NCBI GenBank assembly: GCA_913778085.1 | Contig: CAJYXJ010000014.1 | Span: 62,001 to 126,000 of the forward strand | Reading direction: 5' to 3' | Source of the DNA: an uncultured Chryseobacterium sp. | GTDB lineage: Bacteria; Bacteroidota; Bacteroidia; Flavobacteriales; Weeksellaceae | Length of the DNA: 64,000 nt | In this document: positions 1-64,000 of the stretch, piece by piece | Layout of the letters: the number at the start of each line of letters is the position of its first letter | Numbering within the stretch: position 1 is the first letter of the stretch | Translations under genes and position numbers: made by a program | The notes under the pieces: generated by a model | Seen by the model: the letters and a program-made list of their open reading frames with translations, nothing else | Databases searched by the model: none | What the model was told of the DNA's origin: nothing

Positions 1-1
1 C

Positions 2-1207
2 ATTGCCGGTGTGATCATCAGACCTTATAAAATCCAGGAAGCAGTTTGGGCTGTTGCCGGAGCTTTGCTGCTGCTCGCTTTCGGATTGATTTCTTTGCAG
101 GATGCGTGGACAGGAATAGGAAAAGGGCTTGACGTCTATCTTTTCCTGATCGGAATGATGACTTTGGCTGAAACGGCACGCCGGGAAGGACTTTTTGACT
201 GGCTGGCGGGTTACGCGATCCGGTTTTCCAGCGGTTCTTCATTCAGGCTTTTTGTGCTGATTTATCTGGTAGGACTGGTTGTAACTACTTTTATGTCGAA
301 TGATGCCACCGCTGTGGTCCTTACCCCTGCGGTTGCCGTGGCCGTAAGCCGTGCAAAAGTTAAAAATGCACTGCCCTATCTGCTGATCTGCGCTTTCATT
401 GCCAATGCAGCTTCTTTCATTCTGCCTATTTCCAATCCCGCCAACCTGGTAATTTACGGAAAGGAAATGCCGGCACTAGGTGTATGGTTCAGTACTTATC
501 TGCTACCGTCACTGTTTTCAGTGGGAATTACTTTTTTAATGCTTTTCCTGACTCAGAAAAGATTATTGCATGAAACTATTGATTCGGACATTGAAGTGGA
601 ACCTTTACTTCCCGGAGGAAAAATGGCTCTGGCCGGCATTATTTTAACGACCCTGCTTCTACTTTCAGCTTCGGCCATGAACTGGGATCTCGGGTTACCA
701 ACTGCCATTGCAGGGGTAAGTACTACCATTTTGGTTTTAATAGCCGGACGAAAAAGTCCTGTGGAGTTTGCCAGGCATATTTCATGGTCTGTGATTCCCC
801 TGGTTGCCGGTCTGTTTGTTTTAGTAGAAGCGGTTCAGCAGACAGGGATCATTGGTTCCCTTTCACAAAAGCTTTCGGAAGAAGCTCATCATGCTACAGA
901 AACAACATCCTGGCTGGCCGGCCTGGCGGTGGCTTTTGGGAGCAACCTTATCAATAACCTGCCGGCCGGACTTATTGCCGGTTCAACGGTTTCCGCCATT
1001 CACCTGCCGGAAGCGGTACGGAGTGCTATCCTCGTCGGTATTGATCTCGGACCCAATCTTTCGATTACCGGCTCTTTGGCGACCATTTTATGGCTGAAGG
1101 AGCTGAGAAAAAACGGTTACGACATGAGCGGATGGGCGTTTTTGAAACTGGGAACAATTGTCATGATTCCTGCATTGATCGCGGCTTTGCTGGCATTGGG
1201 ATTTTAG
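2..1207 (+). CDS. arsB: ArsB-type arsenite efflux permease, 5' end outside window
   Basis: Inner-membrane permease of the ArsB/NhaD ion-transporter superfamily, expected to expel arsenite (or antimonite) with the proton gradient. The visible part is about 400 residues with roughly ten hydrophobic segments. Family-like stretches are SNDATAVVLTP near residue 95 and ISNPANLVIYGKE near 140, each at a re-entrant or helix-break position typical of the superfamily, with a similar NLINNLPAGL stretch in the second half. The frame is open to the window edge and a GTG at 11 is only a possible internal start, so the N-terminus is probably missing. No other ars gene is visible downstream; partners such as arsR or arsC could lie to the left. 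Substrate assignment rests on family resemblance; a general anion or sodium/proton antiporter of the same superfamily is the alternative. Confidence 0.8.
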   Translation: MAGVIIRPYKIQEAVWAVAGALLLLAFGLISLQDAWTGIGKGLDVYLFLIGMMTLAETARREGLFDWLAGYAIRFSSGSSFRLFVLIYLVGLVVTTFMSNDATAVVLTPAVAVAVSRAKVKNALPYLLICAFIANAASFILPISNPANLVIYGKEMPALGVWFSTYLLPSLFSVGITFLMLFLTQKRLLHETIDSDIEVEPLLPGGKMALAGIILTTLLLLSASAMNWDLGLPTAIAGVSTTILVLIAGRKSPVEFARHISWSVIPLVAGLFVLVEAVQQTGIIGSLSQKLSEEAHHATETTSWLAGLAVAFGSNLINNLPAGLIAGSTVSAIHLPEAVRSAILVGIDLGPNLSITGSLATILWLKELRKNGYDMSGWAFLKLGTIVMIPALIAALLALGF

Positions 1208-1221
1208 GTTTAATAGATAAT

Positions 1222-1956
1222 GGGTTTCAAACGCAGTAATTACAGGAGGATTTAAACCACAGATTCGCGCGGATTTGCACAGATGATTGCGTTTATTCAA
1301 ATTGACAGCTAAATCTCTGGACTTAATTTTTAAGATTGGTCTACTTCTTCCAGTACACCTCTAATACTATGTTTAGATCCCCTGCGGGATGACAGGCGGT
1401 GTGTTTAATCATCTGTGAAAACGGCGCAGGTCTCTGGTCAAATTCAGGGATTGAATGAGATGATGGGTTTTAAACACTGTAATTATAGTAGGATTTAAAC
1501 CACAGATTCGCACGGATTTTCACAGATGATTGCGTTTATTCAAATTGACAGCTAAATCTCTGGACTTTAATTTTTAAGATAAGTCCACTTCTTCCAGTAC
1601 ACCTCTAATACTATGTTTAGATCCCCTACGGAGATGACAAGCGGTGTTTTTAATCATCTTTGAAAGCGGCGCAGGTCTCTGGACGAATTCAGGGATTAAA
1701 TGAGATGGATGGGTTTTAAACACAGTAATTATAATAGGATTTAAACCACAGATTCACACGGATTTTCACAGATGATTGCGTTTATTCAAATTGACAGCTA
1801 AATCTCTGGACTTTAATTTTTAAGATTGGTTTACTTCTTCCAGTTTACCTATAATACTATATTTAGATCCCCTGCGGGGATTACAAGCGGTGTGTTCAAT
1901 CATCTGTGAAAACGGCGCAGGTCTCTGGTCGATTTTAACGATTGAGTGTTATCCGG
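1222..1956. repeat. Three tandem ~245-bp imperfect repeats
   Basis: Fills the gap between arsB and the DUF5686 gene. Copies begin at 1222, 1465 and 1711 (periods 243 and 246 bp); each begins with GGGTTT(C/T)AAAC, then carries a CCACAGATTC...CACAGATGATTG block, ATTCAAATTGACAGCTAAATC, CTTCTTCCAGT and a closing CGGCGCAGGTCTCTGG. The copies differ by scattered substitutions and 1-3 base indels. No long ORF runs through them. The CACAGATTC-CACAGATGA block resembles dispersed intergenic repeats common in flavobacterial genomes, but no family is assigned here. Confidence 0.9.
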
Positions 1957-1971
1957 AAATCAAATAAAAAA

Positions 1972-1993
1972 CAGTGGTCTAAAAAAACCACTG
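1972..1993 (-). terminator. Intrinsic terminator after the DUF5686 gene
   Basis: Minus-strand hairpin with CAGTGGT / ACCACTG arms (1972-1978 and 1987-1993), an AT-rich 8-nt loop, and a following T run (TTTTTTATTTG). It lies 25 bases past the stop codon of the minus-strand gene ending at 2019. Confidence 0.75.
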
Positions 1994-2018
1994 CTTTCAT
2001 CATATTATTTTTGTAACT

Positions 2019-4460
2019 TTAAAATCCTAACAATCTCAGTTTAAACTGGATGGCAAAATTATCCTTGAAATTTCCGGTGTTGTAATGTCCTACACGATAA
2101 AAGAACCCCAGATTAAACTGCGAAGAAAGGAAATTGTTCCATTCAAGTCCGACTTCATTATACAGGTGGTTCAGGGTTTCGAATTGGAACCGGTGGTCCT
2201 GAGGGTTTTTCATACTACCGGTAATGCCGCGGTAAATAACGTCAAAACTTGAAACATTCTTTCCGAAACTTTTGAAATACCATGGCAGCCTGTGGGTAAG
2301 GTATACGCCGGCAAATTTATCATTGTAATATTTACCGCCTTCCATCGTGGCAAACCCAAGATAAGATGTCAGGTTAAAGTTAAAATTGCCCCTTCCGCTC
2401 GCCAGTCCGTTCATGGTAAAGTTTTCCCAGATCGGTGCATCACCCAGCATCAGTCCTCCATAGGCACGGATCCCGGTAACCCCTAACTTGGTTTTAAGGT
2501 TATGGCTGATTAACACATCAAACCTGCTGAAGTTGAAATCGCCATCCCATGTTTTCAGTCCCTGCTCATAGTTGAAATAAAACTCCGGGTAATTCTGTTC
2601 GTAAGTATATTTGCCTTCGGGTGTCATTATGTTTTTGGAATTCGGGGAATATTTCAGGGTAAGTGTCGCTGAAGTGATATCAAAGCGTTTTCCCAGATCC
2701 TTGTAGCTGTAATCGAACAGCGCTTCTTCCTGTGATCTTTTGGCCGCTACGTTAAGGGTCAAACCGTTGGTAATATCATTTTCATAACTTACTTTAAAAC
2801 CTTCATAGCCATAGAAAATATTGTTGTTGATGGCTACTCCCGAATTCATGATCTGCATCCTGAAATTCCACAGGTTTTCCGAAAATCGTCCTGCCGCATT
2901 GACATCATTAAAATATTCAATTCTGAAAAATGAATTTTTCTCAAGGGTCGTTTTAAAATCTATCCCGCCTCCAAACTTGAATTTTTTATCATAAATCCCG
3001 TAAGCAAAATAAGCATCCGGTGAAATGTATTTGTTAAACCTTTCATTAAGCTTAACTCCTAAGCCAAGACGGACGTGCTCGTATTTGTTGTAACCGAATA
3101 CTTTTGCGAGATCGAAATCCACCATTCCGAGACGGAGCCTTCCTTTTAACAGCCCTGCCAGACCCTTAGCCTTCTGATCCAGCTTATAGGCACTGCTCAG
3201 GCTGTCGATTTTCACATAAGTATTCTCCTCCCTTTCGTTAAGCTTTTCGGTCCTGTATTCATCCAGCAGCCGGCCGTCGGAATTTTTGACATCAATGGTA
3301 TATCCTTTAAAATCCTTTGCATTTTCCTCAATTGGTGTTTTAATATCAAAATAGTCGGCAGTAGCATAGGCATAAGTCCCGAACTTTTTGCCTTTGTCTT
3401 TTTTCTTTTCCCGTTTTTCACCCCGCAGGCTAATGTTCATATCGAGAACGTTGCTGTTTACTTTCAGCTTGTAATCTTCTTTCAGCAGGAACCACTTTTC
3501 ATTTACAGGAACCCAGATGCTGGTGATGGTACCTTCATTGGCTTCGTTGCTTTCACTCTCGATTTTTTTTAAGGCATAGGTTGCTTTGTCAATATAGAGA
3601 TATCCATTAAATTTTTTACGATCCCTCGCTTCCCTATTATTCACCTGCCTGAAACGGATGACATAATTTTCACGGCCATCAATTTCAAGGGAATCGGTAA
3701 GGAAAAACCGGTACAGGTTCCTGTTCTCCTCCTTTACTTCTTTCGGAACTTTGTTGCGGTTGGACCGGAAGGCCATCAGCTCGTATAAAGGCTGCTTAAG
3801 ACCGGATACCCGGTTGTCGAGGATATTGATTTTCTCCCCGTATTTTTGCGAATACATTACCTCAGAAGCCCTTTCCCAAAGAAACATTTTACTCTGCCCG
3901 GCTAACTGAGCCAGCTGCACAGACTGTAACGAATCTTTTTTATCTTTTGGCTTCATCGCTCTCTGCGGAAGTTTCTCTAAGGAGTCGATTCTTTTTTTAA
4001 TGTAATTGTTATAGCTTTCAATGCTGTCCTGATCAAGATCCATCGCTATTTTTTCGTACGATTTATAAGCATACGATTCCAGGCTCTGTGGTGAGTTCTG
4101 ATTGTAATTATCATTTACTTTCTGAAGAATTTCCAGTGCCCTCGGATCACTTTTGTCAGATAGCACCACCCCTTCTATAGATTTCGTTTTCGGTTCTTTT
4201 CTCACGAGAAACACTTCCATCACTTTATCAGTGAGGTAGCTGGATTCTCTATATTCCGGTGCGGTAACCGATACTTTTTTACAGTCTGATGTAAAATAGA
4301 GAATTCCCGAATTGTTACTTTTTCCCAGAATCGAATGATCGCAGCTTACGATAGCATTGGTGATGGGTAAATGGGTTTCTGAATCTTTGATGATGATTTT
4401 CGACTGGGAAAAAAGAAAAGTTGAAAACAACAGCAATAGTAACGGGTAATATTTATTCAT
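2019..4460 (-). CDS. DUF5686-type outer-membrane protein with carboxypeptidase-like regulatory domain
   Basis: Predicted 813-residue secreted or outer-membrane protein of the Bacteroidota DUF5686/CarboxypepD_reg-like family, whose biochemical role is unknown. After a signal peptide (MNKYYPLLLLLFSTFLFSQ) comes a beta-sandwich domain of the carboxypeptidase regulatory type (ETHLPITNAIV...), a charged middle region starting near ALEILQKVNDNYNQNSP, and a C-terminal half rich in alternating aromatic strands ending in KLRLLGF, as expected for an outer-membrane barrel with a terminal aromatic residue. The ATG at 4460 is preferred over an in-frame ATG at 4496 because it puts the signal peptide at the N-terminus. 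A terminator follows at 1972-1993. It is probably monocistronic, since the upstream gene has its own terminator at 4483-4518. Confidence 0.8.
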   Translation of the reverse strand: MNKYYPLLLLLFSTFLFSQSKIIIKDSETHLPITNAIVSCDHSILGKSNNSGILYFTSDCKKVSVTAPEYRESSYLTDKVMEVFLVRKEPKTKSIEGVVLSDKSDPRALEILQKVNDNYNQNSPQSLESYAYKSYEKIAMDLDQDSIESYNNYIKKRIDSLEKLPQRAMKPKDKKDSLQSVQLAQLAGQSKMFLWERASEVMYSQKYGEKINILDNRVSGLKQPLYELMAFRSNRNKVPKEVKEENRNLYRFFLTDSLEIDGRENYVIRFRQVNNREARDRKKFNGYLYIDKATYALKKIESESNEANEGTITSIWVPVNEKWFLLKEDYKLKVNSNVLDMNISLRGEKREKKKDKGKKFGTYAYATADYFDIKTPIEENAKDFKGYTIDVKNSDGRLLDEYRTEKLNEREENTYVKIDSLSSAYKLDQKAKGLAGLLKGRLRLGMVDFDLAKVFGYNKYEHVRLGLGVKLNERFNKYISPDAYFAYGIYDKKFKFGGGIDFKTTLEKNSFFRIEYFNDVNAAGRFSENLWNFRMQIMNSGVAINNNIFYGYEGFKVSYENDITNGLTLNVAAKRSQEEALFDYSYKDLGKRFDITSATLTLKYSPNSKNIMTPEGKYTYEQNYPEFYFNYEQGLKTWDGDFNFSRFDVLISHNLKTKLGVTGIRAYGGLMLGDAPIWENFTMNGLASGRGNFNFNLTSYLGFATMEGGKYYNDKFAGVYLTHRLPWYFKSFGKNVSSFDVIYRGITGSMKNPQDHRFQFETLNHLYNEVGLEWNNFLSSQFNLGFFYRVGHYNTGNFKDNFAIQFKLRLLGF

Positions 4461-4482
4461 AAAAAAGTGGTGTATTAAATAA

Positions 4483-4518
4483 ATGAGGATAAGCACATCT
4501 CATCGTCCTTATCCTCAT
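4483..4518 (-). terminator. Intrinsic terminator after the AsmA-like gene
   Basis: Perfect 11-bp stem ATGAGGATAAG / CTTATCCTCAT (4483-4493 with 4508-4518) and a 14-nt loop. On the minus strand it is followed by a T-rich ATTTATTTAA tract. It sits between the stop at 4561 and the next start at 4460. Confidence 0.7.
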
Positions 4519-4560
4519 CAATGTTTAGTAGGTTGGCAAAAAGAATGCCGATTCACTTAT

Positions 4561-7044
4561 TTAAATAATGTATTTCTTGAGTCCTTCCATAATTCCCTGC
4601 CAGAGCATATTGAAGAAGCTTCTTTCGGGATCCCTCTTTTTCTCGATCACCACATGTTCCGGTTCTCCCTTGGAATCGTCCTTTACAAACCAGTTGGCAA
4701 TTTTGGTCAGGAGCTTCCGTTCCTTTCCTTTCTTATTGAGAAGATTGACGTACATATCATTGTATTTGAAATAGAACTTCCCGTTGATTCCGGCGGAGTT
4801 TCCGTAATAATCAAATTTCAGATAATCAATCTGCCCATCCAGTGTCACGTTCAGATATGGCCGTACGAAAAGATTTACGTTTTCGGCGGACAATTTCCGG
4901 ATATCGCCTTTAATGGTAAAATAATCTGAACGGTCTTTAACATCGAACTTCCAGCTTACCTTCGTATCTGCGGTGCCGAAGAAATCAAATTGGGCATCGG
5001 TACTGATGACGGTCGGTCTGCCTTTGATCTTGGCGTTGTTGACGTTAGCAATCTGCGCATTGAATTTATTGAAGGTAATTTTTCCCGGAATATTGCTGTT
5101 CTCCGCATTTTCTTCGTACGTCAGCTCGGAGTTTCTGAGATTAACGTTTTTGATGAATAGCGGCACCTTCACATCCCTGAGCTTTTTGCTGAAGAAATAA
5201 CGGATGGCATTGTCATCAGGCGGTGCCAGATCATGGTAAATATTACAGTTGAGACGGTCGATATCAATCCTGCTAAGATCGATAACGGTATTTTTTTCAA
5301 AAGAAGAGTGATGATCTTCCACCCGTACTTTTCCAACCGCAATGGTATAAAGATCCGTTTCCTTTGCAATAACGCGGCTGAATTCTTTACGGGAATATTT
5401 CGGGGTAAAGCGCAGATCAGCCATCTCTGTTGTTTTACCGGAATTCGTCATCCCGGCTACCGAGAATGTATAATATTTTCCGGCATCAAGATAAATCTTC
5501 TTCGCTTTGATATCCCTTTTCCGAACGGTGAACGGAATGCTGTGTTCCAAAACTTTCTGGTCGGTATAGACGCCATCCAGTTTAATATCAAAAGATCCTA
5601 CCGACATTTTGTTTTTATTCTGCACGGTCCGGGAAAGCCTGCCGTTGGTAAGTTGAATAAAACCAATTTTCGCAGCAAACTCAGGCGGCGTCGTGTTTTT
5701 CTTTATAGCCGGCGATTTCTTTGCAGGGGAACTAATGGCGATATCCGGACGATCGATAACGATTCCGGCAAAATCAATATTCAGCTTCTGGCCAATGTAC
5801 CGGCTTTTATTTTTCAATAATCTGATCTGATTGGCCGATGCGATGAAGACATCTTTCGAAATGTTCTTTTTTAATGCCAGCATCTTAAAACCGTCGATAA
5901 TGATATCAGAATTTTTAGAAGTGATTTTTTCTACCTGGATGGCCTGTGCAGGATCTGCTTTAAAATAGATATGGTCGGCTTCAATATCATGGTTGGTGAA
6001 ACGGAAAGGGATTTTTTCCTTCACGGTATTTTTATCGAAGACAATATCGTTAAGCTTAAAATTAAAATGTTCAACGGAAGCCGTTTTTTCCCGGTCCTGC
6101 TGGAGGACCGTGATTTTACCGTTCTGAAAGAAGATGTTTTTCATCCCGATCTTCATTTCAATCTCCTTTGGGTTTTTATTTTTTTCCACAGTTTGTTTTC
6201 CGGTAGAGATTACTTTCAGATCAGGTTCTGAAAAGAATACTCTTGAAACAATCAGCGAATCCTGACTGATGTTGAAATCATCAGCCGTAAATTCTTTGGC
6301 AGAAAAATCAAAAATATTTTTTGAATTGTAGTTTCGGGGATTCTGAATAGGCTTTAATCTGAAATTCATCAATTTTAATGAGTTTTTCGCTGCTTTTACC
6401 TGTTCCGAATGGATTTCATAAAATTCATTTACTCCGATCTTGATGTGTGATCCTTGAATTTCAGGATTTTTAAAAGCGATCGGTATTTTGGCATCGTTTC
6501 CGCTCTGGGTGATGTTTTTAAGGCTGATCTTGATATTTTCACCTTTGAAAATCGGTTTACCGCCGGCATCTTCCACATCAGCTATCACATTTTTGATGTC
6601 GAAATTATTTACGGTCAAATCAATTTTCTTCTTTTCTTTTTTTTCTTTCTTGTTGGGAACCGCTGTCTTGATTATGATATTTCCGTCTGAAACCAAAAGC
6701 CGGTCTACATGATACGATTTTTTGAACAATGCCTTCATAATCCCGAAATCCGTGACTACTATCTGCCCCACGTTTCCCTGAATCTGGGTAATGTTTTTAT
6801 TGTTCGGATCTTTAGTAGCAATTTTTAATTGGTTCACTGTAATATTCCCGGACATCAGGCTGAGCTTAAAACCTGAGATCTTAACGGTATATGGTGTTTT
6901 ATGATTCACCAGATCCGGCAGTTTTCTCTGCAGGTAAAATTCCAGGGCGAAGGGAAAAACAACCGCCAGCCCGAAGATAACGGCAATTGTGTAAATCAGC
7001 CATTTACGGCGTTGAGGTTGAGGAGGTACAGATTTATCATTCAT
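4561..7044 (-). CDS. AsmA/DUF748-like periplasmic protein anchored in the inner membrane
   Basis: 827 residues with one N-terminal membrane helix (about 15-35, KWLIYTIAVIFGLAVVFPFAL) and a long periplasmic part made of repeated beta-strand units of the form 'I..kn..I...' (for example VNNFDIKNV, IKISLKNIT, LNDIVFDKNT, VNLRNSELTYEE). This fits the AsmA/DUF748 superfamily, whose better known members are bridge-like proteins linked to envelope lipid transport and outer-membrane assembly; that role is inferred by family only. A lysine-rich stretch (KKEKKEKKKID) lies near residue 135. The C-terminus (KKRDPERSFFNMLWQGIMEGLKKYII) is amphipathic. It is transcribed alone, with a terminator downstream at 4483-4518. 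Confidence 0.65.
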   Translation of the reverse strand: MNDKSVPPQPQRRKWLIYTIAVIFGLAVVFPFALEFYLQRKLPDLVNHKTPYTVKISGFKLSLMSGNITVNQLKIATKDPNNKNITQIQGNVGQIVVTDFGIMKALFKKSYHVDRLLVSDGNIIIKTAVPNKKEKKEKKKIDLTVNNFDIKNVIADVEDAGGKPIFKGENIKISLKNITQSGNDAKIPIAFKNPEIQGSHIKIGVNEFYEIHSEQVKAAKNSLKLMNFRLKPIQNPRNYNSKNIFDFSAKEFTADDFNISQDSLIVSRVFFSEPDLKVISTGKQTVEKNKNPKEIEMKIGMKNIFFQNGKITVLQQDREKTASVEHFNFKLNDIVFDKNTVKEKIPFRFTNHDIEADHIYFKADPAQAIQVEKITSKNSDIIIDGFKMLALKKNISKDVFIASANQIRLLKNKSRYIGQKLNIDFAGIVIDRPDIAISSPAKKSPAIKKNTTPPEFAAKIGFIQLTNGRLSRTVQNKNKMSVGSFDIKLDGVYTDQKVLEHSIPFTVRKRDIKAKKIYLDAGKYYTFSVAGMTNSGKTTEMADLRFTPKYSRKEFSRVIAKETDLYTIAVGKVRVEDHHSSFEKNTVIDLSRIDIDRLNCNIYHDLAPPDDNAIRYFFSKKLRDVKVPLFIKNVNLRNSELTYEENAENSNIPGKITFNKFNAQIANVNNAKIKGRPTVISTDAQFDFFGTADTKVSWKFDVKDRSDYFTIKGDIRKLSAENVNLFVRPYLNVTLDGQIDYLKFDYYGNSAGINGKFYFKYNDMYVNLLNKKGKERKLLTKIANWFVKDDSKGEPEHVVIEKKRDPERSFFNMLWQGIMEGLKKYII

Positions 7045-7143
7045 CAGTAAAAGTTCTATCTCGGGATAAACAAAACATATTCCAAGTTTAAAAATAAAGC
7101 CTCCGGTATTAAAATTAAAATTCAGGGAATTTTATAAAAGAGA

Positions 7144-7166
7144 AAGGCTGCCCGCGGGACAGCCTT
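7144..7166 (-). terminator. Probable terminator after the repeat-protein gene
   Basis: GC-rich hairpin AAGGCTG (7144-7150) / CAGCCTT (7160-7166), loop CCCGCGGGA. On the minus strand it is followed by TCTCTTTTATAAAA, an imperfect T tract. It lies 79 bases past the minus-strand stop at 7245. Confidence 0.55.
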
Positions 7167-7244
7167 ATCAGATCGCTTTATTAATTTAAATACAGTTTAC
7201 TAATTAAAAGATATCTATTTGAATACATTCATGATTGCTTAAGA

Positions 7245-7652
7245 TTACAGTTTAAAAAAGAAAAAAGCCACCGCAGCCCATGATTTTTTTACGCCGCTGG
7301 CATAGCCTAAGGTACTGTGGCTGCTGTTTTCTACGGTTCCGTTATCTTTGATATAGCCTAAGGTACTGTGGCTGCTGTTTTCTACCGTTCCGTCGCTCTT
7401 AACATAGCCTATGGTAGAACCGCTTCTGTTCTCTACCGTCCCATCATTCTTTATACGGCCGATGGTGCTGTGGCTCTTGTCTTCAATGGTGCCATCGCTT
7501 TTGATGTACCCGACGGTGGAATGGCTGCTGTTTTCGATAGTACCGTCTGATTTTATATAGCCTGCGGTATTGCGGCTTCCCGATTCGATGGTTTGTGCTG
7601 TTGCGAAAGAAACGCCGGCTAAGACCACAGTAAAGGTTAATAGTTTTTTCAT
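7245..7652 (-). CDS. Secreted protein of six 17-residue repeats
   Basis: 135 residues: a signal peptide (MKKLLTFTVVLAGVSFATA) followed by five clear and one degenerate copy of a 17-residue unit, consensus STxGYIKSDGTxENSSH, then a short hydrophobic tail AAVAFFFFKL. The alternating pattern with GYI-sDGTIE suggests a small beta-propeller or beta-flower fold; I recall proteins named five-fold beta-flower in Bacteroidota that would fit, but this is a tentative link. The DNA copies are also near-identical (51 bp), so copy number could vary between strains. It starts 11 bases after the stop of the gene at 7664-8113 and may share its transcript. Function unknown; export is likely. Confidence 0.7.
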   Translation of the reverse strand: MKKLLTFTVVLAGVSFATAQTIESGSRNTAGYIKSDGTIENSSHSTVGYIKSDGTIEDKSHSTIGRIKNDGTVENRSGSTIGYVKSDGTVENSSHSTLGYIKDNGTVENSSHSTLGYASGVKKSWAAVAFFFFKL

Positions 7653-7663
7653 AAGAATTTATA

Positions 7664-8113
7664 TTAATTAAAATTAAGTTCGTTTGTTGTAAGGAACCAG
7701 GCTTCAACTCGTACCGGCGTTCCTACCGGATTAAGTATCTGCAGATCTTCATCATTTGCGATTGCTTCCAGAAATTCTTCTTCTGAACCTGCTGTTCCAA
7801 AAATAATCCAGGGTTTCCCGAAATCGGTCTGCATATAATACACCGGAATTTCAGGATGTCCATGGTCCTGGTAGAACACCTCTCCATCCGGAAATCCATG
7901 AAACTCTCCAACAATTACCAATTCATTGGTACCAGTCTGCTTTTTGACAAATTCCAGAAAACGTAACCGTTCCACCGATTCGGCTTTCCTGCTTTTTTCT
8001 TCTTCGGTTTGGGACCAGTTCCTATAAACCGGTAAAACTGTTCGCAGTATAAAATACTGTGGAAGGCTGCCGGAGGTCTTATAGATGCTGAAAATATAAT
8101 GCCCGCCTGCCAT
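7664..8113 (-). CDS. Hypothetical protein, 149 aa
   Basis: No family recognised. The protein has no signal peptide and no membrane helix. It has a charged central helix (SQTEEEKSRKAESVERLRFLEFVKKQTG) followed by a strand-rich part with VIVGEFHGFPDGEVFYQDHGHPEIPVYY and an acidic stretch EEEFLEAIANDEDL. An in-frame stop lies five codons upstream of the ATG at 8113, so the start cannot be far off. It stands 11 bases upstream of the repeat-protein gene and could be in one operon with it. Confidence 0.55.
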   Translation of the reverse strand: MAGGHYIFSIYKTSGSLPQYFILRTVLPVYRNWSQTEEEKSRKAESVERLRFLEFVKKQTGTNELVIVGEFHGFPDGEVFYQDHGHPEIPVYYMQTDFGKPWIIFGTAGSEEEFLEAIANDEDLQILNPVGTPVRVEAWFLTTNELNFN

Positions 8114-8214
8114 CCGAATTGCTTTTTACCAGTGTCTTACTCATAATAATCAAGTTCCTCAAAATCAAAGATACATTTTCCCATCTTTACAACAGCATTT
8201 TTTGTGTATACATA

Positions 8215-8832
8215 TTATGGCTTTGCATATTTCAGTCTTCTGATCAATTGCGTCGTGTGATAACCATCTAGGGAAGAACCTGCAATGGTACCGGCTTTTT
8301 CAAAATCAAATATACCTTGATCAGCATCCCAGATGTCACTGGGAAAATACAGGTCCGTAATTTCACCGACAATCAGCATGGTGTTGTTGATCCGGACCGG
8401 AACGATTTCTTTTAAACTTAAACCTATTTGAACACGCGATTCCCGAACAAAAGGTGCAGGAAAGTTGTCTTTATAATCGGCCCCCAATCCTGCTGCATCA
8501 AATTCCGACTGTTCCCTTGCATACCGTGCCGACGTCTGATGCGCTTTTTCAAAGATCTCGGTATTCACATGATTGATGGTATAAAAGCCAGTTTCTTTTA
8601 TGTTTTCCAAAGTGTGCCGGTCAACGGAGTCCGGACGGGAAATAAAGCCTATCAAAGCCGGATCAGCCCCAATGTGCATCACCGAATTAAAGATGGCCAG
8701 ATTGGTTTACCCGGTTTTGTTGATGGTTGCGATCAGGTTAAGGCTTTTGAAGCCGCTAAGGGAATTTACCAGTGCTGTTCTTTTTCTTTTTTCCAGACTG
8801 GTTATATTTTGATTGGTAAAATGGGTTAACAT
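8215..8832 (-). pseudogene. Flavin reductase-family (FMN-binding split barrel) gene with an in-frame stop
   Basis: The gene should start at the ATG at 8832 (MLTHFTNQNITSLEKRKRTAL...), but codon 42 (8709-8707 on the minus strand) is TAA, in the context NKTG-stop-TNLAIFNSVMHIGADPALIGF. The reading frame is otherwise intact on both sides, and a single C-to-T change from CAA (Gln) would explain it. The downstream 155 residues match the flavin reductase / FMN-binding split-barrel family (IGFISRPDS, TGFYTINHV, AGLGADYKDNFPAPFV), which reduce or bind FMN with NAD(P)H. Restart at the ATG at 8682 would drop the first strands of the barrel, so activity is doubtful. A sequencing error is the other explanation. 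Confidence 0.8.
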
Positions 8833-8896
8833 CGGTAGATATAATTTAATTTTTAAGTAAAATGGATCAAGTCACACTTGTGCTTAATCAAAACTT

Positions 8897-9661
8897 TTAA
8901 AATAAGGCTTTTTTCTTTGACAGTTTAAATGCAATATTCACTAGAATGAACAGCGCCGTTACAAAGGCCGAAATATAAACCGTGTGATTGGAAGATCGAT
9001 TGGCTACTGCAATGGCGATCAGAGCCCAGACGGCCACCAGGGCAAATGCGCTCATATTCTGTCTCCAGATCATATACAGATGAATCATTGCCGCTATAAT
9101 GAACACCAGTATTGTCCAGCCGGTCTCCGGAATGCCGAATCCCGACCACTGTATCTTTTTCAGATAGGCTGCTATGTCTGCAATTAAGGCCACAGAAATC
9201 CATCCCGAATAAATATAAAAAGGCAGTCTGAGGAAAACGCTTGTTTTGAAGTCGCGGGATTCGATGATATCGCGGTTATTTAATATAATTTTCAGCAGGG
9301 AAACCAGCAGCAAAACCATGACCGGAATTGTGATAAAAGTATATCCATGCAGCCAGGTAAAAATCCAGAGGCTGTTCGCTATACATGAAATAACAAACCA
9401 CCAGCCCGTATTTAAAACGACTTTTTCTTTGGTTTCCGTATTTTTCGTGAACGGGCCGTAATAGATGACAAATCCCAGAAGACCGAGATAGATCAGTCCC
9501 CAGATGGAAAAAGCATATCCCGCGGGGGTAAACAGGTTCTGGTATTTTGCAGAAATGCTCGCCATCGTTTCGTTGTTAATAGCTCCGGTGTTTGAAAGGT
9601 AATTGATGCCGATCGTTGCGATCAGGACGAGTATATTTAAAATCTGGAACCGCCTTACCAT
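8897..9661 (-). CDS. TspO/MBR-related tryptophan-rich membrane protein
   Basis: 254 residues, with seven to eight hydrophobic segments and many Trp residues (FSIWGLIYLGLLGF, NTGWWFVISCIANSLWIFTW, SGWISVALIADIAAYL, GWTILVFIIAAMIHLYMIW). These match the TspO/MBR-like layout, including the FTPAGYAFSIWGLIY motif, with extra C-terminal helices compared with the 5-helix TspO of about 160 residues. TspO relatives bind porphyrins or take part in light or redox responses; substrate here is unknown. It is transcribed alone, convergent with nothing and divergent from the SDR cassette at 9904. Confidence 0.75.
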   Translation of the reverse strand: MVRRFQILNILVLIATIGINYLSNTGAINNETMASISAKYQNLFTPAGYAFSIWGLIYLGLLGFVIYYGPFTKNTETKEKVVLNTGWWFVISCIANSLWIFTWLHGYTFITIPVMVLLLVSLLKIILNNRDIIESRDFKTSVFLRLPFYIYSGWISVALIADIAAYLKKIQWSGFGIPETGWTILVFIIAAMIHLYMIWRQNMSAFALVAVWALIAIAVANRSSNHTVYISAFVTALFILVNIAFKLSKKKALF

Positions 9662-9816
9662 AGTTTAATTTTTTTAGTCTTTATTCTACCGTTAAGTTAG
9701 TCAATTTTCTTTAAGCCGGAAAAGCCTTTCAAAGAAAACAGAGAGAATTAGCATTTTAGGCTTAATCACGAATAAATTAAAATACCAGTTTCTGAAAGCA
9801 CTATTTTTTCCGGCCC

Positions 9817-9878
9817 TTTAAACAAAGTACTTTCAGACGTTTAAACAAAATTCCTCTTTAGAATGACATCTACCTTTG
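9817..9878 (+). promoter_or_regulatory. Promoter with direct-repeat operator upstream of the SDR-SDR-AraC cassette
   Basis: Two copies of TTTAAACAAA (9817-9826 and 9840-9849) lie 23 bp apart on the same face of the helix, followed by TACCTTTG (9871-9878), a full match to the Bacteroidota -7 consensus TAnnTTTG. The start codon is at 9904. Direct repeats at this spacing next to the -33 region are typical of AraC-family activator sites; the AraC gene at 11814 is the obvious candidate. Confidence 0.55.
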
Positions 9879-9903
9879 TCAAAACAAAATCAAATTTTTA
9901 AAA

Positions 9904-10923
9904 ATGAGACAAAACAATTATCAGGGAGCATTACAGAAACCGCTAGGTTCCGGCTTCACAGCAGCATCAACTTCAACAGAAGTAATCAGCGGAATTGATC
10001 TTACCGGCAAAACCGCCATTTTAACAGGCGGCAGCACAGGGATTGGACTGGAAACGGCAAAGGTATTAGCTGCCGCCGGTGCAACAGTAATCGTTCTTGC
10101 AAGAAACCTGGAAAAGGCGAAAATAAACCTGGAAGGGATAAGAAATGTTGAAATTGAAGAAGTGGATATGATGATTCCCTCTTCTATTGACAAATTTGCT
10201 GAAGAATTTATTTCCTTGGGAAAACCTCTGCATTTATTGATCAACAATGCCGGCATTATGTGGGTTCCGCTGCAACGTGATGAGCGTGGAATTGAATCTC
10301 AACTGGCCACAAATTATTTAGGACAGTTTCATCTTACCGCAAAATTGTGGCCGGCATTGAAACTGGCAAACGGAGCACGGGTTGTCAATATTTCTTCTTT
10401 GGGACATCATCATTCCGGCTTCAATTTTGAAGATCCGAATTTTGAGAACAGGGATTATGAAACCCTTCAGGCTTATGGCCAGTCCAAAACGGCAAGCAAT
10501 CTTTTCGCTATGGAATTAGACAACCGTGCTAAAGATTTCAAGGTAAGAGCATACTCGGTACATCCCGGTTCGATCGGTGGTACAGAATTGGGCAGAAATG
10601 CAGATCCGGAACAGTTCAGGAAATTAGGCTTTTTAGATGAAGACGGAAACATTCGTCCGGAGGTACTTGCTGCATTGAAGACCATTCCCCAAGGTGCTGC
10701 CACGACGGTTTTTGCCGCAACCAGTCCATTATTGAAGACCATAGGCGGCGTGTATCTTGAAGACAACGACATTGCAGAGCTATTACCGACAGATCCGTCT
10801 ATTCAAACCCATGCAAGACTTCATCAGAGCGGTGTTCAGCAATATTCTTTGGATGAAAATTCGGCAAACCGCTTATGGAAGCTCAGCGAAGAAATGACAG
10901 GAGTGAAATTCAATATCAATTAA
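9904..10923 (+). CDS. SDR-family oxidoreductase, 339 aa
   Basis: Short-chain dehydrogenase/reductase of the longer retinol-dehydrogenase/WWOX-like type. A Rossmann nucleotide-binding motif TGGSTGIG lies near residues 40-47 after a 30-residue N-terminal extension, NNAG near 114-117, an ISSLGHH stretch with the catalytic Ser near 163, and YGQSK with the catalytic Tyr and Lys near 192-196. VHPGSIGGTELGRN closes the active site. It would use NAD(P)H to reduce or oxidise a carbonyl/alcohol; the substrate cannot be told. It is the first gene of a cassette with a second SDR 18 bases downstream and an AraC regulator after that, behind the direct-repeat promoter at 9817-9878. Confidence 0.88.
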   Translation: MRQNNYQGALQKPLGSGFTAASTSTEVISGIDLTGKTAILTGGSTGIGLETAKVLAAAGATVIVLARNLEKAKINLEGIRNVEIEEVDMMIPSSIDKFAEEFISLGKPLHLLINNAGIMWVPLQRDERGIESQLATNYLGQFHLTAKLWPALKLANGARVVNISSLGHHHSGFNFEDPNFENRDYETLQAYGQSKTASNLFAMELDNRAKDFKVRAYSVHPGSIGGTELGRNADPEQFRKLGFLDEDGNIRPEVLAALKTIPQGAATTVFAATSPLLKTIGGVYLEDNDIAELLPTDPSIQTHARLHQSGVQQYSLDENSANRLWKLSEEMTGVKFNIN

Positions 10924-10941
10924 TCAGTCAAAACTCTTAAA

Positions 10942-11670
10942 ATGAAAAGTTTAGATCATAAAGTTGCCGTTATTACAGGCGGCAACAGCGGAATAGGCTA
11001 CGCTGCCGCAAAAGCACTGAAAGAAAAATCTGCCCGCGTTATCATCACGGGCAGAAGGAAGGAGGCCATTGAAAAAGCTTCTGCCGGGCTGGGAGTAATG
11101 GGTTTGATAGCCGATCAATCCAAATTATCTGATATCGATCAAATGGTCGCTGATGTTGCCCGAGAGTTTGGCAAAGTGGATATTCTGCTGATCAATGCTG
11201 GGATCACAAAATTTGGTTCGATCGAAAAAATGAAAGAAGATATGTTCGATGAAATCATGAATGTCAATTTCAAAGGTGCTTATTTTACACTAAGCAAGTT
11301 TATTCCCATTCTTAACGAAGGTGCATCTGTGATATTGCTATCATCAACCTCAGCAACGATTTCTCCGGCAAATGCATCGGTTTATGCGGCCAGTAAAGCT
11401 GCTGTAAATGCGGTCGTCAAAATAGCCGCCCTTGAATTGGCTCCCCGGAATATCCGTGTGAATGCGGTAAGCCCAGGTCCCATCGCCACGGAAATTATGG
11501 ACAAAATCGGGTTGGATGACCAGCTGGAGGACCAATTAATCGGGAGTATCCCGCTGTCCAGATTAGGCAGTCCCGGTGAAGTAGCGGATCTGATGACTTT
11601 TTTATCCGGAAGCAGCTCTGCCTTCATCACCGGAGCTAACTTCCTGGTTGACGGCGGCCAGTCTGTTTAA
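10942..11670 (+). CDS. SDR-family oxidoreductase, 242 aa
   Basis: Classical SDR of normal family length. TGGNSGIG (about 12-19) binds the cofactor, INAG (near 87) follows the fourth strand, LLSSTSA carries the catalytic Ser, and YAASKAA (about 150-156) the catalytic Tyr and Lys. It ends with ITGANFLVDGGQSV, the usual C-terminus of FabG-like SDRs. The arginine after the first strand (ITGRRKEA) suggests NADPH preference. Substrate unknown. The 18-base spacing after the upstream SDR indicates one operon. Confidence 0.9.
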   Translation: MKSLDHKVAVITGGNSGIGYAAAKALKEKSARVIITGRRKEAIEKASAGLGVMGLIADQSKLSDIDQMVADVAREFGKVDILLINAGITKFGSIEKMKEDMFDEIMNVNFKGAYFTLSKFIPILNEGASVILLSSTSATISPANASVYAASKAAVNAVVKIAALELAPRNIRVNAVSPGPIATEIMDKIGLDDQLEDQLIGSIPLSRLGSPGEVADLMTFLSGSSSAFITGANFLVDGGQSV

Positions 11671-11813
11671 AAATAGTAAAGAGCTGAGGTTAAACCGATA
11701 TTAACTTTGGCTCTTCACTGTTAAATTACGGGCTTTTAAGCAAAGCAATCAGCGTTAATTTTTTATCTTTATATAATCATTCTCTTTACTCATCCAAACG
11801 AATTACGATCATT

Positions 11814-12626
11814 ATGGAATACAAAGCAAAATATATTACAGACGATATTAAATTGTCCTGTTATGAGGATAAATTCTTTAAATCGGATATAAGTTTCGAT
11901 TGTCATATGCTGATCTGGTTCATTTCCGGTGAAACAAAAATTGTACAGGCTGATGCAACGCACGTTTTTAAAAAAGGGGATATTTTTTTAATCCCCAGAC
12001 ATCAGCTGGCTACTATTATCAATTATCCTAAAGACGGACAGCCGCATAAGACCGTTGTTATGCATTTAACGTCGGATATATTAAAAAATTTCTATGCAGA
12101 CCTGGATGTAAAACCGGGTGTAAGGAATTCACCAAAAATACAACGTTTCCCTCATCATCCGCTTTTGGAAAGCTGTCTTTCCTCTCTGATTCCTTATTTT
12201 GAAATGCAGGAAATTCCTGAAAATATAGCATCGTTAAAAATCAGAGAAGCAATAAGCATTCTCCGTGCAATCGATCAAGAGATAGACAATGTCCTGGCTA
12301 ATTTTGAAGAACCCGGAAAAATTGATTTGGCAGCTTATATGGAAAAGAACTTTATGTTTAATCTGCCATTGGAAAAATTCGGATATCTTACAGGCAGAAG
12401 CCTTACCACTTTTAAAAGGGATTTCAGCAAAATATTCAATCTTACCCCACAGCGTTGGCTCACCAAGAAGCGCCTGGAACTGGCCCATTACCAATTTGTT
12501 GAAAAAAAGATGAAGCCGACTGAGGTTTGTTATGAGGTAGGATTCGAAAATCTTTCGCATTTTTCATACGCCTTCAAAAAAGAATATGGTTATTCACCCA
12601 CGGAATTATTGACAGCGAAGAATTAA
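11814..12626 (+). CDS. AraC-family transcriptional regulator
   Basis: 270 residues: an N-terminal cupin-like sensing half (HVFKKGDIFLIPRHQLATI) and a C-terminal pair of helix-turn-helix motifs (LEKFGYLTGRSLTTFKRDFSKIFNLTPQRWLTKKRLELA and PTEVCYEVGFENLSHFSYAFKKEYGYSPTELL). It lies 143 bases downstream of the SDR pair in the same direction, in a gap with no clear terminator, and is the likely regulator of the cassette through the direct repeats at 9817-9849. Effector unknown. Confidence 0.88.
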   Translation: MEYKAKYITDDIKLSCYEDKFFKSDISFDCHMLIWFISGETKIVQADATHVFKKGDIFLIPRHQLATIINYPKDGQPHKTVVMHLTSDILKNFYADLDVKPGVRNSPKIQRFPHHPLLESCLSSLIPYFEMQEIPENIASLKIREAISILRAIDQEIDNVLANFEEPGKIDLAAYMEKNFMFNLPLEKFGYLTGRSLTTFKRDFSKIFNLTPQRWLTKKRLELAHYQFVEKKMKPTEVCYEVGFENLSHFSYAFKKEYGYSPTELLTAKN

Positions 12627-12891
12627 CAATTCTATAATTAAAAAAGATTTATTAATCTATTACGGTCTCTTTCAGTGGCGTTGTGAATTTAATTATAATC
12701 AAACCAATAGCTTGTTATCCATTAATGCCATTTGACATCAGATTTATTCAGAATATTGTTATGTTTGGTTTAAGAATCTTAAAATAGACCCGGTGAATGC
12801 CGTTCCCGTTTTCGATATTTAAATATAACAAACACTTTTATGCAAGATTCATTCATCGCCATTTAAATCTGATATGCTAACAAAACGAGTA

Positions 12892-13254
12892 TCATTTTGG
12901 ACGATTATACTGAGCTTCATAGCGGACCGTATCTTTTGTATTAAAGGTTATTTTGCGGTTACCCCTGTTTTCGAGTTCAATTTCACCATTTACAACAAAC
13001 TTTATTTCGGTAAAAAGATAACCCGTGTTCATTTTTACGGTCGTTTTATAAATATTATCTTTATGATCAAGTTTTAGCGGATAATCGGTATTCCAGTTTA
13101 ATGGCTTATCACTACCGCGTACCCCTACTGACCTTATATTTTTGATATTATCTACCTTTAATTCCAGTATCATTATCCTGTCGTAAGATTTCTGGACACA
13201 GCTTATATTAACAAGGAACAGTATACAAACTAAACAGTTAAACTTTGCTTTCAT
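12892..13254 (-). CDS. Small predicted lipoprotein, 120 aa
   Basis: Lipoprotein signal peptide with a lipobox-like LVNISC (Cys at residue 19), then about 100 residues of predicted beta structure (LKVDNIKNIRSVGVRG, PLKLDHKDNIYKTTVKMNTG, FTEIKFVVNGEIELENRG). The 'KFVVNGE-ELENRGNRKI' pattern recalls immunoglobulin-like carbohydrate-binding or glycogen-branching N-terminal domains, but I cannot assign a family. It begins 3 bases after the DoxX stop, so the two are co-transcribed. Confidence 0.65.
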   Translation of the reverse strand: MKAKFNCLVCILFLVNISCVQKSYDRIMILELKVDNIKNIRSVGVRGSDKPLNWNTDYPLKLDHKDNIYKTTVKMNTGYLFTEIKFVVNGEIELENRGNRKITFNTKDTVRYEAQYNRPK

Positions 13255-13257
13255 ATA

Positions 13258-13749
13258 TTATGATTTATGAGTGATTAAAAAGTCAATTCCGATGCGTCCT
13301 GAGCCTAAAATCATGGTAAAGACCGATACAAACAAAAAAGCCAGAGCCGGCAGCATATTCCATAATCCCTCCTGCCCGTGCTGACAAAATGCGGCTACTC
13401 CCATCGTACAGAAAATAAGGAAAGACATAATACGTGTCTGAAAACCCAATATGAGCATCAGCCCCCCGATACCCTCGCTAAATGCGCCCATCCATGCTAA
13501 AAAATTCGGAAACAATGAAAAGATGCCACCATAATTGGATATATCATTCGGGAACCAATAGGCTACTTCAAAAAGCCGCAGATTATTTTCCTGAGGCGAC
13601 CAAGGCAAACCAAATTTAGCAGCACCGAAATTAAATGCCAACAGATATCCGCAGATGATGCGCGGTAATGCCAGTAAAAAATCCTGCCATCCGTAAGGCA
13701 TGATAACAGGTTTGGTTAATTTAAAGAAATAAAAGACTGATTTTTTCAT
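13258..13749 (-). CDS. DoxX-family membrane protein
   Basis: 163 residues with four hydrophobic helices (ALPRIICGYLLAFNFGAAKFGLP, NFLAWMGAFSEGIGGLMLILGF, RIMSFLIFCTMGVAAFC, NMLPALAFLFVSVFTMILGSG). The arrangement and the GaaKFGLP and SEGIGGLMLILGFQTR stretches fit the DoxX/SURF4 family, linked in other bacteria to membrane redox and thiol homeostasis. Exact role unknown. It sits between an AraC-type regulator upstream and a small lipoprotein downstream on the same strand. Confidence 0.8.
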   Translation of the reverse strand: MKKSVFYFFKLTKPVIMPYGWQDFLLALPRIICGYLLAFNFGAAKFGLPWSPQENNLRLFEVAYWFPNDISNYGGIFSLFPNFLAWMGAFSEGIGGLMLILGFQTRIMSFLIFCTMGVAAFCQHGQEGLWNMLPALAFLFVSVFTMILGSGRIGIDFLITHKS

Positions 13750-13822
13750 AATATAAATTGATTTTATAAGTGCAAAAATGCTTTTTAGACACTCATAAAT
13801 CGCTTCATATTATGATTTGAGA

Positions 13823-15028
13823 CTAATTTCGGTTGATTTCTGTCATATATTCACGGGGTGTTTTACCAACATGTTTTTTAAAAGCACGGTTGAAGGTTGC
13901 CTTTGAATTAAATCCGCATTCCAATGCAATACCTAAGATGGTCATGTGCTGCTGCATATCTTTATCTAAACAATCACACACCGCATCTACGCGGTATTTA
14001 TTTATAAAGTCATTAAAGTTTAATCCGAATCCCTGATTTATTACTTTAGAAATTAAACTGGTATTGGCCTGTAACTTTTCTGAGAAATTCACCAGCGTTA
14101 ATTCGGGATTACGAAATATTGATTCGTCGGTCAGTATACTGATGATTTTTTGTTTCCAGAAGTCAAGTTCAGGGAGTAAAGTGGTTTCGGTGTATTCCTG
14201 AACTTCAACAATAGATGTATAATCGGGTGTCAATTCGTCAACAGGATGTAGGAAATCGCCATCTCCTGAAGATTTGAGCTTTAAATTCTGAGTAACAGTG
14301 TTGGTATAGGCAGTTATTGCCACATAACACATGATCACCGAATACAACAGAAAATACCACCACGAACCTTCATATGTACTAATTGCCGAATATTTGTATG
14401 CGATCAGCCTAAATAATACGGGAAGCAGCATTAAAATTAAAAAGGAAAAAAGGTATATTTTGATCCACTTAAATAATATAACCTCTGCATAACTTGTTTC
14501 CTGAAAAATTTTATTTCTATAACGGTTATAGATCCGAAGACTTTGTATCAGATAAAAAGCCATTGAAAGAAAGCCACCATATTGGTACCAGTCATCAAAA
14601 TCTTTGTCGCTGCCGTCTGCATAAAAGTAATATCCGTTGTAAATAAAATGGTCATAGAACCAAATACCAACACTTGACAGGATGTATATAAACGGTATCA
14701 GGAAGTGTCGAAAATCTTTACGCAATAATCTAAACTCAGAATATAACAAGCTTTGTGTATAAAAATAGATCAGAGGCCCAAGTAAAAAAAGTTGTTGAAA
14801 AGGAATGTAAAATAAGATATCCCGGTAATATTCTGAATCATACCAGCCGGCAAAGCCAAGCATCCAGGGTGCAATATAAAGCGAACAACAAAAAATGAAT
14901 GCTGAAAGCCAATAGTTTGATTTATCCTTTTGATTTACGCCCTTTTTTGCAAGCAGGAACGAGTACAGAATTCCTTGTGAAAACGTAATCAGTAATAAAG
15001 AACTGTAAAAATTAAATTCAAAAAGCAT
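13823..15028 (-). CDS. Membrane-bound AraC-family regulator (seven-helix N-terminus)
   Basis: 401 residues. The first ~240 residues hold about seven membrane helices (LLLITFSQGILYSFLLA, YWLSAFIFCCSLYIAPWMLG, IPFQQLFLLGPLIYFYTQ and others). The C-terminus is an AraC-type DNA-binding domain (FSEKLQANTSLISKVINQGFGLNFNDFINKYRV ... LGIALECGFNSKATFNRAFKKHVGKTPREYM). Such proteins are common in Bacteroidota and are thought to sense a membrane or periplasmic cue directly. It lies 73 bases upstream of the doxX-lipoprotein pair, its likely target. Confidence 0.85.
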   Translation of the reverse strand: MLFEFNFYSSLLLITFSQGILYSFLLAKKGVNQKDKSNYWLSAFIFCCSLYIAPWMLGFAGWYDSEYYRDILFYIPFQQLFLLGPLIYFYTQSLLYSEFRLLRKDFRHFLIPFIYILSSVGIWFYDHFIYNGYYFYADGSDKDFDDWYQYGGFLSMAFYLIQSLRIYNRYRNKIFQETSYAEVILFKWIKIYLFSFLILMLLPVLFRLIAYKYSAISTYEGSWWYFLLYSVIMCYVAITAYTNTVTQNLKLKSSGDGDFLHPVDELTPDYTSIVEVQEYTETTLLPELDFWKQKIISILTDESIFRNPELTLVNFSEKLQANTSLISKVINQGFGLNFNDFINKYRVDAVCDCLDKDMQQHMTILGIALECGFNSKATFNRAFKKHVGKTPREYMTEINRN

Positions 15029-15475
15029 TACGACGAAAAATCATTGTTCATCATATGATCTGGCCTTCCGCAAATTATCATAAAATATTTTTCAACAATT
15101 TACACATTTTTAACCACCTGAAGAAAAATGAAACCATTTACTAATATTTGAAGTTTTCAGAATATTAAGATTATAAAATTGTTGAAGTGAGTTATTAATT
15201 GGAACATCCTATGAATGGATCAACGGAAGTGTAAGATGGCAAAAAATATGTTGCCATCAAGCAGCGAGAAGCTTTCAGCATTGTCTAGATTTTCTACAAG
15301 GTACCGTTGTAATTTGCCAAGACTTTACTCAAACGCTGATACAGCGGGAAAACGTGCAATAACGTGTTTGATATATCCTGAAAAACCGGCTTTTGACGGA
15401 ATAGCTTTTCGAACACCCCGATTAAATTCTATAGCCGAGTTTATCTGCCTGACAAACAGGATTTTAAACAAAAAA

Positions 15476-15516
15476 AAGACCGACATGAAACTTCTAAAGT
15501 CTCTAATGTCAGTCTT
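15476..15516 (-). terminator. Hairpin terminator downstream of tRNA-like sequence
   Basis: Arms AAGACCGACAT (15476-15486) and ATGTCAGTCTT (15506-15516) pair over 11 positions with one mismatch. On the minus strand the stem is followed by a run of seven T. No gene ends just upstream on that strand except the tRNA-3'-like sequence at 15517-15546, so it looks like a leftover tRNA terminator. Confidence 0.6.
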
Positions 15517-15546
15517 GTGACCCCGGAGGTGCAATTTTCGAACACT
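15517..15546 (-). other. tRNA 3'-end-like sequence, possible element attachment site
   Basis: On the minus strand this reads AGTGTTCGAAAATTGCAC then CTCCGGGGTCAC. GTTCGAA matches a tRNA T-loop and CTCCGGGGTCA an acceptor-stem 3' strand, but the D-arm, anticodon arm and 5' acceptor strand are not present upstream. Integrative elements often leave a partial tRNA 3' end at one boundary. The terminator at 15476 lies on the chromosome side, so the element would be to the right. This is inference from a short match. Confidence 0.35.
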
Positions 15547-16039
15547 TTTGTAGAAGATCTAAATAGACTTGCAGAACTTTCAACAGTCAATTATTATTAA
15601 AATAGAATCTTTGATATATATTATTTTTTAAAAAATCATGTATATAAAATCCAAAAAAGGCTGAAGATATTTTCATGAAATCCTGCAATCTATTTAATAG
15701 TTATTTCAATATCAATTATTTGTTAATTTTATTATTTAAAGCTAAAAACTATTATTAACCGTGTCTAAAATTGCAATCTGTATTGTGCTAAATAATGTCA
15801 AAAAATTTTACACCTCTCCAAGGTGGTGCAAAAGGTGCCATAAAATTCTACGATCGGGCGAAAAGTCAAGGCTATGAAATCAAACTTTTTTTTAGATAAA
15901 GATAAGTTTATTGTTAAAGCAAATGATATATTTGATTTACACAGGACTGTCTAAGTTCCATGCGATATAGTCAAATGTTAATTTATTTTTCCGGGCATGG
16001 GCTGTTTGAGAGGTCCTAAGCAGGAATTATGAAGAATCT

Positions 16040-17083
16040 TTATCTGACCTGTTTCTTAAGTTCTTCCTTGGTCGGAAGAATTGCTTTATACTCTTTTGCA
16101 AAAATGGTATTGTTGTTTTCCGGAAGAGTGAATTCAATAACTGTTTTGTTTTCTTCTTTACAAAGAATGATTCCAATTGTTGGATTTTCTTCTGCCAGCT
16201 TCACTTTTCTATCATAATAATTGACATACATCTGCATTTGCCCGATATCCTGATGGGATAATTTTCCTATTTTTAAGTCAAGCAGAACAAAACACCTTAA
16301 AAGACGATTATAAAATACCAGATCCACAAAGAAACTGTCGCCTTCAAAGGTAAATCTGCGCTGACGCCCTTCAAAGAGAAAACCTTTTCCTAATTCAAGC
16401 ATAAAATGCTCTAATTTATTGATAATCTCAGTTTCCAGATCACTTTCAGAGTAGTGATTATCCTCTTTTAAATCTAAGAATTCCAAAACATAGTGACTTT
16501 TTAAAACATCAGTAGACTTTTCTATGATCTGCCCTTTCTGAGCTAACTCTTTTACTCCCTTTACATCCCTGGTCAATGCCAGCCGTTCATATATTGCTGA
16601 ATTAAATTGCCTTATAAGTTCTCTGACACTCCAATTATTCTGGCTTGCCTCGATTTCATAAAAATTTCTTTCGTCCGGATTTTCGATCTTCATTAATTGA
16701 ATATAATGAGACCATGATAATGAAAAAAAAGAATTACGAGACGTTGATTCATAATTTGAACCTTTAGCAGAATTACGAAACACTGTTTCGTATTTTTCAG
16801 CAATTCTATTTTGATACATTAAATAAAACTTTCTCATCCATTGTAAACTATCTACTGAGTATCCCCTGCCGAATTCTCTCGTCAATTGGTGACTAAGATT
16901 TTTCAATGTCTCTTTAGCATATTCCGCCCTGTCTCTTCCATCCTGCTCATTCTCCACGATTACCTTACCTATTTGAAAATAAGTCAGTAACATGGTGGTA
17001 TTGATATTTCGGACAATACTTTTTTTCGAATTTTCGATTAATTGCTTTATTGAACAAAATAGATTCGATGGCAATTGACTCAT
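16040..17083 (-). CDS. YhcG/DUF1016-type PDDEXK nuclease family protein
   Basis: 347 residues, matching the YhcG (DUF1016) family in both halves. The N-terminal helical domain has TMLLTYFQIGKVIVENEQDG...RAEYAKETLKNLS and SLQWMRKFYLMYQ. The C-terminal PDDEXK-like nuclease fold has GKGFLFEGRQRRFTFEGDSFFVDLVFYNRLLRCFVLLDLKIGKL, where D of FVDLVF and D-x-K of LDLKIG are candidate catalytic residues. Members are common in mobile elements and near restriction loci; nuclease activity is presumed. It sits alone, about 500 bases from the putative attachment site. Confidence 0.88.
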   Translation of the reverse strand: MSQLPSNLFCSIKQLIENSKKSIVRNINTTMLLTYFQIGKVIVENEQDGRDRAEYAKETLKNLSHQLTREFGRGYSVDSLQWMRKFYLMYQNRIAEKYETVFRNSAKGSNYESTSRNSFFSLSWSHYIQLMKIENPDERNFYEIEASQNNWSVRELIRQFNSAIYERLALTRDVKGVKELAQKGQIIEKSTDVLKSHYVLEFLDLKEDNHYSESDLETEIINKLEHFMLELGKGFLFEGRQRRFTFEGDSFFVDLVFYNRLLRCFVLLDLKIGKLSHQDIGQMQMYVNYYDRKVKLAEENPTIGIILCKEENKTVIEFTLPENNNTIFAKEYKAILPTKEELKKQVR

Positions 17084-17598
17084 ATGTACAAATTTTAAAA
17101 TTATGTCTGAACTCTACAGTAATTCATTTTGTGCGATTTAAGATTAATCAACAGCATTAAAAGAAAGTTACCGGATTTGACTGTTGTTGGCGGTACATGG
17201 CATATCCAGCATTATTTCAAACGAACCATACATCGAAATATTTATAATGATGAAATGCACATTAAATAAGGCTAAGGTGTTACAAATCAAATAATCTTTT
17301 TCATAATAAACCGGTAAAAAGGCAGCTAAGGTATTGTTGCCAGCCATACGCTTATCCTACAAAAAGACTACGGCATAAACGGTTTCCTCCCTGAAGGTAC
17401 CCTCCAATTATTCCGTTTCCTTTTGGTCAATTTCTCTTTGTCAACACTTCATATCTGCTTTCTTTTTTCCGGTTTTTGTTTTGAAAAACAGTAAGCAAAG
17501 CCTAGAAAAGCTTTAAAAAGTACAAAGAAGAGATTGAAAACAAATCAAAATATAATATGTACGGGAAATTTAAGTCTCTGCCGTACAAGAGCGATCCC
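17084..17598. other. Intergenic stretch between the divergent yhcG-like and radC-like genes
   Basis: About 0.5 kb with no supported gene on either strand. It must hold the promoters of both flanking genes. No full TAnnTTTG box was found; CTCTTTG near 17437 is a near match for the rightward gene. No repeat or long hairpin stands out. Confidence 0.5.
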
Positions 17599-18042
17599 AT
17601 GAATTTTAATATTGTTAATGAAATAAAATTAAGTTATTCACGAAAAGGCAACTCTGAGCGATTAATAAGCGATTCGCATGATGCCGTTGATGTATTCCGC
17701 CAATACTTCGATGTCGAGGAAATAGATTACAGAGAATCATGTTTCGCATTGTATTTAAATCAGGCTAACAAAGTCTTAGGTATAAAGAAAATATCTGAAT
17801 CAGGTATTTCTTCAACAATAGTCGATATTAGGATTATTATGCAGGCAGCATTGTTGTGTAATGCATCTGCCGTAATCTTAGCACATAATCACCCATCTGG
17901 AAATCTAAATCCTTCAACACAGGACTTGAAAATTACGGAGGATTTAAAATGTGCGTCAGAATTTTTAAACATTAAATTACTGGATCATTGTATTTTAACC
18001 TCTACGGATTATTTGTCCTTTGCTGATAACGGCTATCTGTAA
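17599..18042 (+). CDS. RadC-like JAB/MPN-domain protein
   Basis: 147 residues from the ATG at 17599. An in-frame ATG at 17557 would add 14 residues not typical of the family. The JAB metal-binding signature is complete: E in the first strand region, then AHNHPSGNLNPSTQD (H-x-H-P-x7-S-x2-D). This short RadC form without the N-terminal helix-hairpin-helix is a frequent passenger of Bacteroidota conjugative elements. Its cellular role is unclear; the old DNA-repair name is not well supported. A terminator follows at 18063-18093. Confidence 0.88.
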   Translation: MNFNIVNEIKLSYSRKGNSERLISDSHDAVDVFRQYFDVEEIDYRESCFALYLNQANKVLGIKKISESGISSTIVDIRIIMQAALLCNASAVILAHNHPSGNLNPSTQDLKITEDLKCASEFLNIKLLDHCILTSTDYLSFADNGYL

Positions 18043-18062
18043 ATTGATATTAGTGCTACTAA

Positions 18063-18093
18063 AATAAGCGGCAATCATGAATTGTCGCTTATT
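18063..18093 (+). terminator. Terminator after the radC-like gene
   Basis: Arms AATAAGCGGCAAT (18063-18075) and ATTGTCGCTTATT (18081-18093) pair at 12 of 13 positions around a 5-base loop. The hairpin starts 20 bases after the stop codon; the downstream tract AAAATTT is only moderately T-rich, so it may work in both directions. Confidence 0.6.
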
Positions 18094-18156
18094 AAAATTT
18101 GGCGAAAAAATAATTTCTCCCGTTGGTTGAAACTATTTTTTCGCAGATCGTAGGAA

Positions 18157-18205
18157 GTAAGCCCATTGAAAAATGTAGCATCCGTACATTTCTCAAAAAG
18201 CTTAC
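18157..18205. repeat. Nested inverted repeats beyond the end of traN
   Basis: An outer pair GTAAGC (18157-18162) / GCTTAC (18200-18205) encloses an inner pair AAATGTA (18171-18177) / TACATTT (18185-18191) with a 7-base loop. No gene covers it. It could be a structured transcript end or a protein-binding site at the truncated end of the tra operon. Confidence 0.45.
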
Positions 18206-18301
18206 GGGTGAATAGAGAGGTTACTCTATAGAACCCAAGAGAATGTAATATGCATTAAAAAAATATAAGATTGCTCTTGATCTTCGTATGTCTTATCTGG
18301 C

Positions 18302-19195
18302 TTAAAAGCTAGAATTGCCGATCAGTTTTGCATGGATCAGCTTCTTGTTTCCTAGCTGAACTTTTTGATGACGTCCCCCATTCCTTTCCAGAATCTCAAC
18401 TTCCAAAACCTGACCTTTTAGAAGGGTAAATTGTTCAAGTACATAAACTCCTTTCGCATTAGAATGATGAGTTACAGTTATTAATGGAGTATAAACCCTT
18501 ATCGGTTCCAACCTCTTCTCCTGAACAACCTTCCTCTTTAATTTTTTTTTATCTACTATTTTAAATTTGATCATTTCAATATCATATGCGATATTGCTTT
18601 TGTTATCAACTTCTAAGGTAAAGTAGAATTTATTGTCATTCACATGCAATGCCCGAACGGAAAACCGAATACCATAGCTTTTTGATGCAATATGGTTAAT
18701 CGTCTTGCGGCTATTCCTGTACAGGTTTTCCATCATCAATTTTGTAAGAGAGGATGAGCTGCCTTTGAGATCTTCAAAAAGTACATCCGTTGAATACTGC
18801 CTCTCAATTTCTCGTTGCCTCTTTAAAAGATCATAGGTTAGTACCGCAGGATAAGGGCTGTAAAAAACATCAAAACTGTAAAACTGCCCGTCTTCCGTGA
18901 TCACCGAAAAATTAGTTTCCTCTTCAAAATTGCGGACTGCAGCTTTGATCCTGAGGACATTCCCGATAGGCTCGGACTTACTGGCAATCAACAATTCACT
19001 TCCAAGGTCAACATAACGTATCGGTGACGGAAATATCACATGGCTGGTTTTACTGTAAGTGACCAGCATCCTGAAAGGCTCCAGCTTTGCCTTCTCCAAT
19101 GAAAGAGGGGCGATCAAAGAATCCTGACCAAACATTCTGCTTACAAAGAGCAGAAGAAGCATGATGAGAATAAAATGGCTCTTTTGGGTATTCAT
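18302..19195 (-). CDS. traN: Conjugative transposon protein TraN (DUF4138)
   Basis: 297 residues with a signal peptide (IMLLLLFVSRMFGQ) and a body matching the TraN/DUF4138 family: SKTSHVIFPSPIRYVDLGSELLIASK, then FSVITEDGQFYSFDVFYSPYPAVLTYDL. TraN is an envelope component of the type IV secretion channel of Bacteroidota elements, probably equivalent to a VirB9-like subunit. It lies 14 bases after traM and is the last tra gene here; traO would be expected next but only non-coding sequence follows. Confidence 0.88.
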   Translation of the reverse strand: MNTQKSHFILIMLLLLFVSRMFGQDSLIAPLSLEKAKLEPFRMLVTYSKTSHVIFPSPIRYVDLGSELLIASKSEPIGNVLRIKAAVRNFEEETNFSVITEDGQFYSFDVFYSPYPAVLTYDLLKRQREIERQYSTDVLFEDLKGSSSSLTKLMMENLYRNSRKTINHIASKSYGIRFSVRALHVNDNKFYFTLEVDNKSNIAYDIEMIKFKIVDKKKLKRKVVQEKRLEPIRVYTPLITVTHHSNAKGVYVLEQFTLLKGQVLEVEILERNGGRHQKVQLGNKKLIHAKLIGNSSF

Positions 19196-19209
19196 ATTTT
19201 TATTTTTTA

Positions 19210-20505
19210 TTAATTATTTTTAGGTACAAGCAAGACTTGATGCCCTGCTTTTACCGTTACTTTTTGCTGGCGGACTCTTTTTTGAAAATAGCCCGACAAT
19301 CCCTGGATTACTCCCCTGCTCAAATCAGCGACGACCTGCTGTCCTGCGGACTGGGTCATCATAATGTTGGTGCCGGAAGTCTGACTCATATTTGCCAACA
19401 TATCACTGACAGCATTTTGCTGCGGTGAATACGGAACATATAACCCCGGCTGTCCATCATTATCATGGATGTTGATTTCTACCGGATAAACACTTCCGTT
19501 ATACTGAATGGAGGATATTTTTAGCTGAAGCCTACCACCCTGAAATTTACCTGCGGCAGTCAGCAAGCTTCCAGGAGAAATTTCTGTTTGCCCCAGCTCC
19601 AAACCTTCAGATAGTCTGATGGATAATGTACTTTCATTAACCAATGTCTTCGTTTCATGAACAACAGCTTTTATTGCTTTGTCCGATTGAGCTGAACTCT
19701 TTGATTCATTTTGAACCTCATAAAACCTGTTGTGATGCAAACCAGCCATCAAAGCACTGTCTGAGGCCCCTCTGTATAAGGTGGTAACAACATTGTAATG
19801 TGCTGGTTTTGCTGGTATAATTTTGATCTTCTTGTCAACATATTTTTCTTTCTTTTCATTTGGTGCTGATTCTTCCTGTTTTGGGGTATTTGGAAGATAT
19901 TTTGCAGCCATTTGATACGACTTTTCCATCAATGCTAACTGATCGTTGATTCCCAGACCTGCCGGAACCGCATTATTTTGCAACGCTTCATTCTTTAATC
20001 TTGAAATTTCTTTTCTCAGATGATTAACCTCCTGATCTTCCCGGCCATAAAACGAGCTCAAGGTCTGTTGTGCATTACGATAACTGCTCACCGCATTCTG
20101 ATCGGATTGCTGAAGACTATTCATACCAGCGGACAGAGATAGACTGCTGCTGGTGCCTGTAATGCCCCGATCATTCCAATAGTCCGATAAGGTTGTTACC
20201 GCATTTCTTTTCTCTTCATTCCTTTGCTCCAGCAGCAGCTGCTCATAAGCCTTTTGCTTATCAGATTGCAACGCTCCGTCCTTTGCCTGTGGAATGGCTG
20301 CATTAAAACCCGCTTCTTCAACAATAGCATGGTTAGACTTCGGTTTAAATATCAGATAAAAGCATCCTGCACAGACTGCTGCCATCATAAGATAGATGAC
20401 CGGTTTCTTCAGTCGCTCCCATTTCACTTTGGGACGATCATCCGCTTCAGTCGGATAATGGGATAAATTATTCTCGGTAATTTTAATTTTTACTGGATCT
20501 TTCAT
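19210..20505 (-). CDS. traM: Conjugative transposon protein TraM
   Basis: 431 residues with one membrane helix (about 34-53, VIYLMMAAVCAGCFYLIF), a periplasmic Gln/Ala-rich linker with coiled-coil tendency (KQKAYEQLLLEQRNEEKRNAV), and a C-terminal domain IKAVVHETKTLVNESTLSIRLSEGLELGQTEISPGSLLTAAG...VYPVEINIHDNDGQPGLYVP. This is the TraM pattern, VirB10-like in layout: inner-membrane anchor, long linker, C-terminal beta domain of the outer core. Only 3 bases separate it from traL. Confidence 0.88.
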   Translation of the reverse strand: MKDPVKIKITENNLSHYPTEADDRPKVKWERLKKPVIYLMMAAVCAGCFYLIFKPKSNHAIVEEAGFNAAIPQAKDGALQSDKQKAYEQLLLEQRNEEKRNAVTTLSDYWNDRGITGTSSSLSLSAGMNSLQQSDQNAVSSYRNAQQTLSSFYGREDQEVNHLRKEISRLKNEALQNNAVPAGLGINDQLALMEKSYQMAAKYLPNTPKQEESAPNEKKEKYVDKKIKIIPAKPAHYNVVTTLYRGASDSALMAGLHHNRFYEVQNESKSSAQSDKAIKAVVHETKTLVNESTLSIRLSEGLELGQTEISPGSLLTAAGKFQGGRLQLKISSIQYNGSVYPVEINIHDNDGQPGLYVPYSPQQNAVSDMLANMSQTSGTNIMMTQSAGQQVVADLSRGVIQGLSGYFQKRVRQQKVTVKAGHQVLLVPKNN

Positions 20506-20508
20506 ATA

Positions 20509-20787
20509 CTATTTTGTTAAGATTGAGTTTAATGTATCAATATGTTTGAAATCTTCGCTGGCGGATTTCTTGGAAATGCCGTCAATATGGTCAACAGCTA
20601 TGGTATTACTCCTTTTGCCTTTTCCAATAAAGCCATTGATAATGACTACAGCAGTCAGCAAAACATAAGCACCGAAGAAAACTTTTATCAATAATCTTTG
20701 CCTTTCGGTTGACAGAACCTTCCAAAGGTTTTCAGCCTTTAAAATGTAATGTTCGATTTGATCTCTTAGCTTTATCATTGCTTTCAT
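20509..20787 (-). CDS. traL: Conjugative transposon protein TraL-like, 92 aa
   Basis: Small protein with one membrane helix (LIKVFFGAYVLLTAVVIINGFIG) preceded by a basic N-terminal part. The ATG at 20787 is one base after the traK stop; an in-frame ATG at 20808 would overlap traK by 20 bases. Identity rests on position between traK and traM and on size; sequence similarity alone is weak in this family. Confidence 0.7.
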   Translation of the reverse strand: MKAMIKLRDQIEHYILKAENLWKVLSTERQRLLIKVFFGAYVLLTAVVIINGFIGKGKRSNTIAVDHIDGISKKSASEDFKHIDTLNSILTK

Positions 20788-20788
20788 T

Positions 20789-21412
20789 TTAGCGCTCAAC
20801 CGTTTCAATATCCCTGTTTTCCACTACGTTGAATTTTTCAATTGTAAACCCCTGCGGATTGCTGTCGGACCGCACAGAGTTGACCAATGAACAGTCTGTA
20901 ATTAAATTCCTGATGGTGAGATTACTCGACCGGATAATGAACTGCCTGGCGTAAGTTCTGACATCATAAGGATAACTGTTAAAGTTGGCAACAATACTGT
21001 CCACTTCGATCCTCTGCTGAATATTTCCGGAAATAATTCTGTTATAATAACCCTTTTCCTGAAGATCCTTATAGTAGTTGAATGCAGATTGGTCAGCCAG
21101 ATTGAAAGCCCTTTTGATATTGCTTTCAATAGCATTCTTATCGGGCGCTATCGTGAAAAACAACTCGTGAAATCGCCTCACGTGCTCCCTTGCTTCAACA
21201 GGCCTGTTGATGGACATATCCTGCGATAACGCCACCATTAAGGATTTGCCGTTATCCAAAACATAAATCTTCTGGCGCTGTTCTTCTGCAAACTGATAGG
21301 ATTTGACTACCACCAAACCCACAACTCCGAAACACAGCAGCGCGAAAACAAACGTAAACAGGCGGATCTGCCTGAAGCTATTCTCAATATTTCTTAAAGT
21401 TTTAAATTCCAT
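20789..21412 (-). CDS. traK: Conjugative transposon protein TraK
   Basis: 207 residues, one N-terminal membrane helix (LFTFVFALLCFGVVGLVVVKSYQ) and a soluble periplasmic domain with DNGKSLMVALSQDMSINRPVEAREHVRRFHELFFTIAPD, the conserved TraK core. It has the layout of a VirB8-like assembly protein: short cytosolic tail, one helix, compact periplasmic domain. It is spaced 10 bases from traJ. Confidence 0.9.
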   Translation of the reverse strand: MEFKTLRNIENSFRQIRLFTFVFALLCFGVVGLVVVKSYQFAEEQRQKIYVLDNGKSLMVALSQDMSINRPVEAREHVRRFHELFFTIAPDKNAIESNIKRAFNLADQSAFNYYKDLQEKGYYNRIISGNIQQRIEVDSIVANFNSYPYDVRTYARQFIIRSSNLTIRNLITDCSLVNSVRSDSNPQGFTIEKFNVVENRDIETVER

Positions 21413-21422
21413 AAGCCTGTAT

Positions 21423-22415
21423 TTATTTTAACAATCTCCCCGAAATATTTCCTGTTGCTGAACCCGCTGCGGCTCCCGCAATATTACCCGATTTCGTAGC
21501 GGTTTGATTCACATTGCGTATGAAATTACCGGCACCTCCTGCCTGGATGACCCAGCCGGTTACGGTCGGCACAGTAAAGTAACCGATGATTCCAATCACC
21601 ATATAAATGATGTATACCGTATTGGAAGTATCGGGAATAAAGTCCGGATCTGCCAGCATCTCAATGTCGCGCTCCAGGATCAGCGTCTGTATTTTCGCCA
21701 GAATAGCACTGAAAATATCGGCAACCGGAAGCCACAGATAAACGCTGATGTACCTGGTCAGCCATTGGGTCAAAGTGGTCTGAAAACCGTCCCAGACGGA
21801 AATCGCAAATGCAATGGGTCCCAATATGGAAAGGACGATCAGGAAAAAGGTCCTGATGGTATCAATGACCAATGCTGCTGACTGGAACAGGATCTCTAAA
21901 AATTCACGGAAGCCGTCCCGGATATCTTTCTTGATAGCAAACATTTCCCTTTCGATGTACATGCCTGACATGGTGACCAGGTCCGAAGGTGACCATCCGA
22001 GCTCTTCCAGCTTTTTGTCAAATTCTTCATTGGAGATCAGATACGCCATCTCGGGATTTCTAAGCATGGCCTCCCGCTCTAACAGGTCCTTTTTCTGCTG
22101 AAGCTCGTTCATGTCCAATACCTGACCCTCCAGCATGGCGTGGCTGCCCTGAACAATAGGACTCATCACTCCATTCAGCCCTCCCAACACCACAGTTGAG
22201 AAAAACATAATACAGATGCCAATGGCAAAAGGTCTTAGCATGGGAAATAGATCGATCGGTTCGGCACGGCTTAAGGATTGCCAGACTTTCAGCGCCACAA
22301 AGAACAATGCACCTAATCCTGCAACGCCTCTTGCGACTGCCGCCATATCAGCGCACATGGGCATCATCTCTTCATAAACGGATCGCAATACTTCATGTAA
22401 GTTATTCGGTTCCAT
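21423..22415 (-). CDS. traJ: Conjugative transposon protein TraJ
   Basis: 330 residues with six or so membrane helices (MAAVARGVAGLGALFFVALKVW, LRPFAIGICIMFFSTVVLGGLNG, TIRTFFLIVLSILGPIAFAISVWDG, YISVYLWLPVADIFSAILAKIQ, YIIYMVIGIIGYFTVPTVTGWVIQAGGAG). The GPIAFAISVWDGFQ...WLTRYISVYLWLPVADIF stretch is strongly typical of TraJ, the VirB6-like inner-membrane part of the channel. One base lies between its stop and the traI-side gene. Confidence 0.92.
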   Translation of the reverse strand: MEPNNLHEVLRSVYEEMMPMCADMAAVARGVAGLGALFFVALKVWQSLSRAEPIDLFPMLRPFAIGICIMFFSTVVLGGLNGVMSPIVQGSHAMLEGQVLDMNELQQKKDLLEREAMLRNPEMAYLISNEEFDKKLEELGWSPSDLVTMSGMYIEREMFAIKKDIRDGFREFLEILFQSAALVIDTIRTFFLIVLSILGPIAFAISVWDGFQTTLTQWLTRYISVYLWLPVADIFSAILAKIQTLILERDIEMLADPDFIPDTSNTVYIIYMVIGIIGYFTVPTVTGWVIQAGGAGNFIRNVNQTATKSGNIAGAAAGSATGNISGRLLK

Positions 22416-22416
22416 C

Positions 22417-23049
22417 TTACCAGTATTTTTGATTCGAGGTTCCGTAAAGATGTAACACCCTTTGGGTGTTGTTCTGCTTTTTCGCTCTCAGATAGCTGAC
22501 CGAAATATTCTTATTGGTATAATACCGTACCAGGTTATGGTATTCTTTCACTTCTTTGTGGACCCGGTCAATCACTTCCATTCTTTCCTTATCATTCAGA
22601 GACAGCCCATTGGCGGTAATGATCTGCTTGAGTTCTTTCAGTAGTTCAGTACTTTCCGTCAGAAGGGCGGAATAGCCGTTGGCAATGGCAGCCAGCTCCT
22701 GTGCATTGAAATTCGGATCATTCAGCATCTTCCCGAAATTATTCACATACATCTCAGAAACATCACCTACCAGAAGTACGGTTTGCTGAACCTTTCTTGC
22801 ATCCTTCACGAGGTTGTTGACCGCCTTAAGCTTATCGTAATATTCTTTACCCTGCTCATAGACCTTTTTGACCTCATTGAAGTTCTTGATAACATTGGAT
22901 ACGGTTGATGAGGTTTGAACAATTTCGTTGGCAGAGTTCAAAATACCGGACGCCAGGTTGGCGGGATCCGTTACGACGAATTGTGCTTTTGTGAAGGTGA
23001 CGGTAGCGAAGAATGCTACCATAAAGGTTTTGATGATTAACTTTTTCAT
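22417..23049 (-). CDS. traI: Conjugative transposon protein TraI-like (DUF4141)
   Basis: 210 residues: signal peptide (MKKLIIKTFMVAFFATVTFTKA) then VVTDPANLASGILNSANEIVQTSSTVSNVIKNFNEVKKVYEQGKEYYDKL, the DUF4141 pattern, mostly helical. Known from Bacteroidota conjugative elements between traG and traJ; a VirB5-like periplasmic role is a reasonable guess. The overlap-free 1-base spacing to traJ indicates tight translation coupling. Confidence 0.88.
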   Translation of the reverse strand: MKKLIIKTFMVAFFATVTFTKAQFVVTDPANLASGILNSANEIVQTSSTVSNVIKNFNEVKKVYEQGKEYYDKLKAVNNLVKDARKVQQTVLLVGDVSEMYVNNFGKMLNDPNFNAQELAAIANGYSALLTESTELLKELKQIITANGLSLNDKERMEVIDRVHKEVKEYHNLVRYYTNKNISVSYLRAKKQNNTQRVLHLYGTSNQKYW

Positions 23050-23074
23050 TGTTGTAAAATTTTAAATAATTGAT

Positions 23075-25582
23075 TTATTGGTCCTTGATTGATTTGATTC
23101 TCTTGAGAGAAATCCTCTTGATGGCCTGTTCTATATTGCCGTCAAGCTCCGATGCAAGATTCATCACTTCCATTTTTTCCGTTTCTTCGGTAGTATAGGC
23201 AAGATATTCTTCTGTGGAAACTTCCGTTGCATATACTGCTGAATGAGTTCCGCCCAGCCCGATCCAGACTTCTTTATACATCCTTCTCGGGTCATTGTTC
23301 ATGTTGATTGAAAGTACCTGGGCTTTTTCTTTATCAGTCAGTCCCAGCATCCTCTGGATATCGTCGAACTTATTCATGTATTTCCGCTGGTCCAGAAGGA
23401 TCTTACAGTCAGAATTGTTAATGATGCTTTCCTTCACAACCGGAGATTGGATGATATCATCAACTTCCTGGGTCACCACAATAGCTTCTCCGAAGAACTT
23501 CCTGACCGTCTTAAATAGATATTTAATATACTCAGCCATCCCGTCTTTCGCAATGGCTTTCCATGCTTCCTCAATAAGGATCAGCTTTCTGATGCCTTTG
23601 AGTCGTCGCATCTTATTGATGAACACTTCCATAATGATGATGGTCACAATGGGGAACAGAATTTTATGATCCTTAATGGCATCGATCTCAAAAACAATGA
23701 AACGTTTGGATAACAGGTCCAGCTGCTTTTCTGAATTGAGCAGATAGTCATACTCACCCCCTCTGTAATAGGGTTCCAGCACATTAAGGAAGTTGGCTAT
23801 ATCAAAGTCTTTTTCCCTAACCTTCTTTTGTTCGAGAACGTTTTGGTAGTCGTCTTTGATATATTCATAGAATCCATTGAATGAGGGATACTGATCACTG
23901 CTCCTGATTATTTCAATATAGCCGCTGACGGCATTGGACAATGCTACTTCCTCTGAACGGGTCGGCGGCTCATCATCTCTTTTCCACAAAGTCAAGATCA
24001 GGGTTTTGATACTTTCCCGCTTCTCAATGTCAAAAATTCCGTCATCCGTATAAAATGGATTGAAAGCAATGGGATTGTCTTCAGTGTACGTAAAATAAAC
24101 GCCATCCTCTCCTTTGGTTTTTCCTTTGATCAGTTCACATAATCCCTGATAGGAATTTCCTGTATCAACGAGAAGTACGTGCGCACCCTGCTCGTAATAC
24201 TGTCTTACCATGTGATTGGTGAAGAACGACTTGCCACTGCCTGAAGGTCCAAGGATGAACTTATTTCTATTGGTAATGATCCCCTGCTTCATCGGCAGAT
24301 CAGAGATATCCAGATGAATCGGCTTTCCGGTCAGACGGTCAGCCATCTTGATTCCAAATGGTGAAAGCGAATCCAGATAATTCGTTTCTTCGGTGAAAAA
24401 ACACAATGCCGGTTCTATAAATGTGTAGAAACTTTCTTCACTGGGAAAATCGCCTGCATTTCCAGGAATTCCTGCCCAATAGAGGGTGGCCGTATCCGTG
24501 GTGTTATGCCGGGGCTTGCATTCCATCAGCGCAAGGGCACTCCCCGTATCATTTTTCAGCTGCTTGAGTTTGGCGGGATCATCAGACCAGGACATCACAT
24601 TGAAATGGGCACGTATCGATTGCAAACCGTAAGAATGGGCCTCGTTCAGGTATTTTTCGATCCATTCTTTGTTGATCTGGTTGGCTCGGCTGTATCTTGC
24701 CAGTGAGTGCATATTCCTAGCCGATTTTTCAAACTGCCGAAGATTCTCATCACTGCTGTCAATGAACAGATACTGGTTGTAGATATGATTGCAGTTTAAG
24801 AGAAGCCCTACGGGTGAAGCGAATGACAGCAGACAGTCACTGCGGTCGGTGCTCAGTTTTTCATAGCGGCTGTGTGAGGATATGGTAGCCGGTAGATCTT
24901 CAGTATCTGACAAAGTATGCATGCAGATCCTGTTATTTCCGATCCGCATTTCTTCCGAACCTAACCTGATGTCCTGCAGCGCAGGTTTAACGTCACGGGA
25001 TAAGGTGAGATACTGTTCCAGGATTCCTGATTTTTCCAGGGTTCCAGAGATTTCATCTTCTGACATTCTTTCCAGATGGATGTAACCGCTGTCATTCATG
25101 ATCCTCTCCAGCTGATCGACCGCTTCGAGAAAACGGTTAACAACCTCTTTATCCCTGATCTCTTTCGGAACCAGCCTGCCTTTGCATAACGATGAAAAGT
25201 TACTCTGCATCCGCATTTTTTCTTTGCTGGTTTTTGTGATGAACAGATAACAGTAATGATTTAAAAAAGATCTCTCATTGAAATGCCGTTCAAATGATCT
25301 TGACAAAAAACTCTGGTCTTCTACCATCAGATCAGGAGTATAGTTTTCTTGGATAAACCAGTCCTGCTTATGAACCACGGTGAAATCCGGTAAAGTTTTA
25401 ATCGCTTTGAACCAGGCTGAATGCATCGCTTCATACTCAGCAGAAGCTACGGTAAACAGCTCAGGAAGTCTTACTGTAAAGCAAACGGTAATATCGGCAT
25501 CCTTTGAAATAATACAGTCATTTTCAATCGCAAGCAATGGAAATTTACTTTCCAGTGTTGCGACTTTGGAAGAATTTCTCAT
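23075..25582 (-). CDS. traG: TraG-family conjugation ATPase (VirB4-like)
   Basis: 835 residues from the ATG at 25582, which overlaps the traF stop as ATGA; an upstream in-frame ATG at 25627 would overlap traF by 49 bases. Walker A is GPSGSGKS near residues 445-452, and the C-terminal RecA-like fold has LILIEEAWKAIAKDGMAEYIKYLFKTVRKFFGEAIVVTQEVDDI (Walker B LILIEEAW) and LLDQRKYMNKFDDIQRMLGLTDKEK. The N-terminal half with FPLLAIENDCIISKDADITVCF is the TraG-type VirB4 domain. It powers assembly of and transport through the secretion channel. Length is normal for the family (about 830). Confidence 0.95.
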   Translation of the reverse strand: MRNSSKVATLESKFPLLAIENDCIISKDADITVCFTVRLPELFTVASAEYEAMHSAWFKAIKTLPDFTVVHKQDWFIQENYTPDLMVEDQSFLSRSFERHFNERSFLNHYCYLFITKTSKEKMRMQSNFSSLCKGRLVPKEIRDKEVVNRFLEAVDQLERIMNDSGYIHLERMSEDEISGTLEKSGILEQYLTLSRDVKPALQDIRLGSEEMRIGNNRICMHTLSDTEDLPATISSHSRYEKLSTDRSDCLLSFASPVGLLLNCNHIYNQYLFIDSSDENLRQFEKSARNMHSLARYSRANQINKEWIEKYLNEAHSYGLQSIRAHFNVMSWSDDPAKLKQLKNDTGSALALMECKPRHNTTDTATLYWAGIPGNAGDFPSEESFYTFIEPALCFFTEETNYLDSLSPFGIKMADRLTGKPIHLDISDLPMKQGIITNRNKFILGPSGSGKSFFTNHMVRQYYEQGAHVLLVDTGNSYQGLCELIKGKTKGEDGVYFTYTEDNPIAFNPFYTDDGIFDIEKRESIKTLILTLWKRDDEPPTRSEEVALSNAVSGYIEIIRSSDQYPSFNGFYEYIKDDYQNVLEQKKVREKDFDIANFLNVLEPYYRGGEYDYLLNSEKQLDLLSKRFIVFEIDAIKDHKILFPIVTIIIMEVFINKMRRLKGIRKLILIEEAWKAIAKDGMAEYIKYLFKTVRKFFGEAIVVTQEVDDIIQSPVVKESIINNSDCKILLDQRKYMNKFDDIQRMLGLTDKEKAQVLSINMNNDPRRMYKEVWIGLGGTHSAVYATEVSTEEYLAYTTEETEKMEVMNLASELDGNIEQAIKRISLKRIKSIKDQ

Positions 25583-25917
25583 ACGTCTGCTCTTTTTCGG
25601 TTGATTTTCAGATAGCGGTAGATGCACTTGCGGCAGATGATGTAATCAGGATGCTTTCTACGAGCGACCGTTTTCATTATACCATGCTCTCCGTATTTGC
25701 CATTCAGTCTGAAGGTCTGCCAGATGAGCAGTCCGCTGCTGGCACCGCCGAGAATTAAACATAGATAGGCATTTACCCCAGCCATGTATAGGATCATTAC
25801 TGATACGAGTATTGCTAAGAGTCCGCCGGCAAAGATGAAGAGGTACTGTGCTTTAAGTCCCTTAAACTCTACCGTCCTGCCTATTCCTTTGTTGATGTGG
25901 TAGTTCTTCATGATCAT
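25579..25917 (-). CDS. traF: Conjugative transposon protein TraF (DUF4133)
   Basis: 112 residues, two adjacent membrane helices (AQYLFIFAGGLLAILVSVMILYMAG and VNAYLCLILGGASSGLLIWQTFRLN) and YHINKGIGRTVEFKGLKAQY at the N-terminus, the DUF4133/TraF hallmark. Topology and position before the VirB4-like gene suggest a VirB3-like part. It overlaps traG by four bases. Confidence 0.92.
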   Translation of the reverse strand: MIMKNYHINKGIGRTVEFKGLKAQYLFIFAGGLLAILVSVMILYMAGVNAYLCLILGGASSGLLIWQTFRLNGKYGEHGIMKTVARRKHPDYIICRKCIYRYLKINRKRADV

Positions 25918-25920
25918 CTT

Positions 25921-26226
25921 TTAAAGGAAAAATGAACGTAAAATGGTCGCGGCCACAATCAGGAATATACAGGCACCAAACCAGCTCGCTGCGGTTTTAC
26001 TGGTATCCGGATCACCACTGCTGAATTTATTGTACACCTTGACTCCTCCGATGAGCCCGACAACCGCTCCGATGGCATAGATAAGTTGTGTAGCCGGCTC
26101 AAAATACGATGTGACCATTTGGGTGGCCTCATTGATGCCGGCGGTGCCGTTGCCCTGAGCAAAGCCACCTGTACCTGATGCTAAGCTTAGTCCGAGCAGC
26201 AAAAGTTTTTCTCTTTGTCTTTTCAT
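25921..26226 (-). CDS. traE: Conjugative transposon protein TraE (DUF4134)
   Basis: 101 residues from the ATG at 26226; this places a signal-like segment (LLLLGLSLASGTGGFAQ) at the N-terminus. Two further hydrophobic helices (ATQLIYAIGAVVGLIGGVKVYNKF and AASWFGACIFLIVAATILRSFF) and the GDPDTSKTAASWFGACIFL motif identify DUF4134. Size and double-helix topology recall VirB2 pilins. A start 10 codons upstream (26256) is possible but less likely. Confidence 0.92.
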   Translation of the reverse strand: MKRQREKLLLLGLSLASGTGGFAQGNGTAGINEATQMVTSYFEPATQLIYAIGAVVGLIGGVKVYNKFSSGDPDTSKTAASWFGACIFLIVAATILRSFFL

Positions 26227-26256
26227 AATGAAGATTTTTGATGATGTAACCTGCAC

Positions 26257-26912
26257 TTTGCAGATCTGGAGACAAAGGTGTAAGTGATCCGGAGCAATTT
26301 ATGATTGATGGCAGTGAGAGGAATTGTTTGTCAATTAATGGGTCTTTGTTCTTCTGGGAATTCTTATAATGAATTGTAATTCATAAAGAGTTTCAAAGAG
26401 GACGAAAGTTTCACAGATCGTATTGAGCTTATGAAACATGTCCGTAATCATGCGATTAGAAAAGTCAGTCAGGAACTGATCGACTGAATGGGAATCCATA
26501 GAATGCGTCTCCATATCCAGGCCAATGAACCTGAAAAGGATTTCGCACAAGAATCTTTGGAGAATGAAGCAGTTCTATGAATAATACAGAAAATCTAAAA
26601 AGCCTTAACGCCATTACGTTGAAAGACAGCTAAGAATTCGACTTTTTGGACCAACGGAAACGTTTAATGAAAGCGATCTCCAAAAAGTTCTGATCGGACA
26701 TATAAAAAATACTATCCTTGAACCTGGATAGTATTTCTTTATGTATCAGCGAAGAGTAAAAAGTACAGGTTGTCATTCTGATTTTTCTTGACCTTGTCTT
26801 CTTTTATAGAGGCTTGCAATATTTGGTCACCTTTGAACTGTGAATTGACAGGTTTAAACCGGAAAATCAGGGACAGCTTGACTTTTATCTGGAGTCCTGA
26901 ATTATCTTCCTT
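26257..26912. other. Gap between the AraC cassette and traE
   Basis: Must contain the promoter for traE-traN because the upstream tra part ends at a terminator (29673-29698) and the cassette at another (26708-26735). A 71-codon minus-strand frame (26335-26550) looks weakly protein-like but has no recognised family. From 26912 to 26739, in the same frame as the AraC gene but past its stop codon, 57 codons are open and lack a start, ending just before the hairpin; this might be a broken gene end. Neither is called as a gene. Confidence 0.45.
26708..26735 (-). terminator. Terminator after the AraC-SDR-AKR cassette
   Basis: Perfect 10-bp stem AATACTATCC (26708-26717) / GGATAGTATT (26726-26735) with an 8-base loop. 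T-rich tracts follow on both strands (TTTTTTATAT on the minus strand, TCTTTATG on the plus strand), so it can act in both directions. It seals off the cassette from traE. Confidence 0.75.
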
Positions 26913-27827
26913 TTAATTAAATGACTGTCTGAACTCCACAGGTGAAACACTGGTTTTTGCTTTGAACAGTTTACTGAATGATTGAGAGTGTTCAAAGCCT
27001 AATTCATAAGCAATTTCCGATACCGACAGATTTGTGGTCGTTAATTTTTCTTTCGCCTTTTCTATAATGGCATTCTGTATATACTGTTGCGTATTCAGGC
27101 CTGTGAATGAACGCATCATATCGCTCAGATAACGCTGCGACAGCTTTAATTCTGTACTGATGTATTTCACCGATGGCAACCCTTTTTTAAGACTGTCCCC
27201 ATCTTCAAAATAGCGGTTTAAGAGTTGGTCCAAAGAAGAAATGATATCATTATTGACTGCTTTTCGTGTAATAAACTGTCTGCTGTAAAAGCGATTGCTG
27301 TAATTCAATAACAATTCCAATTGCGACACCAGAACATCCTGGCTGAAACTGTCAATATTATTTTCAAGTTCAGTGGCTATTGAAGCAAATAAACCCGCTA
27401 TAATTTCTTTTTCCTTAGCCGACAAAAATAAGGCTTCTGAAACGTCATAAGAAAAAAAGCCATATTGTTGTATTGATTTTCCTAAGGAATGATTTCGGAT
27501 AAAGTCCGGATGAAAATACAGCGCAATCCCCTCATAGCTTTCTATTTCCTCGGGAGGGAAAACGATCTGTTTAGGCTTTAAAAATGCCATTCCGCCTTCT
27601 TCAAAATCATAATATCCCTGGCCGTATTTTATTTGTCCCGTGAATGTTGTTTTAAAGGAGATTTTGTAAAAATCAAGGCTTATTCTCTGTCCCCTGGGAA
27701 ATGTTTCCATGGGTACGTTCCGGTAATCAACCAATGCAATCATTGGATGCAACGGTGCCGGAAGCTCCAATAGACGCATCAATTGGGATATACTGTCAAT
27801 GTGCCGTATGTCAGATGGTGTTTGCAT
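26913..27827 (-). CDS. AraC-family regulator of the SDR-AKR cassette
   Basis: 304 residues from the ATG at 27827; the longer frame would need a TTG start overlapping the SDR stop. The N-terminal sensing domain (YKISFKTTFTGQIKYGQGYYDFEEGGMAFLKPKQ, YFHPDFIRNHSLG) is followed by a double helix-turn-helix (VKYISTELKLSQRYLSDMMRSFTGLNTQQYIQ and VSEIAYELGFEHSQSFSKLFKAKTSVSPVEFRQSF). It is a clear relative of the frameshifted regulator at 33903-34810, aligning along its full length. It lies 17 bases after an SDR gene and would control this redox cassette. Confidence 0.88.
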   Translation of the reverse strand: MQTPSDIRHIDSISQLMRLLELPAPLHPMIALVDYRNVPMETFPRGQRISLDFYKISFKTTFTGQIKYGQGYYDFEEGGMAFLKPKQIVFPPEEIESYEGIALYFHPDFIRNHSLGKSIQQYGFFSYDVSEALFLSAKEKEIIAGLFASIATELENNIDSFSQDVLVSQLELLLNYSNRFYSRQFITRKAVNNDIISSLDQLLNRYFEDGDSLKKGLPSVKYISTELKLSQRYLSDMMRSFTGLNTQQYIQNAIIEKAKEKLTTTNLSVSEIAYELGFEHSQSFSKLFKAKTSVSPVEFRQSFN

Positions 27828-27844
27828 TTCTTTTACGAATGTAA

Positions 27845-29628
<1,784 letters not shown>

Positions 29629-29672
29629 TCAGGTGTATCCGAATTGGTATTTCTTGTAGTTAAATTATAAAA

Positions 29673-29698
29673 GGGGAATTCGTTTAAACAAATTCCCC
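29673..29698 (-). terminator. Terminator overlapping the traD stop codon
   Basis: Arms GGGGAATT (29673-29680) and AATTCCCC (29691-29698) with a 10-base loop, followed on the minus strand by TTTTATAATTTAA. The traD stop codon (29684-29686) is inside the loop, so transcription from traA would end here and not reach traE. Confidence 0.7.
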
Positions 29699-30298
29699 AA
29701 TATCGAAACCTTCAACACCCTCTTTGGAAGCGGTGCTTTCATCAGTATTCAGAATACTTTGATTTAGCAAATTGGCAATACGCTTTGAAGCATCTCCCAA
29801 GGAATCCTCTAAAAGATCGAAAAGCTCGGTTCCCTGAACTTTTTGGATAATCTCTGCTGCTTGTTGCTTTAGATCAGGCTCCAGCAGATCCTCCTGAAGC
29901 AACTGACCCGCAGTACTCAGTTCCTGAAAGGTAACCCCTGTAGCAAACCCGCTTTCGACATTAGAGTCATGATATTTCCAATCTTCTTCCTCTTGCTCCC
30001 ACTCGTCATCTTTGATTAAAATATCATTAAGACTTTTACTCTGAATTACATCGTCAGCTTGCCCGTTTATGGTTTCTGACTCAAAATTATCTGCGGTCAT
30101 TGAAGCAGATAGCTGCTGTCTTGCAGTGGTTTCAATTGGCAAGATATGTCTTCCTCCTTGCTTTGTATCGCCCATTATGGATGGAAGCTTCTCGTCCGGA
30201 TCAGCATCATTTTCATTGAGTTCTTTTGCTAAATATTTTCTATCCGAAAGCATCAGAATGATAACGATTAACAAAGCGATAATGATCATTTGTTCCAT
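29684..30298 (-). CDS. TraD-like conjugation protein, 204 aa
   Basis: Starts at the ATG at 30298 with a membrane helix (MEQMIIIALLIVIILMLSD), then an acidic, low-complexity cytosolic part (NENDADPDEKLPS, KDDEWEQEEEDWKYHDS) and helices LEPDLKQQAAEIIQKVQGTELFDLLEDSL. A longer frame upstream would overlap the DUF3408 gene and is rejected. By position after the ParA and DUF3408 genes and by layout it corresponds to TraD of Bacteroidota elements. Function undefined. A terminator overlaps its stop. Confidence 0.65.
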   Translation of the reverse strand: MEQMIIIALLIVIILMLSDRKYLAKELNENDADPDEKLPSIMGDTKQGGRHILPIETTARQQLSASMTADNFESETINGQADDVIQSKSLNDILIKDDEWEQEEEDWKYHDSNVESGFATGVTFQELSTAGQLLQEDLLEPDLKQQAAEIIQKVQGTELFDLLEDSLGDASKRIANLLNQSILNTDESTASKEGVEGFDIGEFV

Positions 30299-30308
30299 AA
30301 GATGATAT

Positions 30309-30704
30309 TTAAAAGATGGGACGGTATTTATTATTGAAATCATCAGTAATTTCCTTTTCGAACATTTCAAAATGATGCGCCAGAATATTATCAAGATACG
30401 CATACAAAGGAATCTGATCATCTGCGATAATGTGAATAATTCGGCAAAGACGGCCGTGATATTCCGGACGGATGTAAATACTCTTGTCACCGCGCTTGGT
30501 CATTGTATGGTGGGTCAGGAACAGCTCCCTGTAGTTGACCTCCTGGTTTTTTATGCTTTTCACCTTGTGTTTTGGCATCCCTTTTTCCTTATGAAAATCA
30601 GAATTTTGGTCAGGAAGTTCTTTCTTTGGACTTCCTGCCATAATGGACATCAGGTACTGTTCGTCAATACCTGGGTCATTGCTGTTCTTTTTTTCACTTT
30701 CCAT
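30309..30704 (-). CDS. DUF3408 conjugation-associated protein
   Basis: 131 residues. The C-terminal half (ELFLTHHTMTKRGDKSIYIRPEYHGRLCRIIHIIADDQIPLYAYLDNILAHHFEMFEKEI) is the DUF3408 domain, found in the TraB/TraC position of Bacteroidota conjugative elements, with a predicted ribbon-helix-helix-like DNA-binding fold; the N-terminal half is charged and disordered. It overlaps the end of traA by 11 bases. Most elements carry two such genes; only one is here. Confidence 0.85.
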   Translation of the reverse strand: MESEKKNSNDPGIDEQYLMSIMAGSPKKELPDQNSDFHKEKGMPKHKVKSIKNQEVNYRELFLTHHTMTKRGDKSIYIRPEYHGRLCRIIHIIADDQIPLYAYLDNILAHHFEMFEKEITDDFNNKYRPIF

Positions 30705-31473
30705 GCTCCTGTAATTTGATAATTCTTAGAAACTCTTCTACAAAACGATCCAACCTGCATTGCCCTAACAGCTTAGGATCTGCCGGTAACAAGGTTGACC
30801 GGAAGACCGTTTTTGCGAACTCTCCACCTTCTTTCCTGAATCTTTTGCTGTCGGTAACCGTAGTTTCCATCAACTGCAGCCCCAGGTCTGAAATAACCTT
30901 ACTGTAATTTTTGTACAGCAGCGTTCTTTCTCTGCCGTCCACCTGATTCCAGAATAAATAGATGCCTTGGATGAACGTTTCATTTTCTTTCATTAGGACG
31001 TTGGTCAGTACATCGGTAAAACTCAGTGTACTTTCAAGCACGAGACGATCGGCAGTAATGGGAGAAAAAATATAATGGACGTTGATCAATGTTCGTAAAA
31101 TCCCGGCTGTATTGACGGTTCCCGGTAAATCCAGAAAAATGATATCCGGTGTTGGTTCGGCAGCAATGTAGGCGTTCATATCTTCCAGGACCTGGTCTGC
31201 TTTACTTTCAAAGATAGGATACGCTTTCTTATTGATCGTTGTAAATTGTTTGTGCGCCATCTTTTTCAGCATCTCATTCTGCATCACGACTTTCAGATCC
31301 CGTTCCCGCATTTGGAGCAAACTGTACTGCGGAAAGTCACAGTCGAAAACAGCCACCTGATAACCCATCCGGTAATGAAGAATACTTGCGATCAAGGTGG
31401 TAAACGTACTTTTTCCTACCCCACCCTTTTGGGTAGAAAATGCAATAATTTTGAGTTGTTTTTTTGTTGTCAT
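30694..31473 (-). CDS. traA: ParA-family ATPase TraA
   Basis: 259 residues of the ParA/MinD P-loop family. Deviant Walker A KGGVGKST at 16-23, FDCDFPQYS (A' motif) near 43, and IIFLDLPGTVNT (Walker B) near 117. It sits at the head of the tra operon, as TraA does in CTnDOT-like elements, and may position or stabilise the element or regulate transfer. It is divergent from mobA across a 640-base gap with the candidate oriT. Confidence 0.93.
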   Translation of the reverse strand: MTTKKQLKIIAFSTQKGGVGKSTFTTLIASILHYRMGYQVAVFDCDFPQYSLLQMRERDLKVVMQNEMLKKMAHKQFTTINKKAYPIFESKADQVLEDMNAYIAAEPTPDIIFLDLPGTVNTAGILRTLINVHYIFSPITADRLVLESTLSFTDVLTNVLMKENETFIQGIYLFWNQVDGRERTLLYKNYSKVISDLGLQLMETTVTDSKRFRKEGGEFAKTVFRSTLLPADPKLLGQCRLDRFVEEFLRIIKLQEHGK

Positions 31474-31995
31474 ATTTTTGAATTTTGTTAGATCTCATTT
31501 GATCAGGTAAATGGTTGCAGGCTTTCAGTCAGCAATGATGTCTATATGGACATACTGCCTTCAGCAATACCGCTTCGAATTCCTATTATCACCACTGATG
31601 TTTGTCAATCTTTCCTGAATGCTTCCGGTCATTTAATCCTGTTCGATTGAACTCCTGATTTCTATCACTCTGACATAATCTCCTGGTTACCGGAATTCCA
31701 GAATTCAAGAAGGCAGGAAGGCCAGATTTCAGGACCTCCGGGTTTCTTTCAGATATGCAGGTAAGAGAGCACGCCCGCCATCTGAGGCAAATGAATATTA
31801 TTTCTGCCCAAAGGTTTTTACAATGGTTGCTTTTGGCTTTCAGTCTCCTGCTTTGGCCTTGGACGATACGCCGGTTCTACCGATTATTGTGGTTTTCTTT
31901 GTGTGATAAGACTGACGAGTCTCTGTTGAGAATATCGGATGGGTATGATGGTGTATTAACCTGGTCTATTCAAAACCAGACCTTTCACCCGAAAG
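31474..31995. other. traA-mobA intergenic region left of the oriT-like repeat
   Basis: About 0.5 kb without a supported gene; a 117-codon plus-strand frame at 31755-32108 runs into the oriT-like repeat and has no family likeness. It should hold the leftward traA promoter. No complete TAnnTTTG box was found on either strand. Confidence 0.5.
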
Positions 31996-32053
31996 GGGCA
32001 AGTTATGTTTTGAGTGCCTCACAACTTTTCTCGTGCCTCAAAACAACTTGCCC
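31996..32053 (+). other. Candidate origin of transfer (oriT) upstream of mobA
   Basis: Long imperfect inverted repeat: GGGCAAGTTATGTTTTGAG (31996-32014) and CTCAAAACAACTTGCCC (32037-32053) pair over 17 bp with a two-base bulge and 22 bases between. Two direct copies of GTGCCTC (32014-32020, 32033-32039), 19 bp apart, overlap the arms. It lies 60 bases before the mobA start. Position beside the relaxosome genes and the arm length fit an oriT; the nick site cannot be told from sequence alone. Confidence 0.6.
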
Positions 32054-32113
32054 TGGCTGGGGCTTGGAAAACCACTCCGAAGTCGTGATTTTGATCATTT
32101 TAAACTGAATATT

Positions 32114-32554
32114 ATGGTATTTAAAAAGAGTAACAAAGGTGGGCGAAAGCCAAAGCTGAATCCCAGCAAACATCGGTATGTATTCCGGCTGACCGATGAA
32201 GAAAACTTTAATTTTCTAAAATTATATGAAGCTTCGGGGATGAGCAACAAAGCCAAATTTATCACAACTGTTTTGTTTCAGAAAGAACTGAAAATGATTA
32301 CTGTCGATGTTTCAACAATGGATTATCATACGCAACTTACTAAATTCTTCTACCAGTTTCAGTCGGTTGGAAAGAATTATAACCAGGTCGTAAAGATTTT
32401 ATATCGGAATTTTACTGAGAAAAAAGCAGCATACTATTTATTTAAACTGGAAAACCACACCAGAGAACTGGCCTTAATCTGTAAACAGATTATTGATTTA
32501 ACGAAAGATTTTGAGCGTAACCATATTCTAAAAAGTTCTGAAAATGATCGCTAA
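32114..32554 (+). CDS. mobA: MobA relaxosome accessory protein
   Basis: 146 residues from the ATG at 32114; a longer frame upstream would start in the oriT-like repeat. The N-terminus is basic (KKSNKGGRKPKLNPSKHRYVFRLTDEEN) with a ribbon-helix-helix-like pattern (EENFNFLKLYEASGMSNKAKFITTVLF), as in MobA/MobC accessory proteins that bind oriT and help the relaxase. It overlaps mobB by 11 bases, so the two are coupled. Confidence 0.85.
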   Translation: MVFKKSNKGGRKPKLNPSKHRYVFRLTDEENFNFLKLYEASGMSNKAKFITTVLFQKELKMITVDVSTMDYHTQLTKFFYQFQSVGKNYNQVVKILYRNFTEKKAAYYLFKLENHTRELALICKQIIDLTKDFERNHILKSSENDR

Positions 32555-33791
32555 AATCGGAAAAGGTGAAAATCTCTGGGGTGCGCTTAATTACAATCAG
32601 CAGAAAGTGGATCAGGGAAACGGACATGTTCTTTTAACCAACAAGATTCCTGATGTATGGGATCGGCCTTATACAGCTCAGTTTTTCCATCAATATTTTG
32701 AACCTTACTTCATTGCCAACCGTAAAACTGAAAAGCCCCTCAGGCATATTTCACTCAATCCGCATCCGGAAGATAAAGTGGATGACTCCGATTACCGGGA
32801 AATGGCACAGCAGTATATGCAGGAAATGGGCTATGGACAGCAACCCTATGTTGTTTTTAAGCATACCGATATTGACAGGACCCACATTCATATTGTGACA
32901 ACCTGTGTTCAGCTTAATGGCAAAAAAATACCAGATCGTTATGACCGTCATCGATCCATGGCAGCCTGCAGAAAATTAGAAAAGCAATTTCATTTAAAGG
33001 TGGCCACTGAAAGTGAAAGCCAGAATTCTACTTTGATTTTTAAGCCTGTGAATTACGCTAAAGGTCATATTAAAACACAATTGGCATCCGTACTCAGACA
33101 TCTGCCTCAGACTTATCATTTTCAAAGTATAGGAGCGTACCATGCTTTGCTCTCTCAATTCAATATAAATCTTGAACAGGTTGATGGAGAATTGCAGGGA
33201 AAAATGAGAAAAGGAATCGTATATTTTGCTACGGATGAACATGGCAAAAAAATAAGTGCTGCTTTTAAGTCATCGCTTTTCGGTAAGCATGCAGGTGTGG
33301 AACACATCCAGGCATTAATTGAAAAGTCAAAATCAAAAATGAAAGATCATCCTTCAAAACCGATTTTAAAAAGAACCATAGAGACCGCAATACTCACCAG
33401 TCATTCTGAAGCGTCTTTTAAAAAGCAACTTCTTGAACAGGGAATTGCTACAGTGATCAGAAGAAACGACCAGGGAAGAATATACGGTATCACGTTTATC
33501 GACCATGATTCGAAGTTAGTATGGAATGGTTCGCAGTTAGGCAAATATCTATCAGCAAATTCATTCAACACATTATTTAATGGGTCAGAATCAAAGCCCG
33601 AAAATAAATCGGCTCATGATGATGTTAATTTATCTCAGGAAATAGACACCGAACAATTTTCAATTGATAGCATTAGCGGTTTGTTTGACGGATTTTTTAA
33701 TGACTTCTTATCTTCTGACTCGTGGAATCAAGAGGAACTGGTTTTTGAATCCCAGATGAAAAAAAGGCAAAGAAAAAGAAGAAAAAAATAA
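32544..33791 (+). CDS. mobB: MobB relaxase / mobilization nuclease
   Basis: 415 residues. MIAKIGKGENLWGALNYNQQKV at the N-terminus is the typical start of the Bacteroidota relaxase family; the metal-binding motif is HTDIDRTHIHIV (H-x-D-x4-H-x-H) near residues 112-121, and RHISLNPHPEDKV lies upstream of it. The nicking tyrosine should be in the N-terminal part, with Y17 a candidate. The C-terminal part is lysine-rich and ends MKKRQRKRRKK. It would nick oriT and lead the DNA strand into the recipient. A partner coupling gene mobC is found only 7.8 kb further on, past inserted cargo. Confidence 0.93.
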   Translation: MIAKIGKGENLWGALNYNQQKVDQGNGHVLLTNKIPDVWDRPYTAQFFHQYFEPYFIANRKTEKPLRHISLNPHPEDKVDDSDYREMAQQYMQEMGYGQQPYVVFKHTDIDRTHIHIVTTCVQLNGKKIPDRYDRHRSMAACRKLEKQFHLKVATESESQNSTLIFKPVNYAKGHIKTQLASVLRHLPQTYHFQSIGAYHALLSQFNINLEQVDGELQGKMRKGIVYFATDEHGKKISAAFKSSLFGKHAGVEHIQALIEKSKSKMKDHPSKPILKRTIETAILTSHSEASFKKQLLEQGIATVIRRNDQGRIYGITFIDHDSKLVWNGSQLGKYLSANSFNTLFNGSESKPENKSAHDDVNLSQEIDTEQFSIDSISGLFDGFFNDFLSSDSWNQEELVFESQMKKRQRKRRKK

Positions 33792-33902
33792 GCTGGCAAT
33801 AAAGGAAATAATATAAGCGGAAACAAAAGTCTTATTTCCGTTGCTTTACAGAGGCCTATTTCATCTTCATCCTTGGTAAATTGATCAAAATTAATTTAAT
33901 CC

Positions 33903-34810
33903 TTAATTGAAAGACTGCTTGAATTCCAGTGGAGATATACTGGTCTTCTTTTTGAAAAGCTTGTGAAATGATTGGGACTGCTCAAAGCCTAAGTAGTAAG
34001 CAATTTCTGAAACCGTCATGTCAGTAGAGATTAAATATTCTTTAGCCTTTGCAATAAGTTTTTCATGAATATGCTGCTGCGCGCTCATTCCTGTGAGCGA
34101 ACGTAAAGCATCGCTTAAATAATGCGCACTAATATGAAGTTCTTCTGCCAGATGCTCTACGGTAAGCAGCCCCAGAACAAGACCTTTTTTAGTATCAAAA
34201 TATTGATTGATAATGATTTCAGTTTTCGTCAGGAGATCATTGTTTAACGCTTGGCGGGTAAGAAATTGTCTTTCGTAAAAACGTTGGCAATAAGTTAGCA
34301 ATAGGTCGATCTGTGATAAAATTACATTCTGCGTATGAGGGTCGATATGCTGATACTCTTCCTCAATCTTTTGAAAAATCTCCGTAACGTTTTTTTCTCT
34401 TTATCGGAAAGATGCAGTGCTTCACTCACTTCGTAGGAAAAAAAATTATACTTTTTGATGTTTATTGCCAGTGGATGACGAGCAAGAAAATCCGGATGAA
34501 AGCAAAGAACATATCCCGTTCCGGCTTTTTCGTCCAACATATTGCTCGCCGCCTCGACAGACTGAACCTGTTTTGGGGAGCTAAAGATCATGGATCCGCT
34601 GTCAAAGTCATAGTAATTCTGACCGTATTTGATTTTTGACTGAATGTTACTTTTTAGCGATATGGTATAAAAAGTGGTCGTAAATTTCTGCCATATTTCT
34701 GAATCAATGGCGTGGAGTTCTGAAACCTTTACAATGCTTACCAAAGGATACTGTGGAGCTTCCAGTGATAACAACCGGTGAAACTCAGATAATGACTGTA
34801 TAGTATACAT
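33903..34810 (-). pseudogene. AraC-family regulator broken by a one-base frameshift
   Basis: Two frames of 162 and 132 codons lie in series. The first ends after SYEVSEALHLSDKEKK and runs out of frame. Adding one A to the run of seven at 34396-34390 (minus strand) joins them into one frame of 302 codons, reading KKNVTEIFQKIEEEYQHIDP and then ILSQIDLLLTYCQRFYERQF, which aligns end to end with the intact regulator at 26913-27827. The second part still holds the complete DNA-binding domain (ISAHYLSDALRSLTGMSAQQHIHEK). Either a true loss of function or a homopolymer error in the assembly. Confidence 0.85.
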
Positions 34811-34820
34811 TTTTATATCG

Positions 34821-35198
34821 TTAATAATTATAATAAATTTTTACTGCGCATAAGGAATACAAAAACCCAAAGATGATCAAAATCATCATTTCTATTAACA
34901 GCCAGTAAATTTGCTTGGTGTAAAATCCGTCTAATGCGAGACCTACGATTCTGGCCGTCATTACTCCTACTGTCAAAGCAATCAGGAATGCCAATAATAT
35001 CAATTTCCAGGAGTTCCATGATGAAAAAAACAGCATAAAAAGACCGATACCCAACAAAAAGCCCCGAAGTACCCTTTTCTCTATTGTCTGATAACCATCA
35101 ATGCTAGCAGCTGAAGTAGTGAAAAGATTAGGCTTGAAGACTAAAGCCAACCCTACCGAAAGCACAATACCACCTAAAAATTTCAGGATAAAACTCAT
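34821..35198 (-). CDS. DUF4345-like four-helix membrane protein
   Basis: 125 residues with four hydrophobic helices (MSFILKFLGGIVLSVGLALVF, RVLRGFLLGIGLFMLFFSS, LILLAFLIALTVGVMTARIVGLALDG, LLIEMMILIIFGFLYSLC). The GFFLGIG...R..GLALDG pattern fits DUF4345. Function unknown. It lies between an SDR gene and the broken AraC gene, all on one strand, so it belongs to that cassette. Confidence 0.7.
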   Translation of the reverse strand: MSFILKFLGGIVLSVGLALVFKPNLFTTSAASIDGYQTIEKRVLRGFLLGIGLFMLFFSSWNSWKLILLAFLIALTVGVMTARIVGLALDGFYTKQIYWLLIEMMILIIFGFLYSLCAVKIYYNY

Positions 35199-35238
35199 AC
35201 TTCTTTTAAATATTTAAAGTTATGAAGTTAATTATTGA

Positions 35239-36039
35239 CTACAAAAATTGCTTTTTAAGTTCCTTCCGAAAATCTTCACGCCCCATCTTCAAACGATTCG
35301 CGTCCATTGCTTTGGTATCCTCTCCTACCAGATATCTGATCTGGTCTTTCCCGTCAGTAGCTGCTTGATAAACCACCGCCGCAACCTGTTCTGGCGCTAT
35401 TGAGTTACTCATCATAGCATCTGTGGAGCCTAGCAGTTTCTCTTCTAAATCTTGATAAGCAGGATGTAATCCTTTTTCAAGAGACCTGTCTAAAAAACTG
35501 GTCAACGTGGCACCGGGAGCGATTGTCTTAATGCCGATCTGATGAAGTCCCAATTCAAATGACATACTTTCAGACCATCCTTCTATTCCAAATTTAGTTG
35601 CATGATAAATAGAATGCAACGGAAACCCCATAAATCCTCCCATAGACGTCGTGCTGATAAAAAGACCACTCTTCTTTTTCCTGAAATGTGGAATAAATTC
35701 TTTAGTAACTCTTATAACACCCAAAAGATTGGTATTTATTTGTTGCACAATCTGCTCATCAGTATATGCTTCCAATGAACCTAATAATCCATATCCTGCA
35801 TTATTAAAAACAACATCCACCCCATGTTCAGATAATGCTAAGGAAACTGTTTTCCTGATCTGTTCCAGATCGGTTACATCCAAGGGTAAAAGGGTCATAT
35901 TTTCCAGTTGAGACAATTCCGTTTCTTGCTCAGGCGTCCGCATGGTCGCAATAACATTCCATCCTTTGGCATGAAATAATTTTGCTGTGGCTCTGCCTAT
36001 GCCTGATGATGCGCCGGTAATGAAAATGGTATTCTGCAT
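35239..36039 (-). CDS. SDR-family oxidoreductase, 266 aa
   Basis: Classical SDR with TGASSGIG (about 7-14), LDVTD near 54, NNAGYG near 80, STTSMGG with the catalytic Ser, YHATKFGIEGWSE with Tyr and Lys near 147-151, and IKTIAPGATLTSFLDRS. Closest general type is the 17-beta-hydroxysteroid/retinol-like group common next to AraC genes. Substrate unknown. First gene of the cassette between mobB and dnaE. Confidence 0.9.
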   Translation of the reverse strand: MQNTIFITGASSGIGRATAKLFHAKGWNVIATMRTPEQETELSQLENMTLLPLDVTDLEQIRKTVSLALSEHGVDVVFNNAGYGLLGSLEAYTDEQIVQQINTNLLGVIRVTKEFIPHFRKKKSGLFISTTSMGGFMGFPLHSIYHATKFGIEGWSESMSFELGLHQIGIKTIAPGATLTSFLDRSLEKGLHPAYQDLEEKLLGSTDAMMSNSIAPEQVAAVVYQAATDGKDQIRYLVGEDTKAMDANRLKMGREDFRKELKKQFL

Positions 36040-36050
36040 TTTTATTTCTT

Positions 36051-36124
36051 TTAATTGTATAATGCAAAGTTCATCACTTTTGTTGAGGTACTTGTTTCCA
36101 AACTACTGCAAATTGTTTCCAAAC
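36051..36124 (-). promoter_or_regulatory. Promoter region with 21-bp-spaced direct repeats before the SDR gene
   Basis: Plus-strand TTGTTTCCAAAC occurs at 36092-36103 and 36113-36124 (period 21). On the minus strand they precede a -7-like GAACTTTG (36072-36065) by about two helical turns, 11-35 bases from the SDR start at 36039. Direct repeats at this spacing fit AraC-type binding; the local AraC gene is frameshifted, so its intact relative at 26913 might act here. Confidence 0.55.
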
Positions 36125-36132
36125 CAGTGCCA

Positions 36133-36262
36133 ATCAGCTTACAATTGCATCGGCTACATCTTGCGGATCAGGATTTTTAGCCTGCATCTCTCCACCCAAT
36201 GCGGTTAACATCTTGTTGGGAATAGCTGCACTGGTACCATAACGGGCCAGGTTTTCAGGGCA
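36133..36262 (-). pseudogene. C-terminal fragment of an SDR-like gene
   Basis: On the minus strand 43 codons are open to a TGA at 36133 and read PENLARYGTSAAIP...LGGEMQAKNPDPQDVADAIVS. The pattern (cofactor-loop remnant, then a DVADAI helix) is that of an SDR C-terminus. No start or Rossmann motif lies upstream, so it is a remnant, perhaps left by insertion of the neighbouring cassette or of dnaE. Confidence 0.55.
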
Positions 36263-36318
36263 TTCATTGGACTGGCATTCTCATGCTTCCATTAGCATGG
36301 GACAGCGTTGAAGAATTT

Positions 36319-39300
36319 TCAGTTCATCTTCCTTCTCGGCAGATTAATCTCATGCGCCTGCGGGTAAGGCTTTCTTGAAGTCATGCTCACATCTTCTTTA
36401 ATCCGCTGATGGGCTGCGTATTTTTTATCATCGTCATAAGCATATCTCGGGTCAGGTATAAAAGGCATCTTTGCCATCTGTACAATGGTGATGGTCGGGA
36501 AATGAAAATCTACCTCAACATTACCCAAAAGGAGATAGCAGCCTCCGCCCTGGAATGGGTATTTTTCTAAACAGTCCGGAAAGTGGGCCGTGTCAAAGTA
36601 ATTTCCTTCCACATCAATCCAGGTACCGAAGAACATAGCTCCCCTTTTTGTCGGTACATGTTTCCTTGAAATCAGGTACGCCAGCATCTTCACCTGTTTT
36701 TTATGATAATGAACCAGGTCTTTAGCCATCACATGGCCACGGTATTTTGTTTTCAATAAATCAAAAGGGCTCACCGAAACCGGGAATTGCAATAATTCGA
36801 TTTCATCAAAGGCATCTTCAAATACATCGCGTTTCAGGATGGGAAGCTGATATTCTTTTACAGGCTCATCAAACAGCGTATCCGTATTTCGTTCAATTTT
36901 CGTGTCATTCAGCAACATTCTTGCCTCAATCAACAGTTCATTTTTTTGCTTGCCTGTAAACCTGAATGCACCAATAAAAATCAGGATCTGGATATTGGCT
37001 ATGCCAATTGCAACTCGTTTTATCAGGTTTTCAAGCGAAGTGTAATCACCATTCCGTTCCCGTTCACCTACAATCTGTTCCGCAATATGCTGCTCCAGCG
37101 ATTGCAGGTGCATAAATCCCAGATAAACATCCTTTTCATATAGGGTTGTCCGGTATTCACTTTTGTTGACGCATGGATTTAATACGTTTGCGCCAGACAT
37201 CCGGGCTTCATGTACATATACCTCAGTGCGGTAAAATCCGCCCTGGTTATTGATTACCGCTACCATAAACTCAACCGGATAATGAACTTTCAGGTAAAGG
37301 CTCTGATAACTTTCTACCGCATAAGAGGCCGAGTGAGCCTTACAAAAAGAATATCCGGCGAAAGATTCGATCTGGCGGTATACTTCGGTGCTTAATGTTT
37401 CGGGATGGCCTAATTCGCTACATGATGCAAAGAAATGATCTTTCACTTTCTGAAGCGCTGATAATGAACGTCCTTTGCCGCTCATCGCCCGCCGCAGCAC
37501 ATCACCATCTGCTGCCGATAAGCCACCGTAGTGCAGGGCAATCTTAATAACATCTTCCTGATATACCATAATGCCATAAGTTTCACCAAGCTGTTCCTTA
37601 AATACATCATGAAAATATTCAAACTGGCCAGGGTTGTTGTGCCTGAAAATATATTCCTTCATCATTCCGCTTTGTGCTACTCCCGGACGAATGATGGATG
37701 AAGCGGCTACCAGCACTTTATAATCGTTGCATTTCAGACGCCTTAACAGGCCACGCATTGCCGGAGATTCAATATAAAAGCATCCGATTGTTTTCCCGAT
37801 GCCGAGGAATTCATTACAATGTTTTTCATTAATAGAAATAGCCGTATTACGGATATCGACAAAAACGCCTCTGTTTTTCCTGATTAACGATACGGCATCA
37901 TTAATACTGCCTAACCCACGCTGGCTCAAAATATCAAATTTTTCAAAACCGATCTCTTCTGCCGTATGCATATCGAACTGAACGATCGGAAATCCTTTAG
38001 GCGGCATAATCAGTGCGGTATAATTGCTGAGCGGCTCTTCAGAAATAATTACCCCACACGAGTGCATGCTCCGCTGGTTCGGGAAACCGTCCAGTAGCTT
38101 TCCATACTTGTGCACCAATCGTACAATTTTATTGTCATCATGCATTTCCATAGCTTGCGTGGTCAGCGCATCCAGCTCTTCCTTCGGCAGTCCGAATACT
38201 TTGCCAACTTCCCGGAGGATCGATCGGTACTTAAATTCTACATTCGTTCCGCAGAAGGCGACGTATTCTTTCCCGTAACGGTCAAAGATATACTGCAGAA
38301 TCACATCCCGCTCCTGCCAGCTCCAGTCCAGGTCAAAATCAGGCGGTGTTTTCCGGTTCAGGTTCAGAAACCGTTCGAAATAAAGATCAAGCTCTAACGG
38401 GCAGATATCGGTAATGCCCAGGCAATAGGCAATAATGCTGTTGGCACCGCTCCCCCGCCCTACGTGCATAAAGCCCATGCTGTTGCTGTACCGCACAATG
38501 TCCCAGGTAATCAGGAAATAGCCGCTAAACCCCAGGTCATCAACCACCTTCAGCTCTTTCTCTACCCGCTCGCGGGCTTTCTGGTGATGATCGCCATATT
38601 TTTTGCTTAATCCCGCATAAGCCAGCGATGTTAATAATTTAATATCATTCGCCTTACTTTGGGTGTAGTGCTTTTTATTCCTCGGATAAGAAAAATCATA
38701 CTCAAAACTGCATTGATCCAGAATTCTCCGGGTATTGCTGATGATTACAGGATACTGGCTGTAGGCCTTGAGCAATTCATCAGTCGGTAAGAAGGTTTCA
38801 TTCGGGCTGCAATATTGATCATCTTTAAGAAGGGAAATCAAGGTATTGAGGTCAATAGCCCGCAACACTTTATGCAATTTATAGGCTTCCTGATTCTGGA
38901 CCGTCACCGGCTGAAGGATCACCATTTTTGAAACAAAGTCTTTGTATCTTTCCTGGAAGAGCAGATTGATCTGTTCAGGCCGTACCCCGATATACTCATG
39001 TTCCAGCAACATTTCCGGCATATTCGCAATGGGATAGATGACAAAGGAACGCTGAAGCGCCGGTTGGTGTCGTGGTAATGGCTTATTTTCACAGTTATGA
39101 TCCGTAAGCAATTGATTGATTTCTGACAGTGAGCCTGCACTTTTCGCCAGTACAATATATAGCAATTCCTCATCAACCCTAAACTCCATTCCCACAATGG
39201 GTTTTATGCCTACTCCCCTGCAGGCCTGCAGAAATTCATAAATAGCAGTCATGGTATTGATATCCGTCAGACAAAGCGTATCAACGCCCTCCCTTGCAGC

Positions 39301-39372
39301 AGATTCGACCAGATTGTTGACCGATAAAGTTCCATAGCGTAGACTATGGAAAGTGTGGCAGTTAAGATACAT
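36319..39372 (-). CDS. dnaE2: DnaE-type DNA polymerase III alpha subunit, error-prone type
   Basis: 1017 residues, shorter than the replicative DnaE (about 1160). PHP domain at the N-terminus (CHTFHSLRYGTLSVNNLVESAAREGVDTLCLTD), then the family-C polymerase core: GRGSGANSIIAYCLGITDICPLELDLYFERFLN near 310-340 and PPDFDLDW near 342-348 with catalytic aspartates; MVYQEDVIKIALHYGG and YSFCKAHSASYAVESYQSLYLK also fit. Pairing with dinB and an S24 repressor marks it as the translesion DnaE2/ImuC type used in damage-induced mutagenesis, in the cytosol. The stop of dinB is 11 bases upstream, so the two form one operon. Confidence 0.9.
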   Translation of the reverse strand: MYLNCHTFHSLRYGTLSVNNLVESAAREGVDTLCLTDINTMTAIYEFLQACRGVGIKPIVGMEFRVDEELLYIVLAKSAGSLSEINQLLTDHNCENKPLPRHQPALQRSFVIYPIANMPEMLLEHEYIGVRPEQINLLFQERYKDFVSKMVILQPVTVQNQEAYKLHKVLRAIDLNTLISLLKDDQYCSPNETFLPTDELLKAYSQYPVIISNTRRILDQCSFEYDFSYPRNKKHYTQSKANDIKLLTSLAYAGLSKKYGDHHQKARERVEKELKVVDDLGFSGYFLITWDIVRYSNSMGFMHVGRGSGANSIIAYCLGITDICPLELDLYFERFLNLNRKTPPDFDLDWSWQERDVILQYIFDRYGKEYVAFCGTNVEFKYRSILREVGKVFGLPKEELDALTTQAMEMHDDNKIVRLVHKYGKLLDGFPNQRSMHSCGVIISEEPLSNYTALIMPPKGFPIVQFDMHTAEEIGFEKFDILSQRGLGSINDAVSLIRKNRGVFVDIRNTAISINEKHCNEFLGIGKTIGCFYIESPAMRGLLRRLKCNDYKVLVAASSIIRPGVAQSGMMKEYIFRHNNPGQFEYFHDVFKEQLGETYGIMVYQEDVIKIALHYGGLSAADGDVLRRAMSGKGRSLSALQKVKDHFFASCSELGHPETLSTEVYRQIESFAGYSFCKAHSASYAVESYQSLYLKVHYPVEFMVAVINNQGGFYRTEVYVHEARMSGANVLNPCVNKSEYRTTLYEKDVYLGFMHLQSLEQHIAEQIVGERERNGDYTSLENLIKRVAIGIANIQILIFIGAFRFTGKQKNELLIEARMLLNDTKIERNTDTLFDEPVKEYQLPILKRDVFEDAFDEIELLQFPVSVSPFDLLKTKYRGHVMAKDLVHYHKKQVKMLAYLISRKHVPTKRGAMFFGTWIDVEGNYFDTAHFPDCLEKYPFQGGGCYLLLGNVEVDFHFPTITIVQMAKMPFIPDPRYAYDDDKKYAAHQRIKEDVSMTSRKPYPQAHEINLPRRKMN

Positions 39373-39383
39373 GATAAAATGAT

Positions 39384-40535
39384 TTATTGATTAGGGAAAG
39401 AAAAACCGGATGCACGGCCAACCGCATGCTGTCCGAAACGGAGTTTAATTTTGTCCATAGACTGGTAGAGGCTCATCATTTCCTGGGTGTCTTCGAAGAG
39501 GTTCATCTGGTAATCACCATGTAGCAGTCCCGTGAGCTTTAATCCGACCAAACGCAGGCGCATTCTGCGGGTATACAGTTTATCGAATAATTCTAATGCA
39601 GTTTTACTGATGGTATGATCTGCGGAGGTATAACTTACCCGCATTTGCTTGGTTTCGGTATCAAAATTAGCATAACGTATTTTTACTACTACCGTTGAGG
39701 TCAGCCACTTTTCCCGGCGGAGCTGGTGGGCCAGGCCTTCTGCCATCCCGTTAATGAGTGCTCTGATAGCCGTTACATCGATGGTATCGCTGTTAAAGGT
39801 ATGTTCCGAAGATATTGATTTGCGCTCCGAATAAGGCAGTACCGGCGTATCATCCAGGCCGTTTGCTTTCTTCCAAAGTTCAATACCGTTTTTGCCAATC
39901 AAGGTATGAAGCACATCGGCCGGAACATTGGCAAGCATCTCAATGGTCCTGATTCCCACCCGTGATAATGTCTGGAAAGTGGCTTCCCCTACCATGGGGA
40001 TCTTCCGGACGGATAGAGGATTCAGAAAAGGACGGATCATCGTTTCGGGGATTTCCAGATGCCCTTTGGGTTTTGCCTCGCCTGTACCGATTTTAGATAC
40101 CGTTTTATTATTGGATAAAGCAAATGAGATCGGAAGACCGGTTTCTTTAATCACACGGTCTGCAAGTCCCTGTGTCCATTGATAAGTCCCGAAAAAGCGG
40201 TCCATTCCGGAAAGATCAAGATAAAACTCGTCAATACTGGCTTTTTCCAGCAAAGGAACTTTTTCTTCAATGATTTCGGTTACTTCATTCGAAAGCTTTG
40301 AATACAGGTCCATGTCTCCGCGGATAATCCGGGCTTCCGGGCAGAGCCTTAAGGCCATTTTAATCGGCATTGCAGAACGTACCCCGAAATATCTGGCTTC
40401 GTATGAACATGAGGCTACCACACCCCGATCTCCACCACCAATAATAATGGGCTTTCCGATTAATTCAGAATTGTTTCTGCGCTCACAGGACACGAAAAAA
40501 GTGTCGAGATCCATATGGACAATTGATCTCTTCAT
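39384..40535 (-). CDS. dinB: DNA polymerase IV (Y-family)
   Basis: 383 residues from the ATG at 40535; a longer frame to 40583 would run into the operator region. Catalytic residues: D9 and D11 in VHMDLDTFFVSCERR and D102-E103 in KASIDEFYLDLSG. Palm and finger parts include VVASCSYEARYFGVRSAM, and the helix-hairpin-helix part KIPMVGEATFQTLSRVGIRTIEMLA. The little-finger domain follows. It would bypass lesions with DnaE2, encoded next in the operon. Regulated by the inverted repeat at 40565-40583. Confidence 0.95.
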   Translation of the reverse strand: MKRSIVHMDLDTFFVSCERRNNSELIGKPIIIGGGDRGVVASCSYEARYFGVRSAMPIKMALRLCPEARIIRGDMDLYSKLSNEVTEIIEEKVPLLEKASIDEFYLDLSGMDRFFGTYQWTQGLADRVIKETGLPISFALSNNKTVSKIGTGEAKPKGHLEIPETMIRPFLNPLSVRKIPMVGEATFQTLSRVGIRTIEMLANVPADVLHTLIGKNGIELWKKANGLDDTPVLPYSERKSISSEHTFNSDTIDVTAIRALINGMAEGLAHQLRREKWLTSTVVVKIRYANFDTETKQMRVSYTSADHTISKTALELFDKLYTRRMRLRLVGLKLTGLLHGDYQMNLFEDTQEMMSLYQSMDKIKLRFGQHAVGRASGFSFPNQ

Positions 40536-40564
40536 GATAATTTTTTTAACAGTACGCGACAAAA

Positions 40565-40605
40565 TTGCTAATTTATTTAGCAAATAACTCTAACTTTGTT
40601 GCTAA
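40565..40605. promoter_or_regulatory. LexA-like operator and divergent promoter between dinB and the S24 repressor gene
   Basis: Inverted repeat TTGCTAA (40565-40571) / TTAGCAA (40577-40583) with a 5-base centre, and a third half-site TTGCTAA at 40599-40605. TAACTTTG (40591-40598) is a full -7 match for the rightward gene, with TTG at 40565 upstream at a slightly long spacing. The sites cover both promoters in the 81-bp gap, so a repressor here would control both genes. Confidence 0.65.
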
Positions 40606-40616
40606 AATTTATATCA

Positions 40617-41387
40617 ATGTTAATCCTGGCAGAAAATCTCAGACACCTCAGGGCCCAGAAAGGCCTTTCACAACAGCGAATCGCTGACGATCTGATCATT
40701 ACGCGTGGTAGGTATGCCAAGTATGAAGAAGGAACATCGCAGCCTCCTCTGGAATTATTACTGAAAATTTCCCATTATTATCACATTAGTGCTGATCTTT
40801 TACTGACGGTGAAACTGAGTAAATATCAATTAAAAGATATTCTTCAAATGGCAGATAACAGGATTCTCCTACCTATCGTCGTAGATGGTACCGGAGAAAA
40901 TAAAATTGAGATTATTCCCTATAAAGCCTCCATGGGATATATTAATGGCTACCGGGATCCGGAATACATTGAGCACTTACAATACATGTCACTTCCTTTC
41001 CTGAGAAACGGAAAATACAGAGCTTTCCCTGCGGAAGGTGATTCAATGCCGCCATTCAAAGACGGCACTTATATTATCGGCGAGTTTGTTGAACAGCTTT
41101 CTGATCTTAAAACAGATAAAACGTACCTCATCGTCACGCAGGATGGATTTGTATATAAAAGCATCGAAAAAATTAATCCCGATTCCATTATCGTGCGTTC
41201 AAAGAATACGTTTTACGAGACCTATGAAATTCTTTTCAGTGAAATTCTGGAAGTATGGAAGTTTGTGAAAGCACTTACGGATGAATATGAGCTGATTGAC
41301 CTTACTGATAATGTTGTAAAAGATATGTTTTTGTCTTTGAAGGAAGATATGAAGAAGATGCGGGAGGAATTAAAAGCAAAACATTAA
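40617..41387 (+). CDS. XRE-S24 LexA/CI-like repressor
   Basis: 256 residues from the ATG at 40617. N-terminal XRE helix-turn-helix (ENLRHLRAQKGLSQQRIADDLIITRGRYAKYEEGTSQPP) and a C-terminal S24 peptidase domain: catalytic Ser in AEGDSMPPF (S143) and Lys in VYKSIEKI (K181). The usual AG-type cleavage site appears as A-S-M-G at 104-107. After DNA damage such proteins cut themselves with RecA help and free their operators. It is divergent from dinB-dnaE2 and likely autoregulated through 40565-40605. Confidence 0.88.
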   Translation: MLILAENLRHLRAQKGLSQQRIADDLIITRGRYAKYEEGTSQPPLELLLKISHYYHISADLLLTVKLSKYQLKDILQMADNRILLPIVVDGTGENKIEIIPYKASMGYINGYRDPEYIEHLQYMSLPFLRNGKYRAFPAEGDSMPPFKDGTYIIGEFVEQLSDLKTDKTYLIVTQDGFVYKSIEKINPDSIIVRSKNTFYETYEILFSEILEVWKFVKALTDEYELIDLTDNVVKDMFLSLKEDMKKMREELKAKH

Positions 41388-41577
41388 AATTTCATCTGTA
41401 TTTTAAACTCATTGCTATTAAATGTGACATGAAAATCTAACTAATGAAGTAATCTTATGGTTTCGTAAAATATCGAGCATCTCAGAAGAGAAATGCCAAC
41501 AGACGTCTCTTACGGTCATATCTCATTAAGAAACCAAAAACCAAATATCTTCGATTCCTTACTATAAATTATTTTTT

Positions 41578-43578
41578 ATGCAGGGAGAAGATGATCTTCG
41601 AGGTTTAGCCAAAATCATGGCCTTCATGCGGGCTGTTAGCATTATTCTTGTACTGATGCATCTGTATTGGTTTTGTTACGGGTTTTTCTTAGAACACCGG
41701 TGGACCCTGGAACTCATCAATAAAATGCTCTACAACTTTGACAAAACTGCGGGACTTTTTTCTCATCCGGTTTATTCAAAACTATTTGCCATCCTCCTAC
41801 TCGGATTAAGCTGCCTCGGCACGAAAGGGGTTAAAAATGAAAAAATCACCTGGATAAAAATCGGGATCCTGTTTTCTGCCGGTTTTGTATTTTTCTTTTT
41901 AAACGCTATTCTCTTACAACTTACGAACCGCTCTGCACCCGTATTATATATCCTGTCGACAGGAGCCGGTTACCTTATCTTCATGCAGGCAGGCCTCTGG
42001 GCGAGCCGCTTACTGAAAACAAATCTGATGACCGACGTTTTTAACAGTGAAAATGAAAGCTTTCATCAGGAAACAAAACTGCTCTACAACGAATATTCAG
42101 TCAACCTTCCCACAAAGTTTTATTATCAGGGAAAGTGGCATCAGGGCTGGATCAACGTGGTCAATCCTTTCCGGGCTACCATTGTGTTGGGAACTCCAGG
42201 TTCAGGAAAATCCTATGCCGTAGTCAATAATTATATCAGGCAGCACATTGAAAAGGGATTCTCCATGTACATCTACGATTTTAAGTTTGATGACCTTTCA
42301 ACCATTGCGTACAACCATCTGCTGCATCATGCCGATGCTTACAAAATAAAGCCGAAATTCTACATCATCAACTTCGACGACCCCAGAAAAAGCCACCGGT
42401 GCAATCCTCTGGATCCTCATTTTATGACAGATATCTCTGATGCCTATGAAGCGGCTTACACCATTATGCTGAATCTCAACAGGAGCTGGATCCAGAAGCA
42501 GGGTGACTTTTTTGTCGAATCGCCCATCATCCTTCTCGCAGCCATTATCTGGTTTTTAAAAATCTATAAGAATGGGACCTACTGTACATTTCCGCACGCC
42601 ATCGAGTTGCTGAATAAAAAATACGAAGATGTTTTTACGATCCTGACCTCCTATTCGGAATTGGAGAATTACCTCTCCCCTTTCATGGATGCCTGGCAGG
42701 GTGGCGCCCAGGATCAGTTGCAGGGACAGATCGCCTCGGCCAAGATTCCGCTGTCAAGGATGATTTCCCCACAATTGTACTGGGTCATGACCGGTGATGA
42801 TTTTAGTCTGGACATCAATAATCCGAAAGCGCCTAAAATCTTATGTGTCGGTAATAATCCCGACCGTCAGAACATCTACTCCGCCGCACTGGGACTGTAC
42901 AATTCCCGGATTGTTAAACTCATCAACAAGAAGGGCCAGTTGAAAAGCTCGGTGGTCATTGATGAGCTCCCGACCATTTATTTCAGGGGCCTCGATAACC
43001 TCATTGCAACGGCAAGAAGCAACAAAGTGTCGGTTTGCCTGGGCTTTCAGGATTTTTCTCAATTGACAAGAGACTATGGGGACAAAGAAAGCAAGGTCAT
43101 CCAAAACACCGTCGGCAATATTTTCAGCGGACAGGTCGTTGGCGAGACGGCCAAGACACTCTCCGAAAGATTTGGAAAAGTTTTACAAAAAAGACAAAGC
43201 ATCTCCATCAACAGGAATGATATCTCCACTTCGATTTCAACCCAGCTGGACAGCCTGATTCCGGCGTCCAAAATCTCCACCCTGACGCAGGGCTTTTTTG
43301 TTGGGGCAGTCTCTGATAACTTCGATGAAAGAATCGATCAGAAAATATTTCACGCCGAAATCGTTGTTGACAGGGATACCCTTTCTGCCGAGGAGAAAAA
43401 ATACCAGAATATCCCCCAGATCCGGTCATTTATTGACGGGCAGGGCATCGATACGATGCAACAGGAGATTGAGGCAAATTATAAAAGCATAAAAGCGGAT
43501 ATTCTATCCATCATCCATGATGAAATGGACAGAATATCCAATGATCCTGATTTGAAGCATCTGATTAACAAAGACTGA
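41578..43578 (+). CDS. mobC: MobC type IV coupling protein (VirD4/TraG-like)
   Basis: 666 residues with N-terminal membrane helices (IILVLMHLYWFCYGFFLEH, LFAILLLGLSCLG, IGILFSAGFVFFFLNAILL, LSTGAGYLIFMQAGLWAS), then a RecA-like ATPase: Walker A GTPGSGKS at about 205-212 and Walker B VVIDELP near 458. WTxxGDDFSLDINNPKAPKILCVGN and TVGNIFSGQVVGETAKTLSERFGK are typical of the family. It brings relaxase-bound DNA to the channel. In related elements it follows mobB directly; here 7.8 kb of cargo is in between. Confidence 0.94.
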   Translation: MQGEDDLRGLAKIMAFMRAVSIILVLMHLYWFCYGFFLEHRWTLELINKMLYNFDKTAGLFSHPVYSKLFAILLLGLSCLGTKGVKNEKITWIKIGILFSAGFVFFFLNAILLQLTNRSAPVLYILSTGAGYLIFMQAGLWASRLLKTNLMTDVFNSENESFHQETKLLYNEYSVNLPTKFYYQGKWHQGWINVVNPFRATIVLGTPGSGKSYAVVNNYIRQHIEKGFSMYIYDFKFDDLSTIAYNHLLHHADAYKIKPKFYIINFDDPRKSHRCNPLDPHFMTDISDAYEAAYTIMLNLNRSWIQKQGDFFVESPIILLAAIIWFLKIYKNGTYCTFPHAIELLNKKYEDVFTILTSYSELENYLSPFMDAWQGGAQDQLQGQIASAKIPLSRMISPQLYWVMTGDDFSLDINNPKAPKILCVGNNPDRQNIYSAALGLYNSRIVKLINKKGQLKSSVVIDELPTIYFRGLDNLIATARSNKVSVCLGFQDFSQLTRDYGDKESKVIQNTVGNIFSGQVVGETAKTLSERFGKVLQKRQSISINRNDISTSISTQLDSLIPASKISTLTQGFFVGAVSDNFDERIDQKIFHAEIVVDRDTLSAEEKKYQNIPQIRSFIDGQGIDTMQQEIEANYKSIKADILSIIHDEMDRISNDPDLKHLINKD

Positions 43579-43632
43579 AAGAAGCCCCTCAATCATTCTC
43601 CTGTTTTACTTTGAATATTCTTTTGATCAGGG

Positions 43633-44478
43633 TCACTCACCTTCCGTATTTAAAAAATGGCGGTTAAGATGTTCGCTCACTAAATTCAGAAACTTGGTCG
43701 GTCCCTGCTTGCGGTTCCGTATCTCAAAGATGGTCTTATGAAAGTTCCCAAGATCGGTGCCCAATGACTTTTCCACAAACCTGATTACTTCACTGAGCTC
43801 AACATTGCCCCCATTGAAACAGCGCATCTGATACAGTGCATAAACGAGCTCGATCAAACCGACTTTCGAAGCGGACCATACCAGTGGCGACGGTTTATTA
43901 CCATTGTCATCTTTGCCTAGACTTCCGAGTTGCTTTTTAAGATACTTGTCTATCTGCTGGCTGGCAATAAACCGAGCAATCAGATGGTCATGGGACGTTG
44001 TAAAAGCAGGATCAAAGTTATAAAAGCCATATGACAGTTTCATTTTCAGATCATAGGAATTCCTGACAAATATTTTATGGTCGAGATAGGTGGCATCCCT
44101 GCGGTAATAACTGTAAAATTCAGAATGTTCAAGATAGAAGTTCTTCAGCTTTTCCTGTTCCGCTTCATAATACTTTTTCACCGTTTTATCGCCTGCGTTC
44201 GGTTTGTGTGATTCAAGATCCAAAATACAGGAATAATAAATAAATTTTGAAATGAACTTTGGCTTGATCTTTTTAAAGAAATGAACCTCCTCTGCCACCG
44301 TATCAAACTGATGATCCGAAATCAGATCCTTTACTTTCCGGATGGCATTATCGACCAGCAGCAAAGATTTCTCCGCCACCTTTACCATGTCTTCATCATC
44401 AGTATACACTTCACTGATCTTCAACTCCAGATCGTCCTGTAATTGTGTAATTTTTCTAAAAACTGTTCTTGTTACCAT
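43633..44478 (-). CDS. rteC: RteC-like excision regulator
   Basis: 281 residues similar to RteC of CTnDOT, a two-domain helical protein that activates the excision operon. Recognised stretches are KKYYEAEQEKLKNFYLEHSEFYSYYRRDATYLDHKIFVR, then a C-terminal winged-helix-like part (WSASKVGLIELVYALYQMRCFNGGNVELSEVIRFVEKSLGTDLGNFHKTIFEIRNRKQGPTKFL). Convergent with mobC, 54 bases away. No rteA/rteB pair is seen nearby. Confidence 0.88.
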   Translation of the reverse strand: MVTRTVFRKITQLQDDLELKISEVYTDDEDMVKVAEKSLLLVDNAIRKVKDLISDHQFDTVAEEVHFFKKIKPKFISKFIYYSCILDLESHKPNAGDKTVKKYYEAEQEKLKNFYLEHSEFYSYYRRDATYLDHKIFVRNSYDLKMKLSYGFYNFDPAFTTSHDHLIARFIASQQIDKYLKKQLGSLGKDDNGNKPSPLVWSASKVGLIELVYALYQMRCFNGGNVELSEVIRFVEKSLGTDLGNFHKTIFEIRNRKQGPTKFLNLVSEHLNRHFLNTEGE

Positions 44479-44525
44479 GTCCTTTTTTTAGAAAAATTAC
44501 AAAAATTAGTATATTTTCTCAAGAA

Positions 44526-46229
44526 TCAGTCGATGCCCAGCTCCTGCTTCCGTCTCCTGATATAATCTGCCGGCCGGATACCGTTGATCTGAAAGAACAA
44601 TTTGGAGAAGTTCTGACGTGCTGCGATCCCGCACTCTTCGGCCAACGCTTCTATGGTGTAATGCAGGTATCTGTTATCCGTATTGAGCATCCGGGTGATA
44701 TAGTTGATTCTCAATTCTGCCATATATTTATTGAAATTCATGCTTTTATTTTCATTAATGTATACCGACAGGTAATGCGAATTCGTATGAAGCAGATTGG
44801 CAATGCTTTTTTGGGTAAGTCCTTTTTTTCGGAACAGCAGTTCTTTCTCAAACTTTGCCAGCTTGCTTCTGATCTCCAAAGTCATTTCAGGTGTTAAGGA
44901 GGTCTTTCGGGTTGACCCGTCAAAAATTTCTTTTTCTATCCTCTCGCTATTACCATACTGATGTTGAGCAATTTTTTTCTGAAGGAGATCATATTGTTTT
45001 TTTACGTTTCGGTCTTTAAAAAAGCGTATGATAAAAAAACTGAGCAGCAGGGTTCCTGAGAGGATAAAGAACTTGGCCATCCTGATCTTTCTTTTCCCCG
45101 CTTTCTCCATATTTTCCTTCTCTTCGATCAAAGTGCTGCGGTCATAATCCCTATGAAGCTTAGAGGAAAGGTAGGGGTATTCCTTGGAGATGAGGCTGTC
45201 CGCCTTAAGCAATTGATTGGTATAGTATAATTCTTTATTAACATCGCTGGCTTTGTAATATTTGATGAGGTAATGATAACTGCTGTAGACTTCCGGAAGA
45301 ATAATCTGATGCTCGGCGAATATCGTATCGATTTTACTGTAGTACCGGAGCGCCTGAGCTTGGTTATTTCGGGTTTCAGAAATCTTACCTAGGTAATAAT
45401 AGACCACTGAAGCCCAGCCAAAGTCATTTCTTTTCAAGATCAGCGGCAATGCAGCTTCCAGATCCTTTTCGGCACGGTCATAATCTTTCTGGTGAAATTT
45501 GGAGATTCCCATGCATTTTAGAAAATAGCCTTTTTCAAGCTGAAAATCTTCGTCATCTGATGAGAGTTGATATCCCAGGCGGCTCAGGCTGTCGCTTTTG
45601 GAAAAGTTTTTGAGATACCGGTGGCTTACGGTCAGCTGGTGAAGGCTGTTCAGAAAAGCTTTCTTATAGTTGAATTTCTCATGATCATGAAGTTTTTTGT
45701 CGAGAGCCGCTCCATAGAAGGCGGCACAATTCTGAAAATGTTCCAGGGACTCGTCGTAATAGCCCAGATGTTCTTTAATTACTCCTAAATGGTAGATGAC
45801 CTTGTAGTGCAGATACCGGTCCTCTGATCCTTTTAAGTACTGATGTGCCTTCAGGTACTGGTCTAAGGCGGGCTTGTATTTTTTCTGATAAAAATAATAG
45901 ATGATTCCTTTGCTGAGATAGTCGCTCCCGATATCATCACGCGTCCCGTACTTCAAGCTGATCGTCAGCGCACTGTCAGCATATTGCAGTTTATGCTCCA
46001 GATCGAACTGCCGCCCATCCCTGTATCCCTGGATTAATCGGGAATGGTTACACTCATTTTTTGCTTTATTGATATACGCTCTGACATAAGGCAGGGCATC
46101 ACCGTTATCAATAGTCATTCTCTCGTAGTTTTTTCTGATCTCACCGAACGTCATGTCTTTTTTCTGCTGGCAAAATAAGAGGTGTGAAAATGCAGAAAAC
46201 AGAACGAGAAAGCAATTTAACTTTTTCAT
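44526..46229 (-). CDS. TPR-membrane-AraC regulator
   Basis: 567 residues: signal segment (MKKLNCFLVLFSAFSHLLFC), TPR-like repeats to about 380 (YKPALDQYLKAHQYLKG, YDESLEHFQNCAAFYG, YDRAEKDLEAALPLI, AQALRYYSKIDTIF), one membrane helix (FFILSGTLLLSFFIIRFFKD, about 388-407), and an AraC double helix-turn-helix at the C-terminus (SIANLLHTNSHYLSVYINENKSMNFNKYMAELRINYI, LAEECGIAARQNFSKLFFQINGIRPADYIRRR). The periplasmic TPR part senses and the cytosolic part binds DNA. Divergent from the lipoprotein-MauE-DUF6520 genes, whose promoter carries direct repeats that suit it. Confidence 0.88.
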   Translation of the reverse strand: MKKLNCFLVLFSAFSHLLFCQQKKDMTFGEIRKNYERMTIDNGDALPYVRAYINKAKNECNHSRLIQGYRDGRQFDLEHKLQYADSALTISLKYGTRDDIGSDYLSKGIIYYFYQKKYKPALDQYLKAHQYLKGSEDRYLHYKVIYHLGVIKEHLGYYDESLEHFQNCAAFYGAALDKKLHDHEKFNYKKAFLNSLHQLTVSHRYLKNFSKSDSLSRLGYQLSSDDEDFQLEKGYFLKCMGISKFHQKDYDRAEKDLEAALPLILKRNDFGWASVVYYYLGKISETRNNQAQALRYYSKIDTIFAEHQIILPEVYSSYHYLIKYYKASDVNKELYYTNQLLKADSLISKEYPYLSSKLHRDYDRSTLIEEKENMEKAGKRKIRMAKFFILSGTLLLSFFIIRFFKDRNVKKQYDLLQKKIAQHQYGNSERIEKEIFDGSTRKTSLTPEMTLEIRSKLAKFEKELLFRKKGLTQKSIANLLHTNSHYLSVYINENKSMNFNKYMAELRINYITRMLNTDNRYLHYTIEALAEECGIAARQNFSKLFFQINGIRPADYIRRRKQELGID

Positions 46230-46372
46230 ACACTGATTATTAGAACTTCACCCTTTTCAAAAATACGCATTTTGCCATTAAATCCTACTATTTCACACCC
46301 AGGTGAGCATTAAAACTCCTAAAACCACGGTAATGTCGACTGGCAAGCATTTACCCGAACAGTATTGTTTGG

Positions 46373-46454
46373 TACTATTTTAAAATTGAGACGTCACTAT
46401 TTTAAAATCGAGACCTACCCCAGTTTTTTTCCGGGAAACATCCGGATAACTTTG
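46373..46454 (+). promoter_or_regulatory. Direct-repeat operator and promoter of the lipoprotein-MauE-DUF6520 genes
   Basis: ACTATTTTAAAATTGAGAC (46373-46391) is repeated as ACTATTTTAAAATCGAGAC (46395-46413): 18 of 19 bases alike, period 22 bp (two turns). A full -7 match TAACTTTG follows at 46447-46454, with the -33 area just after the repeats. This is the classic layout of an AraC-family activator site; the divergent TPR-AraC gene starting at 46229 is the likely binder. Confidence 0.7.
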
Positions 46455-46506
46455 GCTTTAGAATTCCAATTCAATTCTCCCCGATTATCACCAAAAAAAT
46501 AATAAA

Positions 46507-46728
46507 ATGAAAAAGTTGATTTCAATTTTAAGTATGGCCCTAGCCTCGGTTTTAATTCAGAACTGTTCCTACCGGGACGAAGATCTTAACCTAGAGGACG
46601 TTCAATCCGGGACGACAAGTAAAATACTCATTATGCGGGGAGATTCCGTTAAAACTTCAGGAGGTCCTGTAAATACGGAGCCCCCGGTGAGGGACGGCGA
46701 TAACTGGCGGTTCATCATCGATAAGTAA
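46507..46728 (+). CDS. Small predicted lipoprotein, 73 aa
   Basis: Signal peptide with lipobox-like LIQNC (Cys at residue 20), then an acidic, soluble 50-residue stretch (EDVQSGTTSKILIMRGDSVKTSGGPVNTEPPVRDGDNWRF). No family known to me. First gene after the direct-repeat promoter, likely in one transcript with the next three. Its small size and lipid anchor suggest an outer- or inner-membrane accessory part. Confidence 0.65.
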   Translation: MKKLISILSMALASVLIQNCSYRDEDLNLEDVQSGTTSKILIMRGDSVKTSGGPVNTEPPVRDGDNWRFIIDK

Positions 46729-46748
46729 CCAGAACAAAACGATACCTT

Positions 46749-46916
46749 ATGATTCCCCATACCTCCATATCCGTTGCTACAGGCTTACCATGTCCGGAAA
46801 GCGGAATTTGGGAAAGTGTGGGGAATTTCAAAACGACCGTGCTTTTGACTAAAGGTGAAAAAATGCCTGCCTATTGCGGGACTAAAATAAAATGGAGATT
46901 AATTCAGATCTGTTAA
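46749..46916 (+). CDS. Small ORF, 55 aa, with C-P-x-S-G-x-W motif
   Basis: ATG at 46749 to TAA at 46914-46916, 20 bases after the lipoprotein stop and 19 bases before the next gene. The product reads ...TGLPCPESGIWES... and ...GEKMPAYCGTKIKWRLIQIC, with three cysteines. A 'CPxSGxW ... G.MP...G....W.L' pattern is seen in small domains that occur alone or fused in several secreted or toxin-associated bacterial proteins; I give no function. Its packing between two genes supports it being real. Confidence 0.5.
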   Translation: MIPHTSISVATGLPCPESGIWESVGNFKTTVLLTKGEKMPAYCGTKIKWRLIQIC

Positions 46917-46935
46917 ACCATATACCGACGTTGCC

Positions 46936-48408
46936 ATGAGAAATTTTCAAAACATTTTTATAAAAGCCGTTTCCTACTTCTTTATGCTGCTGTTTTTTTA
47001 CGCAGCGATCAGTAAAATGATGGATTTTGAAAACTTCCGGGTCCAGATCGCGCAGTCTCCCCTTCTGACTTCTTTCGCCGGCTTCATTGCCTATACCGTA
47101 ATTGGTATCGAATTACTAGTTTGTTTTCTTCTGGCTTTTCCAAGAACTCATCTTGCAGGGCAGTATGCCTCTCTTTCACTGATGTCAGCCTTTACCATTT
47201 ATATTTATATCATTTTACATTACAGCGAATACATACCCTGTTCCTGTGGCGGCATCCTGGAAAAGATGTCATGGACGCAGCATCTGGTATTTAATGTTTT
47301 CTGCGTTTTATTATCCATGGGCGCCATTATAATGCTCAGGAAAAACAAAAGATGGGTCCGACCGGTTGTGCTCGGCATTGTTCTGCCAATATTCTTGGTG
47401 ATAGGGCTGTATCTTTCTTCCGAAAGCAGGTTTAAAAATGAAAATAATTTTACCCGGAGGTATTTTCCAAATGCACTTGTCGAAGACAGCCGTATTTCTC
47501 TGGATCATCAGTTTTACTATTTTGCAGGAAGCAATTCAGAACATCTTTTTTTAGGAGATCTCACCTCGCCGCTTACCATGAAGAAGGTAACACCAGATCT
47601 TACAACCGTGCAGGATCTGAAAGTTAATCTGGATTCTTACGACCATTTTTTTAAGCGTTTGAGACTCACTGTAAAAGATCATTATTATTACTTTTCCGAT
47701 GGAAGCGTTCCGATCATCTACAGAGGAAAATTAAATCAGCCGATTGCAAAAACGGTAAGCTACAGACAAGTTTATTTCAATCAGTTCATCCCTATTGATT
47801 CTTCCAGGTTCGTTTTTAGAACAATCAGCGCAAAGACCAGATCGTTCACCCTGGGCATACAGAAGTATGACACCGGAGCGAAAGCCGTTATGCATCCGGA
47901 AATACTCAGGAAGCAGGCGGACGGTATTTTCGATTCTGACGGAAACCTCATCAGCACTCCTCAAGCCCCTAACCTGATCTACACCTACATGTACCGCAAC
48001 CAGTTTATTGTAATGGATGAACAGTTATCCGTTTTAAATAGGGAGAATACAATCGACACCACATCCGTAGCGAAGATCCGGACAAAAACCCTGTCTGACG
48101 GCAGGACCAAAATGAATGCACCCCCGCTGAAAGTCAATAAACTTCAGACCGCTGTCAATGATGTCCTGTTTAATCAATCCGATTTAATGGGAAAAAACGA
48201 ATCTGAGAAACGCTGGAAATCTTCGTGGGCCATTGACCTGTATCACTTCAGGAAAAAGCAATATGCAGGAAGTTTTTATATCCCGCACCGGAAAGGGAAA
48301 AAACTTACCGGTTTCTGGGCAAGCCGAGACCGAATCTATGTTCTGACAGGATCGGAACTTATTTCATACCGGTACCGGGATCATCTTCTACAAGCTATCA
48401 ATCAATAA
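46936..48408 (+). CDS. MauE/DoxX-like membrane protein with a large C-terminal domain
   Basis: 490 residues. The N-terminal part has four helices of the MauE/DoxX redox type (AVSYFFMLLFFYAAISKMMDF, FIAYTVIGIELLVCFLLAF, YASLSLMSAFTIYIYIILHY, HLVFNVFCVLLSMGAIIML) with a Cys-x-Cys pair in IPCSCGGILEKM (C102, C104), as in methylamine-utilisation MauE-like proteins tied to disulfide handling. A fifth helix (VLGIVLPIFLVIGLYL) leads to about 330 residues of beta-rich sequence (VDSSRFVFRTISAKTRSFTLGIQKYDTG), probably a propeller-like periplasmic domain. The C-terminal part is not a known enzyme. Adjacent genes suggest it serves the secreted four-cysteine peptide at 48466. Confidence 0.7.
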   Translation: MRNFQNIFIKAVSYFFMLLFFYAAISKMMDFENFRVQIAQSPLLTSFAGFIAYTVIGIELLVCFLLAFPRTHLAGQYASLSLMSAFTIYIYIILHYSEYIPCSCGGILEKMSWTQHLVFNVFCVLLSMGAIIMLRKNKRWVRPVVLGIVLPIFLVIGLYLSSESRFKNENNFTRRYFPNALVEDSRISLDHQFYYFAGSNSEHLFLGDLTSPLTMKKVTPDLTTVQDLKVNLDSYDHFFKRLRLTVKDHYYYFSDGSVPIIYRGKLNQPIAKTVSYRQVYFNQFIPIDSSRFVFRTISAKTRSFTLGIQKYDTGAKAVMHPEILRKQADGIFDSDGNLISTPQAPNLIYTYMYRNQFIVMDEQLSVLNRENTIDTTSVAKIRTKTLSDGRTKMNAPPLKVNKLQTAVNDVLFNQSDLMGKNESEKRWKSSWAIDLYHFRKKQYAGSFYIPHRKGKKLTGFWASRDRIYVLTGSELISYRYRDHLLQAINQ

Positions 48409-48465
48409 ATAAGGGGAAGCCGAAAACCTTTTTCAGAGTAGGCACATCATTAAACATTTTTTATT

Positions 48466-48723
48466 ATGAAAAAATTCATTATGCCGGCAGTCATTATGGC
48501 AATGGCTACGGGCGCTGCATTCGCAGCGAAAAAAACGGACAGCCAAAAAGCGGTGGTCTCAGGGTACCGATTCGGAAATGCGGGCGAGCCGGCCTGCGTC
48601 ATCACCCCGAAGAGCTGTGAAACCACGGGAAACATTGTATGTACGTACAATGGACAGCAATTGCATCAACTGGAAGACTCCATGTGCGGGAACGAGTTGT
48701 TTGAAATTGTGACCAATCCATAA
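48466..48723 (+). CDS. DUF6520-type secreted peptide with four cysteines
   Basis: 85 residues: signal peptide ending AAFA (residue 20) and a 65-residue mature part with four Cys (44, 51, 59, 74) and repeated polar Gly/Pro turns (GYRFGNAGEPACVITPKSC, IVCTYNGQQLHQ). It fits the small Bacteroidota family DUF6520 by size, leader and Cys pattern, without a known function. A strong terminator follows. Placement right after the MauE-like gene suggests disulfide formation or an exported product; a role as an RNA-free peptide signal or toxin is speculation. Confidence 0.7.
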   Translation: MKKFIMPAVIMAMATGAAFAAKKTDSQKAVVSGYRFGNAGEPACVITPKSCETTGNIVCTYNGQQLHQLEDSMCGNELFEIVTNP

Positions 48724-48731
48724 GCAAATGG

Positions 48732-48761
48732 GAAAGGATGCCTCGGCATCCTTTCTTTTTT
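48732..48761 (+). terminator. Strong intrinsic terminator between the DUF6520 and S9 genes
   Basis: Stem GAAAGGATGCC (48732-48742) / GGCATCCTTTC (48745-48755) with a tight loop, followed by TTTTTT. It ends the rightward operon and separates it from the convergent S9 peptidase gene (stop at 48779). Confidence 0.9.
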
Positions 48762-48778
48762 ACGGTGAAATATTCTTA

Positions 48779-51286
48779 TTATTTGGGTTTGACCATCTGT
48801 TTGTTGATCCATTCCACATCCGTCTTATCTTTTAGGAAATAATCCAGCCATTCGGCGGCACGTTGATGCATATCTTCTTTCTGCCAGGTTTCCCTACCCA
48901 AATCATGACCGACATCAGGATAAAATAAAGCGACCACGTCTTTTTTGTTTCTTTTCAACCCGATATAGAACTCCTGCACCTGTTCCCAGAAAATATTCTC
49001 GTCCTTCTTCCCGGCCCACAGCAGTATCGGGGCATTTACCTTTTCTGCGTAATGGATGGGGTTATTCTTAAAATAGAGCTCTTTATTCTCCGCAAACGGC
49101 GGCATCTCATACTGTCCGGACTCGAACTGAAAATAAAAAGGACTGCTGAAATTACGGTTGTATGAAAAATAAGACCTGACGATATCACTGTTCCCGGCAC
49201 CTGAAATGTAGGTCGCAAACCGGTTGGAATGGGTGGCAATGAAATTGGTGCTGTATCCGCCGTGCGAATGCCCCATCAAAGCCACTTTTGTAAAATCAAT
49301 ATTTTTATGATTCTGAAGGGCATCCATGGCTTTATTGACGCAATCTAAAGCACCGTATCCCGTGCCTTCATTTCCGTAAGCGATATCGGGCTCAAAGACA
49401 AAATAGCCTCTTTCAATCAAGCCTCTCTTATCATAGGCCACATAGCTGGCATTGCCTTTTATCATATACTCATTGGTTTTATACCGCTGGATCTGGTAAA
49501 TCTTGACGACCATCGGATACTTCTTGTCAGGATTAAAACCGGCCGGATAATACAGCGTTCCCTGCAGGTCTTTACCGGTGTTGTTTCTATACCGGATGAC
49601 TTCAGCTTTCAGGGTACGGGCCAACGGGTCCTCCGTATTGGACTGAAAAATCATGTTGGTCCCTCCTTTTCTGGTCCGGATCATCAGACGGGCGGGCAGA
49701 TTATAATTCTCTTCCAGATAAACGAACTGCTCCAGGGAAGGATTCCAGGCAAAATCAATTATTCTGTTTTTTGTTTTAGGTATGATGTTTTTCGTCCTCC
49801 CCTGTTTTATCACCTCATACGCCATTTCATTATTGTCAAAATCGTACTTCCTCACCATAACCGGCTGATCGGAACGGATGGTTTGCATCGCAAAGTAATA
49901 CTCATTAATCTGCCGGTCGGTATGGCCGTTCAGGATTTTGGTTTCTGACCCGTTTTCTCCTTTCGCTAACGGCAAAAGCTTTTTCGTCGCCATCTCATAC
50001 TGCCATAACCCTTCCCTACTGTCAAAGTAAACAGAGCGGTTATCCTGCGTAAAAAATGGTGTCCTCAGGTTTTCCCGGTTAATGGTTACCTTCACCATCG
50101 ATCGGACGTCCCATAAAGTCCAGAAATGATGATCCTCACTTCCCATCAGGTACCGCCCGTCTTCATTATAGATGATTTCCGGTGATTTATAGGTGACCCC
50201 CGTGTAACTCCCTAAAAGAGTTTCCTTTTTTGTACCAAGATGGTACAGTTTTAATTGGATGGTAGGAACCTGTTCCGTGTAATTATGGTTTTTATAAGGA
50301 TCATATTTCAGCAGAAAGTCTGGATTGTTGAACACCACAAATACTTCATCCGTCGTGGAATCCAGCTTTTCCAGGGTATTCCGGTGGCTGTCCCAAATCA
50401 AAAATGCCTTGTTGAATTTTCCTTTATAGATGGATCTGATGTTGGATTCGTTGCCATACCAGATCTCCGGTAAGGTCTTATCGGGCATCACTTTCTTACG
50501 GGTCTGGATCAGGTATAAGCCTTTGTTGCCGATCGGTGACAGTTCCATTTCATCAAAATCGCCGACCAGGTACCCGAGTTGGATTTTTGAAAGATGACCT
50601 GTTGCCAGGTTAACCATCGATACATCTGGCTCAGTCTTTGAATCCGTCCGCACCAGAACATACTGCTCGTCACTGCTATAAACTACCGACCGGATTCTGT
50701 CTTTACTCGTGCAGAGTGTTTTGATCCCCGAAGGCGTTATCCTGATCAGATTCGACGATCCCGGGTCCTCCTGATGAATGATAAAACCGGTATTGTCAAT
50801 CGACTGGATACTGTTTACGCCTTGTAACGCATACCGCAACCGGCTGTCTTTTCCATAAACCTGTAAACGGCCGCCTTGCTGAAGAATGGCATACAGGACC
50901 TGTTTTCCATTCATGCTGAGTGTAGAGATCTGCTGAACGCGTTCGTATTTTTTTTCAGACTTGGTCCTCAGGTCATGATATTCCGCCCGGCCGTTTCCAA
51001 AGGCCAGCAAACGGTCCTCATCCATAAATCGGAATTCCGTCATTTGATGCAGAATCAACGAGGGTTCCTGAGGACGGTCCTTATTAAAAACAAGCGCCGT
51101 GTCCCTGTTCTTGTAATACCATTTCCGGATAACCGTCCACTGAAGATCTTCGGAGTGTCCTGCGCTGCTGATGGAATATTGCTCATGGCCAGCTCTCAGT
51201 GAATCCCGGCTGGTCGCCGGGATCATGAAACAAAATCCCTGGAGCAGCACCATGCCAACCACCCCTATGGATTTAATAGCCTTCAT
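48779..51286 (-). CDS. S9-family serine peptidase (prolyl oligopeptidase type)
   Basis: 835 residues, secreted (MKAIKSIGVVGMVLLQGFCFMIP). The N-terminal two thirds form a beta-propeller (EYHDLRTKSEKKYERVQQISTLSMNG and later blade-like repeats). The C-terminal alpha/beta-hydrolase has the catalytic triad in the normal order: GHSHGGYS (Ser674), GKKDENIFW (Asp762) and DVGHDLG (His794). Such enzymes (DPP IV/acylaminoacyl peptidase relatives) cut small peptides. It overlaps the SusD gene's stop by 14 bases, so it lies in one operon with SusC-SusD, suggesting peptide uptake. Confidence 0.92.
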   Translation of the reverse strand: MKAIKSIGVVGMVLLQGFCFMIPATSRDSLRAGHEQYSISSAGHSEDLQWTVIRKWYYKNRDTALVFNKDRPQEPSLILHQMTEFRFMDEDRLLAFGNGRAEYHDLRTKSEKKYERVQQISTLSMNGKQVLYAILQQGGRLQVYGKDSRLRYALQGVNSIQSIDNTGFIIHQEDPGSSNLIRITPSGIKTLCTSKDRIRSVVYSSDEQYVLVRTDSKTEPDVSMVNLATGHLSKIQLGYLVGDFDEMELSPIGNKGLYLIQTRKKVMPDKTLPEIWYGNESNIRSIYKGKFNKAFLIWDSHRNTLEKLDSTTDEVFVVFNNPDFLLKYDPYKNHNYTEQVPTIQLKLYHLGTKKETLLGSYTGVTYKSPEIIYNEDGRYLMGSEDHHFWTLWDVRSMVKVTINRENLRTPFFTQDNRSVYFDSREGLWQYEMATKKLLPLAKGENGSETKILNGHTDRQINEYYFAMQTIRSDQPVMVRKYDFDNNEMAYEVIKQGRTKNIIPKTKNRIIDFAWNPSLEQFVYLEENYNLPARLMIRTRKGGTNMIFQSNTEDPLARTLKAEVIRYRNNTGKDLQGTLYYPAGFNPDKKYPMVVKIYQIQRYKTNEYMIKGNASYVAYDKRGLIERGYFVFEPDIAYGNEGTGYGALDCVNKAMDALQNHKNIDFTKVALMGHSHGGYSTNFIATHSNRFATYISGAGNSDIVRSYFSYNRNFSSPFYFQFESGQYEMPPFAENKELYFKNNPIHYAEKVNAPILLWAGKKDENIFWEQVQEFYIGLKRNKKDVVALFYPDVGHDLGRETWQKEDMHQRAAEWLDYFLKDKTDVEWINKQMVKPK

Positions 51287-52655
51287 TCTGGGGATTCAGG
51301 TTTTTATTCAACAGCAGTTCCTTCTGCGGGATCGGCCAGAACGCATGGTACGTTTTAAAGTTGGGCTTGGTCAGACTCAGCATTCCCAACATCCCTGCTC
51401 TTTTTAAATTCATAAAGCGAAGACCCATCTCTGCAAAAAACTCTTTCCTGTTCTCGGCGAGGATTTCGGTTTTAAGGCTTTCTTTTGTTACTGTGCTCGA
51501 TAAAGCCGGCAAACCCGCTCTTTCTCTGGTGGCATTGACAAACGAAAGCGCCTCAGTAAGTTTGTTCTGTTGGGCCAGTGCTTCGGCAAGCAGCAGGTAT
51601 ACCTCCTCCAGCCTGAAGACGATGGAATACTCGGTGCTATTGTTGCTGATGGCTTTGTATTTGGAAGGCCGGTATTTGGTGGCCTGGTTGAAGCTTACCG
51701 GCGTAATCCATTGTGATTTTCGTAGATCACCGGAGGTAAAACTGCTGACCAAATCGGATGAAAGTGAATAGACCGAAGGTGCCGAATTCACAAAATAATA
51801 CAGGGTGGCCTCCTTCGTCGGATCGACTGCGTTTTTGGGTTTCAGCTGGAACAGGATGTGCTTCCCGTTTTTCAGAAATACCTTGGACAGATCCGGCTCA
51901 AATTGATACAAGGGATTGGTGACAATGCCTTTCAACAGAACCTCAGCCTCATTCCATTTGTTTTGGGACATCAGGACCTTAGCCAGAAGAAATTCTGCTG
52001 CTTTGCGATTCACCACGATGCGTTCCGGCTCCCGGTAGGAGTCGGACAACAGCGGGACTGCTTCCTTAAGGTCATCTTCCAGTTTCTGCAATGTAGCAGC
52101 AGCGTTTATCTTTGAGAGATTGCGGTTGATCTCATAATCCGTGGTGGTCGGATAAGGAATATTGCCGAATGCCTGCTGAAGATAAAACAGGACCAGCGAC
52201 CTGATAAAAAGGGCCTCCCCTTTGATTCTCTGCTTTTCACTGCCGCTGATGCCGGATGATCCAGCCATTCCTCCGATAATGGCATTGGCCTGATACACTT
52301 TCTGATAAGCCGAGGTCCAGTACGCATAGACCGCGACGTTATCGTCGATCTGGATATTCCGGTAGAGGTCGTATTCCGCATTCACCACCGAGGTGGCGTG
52401 GCTTTCAAGATCGTCGGCATAAATTCCCAACAGGGCTCCTGCCCCTCTGGCGCCACCTGAAACCGGTGAATCTTCCCAGAGCCCGGCATAGAGTCCTGCG
52501 AGGGCGGCATTGGCGGTCTGTACATCCTGGAACACCAGCTGGGTGCTGATCTGGTTCGAAGGGAAATCGACTTCAACAAGATTTTCACAGGAAGCCATGG
52601 TAAGCAGAAGCCCCGACAGCAAAAATAATTGAGGTTTTAAATATCGTGTTTTCAT
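51273..52655 (-). CDS. SusD/RagB-family nutrient-binding lipoprotein
   Basis: 460 residues. Lipoprotein signal with lipobox LTMASC (Cys at 23), TPR-rich SusD fold with LAGLYAGLWEDSPVSGG, KIKGEALFIRSLVLFYLQQAFGNIPYPTTTDYEINRN, RIVVNRKAAEFLLAKVLMSQNKWNEAEVLLKG, and the C-terminal RERAGLPAL...ENRKEFFAEMGLRFMNLKRAG...FWPIPQKELLLN. Sits on the outer face of the outer membrane as the lid of the SusC channel. Ligand probably a peptide given the adjoining peptidase. Confidence 0.93.
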   Translation of the reverse strand: MKTRYLKPQLFLLSGLLLTMASCENLVEVDFPSNQISTQLVFQDVQTANAALAGLYAGLWEDSPVSGGARGAGALLGIYADDLESHATSVVNAEYDLYRNIQIDDNVAVYAYWTSAYQKVYQANAIIGGMAGSSGISGSEKQRIKGEALFIRSLVLFYLQQAFGNIPYPTTTDYEINRNLSKINAAATLQKLEDDLKEAVPLLSDSYREPERIVVNRKAAEFLLAKVLMSQNKWNEAEVLLKGIVTNPLYQFEPDLSKVFLKNGKHILFQLKPKNAVDPTKEATLYYFVNSAPSVYSLSSDLVSSFTSGDLRKSQWITPVSFNQATKYRPSKYKAISNNSTEYSIVFRLEEVYLLLAEALAQQNKLTEALSFVNATRERAGLPALSSTVTKESLKTEILAENRKEFFAEMGLRFMNLKRAGMLGMLSLTKPNFKTYHAFWPIPQKELLLNKNLNPQNEGY

Positions 52656-52666
52656 TATTACATTTT

Positions 52667-55600
52667 TTAAAAGTTAATCTGCGCGCCGAAGGAATAGGTT
52701 CTCAGCGGCGGAAGGTATCCTGCCGTGACAAACTCAGGATCGATTCCGTAATAGTTGGTGAGGGTCAGCAGGTTCTGGCCCTGTACATAGACTTTTACAC
52801 TTCGGAGAAATCCAGAGGGTACCGGGATGGAATAACCCAGCTGCACATTCTTCAGACGGATGAACGAAGCATCGGAAACCGAGGCAGTGCTGTTCTGGAA
52901 ATACGTATGCAGGGCTGATTTGGTTCCGTCGGCACCGGTGGTATACGGCATATACGCTCCATCGGGATTGGACGGCGACCAGACGTTCAGTACCTCTACC
53001 GGCTGGTTGCTCTGGCTTCCTGCAATCAGCATATTCCGGTTGTAATTGAAATTGTCCTGCTTCACAAACTGGAACAGGAAAGACAAATCCCAGTTTTTAT
53101 ACCGCAGATTGTTGCTCCATCCGCCAAAATACCGGACATCGGTATTGCCGATCACCTGGTTGTCATACGGTGACGATATTTTGCCGTCCTTATTATAATC
53201 TTTAAAGCGGTACAGCCCTGTTGCCGGATCAATGCCTTCGTATTGATACAGCTTTACGATGGAGGTCGATTCCCCGATCACATACCGGTTGGCATAGGTC
53301 GATCCTTCCAGCCCCGGAAAAGACAGCAGCCTGTTCTTCGGGAAGCTGATGTTGAAGCCGGTCTGCCAGGTGAATGCTCCTTCGGATAACGGTTTTGCGC
53401 TCAGTTCCAGTTCAAAGCCCCGGTTTTCAACGGTGGCGTCCAGGTTGGCCAGCACTGCGTTGAAACCGGTGACGGTCGGAAGCTGGATGCCGACCAGTTG
53501 GTTGGACGAACGGTTCCGGTACCAGGCCCCGGTAAAGTTGATCCTGTTTTTGAAAAAGCCCAGTTCTATAGCGGTTTCCAGTTTCGTTGTTTTTTCCCAG
53601 CTGTAGTCGGGATTGAATAACCTTGCCGGCAGCAGCCCCGCCACGTTGTTATAAATCAATGTGGAGGTCGTGTAATTATCCAGAAACTGGTAATCGCCGA
53701 TGTTATCGCTGCCGGCCGTTCCGAAGCTTCCTCTTAGTTTGGCAAAGCTGATCCACCGGACATCTTTTAAAAAGTTTTCATTGGAGAGGATCCAGGCGGC
53801 GCCTACCGCTCCGAAATTGGCAAACCGTTTATTGGGCCCGAACCGGCTGCTGCCGTCCCTTCGGCCTGTGATGTTGAGGAAATACCTTTTATCATATTGG
53901 TAGTTGATCCTTCCGAATACTGCCGCATACCGGTATTCCGTGTTGATCTGGTCCCCGACCGTCCGGGTCTTGGCGGCGCTGATGTTCGTCATAAAAAGGT
54001 TGCTGTCGAATCCTACCCCGACCAGTGAGCCTGACCGGTTGGTCTCATTCTGAATGCTGGCTCCGGCAAGCACGGTGATTTCATACTTTGCCTTTTTCAG
54101 ATTCCATTCTGCCTGGGGTTCGAAAATGTAGGAAAATCGGTTCTGGTTGTTTTTTGAGGTCCGCGAGTACGCGCTCGACTGCCCGGTTGCGGTGGACGGG
54201 TTGTAAATGGTATTCGGCTGTAATGCCCATTCTTTGAACGTGTTGTAATTGATCCCGCCGTTCAGTTTGATCTTCAGGTGGCTGACCACCTCGTATTCTG
54301 CATTGACATTGGTAATAAACTGCAAATTGTCATTTGAATAGGTGCTGTTGTACATCGCTGCCGGGTTGGTGTACGTGTTGTTCTCCCAATTTAAGCTGCC
54401 GTCTGCATTATACAGTTGTGGCGCATTCGGTGCCAGCAGGTACGCCTGCCTTGAAATGTCCTGCCTGACCAGATTGTTATCAATCTTGGAGAAGATGTTC
54501 GACACGTTTAACTGGAACCGGTTGTCCTTTGAGCGGTGAGCGATGTTGCTGTTGATCGTATTGGTCCGGTACCGGAAATCATCCCTGAACACCGTGGCCT
54601 GCTCCGAATGCCCGAGGCTCAGCAGAAAGGACGTGGTTTCACTGCCTCCGCTTAAGGAGAACTGGGTGCTGTAGGAAGCGGCGGTATTGCCGATCAGTTC
54701 TTGTACCCAGTCGGTATCCCGGTTCTGATCCCATACGCCGTTGACATCGTAGGCGTTGGCAGGATAGGTTGACATCCCGTCATTGCTATACGCCTGGCGC
54801 CTCATCTCCAGGTACTGGGCGGTGTTCATCATGTTCATCTTTGACGCCACCCGGCTGAGCCCGTAGTTGGTATTGATGCTGAAAGCCAGTCTTTTGTTTT
54901 TGCCCTGCTTGGTGGTGACCAGTACCACGCCGTTGGCGCCCCTGGAGCCGTAAATGGCCGTGGCATCCGCATCTTTCAGGATCTCGATGCTTTCGATGTC
55001 GTTGGGGCTGATGCTGTTCAGCGGGTTGATGTTCTTGGTCGGAAGAATGGACGCGCTGTAGAGCGAGGTCATCGACCCGCCCACCGGAACACCGTCGATC
55101 ACATACAGCGGCTGGTTGCCGTCGATCTCGGAATTGGACAGGTTCCTTAAGCTGTTGCGCCCCCGGATCTGTACATCAAAGCCTCCGCCGGGCGTTCCGG
55201 AATTCTGCGTGATGCTGACCCCTGCCATCCTACCCTGTGCTGCTGACAGGACATTGGCCACCGGCTGGTTTTCGAGGTCTTTTGCGGAAACCCGCACCAT
55301 GCTGCCGGTTCTTTCTTTGTCCCTGACTTTGTAATAGCCTGCGTTGAGAATAACTTCTTCGATTCCCTTTACTTTCTGTTCTAAGCTGATGTTGATAATG
55401 GTCCGGTTGCTGATCTCGATTTGCTGTTCTGCATACTCCGGATGCCTGAACCACAGGATGGGATTTTCTGCTGACACCTGCACGGTGTAGGTTCCGTTGC
55501 TGCCGGTCCGGGTGAACTGGTCACTGCCTTCCTGGAAGATCATGACGCCTGAAAGCGGTTGGCCGGATGCGGTAACGGTCCCGGAAATGGTGCGGGTCTG

Positions 55601-55678
55601 GGCTTTTGTACTGATGCTGAACGCCGTTAGCACAAGGCCAAAGAAAATACCTCCTATGGGATGATAGGAATTTTTCAT
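52667..55678 (-). CDS. SusC/RagA-family TonB-dependent outer-membrane transporter
   Basis: 1003 residues from the ATG at 55678, which puts the signal peptide first (IGGIFFGLVLTAFSISTKAQ); a start 20 codons upstream is rejected for lack of a leader. Order: carboxypeptidase-like domain (TISGTVTASGQPLSGVMIFQEGS), plug with ANVLSAAQGRMAGVSITQNSGTPGGGFDVQIRGRNSL and the SusC signature PLYVIDGVPVGG, GSRGANGVVLVTTKQG, then barrel strands ending FGAQINF. Together with SusD it imports a substrate by TonB energy. The gene precedes SusD by 11 bases and S9 follows. Confidence 0.95.
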   Translation of the reverse strand: MKNSYHPIGGIFFGLVLTAFSISTKAQTRTISGTVTASGQPLSGVMIFQEGSDQFTRTGSNGTYTVQVSAENPILWFRHPEYAEQQIEISNRTIINISLEQKVKGIEEVILNAGYYKVRDKERTGSMVRVSAKDLENQPVANVLSAAQGRMAGVSITQNSGTPGGGFDVQIRGRNSLRNLSNSEIDGNQPLYVIDGVPVGGSMTSLYSASILPTKNINPLNSISPNDIESIEILKDADATAIYGSRGANGVVLVTTKQGKNKRLAFSINTNYGLSRVASKMNMMNTAQYLEMRRQAYSNDGMSTYPANAYDVNGVWDQNRDTDWVQELIGNTAASYSTQFSLSGGSETTSFLLSLGHSEQATVFRDDFRYRTNTINSNIAHRSKDNRFQLNVSNIFSKIDNNLVRQDISRQAYLLAPNAPQLYNADGSLNWENNTYTNPAAMYNSTYSNDNLQFITNVNAEYEVVSHLKIKLNGGINYNTFKEWALQPNTIYNPSTATGQSSAYSRTSKNNQNRFSYIFEPQAEWNLKKAKYEITVLAGASIQNETNRSGSLVGVGFDSNLFMTNISAAKTRTVGDQINTEYRYAAVFGRINYQYDKRYFLNITGRRDGSSRFGPNKRFANFGAVGAAWILSNENFLKDVRWISFAKLRGSFGTAGSDNIGDYQFLDNYTTSTLIYNNVAGLLPARLFNPDYSWEKTTKLETAIELGFFKNRINFTGAWYRNRSSNQLVGIQLPTVTGFNAVLANLDATVENRGFELELSAKPLSEGAFTWQTGFNISFPKNRLLSFPGLEGSTYANRYVIGESTSIVKLYQYEGIDPATGLYRFKDYNKDGKISSPYDNQVIGNTDVRYFGGWSNNLRYKNWDLSFLFQFVKQDNFNYNRNMLIAGSQSNQPVEVLNVWSPSNPDGAYMPYTTGADGTKSALHTYFQNSTASVSDASFIRLKNVQLGYSIPVPSGFLRSVKVYVQGQNLLTLTNYYGIDPEFVTAGYLPPLRTYSFGAQINF

Positions 55679-55849
55679 AGATTTGTAAAGGTTTTTAATT
55701 CTAAAGATTAATGACTGCGCTCTTTCCCGCGGCTGCAAACTTTTGGGAAAGGGCTTTTTTATTTTATTTTTCTGATGTTTTTATTCTTATTTGTTCATAA
55801 ATATTGCTAAAATACCTGGCTTTCTTTCCCTACCGGGAAATTAGAGGGA

Positions 55850-55923
55850 GGAGGCTTTTTATCCCGTTTTGAAACTATATATTGTGTTTTTTTATCTTCG
55901 CTCTTTGCCGGGATTAAGCCTCC
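55850..55923. repeat. Long-spacer inverted repeat upstream of susC
   Basis: GGAGGCTTTTTATCCCG (55850-55866) and CGGGATTAAGCCTCC (55909-55923) pair at 15 positions with a two-base bulge, 42 bases apart. A small hairpin TTTCCC/GGGAAA lies next to it (55825-55840). Lies in the 290-base gap before the susC start at 55678, downstream of the 55969 gene; could be a leader structure or a paired protein site. Confidence 0.55.
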
Positions 55924-55968
55924 TGTTAAGTCCCCTCATTATCTAATGATTCAATAAAATGTAAAGGT

Positions 55969-56574
55969 TTAAATGTTTATGTTCTTTTTATACTTCCTGT
56001 ATTTACCTTTTATACGGCTTTTATCTCTTTTGTCTCTTTTGCGGTTGAACCCAGCCGAAGCTTTTCTTTCGACAATAAGCCAGACGGCATCCAGCATTTT
56101 GCAAAGGTGCAGGTACGGGCCTACAATATTGCATTCCGGTATATTGTTGAAGGTGCCCAGTGAGAAATACACGATGTCTGCCAGGAAATCCAGTAACTGC
56201 GTCGGGCGGTATTCCTTAAAGGCTTTGCGGAAGACCCGTACCGGATCGCGGTATTCTTCCTCTGAAAGAGAGCCCTGAACCAGCGGGCTGCCGTGCTCCG
56301 GAAGTGTATGGATTGCCCATTTCCCGGATTTCTTCCTGAGACTATACGTTGCGAGGATGAACGACCGCATCGACTGGTGGAAATGAAAGATGACGGAAGG
56401 GTCTTCCCTAATCCTGACTTTCCCCTGGACCGCGTACTGCATGATGAGGCTGAGCCGGTCTTTGGCTGTTGCGAGATCATGGAACTGGAAAAACACTTCC
56501 AGCAGCGTTACGAGTGAAGGTTTGTTCCGGCCGGACCAAAACCGGGACTCCAGGTTTGTTTTTTCCTTTTTCAT
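55969..56574 (-). CDS. Hypothetical protein, 201 aa, basic C-terminus
   Basis: No family recognised. Mostly helical with a Leu/Phe-rich N-terminal half (TLLEVFFQFHDLATAKDRLSLIMQYAVQG), a strand pair (VFRKAFKEYRPTQLLDFLADIVYFSLG) and a strongly basic tail (KRDKRDKSRIKGKYRKYKKNI). Upstream of the SusC-SusD-S9 genes on the same strand, so it may be in one transcript or regulate it. No signal peptide. Confidence 0.55.
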   Translation of the reverse strand: MKKEKTNLESRFWSGRNKPSLVTLLEVFFQFHDLATAKDRLSLIMQYAVQGKVRIREDPSVIFHFHQSMRSFILATYSLRKKSGKWAIHTLPEHGSPLVQGSLSEEEYRDPVRVFRKAFKEYRPTQLLDFLADIVYFSLGTFNNIPECNIVGPYLHLCKMLDAVWLIVERKASAGFNRKRDKRDKSRIKGKYRKYKKNINI

Positions 56575-56877
56575 GGATTCTGTTTTTTCATGGTTTCCTA
56601 GCTGTAAGGATTTATAGCATTGAAAACATCACTTTCCTAAGTGCCTTTTGGTTTGACAAAAGACGGGTGAAGTTCTATAAGCAGTGACCGCCAGGCACCG
56701 GAAAGCATTTTAATATGATGAATGAAATTATTTTTATCGGTGGCTTAGCCTGCCGAAGTTCCCGTGAAAGCTTTTTAAAGCCGCAATAGGTTGTACCCTC
56801 CTACTGTATCGTACAGTCTGATACTATATCTTAAGGAAGCGGCTTAGAAGTAATTGTAGAGAAAGGCTGACTGCATA
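56575..56877. other. Structured gap before the small RNA
   Basis: Contains an inverted pair AAGCCGC (56778-56784) / GCGGCTT (56839-56845) enclosing the hairpin ACTGTA-TCG-TACAGT (56803-56817). No gene is supported. On the minus strand it lies downstream of the small-RNA terminator, so it would be a separate element. Confidence 0.45.
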
Positions 56878-57049
56878 GGAAATAAAACGGCGTGGAACTC
56901 TACAATATCTTATTCGGGGCACTGGTATACCTGCATACAGATAAGAGAGCCCACGCCTAGGTCGTGAGCTTCACGCTTATCCTCTCGTATGCTAAAATTA
57001 CCAGTTTTCGAATAGAGATTCTAAGCAATAGCTTCTATGATTCGTTGAA
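56878..57049 (-). ncRNA. Candidate small RNA, about 170 nt, minus strand
   Basis: Transcript predicted from a strong promoter (57056-57086) to a terminator whose stem closes with GGCGTGG (56951-56957 on the minus strand) / CCACGCC (56889-56895), then GTTTTATTT. Inside the stem further pairs occur (CTCT/AGAG, and GTAT-GCAGGT-ATAC as the tip loop); a short hairpin CGTGA-GCT-TCACG sits at 56963-56975. No open frame of note. Length and long bulged stem recall 6S-like RNAs of flavobacteria, but the identity is not established. Confidence 0.5.
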
Positions 57050-57055
57050 GTATCG

Positions 57056-57086
57056 CAAAATTACGTTTTCTAACGTAAAGAGCAAA
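57056..57086 (-). promoter_or_regulatory. Bacteroidota promoter of the small RNA with inverted-repeat operator in its spacer
   Basis: On the minus strand, TTTG (57086-57083) at -33, a 19-base spacer, and TAATTTTG (57063-57056) at -7: a full consensus match. The spacer holds the inverted repeat TTACGTT (57061-57067) / AACGTAA (57072-57078), 4 bases apart, overlapping the -7 box, which suits a repressor. The XRE gene starting at 57167 on the other strand is the obvious candidate to bind it. Confidence 0.65.
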
Positions 57087-57166
57087 TATATAAAAAACTC
57101 TCAATATATCCAAATATGGATGTGTATATTAAATGAATATTCTAGTAATTGCTACAAATCTTAAAT

Positions 57167-57601
57167 ATGGAAGAAGGAAGAATTGTAGAAATTACTATCG
57201 CAGAAATAGATTTATTTGTAATTAATAAGATTAGAGAACTTAGAGGAAAGGCGAAACCATATATTTCGCAAGTCGAGCTATCACAGAGGATGGGATTCGC
57301 TGATGGATATGTAGGTAAAGTCGAAAACTTTAATTCAAATTCACGCTATAATATAAGAAAGATTCATCTTGCCGCTAGAGCCTTAAATTTAAAATCTTAT
57401 CAAGAATTGTTACCATATGAGATTTTGGAAAATGATTTACTATATTTAAAAATCCTAGTTAATAGAAAAAGAAATGATACAGTTGACTTTGATAACAATG
57501 GTAATGCTATAAAAAATTATACAATTTTAGAAAAAAGAGTTTTGAGCGAAGACGAAGTGAAATTGTTTATCAACAGAAGAAATTCAAGTAAAAATAAATA
57601 G
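57167..57601 (+). CDS. XRE-like helix-turn-helix regulator
   Basis: 144 residues from the ATG at 57167; an upstream ATG at 57149 would add six residues. The pattern DLFVINKIRELRGKAKPYISQVELSQRMGFADGYVGKVENFNSNSRYNIRKIHLAARALNLKSYQELLP is a lambda-repressor-like HTH (recognition helix near ADGYVGKVE). The remaining part is charged. It lies next to a decayed HTH gene and a restriction-like cluster, as control proteins of such loci often do, and divergent from the small RNA. Confidence 0.8.
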   Translation: MEEGRIVEITIAEIDLFVINKIRELRGKAKPYISQVELSQRMGFADGYVGKVENFNSNSRYNIRKIHLAARALNLKSYQELLPYEILENDLLYLKILVNRKRNDTVDFDNNGNAIKNYTILEKRVLSEDEVKLFINRRNSSKNK

Positions 57602-57740
57602 TTATAAATTAATTATTAATGAAGCTTTTAAAACGATATATGCAGTTTTTTTCTAAAATCTTAAATAAATAAGAAAAATATAAGTCAATGAATGATGTTA
57701 CACAAAATTCTGTTTTGATTTCAGCAATTATAATTAGAAC

Positions 57741-57861
57741 GAAAGTGAAAAGAAAATACTGCGATTAAAACTATTATCAAAATAGCTACAGCTTTAGAAT
57801 ATCTCCTAAAGAAGTGTTTGATTTTGACTTTGATATTGAGAAATATGAAATTGATGAATAA
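57741..57861 (+). pseudogene. Decayed second XRE-type regulator
   Basis: Three reading frames joined by one-base losses give the C-terminal part of an HTH protein: ...ESEK / ENTAIKTIIKIATALE / ISPKEVFDFDFDIEKYEIDE, ending at TAA (57859-57861). The shift after TALE is a lost A in GAAATATC, and another lies in the A-run near 57748. The N-terminal helices are not recognisable upstream. The rest of the 57602-57978 gap is AT-rich with no other feature. Confidence 0.6.
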
Positions 57862-57978
57862 ATCTAAACAAAATTAAAATCTTTATATATGAGATCAAAA
57901 ATTGTTCACAAGTTAGAATTAATATGTAAATAAAAGATGTTAATGTAAATATTTAACTCTAAGACACACTCAAAATAT

Positions 57979-58665
57979 TTATATGTACAACCTTTTTGTC
58001 GATGTTCTTAAATAATCTTTTTTTGAAAAATACAGATCATAAATATCTATCAATTCATATATAAAATTTGATATTTCAGTAAATTTGATTCTTATTACAG
58101 AAGATCTATAGCGGCTTCCAATATCGGCGGCATTTTCTCTACCATGAGCTACTGCATTTCTCTTATCTACAATTTCGTTAATTGTAGCTTTAGTTCGAGG
58201 AGATGTATCTAAATTTTTTACACCAAAACAAAGTGTAACTTCTCTAATGGTTTCAAACCATACATTTTGCAATGTGTTGGCAAAAATTGTTTCATTCATC
58301 GTAATAGATGAAGGATTGGTAGTTTCAACAAACAGATCATAAGCTTTAGTAAAAAAGTTTTTGTAGCTGCTATCTTTGAAAGCTTTTAATTTATCAAATA
58401 AAACTACCGAATTAAAGACATTATTATAATGTTTTATTTTAATTGATTTTGTATTAATTAAAACAATTGTATGTTGTACAAGTTCATTGATACTTTTTTC
58501 TAGAGATGAATACAAATGAACATAAAATAGCCCTTTCATGATATTTACTTCCAGAGGAACGCTATGACGTGGATCTTTAGGCTCGAGAGAGGAAATATAA
58601 TTAAGGAATTGCAAATTCTCATTAAGCATATTCCTTGCATTGTGTCTAATAGATGTAAAACTCAT
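57979..58665 (-). CDS. MAE_28990/MAE_18760-like HEPN protein
   Basis: 228 residues, all-helical. The HEPN ribonuclease-type motif R-x4-H is RNAVAH (R169-H174) in EIVDKRNAVAHGREN, as in MAE_28990/MAE_18760 HEPN proteins. VPLEVNIMKGLFYVHLYSSLEKSINELVQHTI is the first helical pair. Such proteins often sit with DUF262 proteins and are thought to be RNA- or tRNA-cutting effectors in anti-phage defence. It follows the DUF262 gene by six bases. Confidence 0.82.
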   Translation of the reverse strand: MSFTSIRHNARNMLNENLQFLNYISSLEPKDPRHSVPLEVNIMKGLFYVHLYSSLEKSINELVQHTIVLINTKSIKIKHYNNVFNSVVLFDKLKAFKDSSYKNFFTKAYDLFVETTNPSSITMNETIFANTLQNVWFETIREVTLCFGVKNLDTSPRTKATINEIVDKRNAVAHGRENAADIGSRYRSSVIRIKFTEISNFIYELIDIYDLYFSKKDYLRTSTKRLYI

Positions 58666-58671
58666 TGATAT

Positions 58672-59718
58672 TTATTTAATATTTAATTTTACAAAATCTA
58701 TTCTTTGATTTAATTTATGTTTTGAATTTGTAGCACCTGTAGTAAGGTTTTTTAATGTTTCATCATCCAGAACAGTTATTAATTTTCTCTTATTAATATT
58801 AAAATTTTCTTTTAATGCATCTGCTGTACCTACACTTATTGCTTCAAATAAAACTAATGGAGTTATATTTTTACGATTTCCTCTTACAATTCCATTGGGT
58901 AAATATTCATTTAAAACTTTAAAAGTCTTTTCGAATAATTGTTTTAATTCTCTCTTATTTTTAAAAATTTTGGTCTTACTTTCCATATATTCATTTAGAA
59001 ATTCTTTGACTCCATGTACAAAAGAATCTCTATTTTCGAAATATGCAAAAAATTTAAGTACTAATTCTTCTAAATTACCAGTTTTTTCGGCATTCTTAGT
59101 CATTTTAACAACTGACTTAAAGTCTAAATTTGTAGCACATTCTTTTATAAAATCGTTAAATTCCCCAATATAAACACAATTACGAATTTCCTGAGGATGT
59201 AAAGTTACCCCTCCTGTATTTAATCTTTCAAATAAATCATAACGAACATTAAAATCACTTTTATCATTTAAAACAGTAATTCTTATTGGCCTTGTTTGAA
59301 ATGATAATTGAATTGATTTAGGTAGATCCTCAAAATAAAGACTATTAAAGGAATTTAATTTTTCTAAACCTGAAATTCTTAACTTAGAGGTATTATCATT
59401 TATTTTCCGAATAACATTTTCAGAGCCTATAAAATTAACGATAGTTGTTAATCTTTGTAATCCATCTATAACTTCCCATGTAGCATCCTTATTAGTTGCC
59501 ATAAATAAACTCGGAACAGGAATTCCTAAAAAAATTGATTCAATTAATTGAGATTGCCTTTCTTCATCCCATATGAAATGTCTTTGATAATCTGGTGCTA
59601 TATCAATGGTTTCTTCACAAACCATATCATAAAGTTGTCTTACTGTAATGTCATAACTATCAAATGATACAGATCTTCGATTTTTGTCAAGTTGCTCTTG
59701 GATTTTTAATATGTCCAT
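58672..59718 (-). CDS. DUF262 (ParB/GmrSD-like) protein
   Basis: 348 residues. The DUF262 signatures are complete: IAPDYQRHFIWDEERQSQLIESIFLGIPVPSLF (42-72), EVIDGLQRLTTIVNF (DGxQR variant DGLQR at 85-89), and FERLNTGGVTLHPQEIRN. DUF262 has a ParB/Srx-like nuclease or NTP-linked fold and is the effector core of GmrSD-like modification-dependent systems; here the C-terminal DUF1524/HNH domain of those is not present, so the activity is open. Co-transcribed with the HEPN gene. Confidence 0.9.
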   Translation of the reverse strand: MDILKIQEQLDKNRRSVSFDSYDITVRQLYDMVCEETIDIAPDYQRHFIWDEERQSQLIESIFLGIPVPSLFMATNKDATWEVIDGLQRLTTIVNFIGSENVIRKINDNTSKLRISGLEKLNSFNSLYFEDLPKSIQLSFQTRPIRITVLNDKSDFNVRYDLFERLNTGGVTLHPQEIRNCVYIGEFNDFIKECATNLDFKSVVKMTKNAEKTGNLEELVLKFFAYFENRDSFVHGVKEFLNEYMESKTKIFKNKRELKQLFEKTFKVLNEYLPNGIVRGNRKNITPLVLFEAISVGTADALKENFNINKRKLITVLDDETLKNLTTGATNSKHKLNQRIDFVKLNIK

Positions 59719-59831
59719 TAATTTTATTTAAGTTTTAGGATTAGTTTGTAAATGAAAATATTTCTTTATAATAAAAATATCTAATTAAGATATTTCAAAA
59801 TTTTAATATCACCACAATTTAAGATAATATT

Positions 59832-61736
59832 TTAATAATCAATATCTGTTATATTATACTTTTTTAATAAAAACTTATTAATTGCAGATTTATTTCTCAA
59901 TCTCATAAAATTAGCTTTTTCACTATCGGAAAATTTGGGAATACTAAAATTCTTAATATAATTCTTTGCTAATGCAAAATAATTATTTGCATATGGCTTA
60001 CTTGTCCGCGTTATATAATACCAAAAAATATCTGTTTTTAAGATCTTTTGAACAAACATCAGATCTTCTTCTGAATCTGAAACTAATGCATATCCATTAT
60101 AAAATAATAGTTCTCTGTCATTTGTGAAAACAAAGTATGGTTTATCAGAAATATATGGAAATAAAATCTTTAAGCCTAAAATATTTAGAGCCTGATTCCT
60201 TCCGTACGCATACCAAGTATCATACTCTCTCTCGCCTTTATCTCTTTTTGACAATTCTGCCTTTTCCGAATGAAGATAATGATAAGCATTTGGAAAATTG
60301 CTATGAAATATTTCTTCTGGAATAATCTTTACAATACGTGTAGTTTGCCCCTCAAATAAATTATCATTTATTTGCTCAATAATATGATATGGAAATATAA
60401 TCTTTTCCATTAATCGATTAAGATCAGCTTCATTTTTTAAGATGTTAGGCTTTATTGCATCTCTACAAATCCCTCTCTCAATTTGAAATCGTTCTTTATT
60501 CTTTTCGAAATAATAAAATTCGTCATCTTCTTCTATAGGTGTAAATAAATAGATATTGTTACGCAATGTTGCAAAACCATTCCTAATGTTGAATAAATCA
60601 CCTAACTTAAAACCTGCAGTTTCCAGTTTATTCAAATTCAATTTGGTTTTAGCATCTTCCAATTGCCACCCATCAATATTATTTAATTGAGTATAATCAA
60701 AGACGATAAAATCAGCGTTTTCTAATGAATTAATATTTTGAGGAGTTGTATTTGTATAAGTTAATTTTCCACGATCTTTTCTAATTTGACATATACAAGT
60801 ATATGTTAATCTTGATTTAAATACTTGCTCACTTCCAAAATCAATTAGTTTAAATTCATAACTATTTTCAGAGAAAAAATTTCTTAGAGCTCGCCCATTT
60901 AGACTTCGATAAAAATTATTAACAGTTATAAAACTTAAAATTCCACTATTGTTTAACCAAGTCAATCCTATTTGAAAAAAAGGAATATACAAGTCAAGCT
61001 TACCTGTTGAAGAAACTGACCAATTCTTCATTAGGTTTTTAGTATGATTATCCAAATTCGATGATCCAACGTAAGGAGGATTACCCACAATTGCGTCAAA
61101 TCCATTATTAATTCTTAATACATCAATTTGATTCCAATCGAAATTCAATGCATCACCATTATGTAAATTAAAATAAAATTCATTCCTGTCTTCACCATTA
61201 ATTATTGCATGTAAACAAAGTAATATTTGTGTTCTAGTAATACTATAATTTTGGATATCAAGACCAAAAATATTTTCATTATAGATATCAAAATAACTCT
61301 TATTTAACTTCACTCTATATTCTTCTGCAATAGTTTTAAAAAAACCGCCACATCCACAAGCAATATCACCAAATCTCAATTCATTAAGATCTCTTCCTTG
61401 ACTAATAAAATCATTAAACACATTACTTACAATGTACTCTCTTATATAATTAGGTGTAAATACTGCACCATTGACTTCCTTATCTTCTGGAGAAATAACA
61501 AATTCAAAAAGCTCAAGTAAAAGTTCTATATCAAAGTCTATATCAAAAAATGTTATAAATTGTTGTAATTGTTCATATTCTTTTACATTTTCATTGTTAA
61601 TAAGAAAAGTTCTAATAAATCTATTATTTACTTCTCCAATACCATTAATACGTATGAATGAAGAAACTAATAATCTATTTATATCTTGTTCCTTATAGGA
61701 GTATTCTCTGAGATATTTTAAGATATTTTGATTCAT
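59832..61736 (-). CDS. Eco57I-family DNA adenine methyltransferase
   Basis: 634 residues, class I SAM-dependent. Motif I DIACGCGGFFKTIAEEY (about 125-140) binds SAM and motif IV VGNPPYVGSS (NPPY at 219-222) is the N6-adenine catalytic loop; SPEDKEVNGAVFTPNYIREYIV upstream is the usual N-terminal MTase opening. The C-terminal part (NIRNGFATLRNNIYLFTP, GRNQALNILGLKILFPYISDKPYFVF) resembles a TaqI-like target-recognition domain. No endonuclease domain is visible in the chain, so it is methylase-only unless a partner cuts. 113 bases separate it from the DUF262 gene. Confidence 0.88.
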   Translation of the reverse strand: MNQNILKYLREYSYKEQDINRLLVSSFIRINGIGEVNNRFIRTFLINNENVKEYEQLQQFITFFDIDFDIELLLELFEFVISPEDKEVNGAVFTPNYIREYIVSNVFNDFISQGRDLNELRFGDIACGCGGFFKTIAEEYRVKLNKSYFDIYNENIFGLDIQNYSITRTQILLCLHAIINGEDRNEFYFNLHNGDALNFDWNQIDVLRINNGFDAIVGNPPYVGSSNLDNHTKNLMKNWSVSSTGKLDLYIPFFQIGLTWLNNSGILSFITVNNFYRSLNGRALRNFFSENSYEFKLIDFGSEQVFKSRLTYTCICQIRKDRGKLTYTNTTPQNINSLENADFIVFDYTQLNNIDGWQLEDAKTKLNLNKLETAGFKLGDLFNIRNGFATLRNNIYLFTPIEEDDEFYYFEKNKERFQIERGICRDAIKPNILKNEADLNRLMEKIIFPYHIIEQINDNLFEGQTTRIVKIIPEEIFHSNFPNAYHYLHSEKAELSKRDKGEREYDTWYAYGRNQALNILGLKILFPYISDKPYFVFTNDRELLFYNGYALVSDSEEDLMFVQKILKTDIFWYYITRTSKPYANNYFALAKNYIKNFSIPKFSDSEKANFMRLRNKSAINKFLLKKYNITDIDY

Positions 61737-61738
61737 TA

Positions 61739-62449
61739 TTAAGTGTAAAGAGGGAATAGTTTGTTAATTTTATAATCATTATGATTATAATCTATAGCAA
61801 AACCATTAAAATAAGATTCCCATAATCTCTTTTTCGAGTTATTTAGTATTCTTAAATATCTATGATCTATTAAAATGTTATCAACATAATTAAATCTTTT
61901 TCGATCAACGAAATTATTAATAATAAAATGAAATGCTAATATTATATCCATGGGAGGATGCGGAATTCTTGGACTACTCAAGATAGCCATATCTGGATCT
62001 AAATACTCGTGCTTTTTACCTCCAAACTGAATATGATAATATGGATGAATGTAAGAGAAGGCTAGCTCTCTCTCTTCTTTATCAAGGTGCCAAGTGCAAC
62101 AATATTCTTTTTTTTGATTTTGTTCCGATTTAAAAAGGCTCACTTTCAAATCTAATGTATATTTAAAAAGTGGGTCTATTTTATCACTTAAAGTGTCCTT
62201 TAACGCAAGTCTATTTTCCAAATCAATTTTACAAAAATGCATTTCATCTGGTTTTGCACCCGCAATTGCGCCTTTTAAATAAATACTAAAATTCTCTAAC
62301 CGGTAATCAACCAAGTCTTTTGGGCTATTTTCTACTGTTTCAATTAAATTATTCAAACCAGTGAAATCACCATGGATATCATTTTCTGATATTATCTCTA
62401 AAAGAAATTTCACGTCTTTCACATAATTTCTACGGCTCCATATTTCCAT
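61739..62449 (-). CDS. Uncharacterised protein, 236 aa, between receiver and methyltransferase genes
   Basis: No family assigned. Charged helical N-terminus (WSRRNYVKDVKFLLEIISENDIHGDF), a mixed middle with YCCTWHLDKEERELAFSYIHPYYHIQFGGKKHEYLDPDMAILSSPRIPHPPMDIILAFHFIINNF, where the histidines (YIHPYYHIQFGGK, PHPPMD) could be a metal or catalytic site. Starts 3 bases after the receiver stop and ends 2 bases before the methyltransferase start, so it is a fixed part of the operon. Confidence 0.6.
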   Translation of the reverse strand: MEIWSRRNYVKDVKFLLEIISENDIHGDFTGLNNLIETVENSPKDLVDYRLENFSIYLKGAIAGAKPDEMHFCKIDLENRLALKDTLSDKIDPLFKYTLDLKVSLFKSEQNQKKEYCCTWHLDKEERELAFSYIHPYYHIQFGGKKHEYLDPDMAILSSPRIPHPPMDIILAFHFIINNFVDRKRFNYVDNILIDHRYLRILNNSKKRLWESYFNGFAIDYNHNDYKINKLFPLYT

Positions 62450-62452
62450 ATA

Positions 62453-63505
62453 TTATAAATATTTGCGCATTTCTTTTCTATCTAAATCACTTATAATTTT
62501 ACTATATATATCAATATCGTCTAAGTAACCATCTATGGAAATGTAGTCTTTATCCTGCCAAGGTTTAAAATCTTCTTCTAATAATTCTATTCCATCAAAA
62601 GGATCTAATGGAAGTTTTGTGTGTTTACAAATAGTCCAATAATTACTACTCAAGTTCTTATCGCTAGAAGTTACAACATTCAAATCTAAACCTGTTTTTT
62701 CATTTATTTTTTTTACTCGTTCTTCAGCATTAAAATGTCTTAGTGAATATTTTTCATCAATTTTTAACATCCACCAATTATCAATTTTTGACATCCACCA
62801 TCGGTTATATACTTCTGAAAATACACCTTTATACTTACAATCAGATATTTCCTCTATCAGTTTTACCCAGTTATTTGATTCTTTACTAACTCCAAGTCTG
62901 GCAGATAAAATATCTTCTCCGATTAGTAAACCTGAACATCGGATTACATGCTCAAAGATAAACCTACTATATTCATAAACTGATTGATTACTATCATTTA
63001 AATAAATAAATAGTTTTGAATGAATTAAATTTTCTTCTATTTCTAATATTTTCGGTAAATCAAATTTTACTTCTAATATCTTTCTATAAGCTTTTACAAA
63101 TGCAATACATTTATTAATAAATTTCTGTGTATATTTTTTTGTTGCATTATCTTTCGTGATAGCATAATCAAAAAGGTCATGGCTTGTATAGTCTTTTCTA
63201 TAAGAATTAACAATGTTATCCTTATTAGACATTAATACAATAGGTCTTTCTTTGAGACCTTCAACAGCGGTCAATGATCTTAAAGTAGAGGCTATCGACG
63301 GAGCATTGCAATATTTTAGATTAGATCCTTCTGTTAAAATATAGTCTAGTAATACTAAATCTGGATTTACTGTTTTTATATCATTTATAATCAAATCAAT
63401 GTTATCAGAAGGAGGAAGAGACGTTATATTAAAATTTTCTCTTTCAAAAGTGAGATTTCTAGTTTCTGCTTCTAAATCTTCTATATATAATATTTTATAA
63501 GCCAT
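62453..63505 (-). CDS. Response-regulator receiver protein with unusual C-terminal part
   Basis: 350 residues. An N-terminal receiver domain: acidic pocket ED at 9-10, phospho-acceptor D54 in LVLLDYIL, switch Ser S93 in LMSNK and Lys K119 in AITKD. No DNA-binding output domain follows; instead 230 residues of helical sequence with no family known to me, containing an 8-residue tandem duplication (WWMSKIDN / WWMLKIDE). Overlaps the histidine kinase gene by 11 bases. Confidence 0.8.
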   Translation of the reverse strand: MAYKILYIEDLEAETRNLTFERENFNITSLPPSDNIDLIINDIKTVNPDLVLLDYILTEGSNLKYCNAPSIASTLRSLTAVEGLKERPIVLMSNKDNIVNSYRKDYTSHDLFDYAITKDNATKKYTQKFINKCIAFVKAYRKILEVKFDLPKILEIEENLIHSKLFIYLNDSNQSVYEYSRFIFEHVIRCSGLLIGEDILSARLGVSKESNNWVKLIEEISDCKYKGVFSEVYNRWWMSKIDNWWMLKIDEKYSLRHFNAEERVKKINEKTGLDLNVVTSSDKNLSSNYWTICKHTKLPLDPFDGIELLEEDFKPWQDKDYISIDGYLDDIDIYSKIISDLDRKEMRKYL

Positions 63506-64000
63506 ATTTATCTAAATCTTTATCTGTAGCTGCGGGTACTTCGATACATATTGTAGTTGAATACCCATATTTTGGGTTATCTACAAATATTTTACCTCGA
63601 TAACTACTTAATATATCTTTTACTATTTTTAATCCTAGTCCTGTTCCAGTTATCTCATTTTTTGAATCTAAATCATCTAAAGTATTTGGGGACGATGTTG
63701 TGAAAAATTCTTCAAAGATACGATCTTTAATTTCTTCACTAATACCATCACCTGTATCAGAAAATCTAACAATTAGTTTATTTTCATTTTTACCACATTC
63801 AATATTGATTACTCCAATATTATTACTCCTTTTTATTGCCTTTTTTGAATTTGTAAATAAATTAAATAATATACTAGACCATTCCGATGGATGCATAGGG
63901 CAAGAGAATAAATAGTTCCCTACAATTTCCGGTTCTTCTAGTTTTATATCATTTTTAATTAAATCATTTTCAATTGTTTTCCAAAAAGTATTTATAGCTT
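63495..64000 (-). CDS. Histidine kinase, C-terminal part only (window edge)
   Basis: The frame stays open to the window end, giving 168 residues; the ATG at 63896 is internal. The GHKL ATPase core is clear: N-box NLFTNSKKAIKR, G1 box DTGDGI, F box EEFFTTSS and G2 box GTGLGLKIV. The sensor and dimerisation parts lie outside the window. Paired with the downstream receiver gene (11-base overlap). A non-kinase GHKL ATPase is the alternative until the rest is seen. Confidence 0.85.
   Translation of the reverse strand, partial: AINTFWKTIENDLIKNDIKLEEPEIVGNYLFSCPMHPSEWSSILFNLFTNSKKAIKRSNNIGVINIECGKNENKLIVRFSDTGDGISEEIKDRIFEEFFTTSSPNTLDDLDSKNEITGTGLGLKIVKDILSSYRGKIFVDNPKYGYSTTICIEVPAATDKDLDKYGL

Follow-up and report, generated by a model that had tools for sequence, protein, structure and literature searches.

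Restriction systems are commonly pictured as enzymes in which the reading of DNA leads straight to its cutting. At one end of the DNA analysed here, a stretch of 64,000 nucleotides from a Chryseobacterium contig (G000:C14:62001-126000, hereafter the window), genes for a kinase and a receiver lie beside genes for a DNA methylase and a DUF262-HEPN pair. Which of these genes form a unit, and on what do the kinase and the receiver act?

Results

Six genes in a variable island

A preliminary description of this DNA had placed six genes on the minus strand of strongly AT-rich DNA, and all six are present in the list of open reading frames (Table 1). The GC content of positions 57979-64000 is 26.8%, compared to a window mean of 40% and a mean of 41% (sd 3%, minimum 34%) in 6-kb windows over the rest; the two 60-base lines reported to hold 12 and 35 G+C do so. 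The first four genes are as tightly packed as described: kinase and receiver overlap by 11 bases, 3 bases separate the receiver from the protein that we call THIRD, and 2 bases separate THIRD from the methylase. The DUF262 and HEPN genes are likewise 6 bases apart, and the gap between methylase and DUF262 is 113 bases. The residues that had been named were also found (NPPY at 219 of the methylase, DGLQR at 85 of DUF262, R169/H174 within RNAVAH of HEPN, D54 of the receiver). The kinase gene runs past the window end and is complete on the continuation of the same contig (L002:8495-10798, where the position is the window position minus 55000).

Table 1. Features at the end of the window
Feature	Position	Strand	Remark
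Kinase, C-terminal 167 aa of 767 aa	63495..64000	-	whole gene G000:C14:125495-127798
Receiver, 350 aa	62453..63505	-	REC domain about 1-141, followed by a ~200-aa C-terminal region
THIRD, unknown protein, candidate effector, 236 aa	61739..62449	-	
Eco57I-type (N6-adenine, by family) DNA methyltransferase, 634 aa	59832..61736	-	
DUF262/GmrSD_N protein, 348 aa; probably belongs to another system	58672..59718	-	
RiboL-PSP-type HEPN protein with RNAVAH, partner of DUF262, 228 aa	57979..58665	-	
Small protein at island edge, resembles R-M control protein, 150 aa	57149..57601	+	PADLOC
Variable AT-rich island	56588..64000, on to about G000:C14:128263	.	GC tables and flank comparison

The island lies between a gene of 201 aa and one for an SF1 helicase (the latter at L002:11312). 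Its 150-aa edge protein matches the PADLOC model Control_protein (2.4e-4) and no Pfam family at E<=0.1. Two other genomes (G014 and G033) have flanks of 82-83% (left) and 91-92% (right) DNA identity with different cargo inside, and in Chryseobacterium sp. SN22 (L009) a cluster of SspABCD genes and the kinase-receiver-THIRD trio adjoins the same left-flank gene. We thus conclude that the site is a chromosomal hot spot.

A four-gene unit without DUF262 and HEPN

We examined 43 THIRD loci, namely the window, L008, 29 further loci, the plasmid L039, L151-L155 and six viral contigs; L007 and L014 are the same place, as are L009 and L034, and each place was counted once. The hosts include Bacteroidota, Pseudomonadota and one planctomycete MAG. 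The order kinase-receiver-THIRD-methylase on one strand was found in 28 of the 43 loci, among them L039, L152, L154, L155, L016 (with a broken kinase and a short methylase frame) and L032 (with THIRD in two frames), and the 11-base overlap of kinase and receiver recurs in 20 of the 26 loci listed. The preliminary description was therefore right to join a kinase and a receiver to a DNA methylase without a recognised nuclease. The methylase lies upstream, in the order methylase-kinase-receiver-THIRD, in eight loci (L035, L037, L038, L124, L125, L126, L128, L129), the last five of which are IMG/VR viral contigs. SspABCD genes stand beside the trio in four loci (L033, L034, L151, L153). L019 has an adjacent, reversed methylase and broken kinase and THIRD frames, and L036 has receiver and THIRD without a recognised kinase or mark gene. 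Leaving out L127, which begins inside THIRD, a DNA-marking gene is at hand in 41 of 42 assessable loci. A scan of four viral contigs for phage genes detected a phage replication protein (phrog_91) on L125 and L128, a phage portal protein on L126 and a transposase on L124. L125, L128 and L126 are presumably P2-like prophages.

When HMMs built from the window's DUF262 and HEPN proteins were compared to the other 42 THIRD loci (L008, L010-L039, L124-L129, L151-L155; flanks of at most 10 kb, often shorter), no match at E<1e-3 was obtained. One HEPN score of 0.003 in these loci falls on a receiver. DUF262 itself occurs at E<=1e-25 in 11 of 148 relatives (own included), and the trio is absent from all six of the ten other places that we inspected (L118-L123). 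One of these, L118, has a 71%-identical DUF262 with an adjoining HEPN gene (2e-34). A weak HEPN match stands beside DUF262 in L119 (4e-5) and L121 (1e-2); the neighbour is a protein without family assignment in L120 (269 aa) and L123 (224 aa), and another gene in L122. Stray scores of the kinase (4e-3 in L118) and receiver (3e-3 in L119) models fall on unrelated-looking ORFs.

The DUF262 protein matches Pfam GmrSD_N (1.2e-33) and the PADLOC models NsnA (2.5e-71) and PD-T4-2_A (9e-55), and the HEPN protein matches Pfam PF18735 (1.8e-18). PD-T4-2, a validated defence system, is listed with DUF262 and a PF18735 HEPN (PMC10952713, excerpt), and its deletion in the native strain led to more T4 plaquing (PMC9519451, excerpt). 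The window pair differs in that its DUF262 scores higher with NsnA, and that its HEPN has no PADLOC PD-T4-2 match at E<=0.1, although PADLOC may hold no model of the second component. Anantharaman et al. describe RiboL-PSP-HEPN in operons with ParB (PMC3710099, excerpt).

The preliminary description had proposed one six-gene system, in which the kinase pair licenses or blocks the toxicity of DUF262 and HEPN. Strand and AT-rich island are indeed shared by all six genes; however, the lack of a match to either gene at E<1e-3 in the 42 other THIRD loci, the pair in L118 without the trio, the 113-bp gap and the similarity to PD-T4-2 argue against such outputs, and we regard a six-gene system as very improbable. 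The split expected in case the idea was wrong, methylase-DUF262-HEPN without the kinase pair, was not found; we observed the opposite, kinase pair and methylase without DUF262-HEPN. Kinase, receiver, THIRD and methylase are thus almost certainly a four-gene unit of their own, and the adjoining DUF262 and HEPN genes probably make up a PD-T4-2-like pair independent of it.

Kinase, receiver and THIRD

The window kinase combines an N-terminal paraMORC/MutL-like GHKL ATPase (HATPase_c_3 at 60-187, 1.7e-24), an H-box with H534 and a C-terminal HATPase_c (642-756, 8e-25; Pfam). It had been called a histidine kinase, but with two GHKL ATPase domains in 767 aa it is not of the ordinary type. All 54 kinases that were aligned carry H534, with the alignment there unsure in five divergent C5-linked ones, and every THIRD-linked kinase aligned has the histidine followed by an acidic residue (H534-E535). 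The N-terminal half of the window kinase is similar to GHKL restriction enzymes (NCBIfam BbrUII/HgiDII 1.5e-22, short of the cut-off for this model; PADLOC REase_II 1e-12). Pfam HEF_HK (PF19191) was absent at E<=0.1, and among ten kinase relatives scanned L043 alone scores with it, under the cut-off (0.0079).

In the receiver, D10, D54, S93 and K118 are present, so that the catalytic residues are intact, and D10, D54 and K118 are kept across an alignment of 29 receivers. Structure prediction likewise gives an intact (beta-alpha)5 fold with the phospho-acceptor Asp. The C-terminal region of about 200 aa is missing from the short receivers of sister loci with HNH or metallo-beta-lactamase-fold (MBL) proteins: the 31 THIRD loci listed have receivers of 316-382 aa, against 209-227 aa in eight HNH/MBL loci. 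This is consistent with a region made for THIRD, although C5-linked receivers, mostly of 307-450 aa, are long as well and weaken the argument. Pfam Response_reg_2 (PF19192) is absent from the window receiver and from the families matched by the 29 receivers at E<=0.1, and the only Pfam DNA-binding domain among the 29 is one weak match in one member (HTH_NWD1, 0.01).

THIRD has the motifs WHLDK, HPxYHxxFGG and PRxxHPPMD, and twelve positions are invariant in 35 sequences (D123, P136, Y138, H139, G143, P160, R161, P166, D168, L171, N179, Y213). Searches of Pfam, PDB sequences and folds returned no significant match to a known family or fold.

Proteins in the slot after the receiver

To see what occupies the place of THIRD elsewhere, we surveyed kinase relatives on plasmids and in the phylum, where 27 of 296 genomes (own included) have them, and inspected selected proteins in the slot after the receiver. 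These include HNH (L040, L041, L077, L079, L084, L093; the L079 score is just below the Pfam cut-off), HNH_2 (L094), MBL-fold (L044, L076) and Vsr (L089) proteins, and others without family assignment. Five of the six HNH loci have the order kinase-receiver-HNH-methylase, with HNH in the exact position of THIRD; the exception is L041, with the methylase first and HNH last.

The kinase tree separates HNH (96), MBL (100) and THIRD with THIRD-like loci (95), and places C5-linked kinases in two groups. On this tree of 54 kinases the neighbour type changes five times, the minimum possible being four, and none of 200 shuffles gave as low a number. The methylase tree departs from this pattern: the methylase of the HNH locus L093 nests among THIRD-linked ones (51% identical to that of L008, SH-aLRT 98), whereas its kinase falls in the HNH clade. 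Mark enzymes can thus pass from one type to another, with kinase and slot protein remaining linked.

Two kinds of mark

The window methylase matches Pfam Eco57I (1.8e-30) and PADLOC MTase_II PDLC03335 (9e-108, residues 25-632) and aligns to type IIG RM proteins (PADLOC 1.5e-62); Pfam detects methylase domains only. Judged by these family matches, it would serve as the methyltransferase of a type II R-M system. No cognate endonuclease was recognised at the locus, where THIRD is a candidate by position alone.

At the loci with SspABCD, the trio is co-directional with SspC and SspD in L034, L151 and L153, and SspBCD is divergent in L033; the L034 contig stops within this region, and SspB was not seen on it. 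On the kinase tree the four Ssp-linked members group together (SH-aLRT 99) within the methylase-linked ones, and the simplest reading is a single switch from methylation to phosphorothioation. L151 and L153 also have PbeA and PbeC-like genes nearby, and thus the trio may not be the sole restriction partner there. In L033 and L034 a protein of 795-810 aa takes the place of the Pbe-like genes, with weak HATPase_c_3 similarity in L009 (the same place as L034).

Discussion

From the conserved order of the genes, the intact residues of kinase and receiver, the fold predicted for the receiver, the HNH slot and the methylase or SspABCD neighbours, we infer a model of defence for the four genes; the signal sensed, the way in which control runs, phosphotransfer, the nuclease activity and even the defence against phage all belong to that inference. 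The methylase would mark host DNA. The kinase would inspect DNA and, on DNA without the self mark, autophosphorylate at H534, from where the phosphate would pass to D54 of the receiver. The extra C-terminal region of the phosphorylated receiver would then turn on THIRD, the putative restriction effector and possibly a new nuclease family. A role in defence or restriction is likely for the unit. We are moderately confident that a phosphorelay operates, and somewhat favour THIRD as the effector. That THIRD is a nuclease, possibly of a new family, is slightly less than an even bet, and the same holds for the whole chain from kinase via receiver to THIRD.

Two-component pairs usually regulate transcription, which speaks for a different reading, that kinase and receiver tune how much methylase is made or how active it is (for epigenetic control or to time R-M), with THIRD as an accessory and no restriction. 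Bellieny-Rabelo et al. also suggest signalling that controls R-M systems (PMC8011034, excerpt). We consider this unlikely, as the 29 receivers offer hardly a DNA-binding domain, the trio occurs with SspABCD too, and sister loci have an HNH, MBL-fold or Vsr protein after the receiver. The exchange of the methylase for SspABCD next to the trio also argues against the idea that THIRD is a specificity or adaptor subunit and that the methylase cuts or blocks DNA on the signal of the phosphorylated receiver, in a type IIG- or BREX-like exclusion. The alignment to type IIG proteins and the lack of a recognised nuclease signature in THIRD would fit; however, with Pfam seeing nothing except methylase domains in the methylase, we find this rather improbable. 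A similarly small chance is given to the GHKL ATPase acting as a paraMORC-like DNA-looping or clamp engine, where kinase and receiver would rely on protein contact and not on phosphotransfer. The likeness of the kinase N-terminal half to GHKL restriction enzymes and the DNA looping that Iyer et al. propose for paraMORCs (PMC2292703, excerpt) favour it, whereas loss of phosphotransfer should bring drift at H534, D10, D54 and K118, which are conserved.

Several known systems share features with the window unit. The preliminary description knew of no named system that wires a two-component pair to defence; Detocs is one, with such signalling within a small defence operon (PMC11249213, excerpt). 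Detocs is, however, a family of three genes, the effector best described for it is a PNP domain that cleaves ATP, and the excerpt mentions no methylase; the window unit has a methylase, and Pfam detected no PNP domain in the six window proteins. Kinase/receiver pairs beside R-M genes have also been in print since 2021, when Bellieny-Rabelo et al. described, by sequence analysis, HEF_HK/Response_reg_2 pairs that lie near C5 methylases, Vsr and HNH (PMC8011034, excerpt). These share with the window a kinase with HATPase_c_3, H-box and HATPase_c, an adjacent receiver, DNA methylases and nucleases nearby, and the conserved histidine with its acidic neighbour and the receiver Asp and Lys (H534-E535, D10/D54/K118 in the window). 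The window pair matches neither PF19191 nor PF19192, its methylase is of Eco57I type where C5 methylases are usual, and its kind has the conserved THIRD gene and occurs beside SspABCD. Without a match to these two Pfam families, with a new third gene and with two kinds of mark among its loci, the unit is thus a variant of the 2021 pairs.

GHKL ATPases tied to restriction, often beside methylases, are likewise known from paraMORC/GHKL restriction proteins and VcSduA (PMC2292703, PMC12137116, excerpts), the latter a GHKL-ATPase/nuclease protein with experimentally shown phage defence (PMC12137116, excerpt). VcSduA carries its nuclease on the same polypeptide as the GHKL domain (PMC12137116, excerpt), whereas the window protein joins the GHKL ATPase to another, kinase-type ATPase with H-box and comes with a receiver. 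The trio adjoins SspABCD phosphorothioation genes in four loci, whereas the window uses a methylase; our literature search found no paper in which a kinase/receiver pair is a partner of Ssp, and the excerpt of PMC12839542 does not describe the trio. Nor did this search, which missed most subscription papers and thus does not prove novelty, return a precedent closer than PMC8011034.

The full proposal, that a His-Asp phosphorelay switches restriction, with a GHKL kinase that scans DNA and reports missing adenine methylation or phosphorothioation via the receiver to a new nuclease family, and with signal, mark and effector exchangeable, is tentative, and we place it clearly below an even chance. 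A natural test set is at hand in the trio, which occurs with two marks of different chemistry, and in a methylase lineage that accompanies two different slot proteins. THIRD is a new protein family and a candidate effector. If the model is true, it would supply an output for the kinase/receiver pairs described beside R-M genes in 2021, and restriction would gain amplification, delay and reversibility from a phosphate relay interposed between the recognition of DNA and its cleavage.

The island lies in a variable chromosomal region

By comparing genomes, we found that the cargo at the hot spot between the 201-aa gene and the SF1 helicase differs in three genomes (G014, G033 and G035). In Chryseobacterium sp. 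SN22 (L009), the gene on the island's left flank is also present, and a cluster of the phosphorothioation genes SspABCD and the trio adjoins it. The SF1 helicase at the island edge is present in 20 of the 119 genomes of the genus, including the genome studied here.

Features of the island region and of related loci (L002, the contig extended past the window; other L-numbers, fetched loci)
Feature	Coordinates	Context	Match
Hot spot	L002:1588-11263 (window 56588 onward)	Between 201-aa gene and SF1 helicase	
SF1 helicase, DUF2726 C-terminus	L002:11312-13894	Adjoins island	PADLOC MkoA, 1.2e-48
ORF upstream of DUF262	L119:6379-9099	Directly precedes DUF262 and a weak HEPN hit	
Slot protein, C5-methylase locus	L095:8689-9354	After receiver	
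Slot protein, C5-methylase locus	L096:8827-9549	After receiver	
Metallo-beta-lactamase-fold protein	L044:9728-10765	After receiver, methylase-kinase-receiver locus	
Metallo-beta-lactamase-fold protein	L076:4573-5628	After receiver, methylase-kinase-receiver locus	

Partner genes and spread of related loci

One of the two metallo-beta-lactamase-fold loci is carried by a Hymenobacter plasmid. Among the slot proteins of the C5-methylase loci, that of L095 contains HGSSSG and SCKS stretches, which we take to be reminiscent of caspase/CHAT-type proteases; a Pfam scan of this protein gave no strong match, and a PADLOC scan matched neither it nor the L096 protein. The ORF upstream of DUF262 in L119 begins with what is presumably a C5-methylase-like region, and this arrangement suggests that DUF262-HEPN may be associated with its own methylase partners.

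The trio-methylase operon of a Hymenobacter plasmid has as its neighbours (L039:1324-6961) a gene with a Piwi domain and a large DNA methyltransferase. In the kinase tree, the kinases of L030 and L152 are nearly identical (branches of 0.024 and 0.028). As their hosts are an Algoriphagus MAG and a genome from the window's order, this looks like a recent transfer.
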